DNA of 35,198 bases from Bacteroidota bacterium (GTDB lineage: Bacteria > Bacteroidota > Ignavibacteria > UBA10030 > UBA8401). The number at the start of each line of letters is the position of its first letter. The first letter of the stretch is position 1. The notes below the pieces were generated by a model. It made no database searches. It was not told the DNA's origin and saw only the letters and a list, made by a program, of their open reading frames with translations. Made by a program: the position numbers and the translations under genes. Below are positions 1 through 35,198 of the stretch, in pieces. Location: positions 1-35,198 of the forward strand of contig JAUXTU010000003.1 in NCBI GenBank assembly GCA_030679145.1, given 5' to 3'.

Positions 1-974
1 TAAGGGGAAGAATTCACTCCGCGTTTGTATTCAATATTTGCAATTCCTATCCCACCACCAACAGCAATATCTATTAGTCGAGGTAGTTTTGAGTAGAACG
101 GTTTATACTTGCCAATACCATAATACCCTGTAACTTGAAATGATTGTTCGTAAACCGTTGAAGATGAGCTATAATTGTATTGATTGTAAATACTATCATA
201 AGTATAGTTTGAAGTAAATGAATATTCTGAAACGCTCGGTTCACTGCTCCATTGAATTGCTGCACCAACTTCAATATCTGGTTCCACTGAATATGTCAAC
301 TGCATTTTCCGCAACAAATTGAATTCACTCCCCCTGCCAACAAAGCCATAAGAATTATCATGCCCGGTGTTTTTTTTAAATTCTTCAGAAACTCGCGCAT
401 AGACATGTCCTCCTTGGACACTGAAATGGATCTTGCGAAACTTTGATTCATTCGATAATAAATCGTACAATTTCATCCGCGCTGCTCTTTTCTCACTCTC
501 AATTCGATTAAAATCTAGAACAAGATCATTGTTCGAGCCGGCACTAATTAAACCGCCAATCCCACCCCCAACGCCAACACCGAGAGCCGTTGTAAGCATT
601 ACTGCAACCCCCTTTGAAAAATCTTCAGTTAAAAAACCGGACGGTTGCTGATCAGTTTGACCGAAAAAGAGAGTAGCAGCATACGTTCCGGCTAGCGCTC
701 CGGCAAGAAAATAATTCTCTGTTTGATTACGGGGCAGAATGATAACTTTTGAAAGATCACTTATAGGAATTTTTTCAGTTTGTTTTACTGAAGATAATAC
801 AAGGGTATCATCATCTATACCTATTAAGATCTCAGATAAATAACCGCTGAAACCATAGCCGGACTTTGTAAAGACCATGGCGCGATCCATTTTCCGTTCC
901 TGAGACATTAGGTTTTGAGAACAACACATAAAACCAAAGAAAACTATGATTGAGATTTTCTTTTTTATCGACAT
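1..974 (-). CDS. Exported outer-membrane-like protein, partial (3' end outside window)
   Basis: Reading from the ATG at 974 down to base 1, the frame is open for 324 codons with no stop, so the C terminus lies beyond the left edge. Residues 1-25 form a signal peptide (KKK, then IISIIVFF-type hydrophobic core, ending MSQ). Residues about 38-82 are a short beta-rich module (GYGFSGYLSEI..., IPISDLSKVIIL) resembling the Sm-like modules of the three upstream proteins. Two glycine-rich hydrophobic stretches follow (about 89-105 and 121-145). From about residue 183 the pattern of alternating hydrophobic residues with aromatic ends (HFSVQGGHVYARV, LTYSVEPDIEVGAAIQW) looks like an outer-membrane beta-barrel. 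The start lies 15 bases after the stop of the upstream lipoprotein gene, so it is probably the fourth gene of that unit. No family could be named. Confidence 0.75.
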   Translation of the reverse strand, partial: MSIKKKISIIVFFGFMCCSQNLMSQERKMDRAMVFTKSGYGFSGYLSEILIGIDDDTLVLSSVKQTEKIPISDLSKVIILPRNQTENYFLAGALAGTYAATLFFGQTDQQPSGFLTEDFSKGVAVMLTTALGVGVGGGIGGLISAGSNNDLVLDFNRIESEKRAARMKLYDLLSNESKFRKIHFSVQGGHVYARVSEEFKKNTGHDNSYGFVGRGSEFNLLRKMQLTYSVEPDIEVGAAIQWSSEPSVSEYSFTSNYTYDSIYNQYNYSSSSTVYEQSFQVTGYYGIGKYKPFYSKLPRLIDIAVGGGIGIANIEYKRGVNSSP

Positions 975-989
975 AGGTTTTATTACCCA

Positions 990-1394
990 TTAAAAATGCG
1001 GTGGCGAAATCAAAAATGCGATTAAGATTACTCCAAACATAACTGCCGGAATCCCTACTAATATGAGAACTGTGGTGCGACCAGCATCCGTTTCCGTTCT
1101 TTCAATTTTTGCACCGAGAACATTTTCAATATCTACCTCAACAATTTTTTTATCCCATGTATAACCGATAATATATGTTCTGGTTGTTTGACCGCTTACT
1201 TTTTGTGTAAAATGTCCACCTGATTCATCAAAAAGCAGAATAGTCCCGGTATCGAGCGTAATCTCAGAGATCTTGTTTGTTGTCCCTGCTGAAAGTTCAT
1301 CCTGAATAACCGTTTCGCGTACTGTCGAAGTACAGCCTGCAACCCAAAAGGAATACGCTAATAAGGTTCCTATAGCAATTGTTCGATGGATCAT
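990..1394 (-). CDS. Small putative lipoprotein with C-terminal membrane helix
   Basis: A 134-residue protein. The N terminus is hydrophobic and ends in WVAGC, a lipobox with the lipidated cysteine at residue 21. Residues about 45-100 are beta-rich (TLDTGTILLFDE, RTYIIGYTWDKKIVEVDIENVLG) and echo the Sm-like module of its neighbours. Residues 107-130 form one membrane helix, ending PPHF. A lipid anchor plus a C-terminal helix is unusual and would place the middle domain in the periplasm. An AAAGG ribosome site sits 7 bases before the ATG. It is 15 bases from each neighbour, so it is in one transcription unit with them. No function recognised. Confidence 0.72.
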   Translation of the reverse strand: MIHRTIAIGTLLAYSFWVAGCTSTVRETVIQDELSAGTTNKISEITLDTGTILLFDESGGHFTQKVSGQTTRTYIIGYTWDKKIVEVDIENVLGAKIERTETDAGRTTVLILVGIPAVMFGVILIAFLISPPHF

Positions 1395-1409
1395 AGATCA
1401 GCCTTTCAC

Positions 1410-1877
1410 TCAAGGGATCTCAACTTCTACATCCTGAAAAAAACTTTCGTATCCAAGCCATCCACCAATAATACCGAATACTACTCCTATAGCGCTCAAT
1501 GAGGTTGATGTCATTCCCTCAAACGAAAGTGCCGCTGCCCCCACACCAAATCCGGCAACAAAACCGGCGGAGAGGAACACCAATATTCCCTCTCCCAATC
1601 CGGCTTTTAAGGTATAAGAGCGAATAGTTTCCGTTTGGAATATTTCTTCCTTGTCATCGATCTCCAAGGTGAATTGAATACCATTTGCACGAATTAATGT
1701 TCCGGTTTTTGGTTCGCCATCTTTAAAATTCAATGTTACTGTTTTACCGAGAACATCGCGAACAAGTTTTTGAATTCTCAAGTTCTTGCCCGCCTGTGTA
1801 GCAGCGTGTTCCTGCGCGTTCATAACACTTGAACCAATGAAGATAATACAGAGAGCGAGGATTGATAATGTTTTCAT
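1410..1877 (-). CDS. Exported protein with Sm-like module and two membrane segments
   Basis: A 155-residue protein. An in-frame ATG at 1892 would add five residues (MIRWL), but the ATG at 1877 has AAGGTGG directly upstream and begins a clean signal peptide (MKTLSILALCIIFIGSSVMN-AQ), so 1877 is preferred. Residues about 44-90 form a compact beta module (GKTVTLNFKDG, TGTLIRANGIQFTLEI, ETIRSYTL), like an Sm/SH3-type barrel. Glycine/alanine-rich hydrophobic segments follow at about 95-117 and 127-143, with a short acidic tail. Same order of parts (signal, beta module, Gly-rich membrane segment) as the next two genes, suggesting a related set of envelope proteins. Family and role unknown. Confidence 0.7.
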   Translation of the reverse strand: MKTLSILALCIIFIGSSVMNAQEHAATQAGKNLRIQKLVRDVLGKTVTLNFKDGEPKTGTLIRANGIQFTLEIDDKEEIFQTETIRSYTLKAGLGEGILVFLSAGFVAGFGVGAAALSFEGMTSTSLSAIGVVFGIIGGWLGYESFFQDVEVEIP

Positions 1878-1880
1878 AAG

Positions 1881-1887
1881 CCACCTT
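1881..1887 (-). promoter_or_regulatory. Ribosome binding site fixing the 1877 start
   Basis: On the minus strand AAGGTGG lies three bases before the ATG at 1877. The upstream in-frame ATG at 1892 has no such sequence, so this site decides the start. Confidence 0.55.
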
Positions 1888-1907
1888 ATCATCAGAATAT
1901 TTTCTTT

Positions 1908-3530
1908 TTAGAATTCAATTATTCTCCAGAAGAGTGCTACATACGGATGCTGGAAATGAATTCCGATACGTAAACTTTCGTTCACTGCATACAGAAGGCC
2001 AAAATCAAAATCGACCGTACGTTCTTCTCCATCAATTCCGTCTAAGATGAATGGCGTTTCTGTAAAGTAATCTTTCAGCACTTGACTTATTTCGCGATAT
2101 CGGTAACCATTATCTGCCCATATATTGGCAGCAAGTTTCAGATCTTTCATTAAATCGTATTCAAACGCAGCCCAAAAACGGAACGGCACTTTTCCAAGTG
2201 CGTCGTTTGACCATTTATAGCCTTTTGCTAAAATATCATCCCTATAGAACGGCAGTGTACTTGTTCGGAATCCGAGATGATATCCCATTTCGCCTCGTCC
2301 TGTTTCAAGAGTCCACCGATGCGAAAGAACGGCATAAAATTCGGCATAGAACGTATTTTTATATGATTTAGAAAGAGTTTGTGAAATTTCAAATGGTGTT
2401 ATTTTTTCCGGTCCGATTGGTAGTTCTTTATACTCATTTATCGGAAGGCCGGTTTTTACTTCTTTGATGTATCGTGCATATTTAGAAATTACCGATGTCA
2501 TGTCGTGATGGCTGTACATATCCATACCTACTGCTGCAGCGATCCTATTTGTTGCTGTTCGTTGACTGTAGAATTGAAATATCGGTTGTAAATTCAAGTC
2601 GCCGGAAAAATTATTTCCGAATGATGTACGGACCATAAATTTATCGGTGAAACCGTATCCGATTGAAAGTGCACTGATGTACAACGAATTCGGTTCAAGT
2701 GGGAATGCCGTCGGGTCGAAAAAGATATCGGTTAACACAACGTTGCCGCGGTAGAATGTTTTCTTTTCTTCCGCCCATGGAACAAGTTTGCCTCCGTGAT
2801 ACCGATTCATGTTTTGAATATCTCTCTTGTCCACGATAACATCTCCGTATTTAGAACGAATCGTGATATCCTCAATAGTTTCTTTCAACACCGGACCAAC
2901 ATAGCGGCTGCCATCGCGTTTCGTAATCTCTGCCGTTTCTTCTAAAATATCCTTTGCCGGAATCTTTAACATACCATCGGCAGTTTCAATATTACAAATT
3001 CCGCTGTCTATACTTGCTATCGATCCTTGAATGATATTCCCATCAACGAGATGAAATCGTTTTGACATTCCTATTTCAAGATATTCGGCAATAAGCAATG
3101 GTGCTTGAACTTCCTGTATAGGTTTCTGCTGTGCCGGGGGGCTGTTTTGTTGTTGCGTTTGCACAGATGGTTGAGCAGGAGAACTAATCGGTGTTATAGT
3201 AGTCTGCGGTGGTGCAGAACTGTTTTGTTGTTGTGTTTGCACGGGTGGATTAACCGGCACTACAGTCTGTTTCACATCCGACGGCGAAGGAGGCGTGCTG
3301 CTCTGAAACATTGATATAAGTGCAGCAGCATTCTTTTTCGTCAAATTATTCAGAGGCATACCCATTGTTTGAACAATATAATCGTTTAACGTCGTCATCG
3401 TAAATCCTTTTTCAACCGCCAGCGAACGAATTGCTTCAGCTTGAGTCGGCAAAATTCGCTCTTCTTGAGAAAAGATGACATTACATCCGATCACCAGTAA
3501 TAACAAAATTAATGAAATAATACTTTTCAT
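1908..3530 (-). CDS. Outer-membrane protein: helical region, Q/P linker, two Sm-like modules, beta-barrel
   Basis: A 540-residue exported protein with a strong ribosome site (AAGGAGG, 5 bases before the ATG). Parts in order: signal peptide 1-22 (ends IFSQ; a possible lipobox VIGC lies inside it); short helical region about 28-77 (QAEAIRSLAVEKGFTMTTL..., NAAALISMFQ); low-complexity Gln/Pro/Ser linker about 78-138 containing a duplicated VQTQQQNS; two tandem beta modules about 152-198 and 200-245 (DGNIIQGSIASIDSG..., KRDGSRYVGPVLKETIEDI); and a beta-barrel-like region about 258-540 ending FWRIIEF, with the C-terminal aromatic residue typical of outer-membrane barrels. Its promoter region carries the palindrome/box module at 3577-3624. 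First gene of a four-gene envelope unit. The family is not named; a role as an envelope stress or surface structure protein is only inference. Confidence 0.78.
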   Translation of the reverse strand: MKSIISLILLLLVIGCNVIFSQEERILPTQAEAIRSLAVEKGFTMTTLNDYIVQTMGMPLNNLTKKNAAALISMFQSSTPPSPSDVKQTVVPVNPPVQTQQQNSSAPPQTTITPISSPAQPSVQTQQQNSPPAQQKPIQEVQAPLLIAEYLEIGMSKRFHLVDGNIIQGSIASIDSGICNIETADGMLKIPAKDILEETAEITKRDGSRYVGPVLKETIEDITIRSKYGDVIVDKRDIQNMNRYHGGKLVPWAEEKKTFYRGNVVLTDIFFDPTAFPLEPNSLYISALSIGYGFTDKFMVRTSFGNNFSGDLNLQPIFQFYSQRTATNRIAAAVGMDMYSHHDMTSVISKYARYIKEVKTGLPINEYKELPIGPEKITPFEISQTLSKSYKNTFYAEFYAVLSHRWTLETGRGEMGYHLGFRTSTLPFYRDDILAKGYKWSNDALGKVPFRFWAAFEYDLMKDLKLAANIWADNGYRYREISQVLKDYFTETPFILDGIDGEERTVDFDFGLLYAVNESLRIGIHFQHPYVALFWRIIEF

Positions 3531-3576
3531 ACATGCCTCCTTGGTTAATTAAGCGCGTCTATGGTTCTTTTCGTTT

Positions 3577-3624
3577 CAACTTACTCGTTTAAAAGATACA
3601 ATACAATGACATACTTATGTCATT
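3577..3624 (-). promoter_or_regulatory. Palindromic operator plus promoter box upstream of the 3530 gene
   Basis: Plus-strand bases 3605-3624 read AATGACATACTTATGTCATT, a perfect 9-bp inverted repeat with a 2-base centre. On the minus strand exactly 16 bases follow, then ACGAGTAAGTTG (3588-3577), about 46 bases before the start codon. The same arrangement with the same spacing recurs at 5669-5716. TAAGTTG resembles the Bacteroidota -7 box (TAnnTTTG); if so, the palindrome centre is near -44, a usual position for an activator. The NarL-type regulator encoded next door is the likely binder (inference). Confidence 0.7.
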
Positions 3625-3645
3625 TTTGATATTTACTTTTCTGAA

Positions 3646-4275
3646 TTATAGTATAGTGTGTTTTAACGCTTTTGCGACAGCTTGAGACTTTGAATGAACA
3701 TGAAGTTTCTCATAGACATGCCGGATATGGTTCCGAACTGTATCGAGACTGATGAACAGTTTCTCCGCGATCATGTTGTAGTTCAATCCTTCGATGAGTT
3801 GATCGAGAATTTCCTTCTCTCTCGGTGTAAGCGAATAATTTTCTTTTTCCGGTGGGATCTGTTTTTTAAACATTTCAACGACTTGGCGTGCAATCATTGG
3901 TGTCATCGGCATACCTCCCGCAACAGCTTCTTCAATAGCAAGGAGTAATTTGGGCGGCGGAGTTTTTTTGAGAATGTAACCATTGGCACCCGCAACAATG
4001 GCATCGAAAATATTCTTATCATCATAAAAAACTGTCAGCATGATTACTTGTGTATCAGGATATTTTCGTTTGACAAGGCGCGCACCTTCGATCCCGGATT
4101 TTCCAGGAAGTCCGATGTCCATCAGTACAACATCGACCAAGGGAAGTTTCTTCATCGCTTCTTCTACTGAATCGTACTGACCGGAACAGAGAAATCCTTT
4201 CGTGTTCTGAAGGATGTTAAACAGTCCCTCACGGAAATCATTGTTGTCTTCTACTATAGCAACTCGAATAATCAT
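3646..4275 (-). CDS. NarL/FixJ-family response regulator
   Basis: 209 residues, the usual length of the family. The receiver domain occupies about 1-122: acidic pocket E9/D10, phosphoacceptor D53 (in LMDIGLPG), T81 (MLT) and K103/K104 (YILKK). A LuxR-type helix-turn-helix lies at about 147-207, with LTPREKEILDQL and the recognition helix around TVRNHIRHVYEKL. Its partner is almost certainly the DesK/NarX-like histidine kinase at 5707-6879, separated only by one outer-membrane protein gene. It lies 35 bases after that gene and is probably cotranscribed with it, so it may control its own synthesis through the palindrome at 5697. No obvious ribosome site before the ATG; the start is kept because it begins the receiver fold directly. 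Confidence 0.93.
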   Translation of the reverse strand: MIIRVAIVEDNNDFREGLFNILQNTKGFLCSGQYDSVEEAMKKLPLVDVVLMDIGLPGKSGIEGARLVKRKYPDTQVIMLTVFYDDKNIFDAIVAGANGYILKKTPPPKLLLAIEEAVAGGMPMTPMIARQVVEMFKKQIPPEKENYSLTPREKEILDQLIEGLNYNMIAEKLFISLDTVRNHIRHVYEKLHVHSKSQAVAKALKHTIL

Positions 4276-4310
4276 AAATTAATATTATCAATGTTATCAA
4301 GGGAATCGTA

Positions 4311-5612
4311 TTAACGACCAAACGATATTCCAAATGTTATACCAATGCTGCTGCCCACGAACGGATATGGCGCCCCACCAAACCGCGGTTTTGTTGGATC
4401 ACCACCGCTGGTTTCTGTATAACTTTTATCTTCTTCATATTCAACAATTTTATCTCTTTCAGTAAGTGTGCTTAATTGATCGGCACCGTCAATGGTATAT
4501 TTGGTGATTTCACTTCGCGTAATAAAAAATGAGACAAGCGTTGCTTTTGCTTGTATGAAAAATGTTACGTCCGGATTTATTGGAACATCAAATCCAAGAT
4601 AACCAACGTATGCTACCGGAATATTATTTGTTAATTTCATTTCTCGTTCAGCCGTTGACGCAGGACCGAATTGGGAAGCATTATTTGTTTGTTTCAGACC
4701 AATTGTCAGATTAGACTGAACTATAAACCCAGCACCTACACCGGCATACGGTTGTACATTTCCAATATCCGTTTTTAAGTGAAGCCCTGTCAATAACGGA
4801 ATAGTACTAAAATTTAATGTTTGGTCTGTTGTGCTAGAATATGAACTAGGCGGATTTGGCGGAAACGAGGAACTACTTGTATAACTTGATTTTGCAGTTG
4901 CACTTCCCCATGAATATCCCGTTTGTAAAAAAATGCCGGCTTGGTCAGTTAAATAATATATGAAATCTGCTTCGAACCGAATTCCTTCTCCGGCGGAAAT
5001 ATAAATGTCCTTCACATTATCATGCGATGTTGAATAACCTGTTCCATTATTAGATGATGTATAATCTTCACTCGTTATGGGAAGACCCTCTTTCGCAAAT
5101 CCATATCCCCCTGATATTCTAATCTCAAAGGAAGAACTTTTCAATGGACCATCAAGAATTGATGGAGGTCCCGCGGGTAGTGTTGTACTTTCAAGGATTC
5201 GTGTGGGAGGGGGATTCCATGATATCTCTGAACCTCCAACAATTTGGATCTTTGCTGGATCTTGTCCCATTACATAATTCCCCGCACCAAGCTCTTCATA
5301 ATGATTGATTTTTTCGGCAAGCATGAACAATGTCACTGTAGAATAATCCACTCTTGTAAACGAGATCTGACCATCATCACCGGTAATTTCAACTTTTGCG
5401 AAATATGTACTATCCGGCATGACATAGAAGGTTGCACTGACAAAATTTTTAATTGCCGGAAGAATATGATATTGTTCTCTTTCAGATTGATCGATTGATT
5501 CCCCTATAATATTGCTGATGATTATCTTACGAGAATCATTTTGTGCGTTTAGAGTAACAGCAAAAAGAATAAACAGGGAGAAAAAAATGGGGAATGGATG
5601 AAACGTTTTCAT
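4311..5612 (-). CDS. Outer-membrane beta-barrel protein
   Basis: 433 residues. Signal peptide 1-23 (MKTFHPFPIFFSLFILFAVT, ending LNAQ). Residues about 25-135 are a soluble domain (SATFYVMPDSTYFAKVEI, YSTVTLFMLAEKI) perhaps related to the small beta modules of the neighbouring envelope proteins. From about 160 to the end are alternating amphipathic strands separated by Ser/Thr/Asn-rich loops (FEIRISGGYGFA, GIFLQTGYSWGSA, PYAGVGAGFIVQS, SIGITFGISFG), as in OmpA/opacity-type barrels. A purine-rich GGAAGGG lies before the ATG. It sits between the histidine kinase and response regulator genes and has the palindromic control module at 5669-5716, so it is probably both a target and a companion of that system. 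Confidence 0.78.
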   Translation of the reverse strand: MKTFHPFPIFFSLFILFAVTLNAQNDSRKIIISNIIGESIDQSEREQYHILPAIKNFVSATFYVMPDSTYFAKVEITGDDGQISFTRVDYSTVTLFMLAEKINHYEELGAGNYVMGQDPAKIQIVGGSEISWNPPPTRILESTTLPAGPPSILDGPLKSSSFEIRISGGYGFAKEGLPITSEDYTSSNNGTGYSTSHDNVKDIYISAGEGIRFEADFIYYLTDQAGIFLQTGYSWGSATAKSSYTSSSSFPPNPPSSYSSTTDQTLNFSTIPLLTGLHLKTDIGNVQPYAGVGAGFIVQSNLTIGLKQTNNASQFGPASTAEREMKLTNNIPVAYVGYLGFDVPINPDVTFFIQAKATLVSFFITRSEITKYTIDGADQLSTLTERDKIVEYEEDKSYTETSGGDPTKPRFGGAPYPFVGSSIGITFGISFGR

Positions 5613-5668
5613 AACTGCCCTTCCGGTTGATGAACAGTAAAGTGTTTTGCGTAACGTGAGTTACGATA

Positions 5669-5716
5669 CAACTTATTCGTATAAAAAAAGAGATGCAATG
5701 ACACATTTATGTCATT
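5669..5716 (-). promoter_or_regulatory. Palindromic operator plus promoter box upstream of the 5612 gene
   Basis: Bases 5697-5716 read AATGACACATTTATGTCATT, the same 20-bp palindrome as at 3605-3624 with one mismatched pair. On the minus strand exactly 16 bases follow, then ACGAATAAGTTG (5680-5669). The TAA stop of the histidine kinase gene (5707-5709) lies inside the palindrome. The spacer sequences differ between the two copies while the two boxes are kept, which argues for selection rather than simple duplication. Confidence 0.72.
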
Positions 5717-6879
5717 TTCTTTGTGAGTTTCACTGTGGTTCCCTTTTCTATGTCAGAGTCAATCGTAAATTTGGCTTGAATCTCATTTGCACGCTTCTTC
5801 ATATTTCTTAATCCATGACCGCCCACTATTCTATTGCCAATCAGTCCGCTTTCAACGAAAAATCCGATACCATCATCTGCTATTGTCATTTCAAACAGAC
5901 CATTATTTATGGTAATAGAGATTCGTACAGTTTGAGCCTGAGAATGGTTAAGTACATTATTCAATGCTTCTTTGAAAATGAGAAATATATTCCGACGCAC
6001 ATCAACTGTCAATTCCCTTTCTGTACTACGATCCGGAATCTGAATATGATGACGAATCTCTTTTGCATTGCAGAGATCGATCGCAAGATTTTTTAAACGG
6101 TAAAGTAATTCAGTTAAAGAATCATGTTCCGGCGCGATTGACCAGACGATATCCCCCATTGCATCAACTGCCTCAAGAGAAAGAGAGCTCATTTTTTCAA
6201 TTGTCTCCAATACTTCACGAGGTATGTGCCCAAGCTGCCGTTTCAAACTTTCAGCGTAGAATGCAATACTGCTTAATGAAGATGCCACGTCGTCATGCAG
6301 GTCTCGCGCAATGTGCACCTGCATCATTCGTCTTTCTTCATCGAGCCGAGCATTTTCAACTACCTGCGCCATATTAATTGCAATAATAGCCAATAACCGT
6401 TGATCATCAGCAGTGAATATTCGTTCTTCAGAATTATAAATGGTGAGAACCCCTGTTAGATTCCCTTTGATCATCATCGGTGCACACAATAACGATTTAA
6501 CCGGTTCATCCCACCGGATGCGTTTGAAGTGAGGATTATTGTGCGGATCATTTAACAACAGCGGCTTTTTATTAAGAAGCATCCATCCTAACAATCCTTC
6601 ATTGAAATGGAATTCTTTTTTTTCGGTTGATGTTACGGCAATTCGAACAAGTGTTTTTGAAGGATCATCTTTGTTTTCATTAACAAGAGAAATAACCCCT
6701 TGTGCAGCATGAAATGCGGTCAACGCACGAAGAACTATCGTTTTCAAAATCTTATTTAGATCCGATGTGCCGGCGACCGCGCTGGCAAAATCGCTCAGGA
6801 TTGATAACTCTTCAACTGTGCGTTTCAGAGCTTCATTTTCTTCTACGATTCCTTTCCGATGTTTTTCTTGTTTGTTCAC
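5707..6879 (-). CDS. GAF-domain sensor histidine kinase (DesK/NarX-type, cytoplasmic)
   Basis: 390 residues, starting with GTG at 6879, which has AAGGA five bases upstream; no ATG fits. A short coiled coil (about 8-30) leads into a GAF domain (about 28-176). The HisKA_3 dimerisation region holds the phosphorylatable H195 in IARDLHDDVASSLSSIA. The HATPase domain has the N box at FKEALNNVLNH (about 302-312), the G1 box DDGIG (335-339) and the G2 box GGHGLRNM (353-360). No membrane helix is seen, so the signal is probably cytoplasmic, or relayed. It follows kinase A by only 9 bases and is likely cotranslated with it, which suggests that Ser/Thr kinase A and this two-component system work together (inference). 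Its last codons overlap the palindromic operator of the next gene. Confidence 0.92.
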   Translation of the reverse strand: MNKQEKHRKGIVEENEALKRTVEELSILSDFASAVAGTSDLNKILKTIVLRALTAFHAAQGVISLVNENKDDPSKTLVRIAVTSTEKKEFHFNEGLLGWMLLNKKPLLLNDPHNNPHFKRIRWDEPVKSLLCAPMMIKGNLTGVLTIYNSEERIFTADDQRLLAIIAINMAQVVENARLDEERRMMQVHIARDLHDDVASSLSSIAFYAESLKRQLGHIPREVLETIEKMSSLSLEAVDAMGDIVWSIAPEHDSLTELLYRLKNLAIDLCNAKEIRHHIQIPDRSTERELTVDVRRNIFLIFKEALNNVLNHSQAQTVRISITINNGLFEMTIADDGIGFFVESGLIGNRIVGGHGLRNMKKRANEIQAKFTIDSDIEKGTTVKLTKKMT

Positions 6880-6888
6880 ACCATTCCT

Positions 6889-9531
6889 TTAGTTGTTCAA
6901 TCCCACCTTTGCAAGCAAATTCGTGAATCTTGCATCAGACCGAATGGAATCAAGAATGGGTTCCACTTTAAGAAGTATCATTGAACCGTCATGAACCTTG
7001 ATTCCTTTTTCAAACCATTCAAATGCTGCATTCTGATCACCGAGCCCTACATATATTATTCCTATCCAATACGGAGAAACAAATGACTTCATAGACATTT
7101 TTTTCAATTCATTAACAATTTTCAGTGCTTCTTCTTTCTTTCCGGTTACCGCATAACCGTACGCTAGCGCAGCGGATGCTATCGGGTGGTTCAGTGAAAA
7201 GATCTTCCCTTTTTTGAAAGCGACAATTGCTTCATCAATACGCTGCGAATGGAGAAGCGCCGCACCAAGCGGTATATATGCTGCATAGAAACTAGGATCT
7301 AATTTTAAAGTCGCTTGATATTGTTCAATCGTTTCATCATAACTTCGAGTAAAATATAATGTCAATCCAATTTCAGCACTGAGAATAACCGAAAACGGAT
7401 CCAATTTTTGTACCCGTTTTCGTAGAATAACCGCTTCATTGAACCGGCCACTCACCGTAAGAAAATATGCATACCAACTTTGCGCGAATACATAACTTGG
7501 TTTTAATTCTATAGCACGGATGAATTCTTTTTCCGCATTTTTCCAATCCCAATCAAAATGCATTAATACGAATGCAAGCGAAGCATGTGCCTCTCCAAGT
7601 GTTTCGTCAAGTTCAAGAGCTTTTAGTGCAGCCTCTTTGGCTTTTATATAGGTTTCGGCAGGTGGTAAAATATAGTAATTAGCAAGAATCGTATACACGT
7701 CGGCAATGCCGGCATATGCTAAAGCATACTGTTGATCTTTTTGTGCCGCACTTTTAAAATATTTAAGGCTTTGCAATAGATCGGGTGGAGTTCGTTTATT
7801 AAAATAAAATCTCCCTTGTAGATATAATGTGTACGCTTCACTATTCGCTGTCCCTGATTTCCCAATTTGTTGCTTCTCGTTTGTCTGCAATTGAACTTGC
7901 GTTGCTTCTGCTACTTTTTGAGCAACATCTGCTTGGATCATAAAAATATCGGTAAGGTCACGGTCGTAATCTTCGGACCATAAATGCTCCTGACTTATCG
8001 CATCGATAAGCTGAACAGTGATGCGGAGTTTATTTCCAGCTTTTCTAACACTTCCTTCAATGACAGCTTTCACATTCAATTCGCGCGCAATTTCTACTAT
8101 ACTTTTCTTCACTCCTTTGTATTGCATAATTGAGGTTCGAGCAATGACGCGCAGATCTTGAATTCGCGACAGAGTAGAGATCAATTCTTCGGTCATTCCA
8201 TCGGCAAAATATTCATCCTCTGCATTCGGACTAATATTTGAAAATGGAAGTACTGCAATGCGGTAATGATCTTGGACAGGTTCAGTCAGTGCAGATTGAT
8301 TAGGATTGTTATAATTTTCATCTGTAGTATTTTTTCTTTGCATCTCCACAGCAATTGGCAAAACAGTTTTTTCTCTATCTTGAATTTTGTTTGCTAGAGG
8401 AATATTATTTTTTTCTGTAATTATCTTCTTTGGATTTTCATTAGTGCCGTTGGTGGAGACTTTTCCAATCAGTTTCGAGGTTCCCTCCGATACAATTGAT
8501 GTATCTTGAACAACATTTTTCAATACTTTTGCAGTATTAGGCAATGATCTCTCAGGTTTATTCAAAACAATAAAGAGAACAATCATAAATGCGATTGCGC
8601 CGATCCCGGCAAATAGCATCCAAATGCTCTCGGGTTTCAAATTAAAAAACAATTTTTCGGCATTGAACTTATTATTTTTTTGTTCGGAGGAAACAGTATT
8701 GAAAGAAGAAGTTACTTGTGATTGATGTTGTACACGGCGAAGGTCATTGGTCAGCTCACTGATAGATTGATATCTTTCATTGATCTCCTTTTCTAAAGCG
8801 CGTTTAATAATGTGGATAATATCTGAAGGTGCGTCGGGCAAATATTTTGAGAGCGGTTGAAAATCCTCGTGTAAAATCGAGTAAGTAATCGATGCTTCAT
8901 GATCACCGCGAAATGGCAAGTGTTGCGTCAACATTTCATAGAATACAATTCCAAACGCAAAAATATCGGCTCTATGGTCAATTTCGTTCCCTTCAATTTG
9001 TTCCGGTGACATATACGCAAGCGTTCCGACCGTAGTCGATTTTCGAGTTTGAAGAATGGAATTCTTCAATTTTGCCAAACCAAAATCCATTATTTTAATT
9101 TGATCATTACCATTCACCATAATGTTATCCGGTTTCACATCACGATGAATGACCCCCTTTTTATGCGCTTCCTGCAAAGCATTGCCAATTTGGATAGCGT
9201 ACGCAATGGTCTCGTTAATGGAAATATTCGCATTATGATATTTCTCGCGTAATGTTACACCATCAACATACTCCATTGCTATAAACTGTTCCCCATCTGC
9301 TTCTTCAATATCGTAGACCACGCAGACGTTGGGATGATTGATTGCCGAAGCTGCTTTTGCTTCCTGAATAAAACGTTGCTTTCCATTCTCATCATCATTG
9401 ATATAATGGGGAAGAAATTTCAGTGCTACAATCCTATCAAGACGAGTATCCTGAGCTTTATAGACAACACCCATTCCACCTTCACCCAACTTCTCTATAA
9501 TTTTGAAATGTGAAATTGTTCTCTCAATCAT
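6889..9531 (-). CDS. Kinase A: transmembrane Ser/Thr protein kinase with TolB-like and TPR sensor
   Basis: 880 residues. Hanks-type kinase about 8-268: glycine loop GEGGMGVVYK (16-25), K38, HRDVKPDN with catalytic D131, DFG D149, activation loop with TTVGT, then MSPE. All catalytic residues are present. One membrane helix lies at about 303-324. A long polar linker (about 325-420) is unique in the array. Residues about 424-548 are the TolB-like domain often found before TPRs (IAVLPFSNISP, EEYFADGMTEELI-like segment, IEGSVRK, HLWSEDYDRDL). About nine TPR-like helix pairs fill about 560-875. The GTG histidine kinase gene follows after 9 bases. The gene has its own 262-base upstream gap, so it probably starts a separate transcription unit. 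Substrate and ligand unknown. Confidence 0.93.
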   Translation of the reverse strand: MIERTISHFKIIEKLGEGGMGVVYKAQDTRLDRIVALKFLPHYINDDENGKQRFIQEAKAASAINHPNVCVVYDIEEADGEQFIAMEYVDGVTLREKYHNANISINETIAYAIQIGNALQEAHKKGVIHRDVKPDNIMVNGNDQIKIMDFGLAKLKNSILQTRKSTTVGTLAYMSPEQIEGNEIDHRADIFAFGIVFYEMLTQHLPFRGDHEASITYSILHEDFQPLSKYLPDAPSDIIHIIKRALEKEINERYQSISELTNDLRRVQHQSQVTSSFNTVSSEQKNNKFNAEKLFFNLKPESIWMLFAGIGAIAFMIVLFIVLNKPERSLPNTAKVLKNVVQDTSIVSEGTSKLIGKVSTNGTNENPKKIITEKNNIPLANKIQDREKTVLPIAVEMQRKNTTDENYNNPNQSALTEPVQDHYRIAVLPFSNISPNAEDEYFADGMTEELISTLSRIQDLRVIARTSIMQYKGVKKSIVEIARELNVKAVIEGSVRKAGNKLRITVQLIDAISQEHLWSEDYDRDLTDIFMIQADVAQKVAEATQVQLQTNEKQQIGKSGTANSEAYTLYLQGRFYFNKRTPPDLLQSLKYFKSAAQKDQQYALAYAGIADVYTILANYYILPPAETYIKAKEAALKALELDETLGEAHASLAFVLMHFDWDWKNAEKEFIRAIELKPSYVFAQSWYAYFLTVSGRFNEAVILRKRVQKLDPFSVILSAEIGLTLYFTRSYDETIEQYQATLKLDPSFYAAYIPLGAALLHSQRIDEAIVAFKKGKIFSLNHPIASAALAYGYAVTGKKEEALKIVNELKKMSMKSFVSPYWIGIIYVGLGDQNAAFEWFEKGIKVHDGSMILLKVEPILDSIRSDARFTNLLAKVGLNN

Positions 9532-9793
9532 TGCAGATCACCATCAATTGGTGGGAGTGAGAATCGGTAGGAATATTTAATAAAAACAGGATTTGGAAAG
9601 TGAATTGTAAATTCGCTGAGGTCATTCGTCTAAATTTTCTCGCCGACGAACACATACGTTTACAGATTTAGAGGAGGAAAACGTCTGTTATTGTGCGGAA
9701 ATGTAGAGAATGGCAGTTAAAGATGCAAATTGAAAGAAAATAGTCTCCAGATCAATTTCCCAATTGATGGGAAAACACATTACCTTCATGTCG
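9532..9793. other. Intergenic region, probable promoter region of kinase A
   Basis: No gene is supported in these 262 bases. They hold a short hairpin near the end of the phosphoesterase gene (9751-9768) and a 6-bp inverted repeat ACGTTT/AAACGT (9656-9661 and 9679-9684) that could be a protein site. A 43-codon minus-strand frame (ATG in ACGTATGTG near 9656) runs into the kinase A start but has no ribosome site and no recognisable composition. No copy of the 20-bp palindrome found at 3605 and 5697 is present. Confidence 0.4.
9751..9768 (-). terminator. Possible weak terminator after the phosphoesterase gene
   Basis: ATCAATT and AATTGAT pair as a 7-bp stem with a 4-base loop, 25 bases past the stop of the 10495 gene. 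An alternative stem TTCCCA/TGGGAA overlaps it. The bases after it on the minus strand (CTGGAGACTATTTTC) are only loosely T-rich, so termination is uncertain. Confidence 0.25.
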
Positions 9794-10495
9794 TTACATC
9801 CCATACATCAATCGATTGCCAAGTTCTTCCGGTAATTTTGCGGCGTAAATCTTTTCGGCAGCTTTTTGAATGTCATACTCTGAGCGGATCAATTCATATT
9901 CCCACGTTGTTGAATTGAAAATACCAAATGCAAGCTTCGGATTTCCATCTCGCGGCTGACCGATACTGCCGACGTTCACAATACATTGTTCATCCCGATC
10001 AATTGATTTTGCACGACCGCGTCGTGAATAAATACCCGGAACATGAGTGTGTCCGATAAAACAAATTTGTTCATCGAAGTGACGAATTGCAGAAACAGCA
10101 TCATCGGAATCTATGATGTAATCCCACGCTTCGGGTGCATCGGGAGACGAATGAACAAACAGAATATCTTCTTTACGTTCAACCATGGGCAGGGATAATA
10201 AGAACGCTCTGCTTTCTTCTGTAAGATGTTCGGCAGTCCACACTACTGCTTTTCGTGCAATGGCATTAAAGTCATGAGCTAATAATGTATCCAATGCTGC
10301 AGCGTCATGATTTCCGAGAACGGTCAATGAACACCGCGAGCGGACAATGTCGACACATTCATTTGGATTGGCTCCATACCCGACAACGTCGCCAAGACAG
10401 ATGATCTCATCGACTTTCTTTTCATCGATAATTGACATTGCTTTCTGCAATGCCTCAAGATTTGAGTGTATATCAGATATTATGGCGTATTTCAT
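9794..10495 (-). CDS. Calcineurin-like metallophosphoesterase (YfcE/MJ0936-type)
   Basis: 233 residues with the complete metal-binding set of the family: D8 and H10 (SDIHSN), D36 (LGDVVGYG), N62 and H63 (GNHD), H115 (FVHSSP), H149 and H151 (GHTH). It is a soluble cytoplasmic enzyme expected to hydrolyse a phosphoester; family members include phosphodiesterases and protein or nucleotide phosphatases, so the substrate cannot be read from sequence. Its ATG overlaps the TGA stop of kinase B (ATGA, 10495-10492), so it is translationally coupled to the kinase run and is the last gene of it. A job as the phosphatase that opposes the kinases is attractive but is inference only; the well known partner of Hanks kinases is PP2C, which is absent here. 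Confidence 0.9.
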   Translation of the reverse strand: MKYAIISDIHSNLEALQKAMSIIDEKKVDEIICLGDVVGYGANPNECVDIVRSRCSLTVLGNHDAAALDTLLAHDFNAIARKAVVWTAEHLTEESRAFLLSLPMVERKEDILFVHSSPDAPEAWDYIIDSDDAVSAIRHFDEQICFIGHTHVPGIYSRRGRAKSIDRDEQCIVNVGSIGQPRDGNPKLAFGIFNSTTWEYELIRSEYDIQKAAEKIYAAKLPEELGNRLMYGM

Positions 10496-13146
10496 TTTGT
10501 ATTTTTATTTTGTTCATCAGTAATAATGACAACGTCCGACCGGATATCTCCGCGCGAAACGACCAGCGATTTTCCGTCGGGTGTCCATGCAAATGATGCA
10601 ATAAAATATTCTTCAAATTTTGTGAATTGTTTTTGAGATCCGCCGTCAAGTGATCTCGTATAGATATTCGAAACTCCGTCATTCGTTACAGTGTAACTCA
10701 CTTCGTCCGAATTCGGACGAAGTGAAATATTTCCAGTAAATCGTTTGGGAAGATCGAATACATATTCCGGCTTCCCGCCGGTAAGTGATGCTTTATAGAT
10801 TGCATTGACGTTTCGCTTTTCATCCACTGAAACAAAAATAATTTCCTTACCATCCTTCATAAAGACCGGAGAAAATCCATTGGTTGTGGTGACATCCGAC
10901 CTCTCACCTCCTTCTGCAGGTATCTTCATGATTGTAAGTGGACCGCTATACCAGGAATCAAAAACGATCCACTTCCCGGATGGATCCATAATCGGGTGAT
11001 AATCTTCTGCTCCTTGAGTCAATTGTAGTAAACTGCTGCCATCGGTATTGATAGACCAAATATTCGGTATCCCGGCACGAATGGAATTAAAGAAAAGCCT
11101 GTTCCCATTCGGTGATAGCGACAATTGACTCTCGGGAAATTCATCAAACGTGATCTGCTTCTGATTTTCACCGTTCATCCCAATCGACCAGATATCGAAT
11201 GTCCCGCTCTGCCGCGATGAATAATAGATTGTATTGTCAATGCTAATCACTGAGCCTTGCAAACCATCATCTCTTTGGGTGGCAATTTTTTTTGATTTTT
11301 TTGCCTCACCATTTGGAACAAAGTACAAATACATCTCCCGTTCATTTTGAACGGTGCAAAGTTTTTTAAAATCGTTCGTTACTGTTGTTCCGCCATAATC
11401 ATTTAGATCATTTGTTATTTTCCCAACCTCACCCGAAGGAAACGTAACAAGATATAATTGGGAAGATAATGTTTTAAAATCAGTCCCTTCGAGAATCATT
11501 CCTTTCCCATCTGACAGCCATCGAACATTTTGAATGCCATCCCACGTTTGTTTCGTTAATTGAGTTTCCTTTCCTGTTTCAACATCAACACCGATCAATT
11601 CATGGTGAAAGCCTCCCTTCCATAATCCAAGAGGAACTGCAATCATATCTCCTTTCGGAGACCATGAAGGGGTTCCACTTATCCATTTCTCACCTTTGTA
11701 CGCTACAATATCTTTTTGCTGAGAACCATCGGAAGAAGCAACGACCAATGCAAAATTACCTGTTGAAGGATAGAGCCTGTTAAAAGCAATTTGTTTACCG
11801 TCCGGCGAAAATGTTATCGGTCCCTGCACATTTGATATAATTTTTATTGGGTTACCGCCCAGAACGGGTATTTTGTACAACGAATTTTCCGACGTTTTTT
11901 CATCACTCATGCGATAAAATATAAAATTTCCGTCATCGGAAAAGATCGGATCGCCAATATAATTATCCTGCGGCGGTTTGATCTGAATATTACTGGAGGT
12001 AGCAAGCTGGCGTACCCACAGTGTATATTTCCCTTTATCGAATTGTGAGTAGCTTATATATCTGCTGTCCGGAGAGATCGCAGTACTTTGTATCTTTCCG
12101 GTTGATGTGATCCTGCTGAAATTGATCGATGAGAACGGTGTTTTTTCGGTTGGCATAAATAGTATTATGCCGATTACAATACATACTGCGACTGCAATTC
12201 CAATGCCGCCAAACAGTGCCGTTTTCTTTTTATTCTGAGGTTCAACAATATTTTGTTGAGCACCGGAACTTTGAGATTTGGTCGCTTCAAATTTTTGATA
12301 TTCACCGGAATACGCAGGGCGATTGACACGGGAGCTTTGTTTCTTTAATCTTCTTAAATCACGGACAATATCGGACATGTGCTGAAAACGATCGTCAGGA
12401 TTTTTTTCAAGCGCAGTTTTCAACAGAAATGAAAGTTCTGCAGGAGCATCCGTAATATACTTTTGAATATTTTCCGGATCTTCATTGATAATGGAATACA
12501 TCATCGCCGCTTCGTGTTCTCCACGGAATGGAAGTCGTCCGGAAAGCATCTCAAAGAACAAGACACCAAATGCAAAAATATCAGACCGCGGATCTACATC
12601 GCCCCCTTGCATTTGTTCCGGAGCCATATATGCCAGTGTGCCAACTGTGCTTGACGTTCGAGTTAACTTCAATGATCCTTTTAACTTCGCCAAACCAAAA
12701 TCCATCACTTTAATCTGGTTCTTGGAATTGATCATGATATTATCAGCTTTGATATCTCGATGGACAATTCCTTTGCTATGCGCTTCTTCCAGCGCTTCCG
12801 CAATTTGAATTGCATAATCGATCGCAGTATCAAGTTTTATTTGTCCTTTTTGGATCGTCTCACGAATTGTAGCACCTTCAACAAATTCCATCACGATAAA
12901 TTGTTTTCCATCTTCTTCACGGACGTCGTGAATGACGCAGATGTTCGGATGATTGAGCACAGCGGCTGCTTGCGCTTCTTGCAAGAATCGTGACTGCTCC
13001 GTGGTTCCTTTAGCAAGATGGTGCGGCAGGAATTTGAGGGCAACAATTCTGTTCAGCTTGTTGTCTTGGGCTTTATAAACAACTCCCATCCCACCTTCGC
13101 CGATGTGTTCCAGAATCGTATATTGACCTATGGTTTGTCCAATCAT
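10492..13146 (-). CDS. Kinase B: transmembrane Ser/Thr protein kinase with PD40 beta-propeller
   Basis: 884 residues. Kinase about 9-268 with GEGGMGVVYK, K38, HRDIKADN (D131), DFG (D149), activation loop LKLTRTSSTVGT and MAPE. The loop motif, the downstream FRGEHEAA and the SSR-x-x-RP juxtamembrane start place it in the same kinase subtype as E, G and I. Membrane helix about 309-331. The rest is a beta-propeller with about ten PD40-type blades (ISPDSRYISYS, FSPDGKQIAFNR, LSPNGNRLFFNS, MDPSGKWIVFDS, WTPDGKSLVVSR). The ATG overlaps the stop of kinase C (ATGA), and AAGGA lies 6 bases before it inside the end of C. The TGA stop overlaps the phosphoesterase ATG. Confidence 0.93.
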   Translation of the reverse strand: MIGQTIGQYTILEHIGEGGMGVVYKAQDNKLNRIVALKFLPHHLAKGTTEQSRFLQEAQAAAVLNHPNICVIHDVREEDGKQFIVMEFVEGATIRETIQKGQIKLDTAIDYAIQIAEALEEAHSKGIVHRDIKADNIMINSKNQIKVMDFGLAKLKGSLKLTRTSSTVGTLAYMAPEQMQGGDVDPRSDIFAFGVLFFEMLSGRLPFRGEHEAAMMYSIINEDPENIQKYITDAPAELSFLLKTALEKNPDDRFQHMSDIVRDLRRLKKQSSRVNRPAYSGEYQKFEATKSQSSGAQQNIVEPQNKKKTALFGGIGIAVAVCIVIGIILFMPTEKTPFSSINFSRITSTGKIQSTAISPDSRYISYSQFDKGKYTLWVRQLATSSNIQIKPPQDNYIGDPIFSDDGNFIFYRMSDEKTSENSLYKIPVLGGNPIKIISNVQGPITFSPDGKQIAFNRLYPSTGNFALVVASSDGSQQKDIVAYKGEKWISGTPSWSPKGDMIAVPLGLWKGGFHHELIGVDVETGKETQLTKQTWDGIQNVRWLSDGKGMILEGTDFKTLSSQLYLVTFPSGEVGKITNDLNDYGGTTVTNDFKKLCTVQNEREMYLYFVPNGEAKKSKKIATQRDDGLQGSVISIDNTIYYSSRQSGTFDIWSIGMNGENQKQITFDEFPESQLSLSPNGNRLFFNSIRAGIPNIWSINTDGSSLLQLTQGAEDYHPIMDPSGKWIVFDSWYSGPLTIMKIPAEGGERSDVTTTNGFSPVFMKDGKEIIFVSVDEKRNVNAIYKASLTGGKPEYVFDLPKRFTGNISLRPNSDEVSYTVTNDGVSNIYTRSLDGGSQKQFTKFEEYFIASFAWTPDGKSLVVSRGDIRSDVVIITDEQNKNTK

Positions 13147-15797
13147 TTGTTATCCTTTTTTAGATTGTACCAAAACATTCTCATAGAAATTGGCGGCAAC
13201 TGCTGAGTTTCAAACGCTCTGGTAAATGCGAAATATTTTCCATCCTTTGATACGTCCATATCACTCGCAGTTAACGGTGCAGTGAATATTTTTTTATTTT
13301 TTGTACTAATGCTGCCATCTCGCGCAAATGATAATTGAACATGAATGGCAGAGCCCTCCTTATCGACATAGAAGAGTTCATTTGAAGTTGATCCCCACCG
13401 CGGATTGAACGCTCCTCGCTCCGAAAGTTTCCAGGACTGTCCGCTGTTTTTCCCGAACGGAGTGACATACAGTTCGTAATCCCCGCTTTCATTCGATATA
13501 TACGAGATCCATTTCCCATCAGGAGAAAACCGAGCTTCAACTTCATCGAATTGTGTGTTGATAATGGGAACCAACTCTTTTTTCGTGCTATAATCGAACC
13601 AGACTATATCGGAATTGTTCAATCCGACATTCACTTTTCGCAACAAGACATACTTTCCATCCCTCGACCAATCTTGAGTTTGAAGATGATCAGGTGAATC
13701 AACAATTATTTTCCCTTCTCCAATTCTGTTCGTTGCAATCTCGAAGATTCCGCGTTTACCAACACACCAATACACGATCACTGAACCGTCAGGAGACCAC
13801 AAGGGTCGAAATTCACCTTCTCTGCCGTTCGTCAATCTGGTTTTCCCACCGGTCCGTTTGTCATAGATCCAAATATTGCTTTTTCTCGATTTAAGATCGT
13901 ACAACCATACCGCAAGTTTATTTCCATCGGGTGAGAATTGAAGATCCTGCTGTTCATCCGCACCGCCCAATGTTCGATTTAATTTACCATCTCTGGAATA
14001 CATCAGGATCGGCGCTCCTGTTGAAAGAATGCCCGATTGTGTCAGCAGAATTCCATTGTTCGAAACGGAATACATCGCCAGATTCCATGATATATCATTG
14101 ATAACATCGTTATCAATAACGAATGGCTCTCCGGTCAGTGCGAGATTGTCCGGATCGAATGCTTGAGCCATAAGTGTCTTATCCTGTATGAAAATAATAT
14201 GACCGTTTGCATACATGGCGTTCGATGATGAACGAAGGATCATTTTTTTTGTGGTTCCGTCCAGTGAACTGGCGAAGATCGCATCCCCTTCCGCTTCTCC
14301 CGTTTCGCTGACTGTTCGTACTACATACAGGAAATGTTTCCCGTCGGGAAGAAAGAACGGCCAACGGTGCGAACCTTCATTTCGCGTGGAATCACGAACG
14401 GTGATCGGTTTCGGTTCGCCTCCGTTTGCCGACACCACATAGATCGGTGCTTGATAATTTGGAGTAAAAATTATTTCATTTTCGGAATTCCAGCTTCCGC
14501 CGCGGGAATTCGTAACCACACAAATTGTCACCGGTGAACTTCCTGTCAGATCCGTTTTTCGTAATTTGAAATTGCTAAAAAAACCGATATTCTTACCGTC
14601 CGGAGACCAAAATGGATGGATAGTTCCCTCAGTTTTCGGCAGCCGGATGATCTTCCCGGTTTCCAATGTATATACAAGAATTTGGCTATTAGAAGCGTCC
14701 AAAAAGGCGAAATGTTTCCCATCCGGAGAAAGAAGCGGCGGCGAACCTCCCCCAAAAAATAACGGCTTGATGCTGTCGGGAAAAATGATTGAAGAGTAAA
14801 TCGAGGAACTGATCGCATTCTTTTCTGACGGAGAAAAGATAACTAATCCAAGAACAAGGGTTAATAGAATGAACGCAATAGACCACGGAACATATTTATT
14901 AAAATCTTTTTGAGATTCTTGAACAGTTGACTGCACCGATACGTTCACTGCCGGACGTGAAGAAAAACTCTTGCTCATCCTCGTCCGACTCGATGTACGC
15001 TTAAACCGGTTCAAATCGATCGCTACTTGTTTAATCGATTGCATTCGTTCATTTGGATCTTTTTCCAAACACTCAAGCACGATTCGATCGAGTTCAGGAT
15101 CAATCTCCGGTTTAATTGAAGACATTGGCACAACATCCACATTCACAATCTCATAAAGAATTGCACTTTCGTGTGCACCGTTGAATGGTGAACGACCCGC
15201 CAACATCTCATACAATAAAACACCAAACGAAAAAATATCTGAACGATGATCACTGTCGAGTCCTTGCACTTGTTCCGGTGACATATATCCGAGTGTTCCG
15301 ACGGTGCTTCCCATCTTTGTCAGGCGTGAACTCCCTGCAAGTTTCGCCAAACCAAAATCCATCACCTGAACAATACCATCTTTACGGATCATGATGTTTT
15401 CAGGTTTAATGTCTCGATGGGCAATTCCTTTTTCGTGAGCAGCGGCTAAACCTTCAGCAATCTGTATTCCGTAATCAATCGCTTGCTTTTGCGTGAGTGA
15501 TGATTTTTTTTCTTGAAGTGTTTGGCCGTCAACAAATTCCATGACGATAAACATATTCCCGTCATGTTCTTGAATATCAATGATTGAACAGACATTCGGA
15601 TGATTTAATGCAGCGGCAGATTTCGCTTCCTGAATGAATCTCGCTTTGTCCTGTTCCGATGCAGCAAGATGCGGAGGAAGAAATTTAAGAGCGACGAAGC
15701 GATCAAGTTTTGTGTCTTGCGCTTTATACACAACACCCATTCCACCTTCGCCGAGCTTCTCAATAATTTTGTAATGCGAAATTGTTTGTCCGATCAT
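13143..15797 (-). CDS. Kinase C: transmembrane Ser/Thr protein kinase with PD40 beta-propeller
   Basis: 884 residues from the ATG at 15797. A longer reading would begin with TTG at 15827 inside gene D; it is rejected because every paralogue begins MIG/MVG-x-x-I at this point. Kinase about 9-268: GEGGMGVVYK, K38, HRDIKPEN (D129), DFG (D147), loop SRLTKMGSTVGT and MSPE, the subtype shared with D, F and H. Note IAHRD in place of the usual IVHRD. Membrane helix about 304-322. Propeller blades include LSPDGKHFAFLDA, WSPDGKNIGFFS, FLPDGKHFLYVV, WSPDGSVIVYWC and FSPDGKWISYIS. The propeller aligns along its length with that of kinase H (shared RGGSW, PFFLPDGKHFLY, YANGHI and AQ-FDPDN motifs). It starts 4 bases after the stop of D. 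Confidence 0.93.
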   Translation of the reverse strand: MIGQTISHYKIIEKLGEGGMGVVYKAQDTKLDRFVALKFLPPHLAASEQDKARFIQEAKSAAALNHPNVCSIIDIQEHDGNMFIVMEFVDGQTLQEKKSSLTQKQAIDYGIQIAEGLAAAHEKGIAHRDIKPENIMIRKDGIVQVMDFGLAKLAGSSRLTKMGSTVGTLGYMSPEQVQGLDSDHRSDIFSFGVLLYEMLAGRSPFNGAHESAILYEIVNVDVVPMSSIKPEIDPELDRIVLECLEKDPNERMQSIKQVAIDLNRFKRTSSRTRMSKSFSSRPAVNVSVQSTVQESQKDFNKYVPWSIAFILLTLVLGLVIFSPSEKNAISSSIYSSIIFPDSIKPLFFGGGSPPLLSPDGKHFAFLDASNSQILVYTLETGKIIRLPKTEGTIHPFWSPDGKNIGFFSNFKLRKTDLTGSSPVTICVVTNSRGGSWNSENEIIFTPNYQAPIYVVSANGGEPKPITVRDSTRNEGSHRWPFFLPDGKHFLYVVRTVSETGEAEGDAIFASSLDGTTKKMILRSSSNAMYANGHIIFIQDKTLMAQAFDPDNLALTGEPFVIDNDVINDISWNLAMYSVSNNGILLTQSGILSTGAPILMYSRDGKLNRTLGGADEQQDLQFSPDGNKLAVWLYDLKSRKSNIWIYDKRTGGKTRLTNGREGEFRPLWSPDGSVIVYWCVGKRGIFEIATNRIGEGKIIVDSPDHLQTQDWSRDGKYVLLRKVNVGLNNSDIVWFDYSTKKELVPIINTQFDEVEARFSPDGKWISYISNESGDYELYVTPFGKNSGQSWKLSERGAFNPRWGSTSNELFYVDKEGSAIHVQLSFARDGSISTKNKKIFTAPLTASDMDVSKDGKYFAFTRAFETQQLPPISMRMFWYNLKKDNK

Positions 15798-15801
15798 AGT
15801 T

Positions 15802-18471
15802 TTACTTTTTATCCTTAAATTCTTCAAACCAGTTTTCTACGATTACCATTGCCGATTGTGACGAACTTCCGATGTTTTTAACTCCAATAATATTCTTGCC
15901 ATCCCTGGAGACAGTATATTTGAATGAATACCCTGTTTGCAGAGTAAGGCCGGCGGAATCTTCAGAGAAAAGCCTTTCCGGATTCTCCGATCGAAAAACC
16001 GGACTCGTCGTCACTTTTGCAGACATCAGAAAATTCCGTCTCGGTGACACAAAAAATATTTCATTGCCAACCCATTGAGGGAATACTCCCCCTTCAAAAG
16101 ATATTTGCCATTGCAGATCTGCGCGCGGAAACGATGTGACATAAATTTCAGCCTGTCCGCTTTTATCCGATTGATAAGTGACAAATTTACCGTTCGGAGA
16201 TAAACACGGATAATTTTCATTGAACCGCGAATCGAACAATTCTTTAGGTTCATGCTCTTTCCCATATTCGCAATACCATATATTATTTTCGTGGAGGACG
16301 GAATCCCGCTGAGTAAACACGATGTATCTCCCATCAGGTGACCATTCCGGAGAAGTTTCATTCAATGGTGTTTGAATCAGAGAACGTGCAGATGCTGTAC
16401 CATTGGTTGGTAGGAGATAAATATCTGATTTGTCAAAAAATCCTGATTGAACAATAATGTTTTTACCGTCTGGAGACCAGCTTGGTTTCCATGGTTCACG
16501 GATATCGTATGATAATTGGTATGCCGTCCCCTTATTGATGTCGTGAATCCAGATATTGTATTCAGATCCGTCATCAACCGTGCTTGTTGTTGCAATCAAT
16601 TTCCCGTCCGGTGAAATGGACGGTGAATGAATATCTGTCTGCAACTGACTGATTTTTTTCTGTACTTGACCTGATCGGGAGAAGACAACAATTTGCTGAC
16701 CTTTGATGCCATTTCCGGATTCAAGATACAAGAGCATGCCGCTTGTTGATATACTGAATTGGCTGACATTCCGAATAGCCAAAAACGGATTGCCCGTGGT
16801 CCGCAGCGACGAAAGATCGAATGGCAACGCCCATAAATCCGTCCCCCGTGATGCAAGGGGTGCAAGAATATAACCGTTGGGAGAATATACTGCTCTTCCA
16901 TTAAGTCTGTTCGTATTGGATGAAACGTACACTACTTTACGGTTTTCCTTCGTTTGAACGATAATCCTTTCAGAATTAAGGGTGATCAGCAGCGTCGAAC
17001 CATCAGGCAGCACATCGACATGTTGCAGATTCCCCTGGATCATCGAGAGAGCAGAATCTCCTCCGCAAATCGGTTTTAATTCTCCTCCCGTCGCCGGGAC
17101 TTTTTGCAATCTGCTCCATCCGTTATTATTCCATGTATTGACTAAAATGGAATCATCCGTCCCCCAGAATCGGGGATAACAATTTTCCTCTGTCGTAACA
17201 ATCAAACTATTCCCCGCACCGTTGACCGAAACCCTCCGAAGATCATGACTTTTATTACCCAATGTAAAATATGCCAGGTATTCGCTGTTCGGAGACCAAA
17301 AGAGATTTTCAACAATTTTGTCATTCTTAATTTCTATAGGATCCATGTTATCCATCCGTCGGATCCAAAGTTTTTCTCCTAATGAATATGCAATTTTTCT
17401 CCCGTCCGGTGATAATACAGCCATAGAATAATTTGTTGACCATTGAAATTTTCGTATTTCCTTTTCGGGCTCGGGAAACATCCTCCATGTGATGAAAGAT
17501 GCCGCCATAGCAACGACGAGGATCGATACTATAAACATTATTGTGATTAATCGATTCCATTGCCTTAATGTCTGTTTATTCCCCGATGCGGAGATGCCAG
17601 CATCATTATTCTGTGTTGCATTGACGAAACTCTTTCGGCTGATACTTGTTTTACCGGAATCACGTTTGATCCGCCGCAGGTTTCTGCTGATTTCGGCAGC
17701 AGATTGCATCCTCTCTGCTGGATCTTTTTCAAGACATTCCAAAATAACGGTATCAATATCCGAACTTATGTCAGGTTTTATTGATGAGAGCGGTGCCGGA
17801 TCGACATTGACGATCTCATACATGATCGCAGTTTCATGCACTCCTTTGAACGGCGATTCTCCCGCAAGCAATTCATACAACACCACACCAAGTGAAAAAA
17901 TATCCGTTCGATGATCGACATCCAAACCTTGCACTTGCTCCGGCGACATATATCCCATCGTTCCCATCGTCGTACCAGCTTTTGTCAATCGAGAAACATT
18001 CCCCGAGATGTATAATTTCGCAAGACCGAAATCCATGATCTGTACAATCCCATCCTTGCGGAACATAATATTATCGGGTTTGATATCTCTATGGACAATC
18101 CCTTTTTCATGTGCAGCAGCTAATCCTTCTGCAACTTGTATTCCGATTTCTATAATCTGTTTTTGAGAAAGATTTTCTTTTTTCTCCTTTAAAGATTTTC
18201 CATCGACAAACTCCATCACAATAAACAGTTGTCCCTCGTGCTCTGAGATATCATGAATCGTACAAACATTCGGATGATTGAGCGCCGATGCAGATTTTGC
18301 TTCCTGAATAAATCTCGCTTTGTCCTGTTCCGATGCAGCAAGATGCGGTGGAAGGAACTTGAGTGCAACAAAGCGATCGAGTTTGGTATCTTGCGCTTTA
18401 TACACAACGCCCATTCCCCCTTCGCCGAGCTTCTCGATAATTTTATATTGCGAAATGGTCTGACCAATCAT
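15802..18471 (-). CDS. Kinase D: transmembrane Ser/Thr protein kinase with PD40 beta-propeller
   Basis: 889 residues. Kinase about 9-270: GEGGMGVVYK, K38, HRDIKPDN (D129), DFG (D147), activation loop GNVSRLTKAGTTMGTMGY and MSPE. That loop, two residues longer than in C and H, is shared only with kinase F, and the two kinase domains are nearly identical over the first 230 residues. Membrane helix about 307-330. The propeller (LSPDGRKIAYSL, WSPNSEYLAYFT, ISPDGKLIATTS, WSPDGKNIIVQS, WSPDGRYIVFTQ, LSPNGKFVTYQS) differs strongly from that of F. The ATG overlaps the TGA of kinase E (ATGA) with AGGA 8 bases upstream. Confidence 0.93.
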   Translation of the reverse strand: MIGQTISQYKIIEKLGEGGMGVVYKAQDTKLDRFVALKFLPPHLAASEQDKARFIQEAKSASALNHPNVCTIHDISEHEGQLFIVMEFVDGKSLKEKKENLSQKQIIEIGIQVAEGLAAAHEKGIVHRDIKPDNIMFRKDGIVQIMDFGLAKLYISGNVSRLTKAGTTMGTMGYMSPEQVQGLDVDHRTDIFSLGVVLYELLAGESPFKGVHETAIMYEIVNVDPAPLSSIKPDISSDIDTVILECLEKDPAERMQSAAEISRNLRRIKRDSGKTSISRKSFVNATQNNDAGISASGNKQTLRQWNRLITIMFIVSILVVAMAASFITWRMFPEPEKEIRKFQWSTNYSMAVLSPDGRKIAYSLGEKLWIRRMDNMDPIEIKNDKIVENLFWSPNSEYLAYFTLGNKSHDLRRVSVNGAGNSLIVTTEENCYPRFWGTDDSILVNTWNNNGWSRLQKVPATGGELKPICGGDSALSMIQGNLQHVDVLPDGSTLLITLNSERIIVQTKENRKVVYVSSNTNRLNGRAVYSPNGYILAPLASRGTDLWALPFDLSSLRTTGNPFLAIRNVSQFSISTSGMLLYLESGNGIKGQQIVVFSRSGQVQKKISQLQTDIHSPSISPDGKLIATTSTVDDGSEYNIWIHDINKGTAYQLSYDIREPWKPSWSPDGKNIIVQSGFFDKSDIYLLPTNGTASARSLIQTPLNETSPEWSPDGRYIVFTQRDSVLHENNIWYCEYGKEHEPKELFDSRFNENYPCLSPNGKFVTYQSDKSGQAEIYVTSFPRADLQWQISFEGGVFPQWVGNEIFFVSPRRNFLMSAKVTTSPVFRSENPERLFSEDSAGLTLQTGYSFKYTVSRDGKNIIGVKNIGSSSQSAMVIVENWFEEFKDKK

Positions 18472-20828
18472 TGGAGTAGTCCTATCTTTTTCAACAATAT
18501 GTTAAAGCGCGGATCCGAGCGGAGCGGATCCATGAATGGATCGACCTTGATGCGGAACAGATCCCAATCACGATGAGCAAACGCTTTATCCAATTCGGCG
18601 AATGCCATCTCAGTTTCACCGAGAGCAGCATAAATTGCAGAAAGACGGCATGACATGATATATCCCGTCTTCTCGATCGCTCTGAACCGGCGGATCACGT
18701 CTTCAGCCTCAAGACGACGTCCGAGTTTTGCGTAAGCAATTCCTGCACCCCGAAGGAGTGACTGAGCTTTCGGATTTAATTTCAATCCTTCTTCACTTAT
18801 TGAAGCCATTTCCTTGTACATACCATTTACAAAATATGCCTGGCTGAGGGCCCAACGGGATGGAGGGAAATTCGGTTCGAGTTCATATGCTTTCTTTGCA
18901 AGATCCAATGCAGGACCATTCTGCCCCGCAAACGTATAGATCGAAACCATATTGGTAATGATGTTCACATCGAGCGGTTCCATTTCCATTGCCCGTTTCA
19001 CTTCAACGATCGCCTCCTCCATTCGTCCCGTTGTCGATAGGATCATCTGACTATACCGAAAATGTGCTGCCGAGCTGGCCGGATCGAGCTCCAATGCGCG
19101 TTTGAATTCCTTCTCCGAATCCTTCCAATTCCAATCATAGACCGCAAGCACATACGCCATCTGAGTATGCGCTTCCGATAAATTCGGGTCAATTTCCAAT
19201 GCTCGTTGCGCCGCTTCTTTTGCTTTCGGGAATGCTTCTTGAGGAGAGAGGTATGGATATGCCGGTATGCTGGCGTATGCTTCGGCGATTCTGGCATATG
19301 CCAAAGCAAAATTCGGGTCAAGTGCTATCGCTTGACGGAAATATTCTATTCCACGCAGAATATCTTCCTTCGTACGTTTTGCAAAATGGTGTTGGCCTCT
19401 CAGATACAGCTGATATGCCTCGTTGCTTTCGGTGTAATGTTTCGCAAACGTTTTCTGTTCTTCTCCGGAAAGTTTTAATTGCAGTTTTTGTACAATTTCT
19501 CCTGCGATCTCCCGTTGCGTGGATAATAAATCCGACAATGTCCGTTCATATTTTTCGCCCCACAATAAATTATTGTTCCGGACGTCAACAAGTTCCACGC
19601 TGATCGTAAGGTTCTCTCCTCGTTGAACGATCCGTCCGGACATTACCGCTTGAACACCGAGTTCACTGCCGATCGTTATCGGATCTGCATCCTTCCCTTT
19701 ATACCGAAATACCGAACTCGTCGGACTTACCTTTAAATTCGGCAATTGCGAAAGACGAAAGATCAATGACTCCGTCAGACCATCAGAAAGATATTCGTTA
19801 TCCGCAGTTGAACTGTTATTCTGAAAAGAGAGAACGGCAATTGAAGTTATTTTTTGACCTGGCGTATTTAGGAAGAGAGCCCAAACAGCTACAATGAGAA
19901 CCGCAATTGACGCCACAGCTATCCAATTTTTAAGATTTATTTTCTTCGACGATACCAAAGGAACATTTATTGTCTGACTGGTTCTTGATTTCTCCATTTG
20001 GTCAGGTCTGACAATACGCGATGATCCTTTCTGTAACCGACGAAGTTCACTTACCATATCATCTATATGTTGATACCGGTCAGCCGGATCTTTTTCGAGT
20101 GTTCGAATGATGATACGATCTAATTCCGGATTTAAATCCTCGCGATACTTTAAAACGGATTCCGGCTCTTCATTAACGATGGAGTACATCAATGCAGCCT
20201 CGTGTTCTCCACGGAATGGGAAACGACCGGTGAAAATCTCAAAAAGAACTACTCCATAAGAGAAAATATCGGATCGCGCATCGACATCGCCACCGTGAAG
20301 TTGTTCAGGGGCCATATACGCAAGCGTACCAACAGTACTCGACGTTCTGGTTAGTTTCAACGATCCTTTTAGTTTGGCCAAACCAAAATCCATCACTTTA
20401 ATTCTGCCGTCGGAAGAGAGCATGATGTTTTCACTCTTTACATCTCGATGGACAATACCCTTTGCATGCGCTGCCTGAAGTGCCTCCCCGATCTGTATCG
20501 CATATTGAAGTCCGTCTTGGACTTTCTGTATGGGAAGTTTTTCTCTCAGCGTCGATCCTTCCACATATTCCATGACGATAAACTGACGACCGTCAAATTC
20601 TTGAATATCAATCACGGAACATACATTGGGATGATTGAGAGAAGCAGCAGCCTTCGCCTCTTGCAACAACCGAGACTTATCCAGTTCTGATTGTGCTAAA
20701 TGAACAGGAAGGAATTTGAGAGCAACGAAACGATCAAGTTTAGTGTCTTGGGCTTTATATACTATTCCCATTCCGCCTTCACCGAGTTTTTCTAAAATTT
20801 TATAATGAGAAATTACTTGTCCGACCAT
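18468..20828 (-). CDS. Kinase E: transmembrane Ser/Thr protein kinase with TolB-like and TPR sensor
   Basis: 786 residues. Kinase about 9-268: GEGGMGIVYK, K38, HRDVKSEN (D129), DFG (D147), loop LKLTRTSSTVGT, MAPE. Its first 45 residues (DTKLDRFVALKFL) match C/D/F/H, but its activation loop and C lobe (RTSSTVGT, FRGEHEAALMYSI) match B and G, so it looks like a recombinant. Membrane helix about 299-320, followed almost at once by the TolB-like domain about 327-453 (IAVLSFQNNSS, NEYLSDGLTESLI, SGRIVQRG, LLWGEKYERTL) and TPRs about 466-780. It is about 95 residues shorter than A mainly because the linker after the helix is missing. AAGG lies 8 bases before the ATG; the stop overlaps the start of D. 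It is the only TPR-type member inside the coupled run of propeller kinases. Confidence 0.93.
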   Translation of the reverse strand: MVGQVISHYKILEKLGEGGMGIVYKAQDTKLDRFVALKFLPVHLAQSELDKSRLLQEAKAAASLNHPNVCSVIDIQEFDGRQFIVMEYVEGSTLREKLPIQKVQDGLQYAIQIGEALQAAHAKGIVHRDVKSENIMLSSDGRIKVMDFGLAKLKGSLKLTRTSSTVGTLAYMAPEQLHGGDVDARSDIFSYGVVLFEIFTGRFPFRGEHEAALMYSIVNEEPESVLKYREDLNPELDRIIIRTLEKDPADRYQHIDDMVSELRRLQKGSSRIVRPDQMEKSRTSQTINVPLVSSKKINLKNWIAVASIAVLIVAVWALFLNTPGQKITSIAVLSFQNNSSTADNEYLSDGLTESLIFRLSQLPNLKVSPTSSVFRYKGKDADPITIGSELGVQAVMSGRIVQRGENLTISVELVDVRNNNLLWGEKYERTLSDLLSTQREIAGEIVQKLQLKLSGEEQKTFAKHYTESNEAYQLYLRGQHHFAKRTKEDILRGIEYFRQAIALDPNFALAYARIAEAYASIPAYPYLSPQEAFPKAKEAAQRALEIDPNLSEAHTQMAYVLAVYDWNWKDSEKEFKRALELDPASSAAHFRYSQMILSTTGRMEEAIVEVKRAMEMEPLDVNIITNMVSIYTFAGQNGPALDLAKKAYELEPNFPPSRWALSQAYFVNGMYKEMASISEEGLKLNPKAQSLLRGAGIAYAKLGRRLEAEDVIRRFRAIEKTGYIMSCRLSAIYAALGETEMAFAELDKAFAHRDWDLFRIKVDPFMDPLRSDPRFNILLKKIGLLQ

Positions 20829-20845
20829 AATTTAAACCTTACATA

Positions 20846-23572
20846 TTATTTATCAGCAGCCGTCAAATCTTTAACTTCTTCGGTCCAATTGAGAACAACG
20901 GAAATATTTTTATACGTGATTCCTTTTGCCGGCTGCGTTGTAATAAAATATTTTCCGTCCGATGATATATCGTAACTGATTCCGCTGTCCACATTTTGTG
21001 AAGGAAAGTTTTTTACCAAAACGATTGGTACACCTGCAGAGAATGTCGCATCGGTGGAGACCGGTATAGCCATCATTTGCGAACTCTTGCGGTAATACAA
21101 AAACTTCCCGTCAGGAGACCATCGGGGTTCTTCGGACACATCGGAGGTAACCTGCCACTTTCCTTCCTTATTCGGAAATGAACGAACAAATATCTGATAT
21201 GAACCAGTTTCGTCCGTAAGATACGCAACCCATTTACCGTTGGGAGAGATTGTTGATTCGTATTCATCTCTGTTCGATTCGAGGAATTTCCACGGGGTTT
21301 TATTACCGGTCAACGGAATGACAAGAAGATCGGATTGTGCGTTTTTCGTCAGAAAATCTACCAGCAGGAATTTGCCGTCACGCGACCAGTGGTTCAAATA
21401 GACTCTGATATCTTTTCCATCAAAGATTTCCCGTTCCTCGCCGCTGCCGTCAGATGGTTTTACATACACTCCTGATTTTCCGTCTTTCGTCCTTTTGAAA
21501 TATGCGATCATTTTACCATCCGGCGACCATTGTGGCGTACGATTCAAACCTCCGAATGTCAGCTTACTTAATGTTCTGCTGAAGATGTCGAACACCCAGA
21601 TATCAAAATCCTCGCCGTTGCGAATGACAACGGCAATTTTTTTATTATCGGGTGAAAGCTTAGGTTCAACGTACGGATGATTGCCGGAATCAATAACAGT
21701 TGTCTCCCCTTTGATACTGATCTTGACAATTTTACGGCTTTCTCCTTCAACAGCTCCGGGCAGATATATCAGCGTGCCGTTATCGGAAACAACATAATTT
21801 GTAATGCCGGTTGTAATTTCGCTGTACACTCCCTGAACAACCGGAACCGGCTGACCTGTAACTTCAAGCTTGTCGGCATCGAACGGAACGATATACAAAA
21901 CACCGGATCGAGAAAAAAGAAGATGTCCTGTAGAAATATATTTTGCATTGCTTGCTCCGCGGAACACAGTTTTTCGTTCTCCTGTTTCAATATTAACAAC
22001 ATCAATGGTCGCATTCTCATAATAATCAGGACTTGAAATAATACCGACTGTAAATAACACATGCTTACCATCCGGCATGCATGAAGGCCAGCGATGAGTC
22101 CGTTCGTTTTTCGTAGTATCAATTGTTGTAAGACTTTTAACCGGTCCCCCATCTTCAGAGACCATCTTTAATTCAGAAACTGCAAACGGAGAAAAAATGA
22201 TAAGACCATTTTTACTGAATGTTCCCCCTCTATTATCCGGTGATTCTGCGAGTGAGATCGGAGTCCCCCCGGTAAGCGAGATCTTTTCCAACTTGCCGTT
22301 TCTAAAAAAAACAAGCCATTTATCATCAGCTGAGAAGAAAGGCGAGGAAGCATTTTCTATTCCTTCAATCACAGAAGGTTCCACGGAACTCATTTTGCGA
22401 AGATAAAATCTGTTATTGGCTTTAAAAACAATCATAGTCCCATTATGAGAAATAGTAAGAGCGGGATAGGAATTGATATCAAGTACATTATCTTCGCCGA
22501 TATCCAATGAAAATTTTGTTATGATCCGTTCGGAAGATGGTTCCCGCAATATCAACCACGTTGCTCCCAGTGCACCAGTCAACAATATTATTATAACCCA
22601 CTGAAGAACGGACGAGCCAAAGAATTTCGACAGATCGATCCTGCGGTTCATCACTTCAATGACAAACGATCCTGAAGCAACCTTACTCTGCGCTGGAGCT
22701 ATTGACGAGTGCACTGATGATCGCAAAACAGAATATGCCCTGCTTTGCGTATGCCCGGTCGATTTTTTTATTTTACGAAGATCCTTCGCTAATTCCTTCG
22801 CTGACTGACATCGGTCATCTTTTTCTTTTTGAAGGCACTCAAGAATAATATGGTCGAGTTCCGGATCAGTCCCCTCTTTCACCGTTGAAATCGGTGCCGG
22901 ATCAACATTCACAATCTCATACATGATCGCAGTTTCATGAATGCCTTTAAATGGTGATTCCCCCGCAAGCATTTCATAAAGGACAACACCCAAAGAAAAA
23001 ATATCTGTGCGATGATCGACATCCAATCCTTGTACTTGCTCGGGAGACATATATCCCATTGTCCCCATCGTCGTGCCGGCTTTTGTCAATCGAGAGACAT
23101 TTCCCGAGGTGTATAATTTTGCCAAGCCGAAATCCATGATTTGTACGATACCATCTTTACGGATCATGATATTATCCGGCTTGATATCGCGATGGACAAT
23201 TCCTTTCTCATGTGCCGCGGCTAACCCTTCCGCAACTTGAATACCGATCTCCAATATTTGTTTTTGTCCGAGGTTCTCTTTCTTCTCCTTCAGCGATTTT
23301 CCATCGACAAATTCCATTACAATAAACATCTGTCCATCGTGTTCCTGAATATCATGTATTGTACAGACATTTGGGTGATTGAGCGCCGATGCAGATTTCG
23401 CTTCTTGAATGAAGCGTGTTTTTTCTTGTTCCGAAGCGATAAGATGCGGCGGAAGGAATTTGAGAGCAACGAAACGGTCGAGTTTTGTATCCTGGGCTTT
23501 ATAGACAACACCCATCCCACCCTCACCGAGTTTTTCAAGAATCTTATATTGTGAAATCGTTTGCCCAATCAT
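20846..23572 (-). CDS. Kinase F: transmembrane Ser/Thr protein kinase with PD40 beta-propeller
   Basis: 908 residues. Kinase about 9-270 with GEGGMGVVYK, K38, HRDIKPDN (D129), DFG (D147), loop GNVSRLTKAGTTMGT and MSPE, nearly the same as kinase D. The juxtamembrane linker is the longest of the propeller kinases (about 270-320), with the membrane helix at about 322-342. Blades include ISHNGTMIVFKA, FSADDKWLVFFR, CMPDGKHVLFTV, WSPDGKMIAYFK, WSRDGKFLLVDF, ISPNGKWVAYLT and WSPDGKFLYYRK. AAGGA lies 6 bases before the ATG. It is the first kinase of the tightly packed run F-E-D-C-B-phosphoesterase, 17 bases ahead of E and 45 bases after the small 113-residue gene. Confidence 0.93.
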   Translation of the reverse strand: MIGQTISQYKILEKLGEGGMGVVYKAQDTKLDRFVALKFLPPHLIASEQEKTRFIQEAKSASALNHPNVCTIHDIQEHDGQMFIVMEFVDGKSLKEKKENLGQKQILEIGIQVAEGLAAAHEKGIVHRDIKPDNIMIRKDGIVQIMDFGLAKLYTSGNVSRLTKAGTTMGTMGYMSPEQVQGLDVDHRTDIFSLGVVLYEMLAGESPFKGIHETAIMYEIVNVDPAPISTVKEGTDPELDHIILECLQKEKDDRCQSAKELAKDLRKIKKSTGHTQSRAYSVLRSSVHSSIAPAQSKVASGSFVIEVMNRRIDLSKFFGSSVLQWVIIILLTGALGATWLILREPSSERIITKFSLDIGEDNVLDINSYPALTISHNGTMIVFKANNRFYLRKMSSVEPSVIEGIENASSPFFSADDKWLVFFRNGKLEKISLTGGTPISLAESPDNRGGTFSKNGLIIFSPFAVSELKMVSEDGGPVKSLTTIDTTKNERTHRWPSCMPDGKHVLFTVGIISSPDYYENATIDVVNIETGERKTVFRGASNAKYISTGHLLFSRSGVLYIVPFDADKLEVTGQPVPVVQGVYSEITTGITNYVVSDNGTLIYLPGAVEGESRKIVKISIKGETTVIDSGNHPYVEPKLSPDNKKIAVVIRNGEDFDIWVFDIFSRTLSKLTFGGLNRTPQWSPDGKMIAYFKRTKDGKSGVYVKPSDGSGEEREIFDGKDIRVYLNHWSRDGKFLLVDFLTKNAQSDLLVIPLTGNKTPWKFLESNRDEYESTISPNGKWVAYLTDETGSYQIFVRSFPNKEGKWQVTSDVSEEPRWSPDGKFLYYRKSSQMMAIPVSTDATFSAGVPIVLVKNFPSQNVDSGISYDISSDGKYFITTQPAKGITYKNISVVLNWTEEVKDLTAADK

Positions 23573-23617
23573 TGAGATTCCTTTTCAATATGCAGTTGCT
23601 TTATCATAATGATTCAA

Positions 23618-23959
23618 CTAATTCTGTTTGCATTGCGGTACAATGACAATTTTTTGAACCGAACTTGTGATCAACCGGTTTCGGAATTCGATCCGCATAC
23701 CACACGCCGCCAATACATGGGGCATAATTGCACTTCCTCCCCACGTTGCACCTGCAACTCCGATCCGCATCGGTGTAAATCCTTTGTTGTCGAACCATCC
23801 ACCACTCGCTTCATACAGTCCATCACCAATTACGTGAAGTGTGTACACGGATTTTACGGTACGGATAATAATCCAATCTCCTGTATGGAGTTCATCTTTT
23901 CTCACTTGCGGAAACAGATGTGAACATTCTATTATACTATTCAGTGTCGCAGCAATCAT
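23618..23959 (-). CDS. Conserved-looking small protein of unknown function
   Basis: 113 residues, no signal peptide or membrane helix. The middle is rich in motifs of a folded protein: HTGDWIIIRT, ASGGWFDNKG, and WGGSAIMPHVLAACGMRIEF, followed by a basic, hydrophobic end (NRLITSSVQKIVIV). From general memory this WGGS...AACG pattern recurs in small uncharacterised bacterial proteins, but no named family can be given. No clear ribosome site before the ATG at 23959. It lies 45 bases before kinase F on the same strand and may be cotranscribed with it; the palindromic repeat at 23985-24099 separates it from kinase G. An opposite-strand frame of similar length over the same bases lacks such composition. 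Confidence 0.6.
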   Translation of the reverse strand: MIAATLNSIIECSHLFPQVRKDELHTGDWIIIRTVKSVYTLHVIGDGLYEASGGWFDNKGFTPMRIGVAGATWGGSAIMPHVLAACGMRIEFRNRLITSSVQKIVIVPQCKQN

Positions 23960-23984
23960 AGGATTGGTTTTATAATTAAATCAA

Positions 23985-24099
23985 TTGTCATTCCGCATGT
24001 TTTTAGCGGGAATCCATTATCTGGATGCCCGACAGAAATTCCGTTTTTTGAATCCCGCAATGAACGGAATCCAAAAAGCGGGACTTTCGGGCATGACAA
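23985..24099. repeat. REP-like palindromic intergenic element
   Basis: The element is bounded by TTGTCAT (23985-23991) and ATGACAA (24093-24099), a perfect 7-bp inverted pair. Inside are an imperfect hairpin TCCGC/GCGGGA, a central ATCC/GGAT hairpin, GCCCGA/TCGGGC, and ATTCCGTT/AACGGAAT. The last loop contains TCCCGC, which can also pair with the downstream GCGGGA. The layout TGTCAT, GC-rich hairpin, AATCC...GGAT, GC-rich hairpin, ATGACA matches the dispersed palindromic repeats common in many bacterial genomes. It may also end transcription between kinase G and the 113-residue gene. Confidence 0.65.
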
Positions 24100-24133
24100 A
24101 CTTCTTGGGCAAGGAATAATAAATTAATCTATC

Positions 24134-26842
24134 CTATTTAAACACATTCTCCAGCAATACAAGCCGCGAACTAAGCCGGGGTGCAACGAATACCAATTCC
24201 TTACCATCCTTGCTCAAATCGAAACCTCCATTTCGTAATCCTGGAAATTGCGCTTGAAGTATCTCTTCTTTTTTTCCAATGAAAGACAAAAGACGAATTT
24301 TATCTGGTGCGGCAAACTGAACAACGTTTCCGGAAATCGAAGGAAGAGTAATCCACCTTCTATATGGTGAGGGGGCTGAACTCAACTTTCGTGCAGAACC
24401 GCGGACTACAGGCATAATAATCTCTCCCTGTTGCTTCATGAGTTCATCAACAGTCGTTGGTTGAATATCGGCAACCCACCATCCCACTTTCGCTTGATGC
24501 AAATCGTAATATGCAATACATTTTCCGTCAAGAAAACCCAAAACAAGTACTGAGTCGGTAAGAAACATCCGGTTCGTCGATGTTGACACAGTAACGATGT
24601 ACGTTCTATTATCCGACCAAGAAAGTATATGGTCACTGTCCAACCACCCTGCTTCATCACCATAACCGGCAAATTTTGGAGTACCCGGATTCTCAACGTC
24701 TACCACAAATATCTTTGACTGAACGGTATCTGATCGTAACCTTGAAGGGCGCACATTATATAAAATCCGCCGGCCGTCTGGGGACCATGTTGGATACTGA
24801 ACTCTCGTTGTGCCATTGGTTAAACGACGGCGATTATTCCCATCTCTGTCCATTACAAAAACATCACTGCTGACTTTCAATGGATCAGGGTCGTTCATCG
24901 CAAAGGCAATGGATTTTTTATCAGGAGAAAAAGAGACGTCAGTAATACTTCGTTCATCGAAGCTGATCTGACGCAGCGAGGTCCCATCAATATTCGCCAT
25001 CCAAATATAACCGACTCTCTGTTGTTGAAGATAGACGAACTCATTCCCGGTCGAAGCAACACTCAGGCCGATATCCGGTCCTGCTCCCTTTGTAATCTGA
25101 ACCGCCTCTCCTCCTGATGCGGGAACAACCCAAAGATTTGTGTTCCCGCCTCTGTTCGAAGAGAAAATTATTCGATCATCAACAGTCCATACCATCGCAT
25201 CGATGTTTTCATTTCCGTCAGTTAACTGATGCTCTTCTTTCGCTGCCAGAGAATGTATAATAATTTTTTGTTGAAACCCGGGAAGTGAGCGTATCCATGC
25301 AATTGATTTTCCGTCCGGGGACCAGCAAAAACTATATCGAAAATTATCTCCTGTCGTCACAAATAACGAATCAACATACTCACAACGAAGGTCTGACCCA
25401 TCCGCAGCAACCGTCCAGAATTCCATCATCCCGGATTTCGATCGTATCTGGCTCCGTGGAGTTCGAATGAAGCCGACTCTCTGTCCATCCGGACTCCATT
25501 GAGGTGTATTTCCTTTCTCCGCAAGTTTCCTGCTTGTCCCACCGAGAGCAGAGATTGAAAAAATATCGAAAGATGAATAATCTGAATTCGGTTTTTCATA
25601 GACGATCTGTCCTCCATCGGGCGAGATCTGTGCACTCTGCTGTATGAACGCTGTTGCATCCGATGTGATCTTTCTTGGTTCGCTACCGCCGCCAACGTGC
25701 ATATAATAGATATCCCATTTCCTGTTCGCGTCTGCCGCGGGGAACGCCAACCATTTACCGTCCGGAGAAAGACTCGGATAAGAATATTCGGTAAACGGGA
25801 CTTGAAGCACTGTGGTTTTCATATCTGGATTGACAGTGATTCCTTTGTTCTCAAGAAAGAACCACGCTGCAAATGCAATGACAACAACTGCAACACCAAT
25901 GCCGCCATAGCGGATCAATGAATTATTACTGGTCTTACTGCTCGACGGCATTTCAGATTGAGAAGCAAAACCCGAAACAGGTCTCTCCATTGTCTGGTGC
26001 ACTGTCGTCGATGCGGTACTTCGCATGATCCTGCTTGTCTTTTTCTGCGAACGCCGGAGATCCGCAACGATGTCATCGAAATGCTGGTATCGATCGTTCA
26101 GATCTTTTTCCAAACATCGCTGAATTAAATTGACGACAATAGGTGAGAGATCGGGAACAAGTTGTGCAATATTCTGCGGTTCTTCGTTAACAATCGAATA
26201 TAACATTGCCGCTTCGTGTTCTCCACGGAACGGAAGTCTGCCTGTCAACATTTCAAACAACAACACACCGAATGAAAAAATATCACTGCGATGATCGACC
26301 TCACCACCCTGAATCTGCTCAGGTGCCATATATCCGAGCGTTCCCACTGTACTCGAGGTACGTGTCAGCTTCATTGCACCTTTCAACTTTGCAAGACCAA
26401 AATCCATCACTTTCGCCTGACCCTTAGAAGAAAGCATGATATTGTCTGCTTTAATATCTCTGTGTACGATTCCTTTCGCATGTGCTTCCTGAAGTGCATC
26501 TCCTATTTGCGTTGCGATCGTAATCGCATCATCGATCTTTGCAAATGGAATTTTCTCACCAAGTGTTCCTCCTTCAACATACTCCATTGCCATATATAAC
26601 TGACCATCATATTCTTCAACTCCGAATATTGTACAGATATTGGGGTGATTCAGTCCGGCAGCCGCCTGTGCTTCCTGCAGGAAACGTGCCTTTGCCGTTT
26701 CATCCTTATTCACTCTATCAGGGAGAAATTTAAGCGCAATAGTTCGATTAAGTGTTGTGTCCTGAGCTTTATACACAATGCCCATTCCTCCCTCACCTAA
26801 TTTTTCTAAAATCTTATAATGTGAGATCGTTGAACCTATCAT
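24134..26842 (-). CDS. Kinase G: transmembrane Ser/Thr protein kinase with PD40 beta-propeller
   Basis: 902 residues from the ATG at 26842, chosen over an in-frame ATG at 26866 because GGAG lies six bases before it and all paralogues begin here (MIG...SHYK). Kinase about 9-268: GEGGMGIVYK, K38, HRDIKADN (D129), DFG (D147), loop MKLTRTSSTVGT, MAPE. Membrane helix about 309-331. Blades: LSPDGKWLAFPA, ISPDGGQIVYEK, WSPDGQRVGFIR, WSPDGKSIAWIR, FSPDKKSIAFAM, WSPDGRRILYNV. It is colinear over its visible length with the partial kinase I (shared NPDM, SPDGKWLAFP, SSNR-GN-N-W, GAGPD), so G and I come from a whole-gene duplication. 70 bases separate it from H, and 174 bases with a repeat follow it. 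Confidence 0.93.
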   Translation of the reverse strand: MIGSTISHYKILEKLGEGGMGIVYKAQDTTLNRTIALKFLPDRVNKDETAKARFLQEAQAAAGLNHPNICTIFGVEEYDGQLYMAMEYVEGGTLGEKIPFAKIDDAITIATQIGDALQEAHAKGIVHRDIKADNIMLSSKGQAKVMDFGLAKLKGAMKLTRTSSTVGTLGYMAPEQIQGGEVDHRSDIFSFGVLLFEMLTGRLPFRGEHEAAMLYSIVNEEPQNIAQLVPDLSPIVVNLIQRCLEKDLNDRYQHFDDIVADLRRSQKKTSRIMRSTASTTVHQTMERPVSGFASQSEMPSSSKTSNNSLIRYGGIGVAVVVIAFAAWFFLENKGITVNPDMKTTVLQVPFTEYSYPSLSPDGKWLAFPAADANRKWDIYYMHVGGGSEPRKITSDATAFIQQSAQISPDGGQIVYEKPNSDYSSFDIFSISALGGTSRKLAEKGNTPQWSPDGQRVGFIRTPRSQIRSKSGMMEFWTVAADGSDLRCEYVDSLFVTTGDNFRYSFCWSPDGKSIAWIRSLPGFQQKIIIHSLAAKEEHQLTDGNENIDAMVWTVDDRIIFSSNRGGNTNLWVVPASGGEAVQITKGAGPDIGLSVASTGNEFVYLQQQRVGYIWMANIDGTSLRQISFDERSITDVSFSPDKKSIAFAMNDPDPLKVSSDVFVMDRDGNNRRRLTNGTTRVQYPTWSPDGRRILYNVRPSRLRSDTVQSKIFVVDVENPGTPKFAGYGDEAGWLDSDHILSWSDNRTYIVTVSTSTNRMFLTDSVLVLGFLDGKCIAYYDLHQAKVGWWVADIQPTTVDELMKQQGEIIMPVVRGSARKLSSAPSPYRRWITLPSISGNVVQFAAPDKIRLLSFIGKKEEILQAQFPGLRNGGFDLSKDGKELVFVAPRLSSRLVLLENVFK

Positions 26843-26848
26843 TTCATT

Positions 26849-26852
26849 CTCC
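26849..26852 (-). promoter_or_regulatory. Ribosome binding site fixing the kinase G start
   Basis: GGAG on the minus strand, six bases before the ATG at 26842. It lies inside the codons of the alternative longer reading from 26866, which has no such site. Confidence 0.6.
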
Positions 26853-26912
26853 GTAAAATTCGACACATACTGCCTTCTAAAAAAACATTAGCACACTGTG
26901 ATTAATGATTTT

Positions 26913-29582
26913 CTATTTCAGCAACTCTGCTTCCCAATTGAGTACCAATGTTAGATGATCAGATTTGGTTTCCACTTTATTGTACACCATCAAAAATTTT
27001 TGCCCATCAGGGGACACATCAAGAAAGGCACTGATACCAATTGTTACCGCTTCAAAAAGCGGTTTTACATTCCCGACCGAAAATGTTCCCCCGCTCGCAC
27101 TCACTTCTGCCGCCATTATTTTGCCGTCGCGTGATTGATAATAAATTTCTTTACCGTCACGCCGCCAAAATGCCCTAAACAATGAACCATTGGTCGAGAC
27201 CTGCCATTTTCCCCCGGGACCTGGGAAAGGCCTTACATAGATTTCCCGTTGACCCGACTCGTTGGCGGCATATGCTAAAAATTTTCCATCAGGAGAAAAC
27301 CGTGCTTCGTCTTCAATAAATTCTGTATTTAAAAAAACGATCGGTGCTAATTTACCGGCAGCAGGAAATACTACAATGTCACGGGACGGATATGTCGTAC
27401 ACGCGATCAGTGCACCATCCCGCGACCATCCGGTTGGATACAACCCTTTTTCGTACGTGAGCAATTCTGTTTCGCTTCCAGTTCCATCCGCATTTTTCAA
27501 AAATACACTTTCTTGGCGCGATCTGTTCGATGAAAATACAATCCGTTTCCCATCGGGTGACCATATCGGATCGGTATCGTCTTTGGGATCAAACGTTAAT
27601 CGTGTCGAAATGGATCTGGCAATATCAAAAACCCATATATCTTCATTCCGTCGCTGGGGATCAACGGAAGAAAAAGCAATCTTGGTAACATCAGGAGAGA
27701 AGGATGCTTCAAACACGGATTGTGTACCTTTCATGACAGTCACGTTCTTTCCGGTTCTATCAAACATTGCCAGTTGATTTGTCGCCGGACCCAGTCCCCC
27801 TTCATAGATCAATACACCGGTTTGGGATACCGAAAATGAACCTCGATTCCAATTTAAACTGAATCGAACCTGTTCTGCAATCGGAACCGCATTTCCTTTC
27901 AAGCTGAAATTATCAGGATCAAACGGCTGTGCCACGAGTGTCTGTTCGCGAACGAATAAGATATAGCCGTTTGCATAGATAACATTTGAATGGGTGTTTA
28001 ATAGCTTCTCATTAAAAGTTCCATCCAGTGAGCCAATGCACACTCTGTCTTCTTCTGTTCCGCCTCCAATCCGCGCGAAATAGAGAAAGTGTTTGCCGTC
28101 AGGAAGAAACCATGGGAAGCGATGCGTTACTTCGTGCACGACTGTATCGAGCTTTGTCACCTGTACCGGCGTTCCTCCGGCAGCAGGGACTTGATATATG
28201 GGGTCATTCGTCCCCGGAGTAAATACAATGATGTCATCCTTGCCCCACGACCCTCCGCGAGACTCTCGAACATCACATATCGAAAGCGGGGGTCCGCCTG
28301 ACGCATCGATCTTCTTCAATTTTCCTTCCACGAAGAAAGCGATGAAATCGCTCTTCGGTGACCAGAAAGGATAAAAAGCATTCTCGGTTCCCGGTAACGG
28401 AAGAGCTACAAGCGAGTTCAACGACCGTACATACAATCTGGGCATTCCGAGTGAATCGACCGCAACAAAAGCAATTTTATGTCCATCGGGAGAAATTGCA
28501 ATGTGCCCTACACCGCTTGCTCCGCCGGATTGTTGTGCGAAAGAGGCACTTACCGGTGCCTGAATAAAGGAGCGAATTGTCTGTACTTCGTGTCCGGAAT
28601 CTAAAAGATAGAGAATTGTAACAACCACACAACCTACAGCAAACACTCCGGAGATAATCCATGGTAATAATGATTGCTTTCTTTTTTCAATTTGTTCAAC
28701 AGACTGCACTACATTGTAGTCCGATGTTTTCACGACTGGTCTCGCCGCGGTAATCCTGCTTGCCCGTTGTTTGCTCGATTCCCTTCGATACCGTTTTAGA
28801 TCAACGGAAACCTGACTGGCAGACTGCGTTCGTTCTTTCGGATCCTTTTCCAAACATTCCAGCACGATAGCATCCAATTCGGGAGGAATGTTTGGTTTAA
28901 TAGAAGAGAGCGGTGGAGAATCAACATTGACAATCTCGTAAGCAATTGCCGTTTCATGAACTCCTTTAAATGGAGGCTGTCCGGAAAGCATTTCAAATAA
29001 AAGTACGCCAAGAGAAAAAATATCCGACCGATGGTCTGCATCCTGTCCTTGCACTTGTTCTGGAGACATGTATCCTGCGGTACCAACAGTGCTTCCCTCT
29101 TTTGTCAGCCGGGATGCACCTTTCAATTTTGCCAGGCCAAAATCCATGATCTGCACGATACCATCTTTACGGATCATGATATTTTCCGGCTTGATATCTC
29201 TATGAACAATTCCTTTTTCATGTGCTGCGGCAAGTCCATCCGCAATTTGAATGCCAATATCGAGAGCTTGTTTCAGCGAAAGAGTATCTTTCTTTTCCTG
29301 CAGAGTTTGTCCATCAACAAATTCCATGACAATAAACAGTTGACCATCATGTTCTTGAATATCATGAATTGTGCAGACGTTTGGATGATTAAGTGCAGAG
29401 GCAGATTTTGCTTCTTGAATGAATCTTGCTTTGTCCTGCTCTGATGCAGCGAGATGCGAAGGAAGAAACTTCAGTGCGACAAAACGATCGAGGTTGATAT
29501 CCTGGGCTTTGTAGACAACGCCCATCCCGCCTTCGCCTAACTTCTCCAATATTTTGTAGTGGGAGATAATCGTTCCAATCAT
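26913..29582 (-). CDS. Kinase H: transmembrane Ser/Thr protein kinase with PD40 beta-propeller
   Basis: 889 residues. Kinase about 9-268: GEGGMGVVYK, K38, HRDIKPEN (D129), DFG (D147), loop SRLTKEGSTVGT and MSPE, closest to C. Juxtamembrane linker with basic and Ser-rich start (ESSKQRASRITAARP), membrane helix about 304-327. Blades: ISPDGHKIAFVA, WSPKSDFIAFFV, FLPDGKHFLYFA, WSPDGKRIVFSS, FSPDGKFLAYAA, WRRDGKEIYYQS, VSPDGQKFLMVY. A strong GAGGTG lies 5 bases before the ATG. The start overlaps by ATGA the stop of a 33-codon remnant of another kinase gene (29579-29680). It follows the peptidase pair after a 240-base region with hairpins, so it probably opens or re-opens a transcription unit. Confidence 0.93.
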   Translation of the reverse strand: MIGTIISHYKILEKLGEGGMGVVYKAQDINLDRFVALKFLPSHLAASEQDKARFIQEAKSASALNHPNVCTIHDIQEHDGQLFIVMEFVDGQTLQEKKDTLSLKQALDIGIQIADGLAAAHEKGIVHRDIKPENIMIRKDGIVQIMDFGLAKLKGASRLTKEGSTVGTAGYMSPEQVQGQDADHRSDIFSLGVLLFEMLSGQPPFKGVHETAIAYEIVNVDSPPLSSIKPNIPPELDAIVLECLEKDPKERTQSASQVSVDLKRYRRESSKQRASRITAARPVVKTSDYNVVQSVEQIEKRKQSLLPWIISGVFAVGCVVVTILYLLDSGHEVQTIRSFIQAPVSASFAQQSGGASGVGHIAISPDGHKIAFVAVDSLGMPRLYVRSLNSLVALPLPGTENAFYPFWSPKSDFIAFFVEGKLKKIDASGGPPLSICDVRESRGGSWGKDDIIVFTPGTNDPIYQVPAAGGTPVQVTKLDTVVHEVTHRFPWFLPDGKHFLYFARIGGGTEEDRVCIGSLDGTFNEKLLNTHSNVIYANGYILFVREQTLVAQPFDPDNFSLKGNAVPIAEQVRFSLNWNRGSFSVSQTGVLIYEGGLGPATNQLAMFDRTGKNVTVMKGTQSVFEASFSPDVTKIAFSSVDPQRRNEDIWVFDIARSISTRLTFDPKDDTDPIWSPDGKRIVFSSNRSRQESVFLKNADGTGSETELLTYEKGLYPTGWSRDGALIACTTYPSRDIVVFPAAGKLAPIVFLNTEFIEDEARFSPDGKFLAYAANESGQREIYVRPFPGPGGKWQVSTNGSLFRAFWRRDGKEIYYQSRDGKIMAAEVSASGGTFSVGNVKPLFEAVTIGISAFLDVSPDGQKFLMVYNKVETKSDHLTLVLNWEAELLK

Positions 29583-29680
29583 ATGAACACCTCAGTTATC
29601 AAATGAGGGCTACGGCGGGCAAGTCCACCTTCGCCAAGTTTTTCAATAATTTTGTAATGAGAAATAGTTTGACCAATCAT
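29579..29680 (-). pseudogene. Remnant of a tenth kinase gene (N-terminal glycine-loop fragment)
   Basis: From the ATG at 29680 the frame reads MIGQTISHYKIIEKLGEGG, identical to the start of kinase C, and then breaks at the codons after GGTGGA (near 29624) into unrelated LARRSPHLITEVFI and a TGA that overlaps the ATG of kinase H. The 19 matching residues are the conserved N terminus and glycine loop; the rest of the gene is gone. No ribosome site is seen before 29680. The breakpoint coincides with a GC-rich imperfect hairpin (29609-29634), suggesting repeat-associated deletion. It could survive only as scrap, or as a short leader coupled to H. Confidence 0.8.
29609..29634. repeat. Imperfect GC-rich hairpin at the remnant breakpoint
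   Basis: GCTACGGCGG pairs with CCACCTTCGC apart from two mismatches and one wobble, around a 6-base loop. One arm is made of the kinase glycine-loop codons (GGCGAAGGTGG) and the other of foreign sequence, so the hairpin straddles the point where kinase homology ends. Confidence 0.45.
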
Positions 29681-29822
29681 AAGATCTAGTATTTAGTGAA
29701 AAATTGTCCCGTCTCGAATAATGTTCGAGACGAGATCCTCGTTCCGCTGAAAAGCGGAACGGGATTTGTCCTATCATGAGCACTCTCTAGTTGACTGTGA
29801 TATTCAAATTATATGATTTTGT
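29681..29822. other. Intergenic region between the DUF885 gene and the kinase remnant
   Basis: No complete gene is seen. Bases 29707-29764 form a cloverleaf-like set of perfect stems. Directly next to it, 29777-29765 reads ATGATAGGACAAA on the minus strand, one base different from the start of kinase B, and may be a second kinase scrap. The remaining 45 bases up to the DUF885 stop are AT-rich without clear signals. Confidence 0.45.
29699..29764 (-). terminator. Multi-stem palindromic element, likely terminator after the peptidase pair
   Basis: An outer TCCC/GGGA pair (29707-29710 and 29761-29764) encloses three back-to-back stems: GTCTCGAA/TTCGAGAC (loop TAATG), GAG/CTC (loop ATC; can extend to ACGAG/CTCGT), and GTTCCGCT/AGCGGAAC (loop GAAA). 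All 58 bases are used, with no unpaired junction bases. On the minus strand the last stem is followed seven bases later by TTTTT (29703-29699), so it can act as a Rho-independent terminator for the DUF885 gene. It may equally be a dispersed palindromic repeat. Confidence 0.6.
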
Positions 29823-31484
29823 TCATTTACTTTTATTGATATCTCTGATCTCATCATTCATTCCTGTTAACTGCCAACGTATCAATGAAACAGGTATCAT
29901 TCCGGCTCCGTACATTTCATCAAAGAAATTCATTATTTGAAAATTCTCTCCTACCTGTCTGCTTCGATCCTTCATCAACCGTTCAACAAGATATTTACCC
30001 GTGACATAGCTGGGACCGTAACCCGGTTGTCGCAAATACAATTGCTGCTCAAAAACAATCAATTTCGGATCTGAAATTTTCCACTCGGCAGGAGTCCACT
30101 CTACCTGATACTCACGCGCCTGCTGAACTGAGATCTCATTTGCATGGACATATAATGAAGCCAGTCCTCTGGCACATCGAAATGCAAGCATGACCCACAC
30201 TAATTCTTTTGAACGGGGATTATTGTCATATAATCCGGAGTGCATGAACAACTCTTCCACTCCGGTTGCCAATCCTTCCGACCTGCTGACCCAGATATTG
30301 TAAGGAAGAGCAGTGCGCCGAATTGGACTTGAATGCGGATCGTTATTCATTCTTGCAAGATCGAACCAATGGGTCGCATGAGTATACAACTGTAGAGGAT
30401 CGTAGTGCATCATTTTTGAAAAGAAATTACGTTTTTCTTCTGCTTGAAATGACCCCAAGTGCTTCCGTAACGCAGGTTCCATAAAATCGCGCACCGGAAG
30501 AATTTCTTGTTCTTTTAAAAATTTCATTAAATGAGTCACCGACTGATCGGCAAGCAGATTATATTCTTCCGGAGTTGACACTGCTTTCAACGGCGGCAAA
30601 TTCCGATTATGATGCCGCTCCAGTTCCAATGAAGCAAAAGCCCTTGCAATTTCTCGCTGAAGAAGTGAAACTTCTTCTTCCCACGAAAGGGGTACTAAAA
30701 GGACATGGCGTAGATACCATGTGTAATTTTCTTTTCCGATTCCGGATGGCCCGTTTTTTGATGGTAATTTTTCTTCCAGCCATTCCCCAAAACTAATTGT
30801 TGCATTTTTAGCATTCGTTAAAGCAGTATGAAATTCATTTCCGGAACCTTCTGTCTTTTTTGCCAGATCATCCAGATCGGATGCTTGAATTTTAATATTG
30901 TTGATCCCGTTCACCCATAGATCTCGAGCATTGCCCGTTAAATTGATTCGTGCCTGTTCGAGTAATAGCGGAATGATTTTCAATTGTGCTGCAAGTTTTT
31001 TTTCATCATCAACAGAGAGAGGGAACGCATATTCCCATAGTTCAATAGCCGCATGACATACCGGACCTTCATGGGAAGGAGTGTCGCTTTGTTCCGTCCA
31101 TAACAGTACATAGTACGCCGGATCCCTCTGCCATGGCTTCAAGACTCTTATATTAAAATCCAATCCGTTCATCTCAGCCCGAACCAATTCGTAATCGATC
31201 TTTTGTTCGAGCATCCATCCGCTTGTGTCTATAGCAGAGAATCGTTTTTGATATTCATGTAATTGCTGATTGACGTTCTTCATCCTTGCGACGGAGAAAT
31301 CAGGAACACCGTTTTTTCCCGTCGGCTGTTCCAGCAATCGTAATTCTTGAAATACAGTGACCAGATTTTTATACGTTTCGGAGTCACTATTCAGATCGAC
31401 TGCAAAAGCTGAACCAGTGAAGAGAAAAAAGCAATTCACCATGATAAATCGTAATCGTAAGAATGAATTCATTTTTGTTTTCAT
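29823..31484 (-). CDS. Exported DUF885-family protein (putative metallopeptidase-like)
   Basis: 553 residues from the ATG at 31484. An earlier ATG at 31502 would overlap the upstream gene; 31484 has AAGGA five bases upstream and starts a signal peptide (about 1-28, ending GSAFA). Family features seen: QKIDYELVRAEMNGLDFNI and the LKPWQRDPAYYV segment (about 95-126), LLLEQARINLTG (173-184), FGEWLEEKLP (232-241), GKENYTWYLRH (250-260), and the C-terminal EGLATGVEELFMHSGLYD block (403-420). Many DUF885 proteins carry HExxPGH; here the equivalent place reads HATHW (369-373), so a metal site, if any, would use H369, H372 and E403 or E410/E411. Probably periplasmic. It follows the M49-type lipoprotein gene by 8 bases, and a joint role in peptide handling is inferred. 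Confidence 0.82.
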   Translation of the reverse strand: MKTKMNSFLRLRFIMVNCFFLFTGSAFAVDLNSDSETYKNLVTVFQELRLLEQPTGKNGVPDFSVARMKNVNQQLHEYQKRFSAIDTSGWMLEQKIDYELVRAEMNGLDFNIRVLKPWQRDPAYYVLLWTEQSDTPSHEGPVCHAAIELWEYAFPLSVDDEKKLAAQLKIIPLLLEQARINLTGNARDLWVNGINNIKIQASDLDDLAKKTEGSGNEFHTALTNAKNATISFGEWLEEKLPSKNGPSGIGKENYTWYLRHVLLVPLSWEEEVSLLQREIARAFASLELERHHNRNLPPLKAVSTPEEYNLLADQSVTHLMKFLKEQEILPVRDFMEPALRKHLGSFQAEEKRNFFSKMMHYDPLQLYTHATHWFDLARMNNDPHSSPIRRTALPYNIWVSRSEGLATGVEELFMHSGLYDNNPRSKELVWVMLAFRCARGLASLYVHANEISVQQAREYQVEWTPAEWKISDPKLIVFEQQLYLRQPGYGPSYVTGKYLVERLMKDRSRQVGENFQIMNFFDEMYGAGMIPVSLIRWQLTGMNDEIRDINKSK

Positions 31485-31489
31485 CAAAT

Positions 31490-31494
31490 TCCTT
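31490..31494 (-). promoter_or_regulatory. Ribosome binding site of the DUF885 gene
   Basis: AAGGA on the minus strand, five bases before the ATG at 31484 and overlapping the TAA stop of the upstream gene. It decides for 31484 over the ATG at 31502 and implies coupled translation. Confidence 0.6.
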
Positions 31495-33160
31495 ATTCCC
31501 ATTTAATTGTGTAGTTCGGCAGAACATCAATTGGAAGTTCTTTCACTTTTTCAATACTGCTCTCTACTTCAGGTAAGAATTTTGCCCACGTATCGAAGAA
31601 ATGCTGCACCTTTGCATTATCCCCCTCTCCTTCAAGAATCAATAGATCATGGTCAAGATTCTTTATCCCTGTCCGAAAATTGTTGAAATCAACTGACCAT
31701 CGCTGGGTTCCGGCATCAAATGTAATTCCACCATTCTTATAGAGATAACTGAGAGCGATAGCAGCGGCTTTAGCATGCGCTTCTGCCAATCCAAATCGGA
31801 CAGAACGGAAAAGACTTCCCAAATAGGAGACATAAAAACTTTTTTCCTTTTTATGATCAACAACGCCTTTATCGATCAGATATGCCAGTGAAAGCAATCC
31901 GGTGATATCAGCTTTACATTCTTCCAGTGCGTTGTAGTTCGGTCCTATTGCAGCATTCACCGCCATTCCTTTCTTCGGTCCTACTTTTACTGTACGCGGT
32001 CCGACAGCGTGACAGATTTCATGCATGAGAACAAATTGAAAGAAACCGTCATCCGACAAGTATTGAAGCTGTGATTCATCCAATACTTTCATGCTAACCG
32101 GTTTGATAATTGCATTGAATCGAGCTTTCAACATATTCGTCCAGAATGTTTTTGTCGTCCCTTTCTTTTCGTGAACCACCGGATCGTTCGGAAGATTGGT
32201 TGCGACTGCTTGATAACCGGCAGCTGCTTCGCCGGTGCGGATGATATCCTGCACAACAATGAATTTTGCAGTCAATCCTTTGACTTCGGATTTATACTGT
32301 TCAGGGATCGGAAGATTCTTTTCAAAATCTGGAAGATACTTCGTATAAATATCCAATTTCTTTGATTCAACCGGATCGACAATTTCGATCGATGCTTCAT
32401 ATTTTGCCTTCACACCTTTAATACCATCGGAGTATGTTTCGAATGGACCGAACACTATGTCGAATTTATTATCTTTCATATCAATCCACGCAACATCCGC
32501 ATCGAAGTAGTTGTCTGTTGTGAGCGCTTGAGCTTTTAATCGTAGAAATTTTGAGAACGAAGGGCTGTCCGATAAATCTGCGCATTCATTTAGCAGTGAA
32601 ACTATTGGTGTAATGTATTGTTTGTATTCTACGTGATACGGTACAGCTTTGAATCCACCTTTTTCATCCGAACGAATAACAGTATATGGTGACATGAACT
32701 GTTCTTGCTTCGCTTTCGACAATTTTGAATAATAATCGTCGAACTGTTCTACCGTCATTTCGCGCGGATAGATCTCATCACCGGCATAATATGATTGGTT
32801 GCCAATGAACGGTGCATATTCATTGAGTTGTTCGAATGGACCGGCATTTCGTTTGATAAGAGTTAAAAGTTTCTGCGCGTACGGATCATTCTTCACCTGC
32901 ATAAGACTGTCACGCAAATGGATTCCGTATTGTGACGTTTGAAGCCAATAGATCGAATCGAGATAAACAGCAGCCAACGTCAGTTTTTTTAGAATGGTCT
33001 TGTCCGGTTCTTTCATTCCTCTTGCATCAAACGGCATATCATAAGGCGCATATTGAGCAGTGTAATGATCGATCTTCATTTTTTGAGATTCACTCAACAA
33101 AGAAGTTTTTTTTGCACATCCTGAAAAAAGAATAATAATGATCAAGAAAGAATATTTCAT
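31493..33160 (-). CDS. Lipoprotein zinc peptidase, M49 (dipeptidyl-peptidase III-like)
   Basis: 555 residues from the ATG at 33160, which has AAGGA eight bases upstream; the ATG at 33199 would add 13 polar residues before the signal peptide. Signal with lipobox LFSGC (C15). The zinc site is HEICH (H380, E381, H384), followed about 30 residues later by LEECKAD (E414 the expected third ligand), the M49 arrangement HExx(x)H...EECR/KAD/E. The motif is the five-residue HExxH form rather than the six-residue HELLGH of classical DPP III; a five-residue M49 enzyme is known from Caldithrix. Expected activity is removal of dipeptides from short peptides, here in the periplasm. It sits between kinases I and H and is followed by the DUF885 gene. 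Confidence 0.82.
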   Translation of the reverse strand: MKYSFLIIIILFSGCAKKTSLLSESQKMKIDHYTAQYAPYDMPFDARGMKEPDKTILKKLTLAAVYLDSIYWLQTSQYGIHLRDSLMQVKNDPYAQKLLTLIKRNAGPFEQLNEYAPFIGNQSYYAGDEIYPREMTVEQFDDYYSKLSKAKQEQFMSPYTVIRSDEKGGFKAVPYHVEYKQYITPIVSLLNECADLSDSPSFSKFLRLKAQALTTDNYFDADVAWIDMKDNKFDIVFGPFETYSDGIKGVKAKYEASIEIVDPVESKKLDIYTKYLPDFEKNLPIPEQYKSEVKGLTAKFIVVQDIIRTGEAAAGYQAVATNLPNDPVVHEKKGTTKTFWTNMLKARFNAIIKPVSMKVLDESQLQYLSDDGFFQFVLMHEICHAVGPRTVKVGPKKGMAVNAAIGPNYNALEECKADITGLLSLAYLIDKGVVDHKKEKSFYVSYLGSLFRSVRFGLAEAHAKAAAIALSYLYKNGGITFDAGTQRWSVDFNNFRTGIKNLDHDLLILEGEGDNAKVQHFFDTWAKFLPEVESSIEKVKELPIDVLPNYTIKWE

Positions 33161-33168
33161 TACAATTA

Positions 33169-33173
33169 TCCTT
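33169..33173 (-). promoter_or_regulatory. Ribosome binding site of the M49-type gene
   Basis: AAGGA on the minus strand, eight bases before the ATG at 33160, which starts the lipoprotein signal. It lies within the first codons of the longer reading from 33199, arguing against that start. Confidence 0.5.
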
Positions 33174-33202
33174 GGTTTTGAATTGTTTGTATTGTACACA
33201 CT

Positions 33203-35198
33203 TTACTTTAAAAACAAATTATCAATCTTTACTATGCTCGTTTTTCGCCGCTGCTTTGTGTAGGTTAAGACCTTATCAGCATATTCTGTTCTGTAAAATC
33301 TAAGATTATCGCCCGGTGGTATATTCATGATCTTCGATTTCTTTCGTGTTCTGAGATTAATCTTCCATAAAGCGCTTCTATTCTTAAGGACATAATATGC
33401 CGTTGATTGAGAAACAATCGCCCGCGATTTTTCATCAGCCCTCAATAACAGGTTTCCTTGAGCATTCGGATTTTTCAACAACTCCTGACGGGTGATTATA
33501 TAACTGTCTCCTAGTCCATTCAGATATCCGATCGCGGAATTGTTCAGTAGCGGAAACGCATACATTGTATCTCTGAAAAATACCTTATCTTCCCCCGTGC
33601 GAATATTTAAAAGATGTGTCTCGTTATATATTGATTGTTTAGCATTCTTGGAAGAATTGCGAACAATAGTAACGATGGAATCGGATATCCAGTGATCAAC
33701 AATTCCTTCTCCCAGATCTTGAATACGACGCCCACCCGATATATCAATGATCTTTGCATTCAAATATTCGACCTCCTCTTTTAGTCTGAATTCCATAAAT
33801 GCAAGCAATTTTCCTGACGGTGACCAGATAGGTTCTTCTCTTGAAATGGAAGGATGGAACGGGAATAATATTTCCTGCCGACCTCCGTTGATATCACGAA
33901 TCATCAGTGCATCCAAAAGTATTGGACTCAATATCTGCATTGCAATGGATTTACCATCGGGTGAAATATGTGCACGGTTGATATTCTCGTCCGGATACAC
34001 CTGACGATTTTCTGTACCATCGGTATTGACCATCCAGAGAGTTGAAGTCTCTGTTCGCTGCGAAAAGATCAGCCGATTTGCAGCGTTCGAAAATGAAATC
34101 CCATAATCAGGACCTGCTCCTCTGGTTATTTGTGTTGCCTCACCGCCATTTTCCGGAATTGCCCAGATATTGAAATTGCCGCTTCTGTTCGAAGAGTACA
34201 AAATGTATCCGTTTTTAAGAATTATCGCTTCATCAATGGTCTTTTTATCATCGGTTATTTTAGTCTCGTTACCCGTTGCAATATCCCGGATAAATATTTC
34301 ATTGTAATCACCTTCCAGAGGTCTTGTAAACAGGATCTTTTTTCCATCTGGTGATACTTTCAATGTAAAATATCTCAAACTTCCTTTCATGAGTGAGTCA
34401 ATAAATTCTATTTTTGCATCCGTTCCCTGAGGCGTTACGCTCCAATATTCTCTCCAACCCGAGCGGCTCGCATTACGGTTGTTTCTCCCTCCACGGTAAT
34501 AAAATATTCTATCTCCGCTCGGGCTCCAAAATGGTGCAATTCCGGAATCGGCAATAACTCGAGATGATCCTGTCAGCACAGAAACAACACATATCTCCGA
34601 TATGTTTTTCCCTGCCCGATTTCTGCCATACGCAATGGAACTCCCGTCGGGTGAAAACTGTGCAGTGGCAGCATTTCCCAGATCTGCTGAAGAATCATTT
34701 GTTAATCGTCTGCTTTCACCCGTTTCAATGAACATCATATAGATATCCCAATTTCCCTTCACGTCAGAACCGGGAAACGCCAGCCATTTTCCATCCGGCG
34801 ACATATCCGGGTATTGATATTCTGTTGCTGGAATTTGAAGGATCGAAGTGGACATATCGGGATTGATTTTGGGAAGCGAATTGCCAAACACGAACCACAC
34901 GATCAATGCAATAATCGTGACAACCGCAACGGAACCACCGATGCGTACGGAAGTTTTCTCAAAAATACCGGGCGAAATCTTTGATTGAATTCCGGATTGA
35001 GTCGCAACTGGTTTCTGATCTGATTGAATCTGTTGTATGTTCGGTGAACTTCTCATCACTCTGGAAGTCTTACGCATTGCTCTTTTCAGATCAGCAGTGA
35101 TGTCATCGAAATGCTGGTACCGTTCTGCAGGATCTTTCTCTAAACATCGCTGAATTAAATTGACGATGATAGGAGAAAGATCAGGAACGAGTTGTGTG
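33203..35198 (-). CDS. Kinase I, partial: end of kinase domain, membrane helix and PD40 beta-propeller
   Basis: The frame is open to the right window edge; an internal ATG at 35077 is not the start. The visible first 40 residues (TQLVPDLSPIIVNLIQRCL..., ERYQHFDDI) are the C lobe end of the kinase, nearly identical to kinase G at this point. A juxtamembrane segment (KTSRVMRSS, then Q-rich) leads to a membrane helix at about 34945-34880. The propeller shows MSPDGKWLAFPG, FSPDGSSIAYGR, WSPSGDRIFYYR, VSPDGKKILFTR, ISPDGKSIAMQI and WSPSGKLLAFME and aligns with G throughout. The catalytic motifs lie outside the window. 42 bases separate it from the M49-type gene. Confidence 0.9.
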   Translation of the reverse strand, partial: TQLVPDLSPIIVNLIQRCLEKDPAERYQHFDDITADLKRAMRKTSRVMRSSPNIQQIQSDQKPVATQSGIQSKISPGIFEKTSVRIGGSVAVVTIIALIVWFVFGNSLPKINPDMSTSILQIPATEYQYPDMSPDGKWLAFPGSDVKGNWDIYMMFIETGESRRLTNDSSADLGNAATAQFSPDGSSIAYGRNRAGKNISEICVVSVLTGSSRVIADSGIAPFWSPSGDRIFYYRGGRNNRNASRSGWREYWSVTPQGTDAKIEFIDSLMKGSLRYFTLKVSPDGKKILFTRPLEGDYNEIFIRDIATGNETKITDDKKTIDEAIILKNGYILYSSNRSGNFNIWAIPENGGEATQITRGAGPDYGISFSNAANRLIFSQRTETSTLWMVNTDGTENRQVYPDENINRAHISPDGKSIAMQILSPILLDALMIRDINGGRQEILFPFHPSISREEPIWSPSGKLLAFMEFRLKEEVEYLNAKIIDISGGRRIQDLGEGIVDHWISDSIVTIVRNSSKNAKQSIYNETHLLNIRTGEDKVFFRDTMYAFPLLNNSAIGYLNGLGDSYIITRQELLKNPNAQGNLLLRADEKSRAIVSQSTAYYVLKNRSALWKINLRTRKKSKIMNIPPGDNLRFYRTEYADKVLTYTKQRRKTSIVKIDNLFLK

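Follow-up and report, generated by a model that had tools for sequence, protein, structure and literature searches.

Two 20-bp palindromes stand ahead of two genes for probable outer-membrane proteins in a contig of a Bacteroidota bacterium, and the genes around them include a response regulator and a histidine kinase. The question raised by this locus is whether the palindromes are binding sites of that regulator and, if so, how binding would act on transcription. In what follows the window is the whole stretch of DNA that was analysed (35,198 nucleotides), and the features of the locus are collected in Table 1.

Table 1. Operators, promoter elements and genes of the locus, in window coordinates
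Feature	Position	Strand	Remark
Operator 1, 20-bp palindrome AATGACATAAGTATGTCATT (minus-strand reading)	3605..3624	-	between the regulator gene and P0001
Operator 2, palindrome AATGACATAAATGTGTCATT (minus-strand reading)	5697..5716	-	overlaps the kinase stop codon
ATTG, putative -33 element, operator 1	3604..3607	-	palindrome end plus the next G
TAAGTTG, putative -7 element, operator 1	3577..3583	-	21 nt beyond the palindrome
ATTG, putative -33 element, operator 2 promoter	5696..5699	-	position and consensus across homologue sites
TAAGTTG, putative -7 element, operator 2 promoter	5669..5675	-	
P0001, 540 aa	1908..3530	-	first gene after operator 1; secreted/outer-membrane by eye
P0003, 209 aa, NarL/FixJ-type response regulator (Response_reg + GerE)	3646..4275	-	proposed binder
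P0002, 433 aa	4311..5612	-	first gene after operator 2; secreted/outer-membrane by eye
P0004, 390 aa, GAF-HisKA_3-HATPase_c histidine kinase	5707..6879	-	presumed partner of P0003

The forward-strand letters are AATGACATACTTATGTCATT at the first palindrome and AATGACACATTTATGTCATT at the second, and on the minus strand the boxes ACGAGTAAGTTG (3577-3588) and ACGAATAAGTTG (5669-5680) follow after 16 bases, exactly as the first-pass annotation had described them. Each unit therefore reads palindrome, G, 20 nt and TAAGTTG on the minus strand. The 16-base spacing is present, and the constant distance is better stated as 21 nt from the palindrome end to TAnnTT; the spacers had been called unconserved, which does not hold for their first base, a G at all four copies of the palindrome in the genome.

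The genes are ordered on the minus strand as kinase P0004, operator 2, P0002, regulator P0003, operator 1 and P0001, so that one gene, P0002, separates the HisKA_3-type kinase from the regulator. The kinase stop codon (5707-5709) lies within the operator 2 palindrome, and the regulator gene starts 35 nt past the P0002 stop. A NarL-type regulator and a histidine kinase had been read from the letters, and Pfam finds the corresponding domains in both proteins, with P0003 matching PF00072 (receiver, 6.5e-20) and PF00196 (LuxR-type GerE helix-turn-helix, 5.4e-18). P0001 and P0002 have no Pfam family at E 0.001 and none up to E 1 apart from one P0001 match at 0.64, far under the cut-off; by eye, their signal-like N-termini and strand-rich sequences indicate that they are probably outer-membrane proteins. 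The two-component system adjoins a dense array of eight large Ser/Thr protein kinase genes within 23 kb (6889-29582, minus strand), which have C-terminal PD40 propeller, TolB_N or TPR parts; a metallophosphoesterase gene lies inside this array, and genes for DUF885 and PD40 proteins lie upstream of it.

The palindrome AATGACANNNNNNTGTCATT occurs exactly four times in the 3.83 Mb genome, while its reversed (uncomplemented) control does not occur, so the many random copies that the first-pass annotation had named as evidence against a regulon are absent. The two copies reported for the window are there, and the genome total is four and not two. All four exact palindromes precede a gene on the same strand. 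The other two lie on contig 107 at a distance of 1.26 kb from each other and precede the genes for P0005, a protein with CarboxypepD_reg repeats and a T9SS sorting tail, and for P0006, a PD40 propeller protein with a lipoprotein-like start by eye. These two palindromes (L005 7878-7897 and 9138-9157) are identical, and their likeness extends, apart from a single difference, over about 16 more bases to one side; this suggests that the whole operator was duplicated. A genome-wide search for the core of the palindrome followed at 12-22 bases by TAAGTTG returned only the two places in the window. With up to 3 mismatches allowed, the looser pattern (palindrome, G, 20 nt, TANNTT) gave seven matches in the genome against one for the control. 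On the minus strand three of the four palindromes fit it exactly and the fourth (C107:12850-12896) departs from it at two positions, which both lie in the box; the remaining three matches, with 2-3 mismatches, are the contig-107 palindromes in reverse reading (two) and one place on contig 121.

The genome contains eight GerE matches above cut-off, and a scan of these eight loci found this palindrome at the P0003 locus only, and a weaker palindrome of different sequence near the contig 57 regulator. An extension of the regulon by two-mismatch sites was also tried, with 52 sites in the genome among the matches listed against 10 for the reversed control. Near-matches were read at six of 11 loci, chosen for likeness, and were five times AATGACATTGAT and once AATGACAGTGAT; because those read belong to a scattered repeat, the two-mismatch near-matches were not counted as operators. 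The AATGACATTGAT repeat is scattered over several G000 contigs (L008 1501, L009 143, L012 1501, L015 1501 and L017 1501), stands next to GCGGG stretches in three of the six places read and recurs among the two-mismatch matches.

Among 80 genomes, the exact palindrome is found in five, the own genome included, with one to four exact copies each. The best four P0003 matches in this set belong to G000 (100% identity), G017 (81%), G068 (70%) and G026 (67%), and the palindrome adjoins the regulator gene in all four. In G017 the kinase stop is again inside the palindrome, with the regulator gene next to it and no other gene in between; a second copy lies about 6 kb away, some 320 nt ahead of the start of a P0001 orthologue that runs on to another contig. 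In G026 the regulator gene and the next gene for a secreted protein are each preceded by a copy. The exact palindrome is also present at three close homologues outside the 80-genome set, G084, G086 and L075 (64%). The -7 box is poor at two of the first nine sites, C107:12877 and G017:1385. The fifth genome, G007, has a single unlinked copy (G007:C407:1950-1969), which is intergenic, precedes a gene with a signal-like start and is not followed by G. No response regulator was seen by eye among the open reading frames of the surrounding 9 kb, and the best P0003 homologue of G007 (56%) carries AATGATGC sites instead; the unlinked copy may be due to chance or be a relic.

Relatives of the two outer-membrane proteins were also followed. 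P0002 has relatives in six of the other 79 genomes, and at the eight of nine loci outside the own genome that were scanned no upstream palindrome with the promoter layout was found, so they are not evidently under such control. The AATGACA palindrome is absent from the five scanned loci of P0001 relatives in G004, G007, G001 and G003, where one locus (L207) has almost no upstream DNA; the best regulator matches in these four genomes have 44-56% identity. G007, which has no close regulator orthologue, carries a tandem pair of P0001 relatives (G007:C112:1544-5161).

The flanks of further regulator homologues, about 150 bp before and 190 bp after the regulator gene, were scanned at 75 loci, which are 78 regulator loci (30, three and 45) without identical proteins; further homologues of the 80 genomes are not part of this set. 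A flanking 20-bp AAT...ATT palindrome, a search frame derived from the window motif itself, is present at 34 of the 75 loci against 4 for a mirror-repeat control, 7.5% of loci in base shuffles and a mean of 7.3 loci (maximum 14) in dinucleotide shuffles; at the other 41 the scanned flanks have none. When the AAT frame is dropped, palindromes with all 8 outer pairs are found at 23 loci, with 3 for the mirror control. The distant homologues have other 20-bp palindromes at the same positions, such as AATGACTC, AATGACCC, AATGATGC, AATCGCAT and AATAGAAC. The AATAGAAC palindromes belong to the Ala182 regulators of L158 (G068:C235) and L159 (G028:C43), and at L158 two good copies and a weaker third surround one regulator gene.

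The base next after the palindrome, which was not part of the search criterion, is G at 54 of 63 sites, a count in which probable chance matches (e.g. L045 and L166) were kept. The palindrome together with the following G is found at 32 loci, against a dinucleotide-shuffle mean of 1.4 and a maximum of 6 in 60 rounds. These 54 sites at 32 loci, of which a few may be due to chance, are the basis of the half-site and helix statistics given below. Nearly all G-followed upstream sites (24 of 26) stand 52-84 nt before the regulator start, and this position therefore suggests autoregulation. G-followed downstream sites were found at 25 loci, and the next frame has a signal-peptide-like start by eye in 21; the remaining four are masked (L040), unclear (L048), at a contig end (L151) or not secreted-looking (L182).

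The palindrome sequence follows the recognition helix of the regulator. The exact window palindrome is present at all seven loci whose helix reads DTVRNH(I/F)RH and at none of the 68 others, and in many homologues another helix goes with another palindrome at the same places, which lends support to the proposal that the sites form a regulon of the local two-component system. Up- and downstream half-sites of one locus agree (19 pairs, mean 0.605 of 5 differences versus 2.20 when permuted, P<=5e-5). Over these 32 loci, half-site distance rises with both protein distances, slightly more closely with that of the receiver (r 0.68) than with that of the helix (r 0.63), and these two are themselves intercorrelated (r 0.66); the partial correlation between half-site and helix with receiver distance removed is 0.32 (P=2e-4).

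When 55 protein positions were compared with 5 site positions, residue 182 scored second, third and fifth, with letters 4, 5 and 6. The top association is that of residue 175, which is Ile in 28 and Leu in 4 of the 32 loci, and for this reason association alone is no proof of contact. Letters 4-6 read GAC in 53 of 70 arms from Asn182 regulators; all 12 Ala182 arms have AGA or AGT, 16 of 22 Ser182 arms have CAC or CGC, and the 4 Thr182 arms are mixed. None of 12 Phe182 homologues has a G-followed palindrome. In regulators with Asn182, letters 7-8 are AT or AC in 22 of 22 arms when residues 178/185 are Asp/Arg, and TC or CC in 27 of 40 when they are Glu/Lys. On a tree of the receiver domains only, L043 and L044, which have Asn182 and GAC, are placed among Ser182 loci and away from the main Asn182 group, and this placement suggests that the Asn182-GAC pair arose more than once. 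Residues 181-182 of P0003 align with residues 182-183 of DevR/DosR, DevR being the second-best PDB match, and Lys182 and Asn183 of DosR contact bases (PMC4082495). Conservation and covariation together support a tie between the palindrome and this response regulator that goes beyond mere neighbourhood.

Where TAnnTT follows the palindrome, its distance is nearly constant. It stands at offset 21 in 18 of the 54 G-followed sites (shuffled mean 0.54, maximum 4), and within the scanned offsets 10-34 it is found elsewhere at 22 (five sites), 20 (two) and 16 (one). By single positions, +23 is A in 41, +26 is T in 40 and +27 is T in 47 of the 54 sites. The sigma-ABfr promoters of Bacteroidota have TTTG at about -33 and TAnnTTTG at -7 (PMC7366714). 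The homologue sites resemble them in part. Some have ATTG and TAnnTT 20 nt apart; the upstream element is ATTG and not TTTG, the putative -33 element is embedded in the operator, and the closing TG of TAnnTTTG is not conserved, with T at +28 in 17 and G at +29 in 9 of 54 sites. The proposal that TAAGTTG is the -7 box would fit the Bacteroidota element, and the box recurs as TAnnTT at the same spacing at some of the homologue loci. Taking the G as -33, the palindrome centre would be near -43.5, close to the -44 estimated at first. With the start position predicted, the palindrome has by its spacing the arrangement of a class II activator site, that is, a fixed distance and an overlap with the putative upstream promoter element. 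A sigma-70 style promoter scan gave 18 matches against a shuffled mean of 7.8, and none was used.

With a probability of about 0.85, judged from sequence comparison, the palindromes are operators of the local regulator P0003 that overlap the -33 element of a Bacteroidota-type promoter and most likely serve activation. Binding of P0003 to the palindrome is very likely, and activation is likely because the spacing is fixed. A P0003 dimer, for which the nearby GAF-HisKA_3 kinase is the presumed phosphate donor, would read AATGACAY in each half-site, would be centred near -43.5 over the -33 element of the promoter formed by ATTG, 20 nt and TAnnTT, and would most likely turn on transcription by contacting RNA polymerase. 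Operator 1 would drive P0001. Operator 2 would drive P0002 and, if the two genes share a transcript, also P0003, which would give positive feedback, and the two contig-107 operators would drive the protein with the T9SS tail and the PD40 propeller protein.

The overlap with the -33 element could also mean that P0003 is a repressor that binds the same site, blocks this element and shuts out polymerase. This reading is unlikely, since the spacing of TAnnTT is nearly exact among loci whose half-sites differ, which polymerase contact would need and repression would not, and since the -33 element consists of no more than ATTG, a shortness found at many promoters that depend on an activator. A terminator or an RNA hairpin at the gene end comes to mind as well, for both window palindromes follow or overlap a stop codon and their RNA can fold an 8-bp stem; yet the stem energies are ordinary (z -1.57 and -0.97), a terminator scan found nothing terminator-like at either palindrome, and the next base is G and not the beginning of a U run. 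Neither window palindrome has the G+C-rich stem followed by a U run of an intrinsic terminator, and the narrow range of distances between the upstream sites and the regulator start also argues against this explanation, which is the least probable of those considered.

Hardly more credible is that some other regulator, such as one of the CRP/FNR type, owns the palindrome and that P0003 lies near it by chance. CRP/FNR sites have the layout TGTGA-N6-TCACA, which the inner half-site spacing TGACA-N6-TGTCA resembles. CRP/FNR homologues exist in Ignavibacteria (PMC8510549). Against it, the palindrome co-occurs with one regulator and its helix, the half-sites covary with that helix, and one to four exact copies in each of the five palindrome-bearing genomes are few for a global regulator; no set of sites independent of one response regulator and its helix was found.

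Beyond the order, the full pattern with at most one mismatch was found in six of 395 genomes of the phylum, including the own genome and G026, and the reversed control gave none. In G419, which belongs to another class, AATGACAC palindromes flank both sides of a regulator with 56% identity and the helix ETVRNHARK, and neither is followed by G in gene direction. G227 has three operator-plus-promoter matches (C2:4781, C10:117138 and C10:166311), none with a P0003 homologue within about 1.5 kb, and related, imperfect palindromes flank two of its three regulators; a distal regulon is possible for these matches. The single one-mismatch matches of G214 and G370 have no such regulator next to them and look like chance.

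The assignment of the palindromes to P0003 places them among systems of a familiar kind. The DosR box is a 20-bp palindromic operator, as here. In class II activation by LuxR, the lux box is a 20-bp palindrome that lies over the upstream promoter element with its centre near -42 to -44, which is similar to the arrangement proposed for P0003; unlike LuxR, P0003 has a phosphorelay-type receiver and not a ligand-binding domain, and the promoter class differs. NarL/FixJ regulators such as DosR/DevR share the receiver and GerE domains, and residues 181-182 fall on the DosR base contacts (PMC4082495). They differ from the present system in the half-site, which is AATGACAY here, in the many relatives whose regulator gene is flanked by sites before and after it, in the outer triplet that with the G doubles as the putative Bacteroidota -33 element, and in the four exact sites of this genome. 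The same logic, by which a dimer that controls its own gene leaves an inverted repeat at the promoter, underlies Snowprint (PMC10858194), a method that predicts operators by looking for such repeats near genes that regulate themselves. Its benchmark families are TetR, LacI, MarR, IclR, GntR and a few others, and its main text has no occurrence of 'LuxR', 'NarL' or 'response regulator' (PMC10858194). A literature search of titles and abstract starts found no such operator or recognition code described and no response-regulator operator described from this group, and a search for NarL Val189/Lys192 was without any match. The new part is a clean natural series of regulator-operator pairs.

For the organism, whose group is known here mostly from metagenome assemblies, these results give an uncharacterised two-component system its probable operator, promoter geometry and small candidate regulon, and the same geometry at about thirty relatives provides a series for deriving the rules by which NarL-type proteins read DNA. 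It is moderately probable that many NarL-type regulators of the phylum form private modules of a regulator and secreted proteins, with their own adjoining operators, often on both sides, and one fixed promoter geometry, in which half-site letters 4-6 are largely set by residue 182 and letters 7-8 follow residues 178/185 when residue 182 is Asn. If this is true, a large regulator family would have a readable recognition code, and its operators would be predictable from protein sequence.
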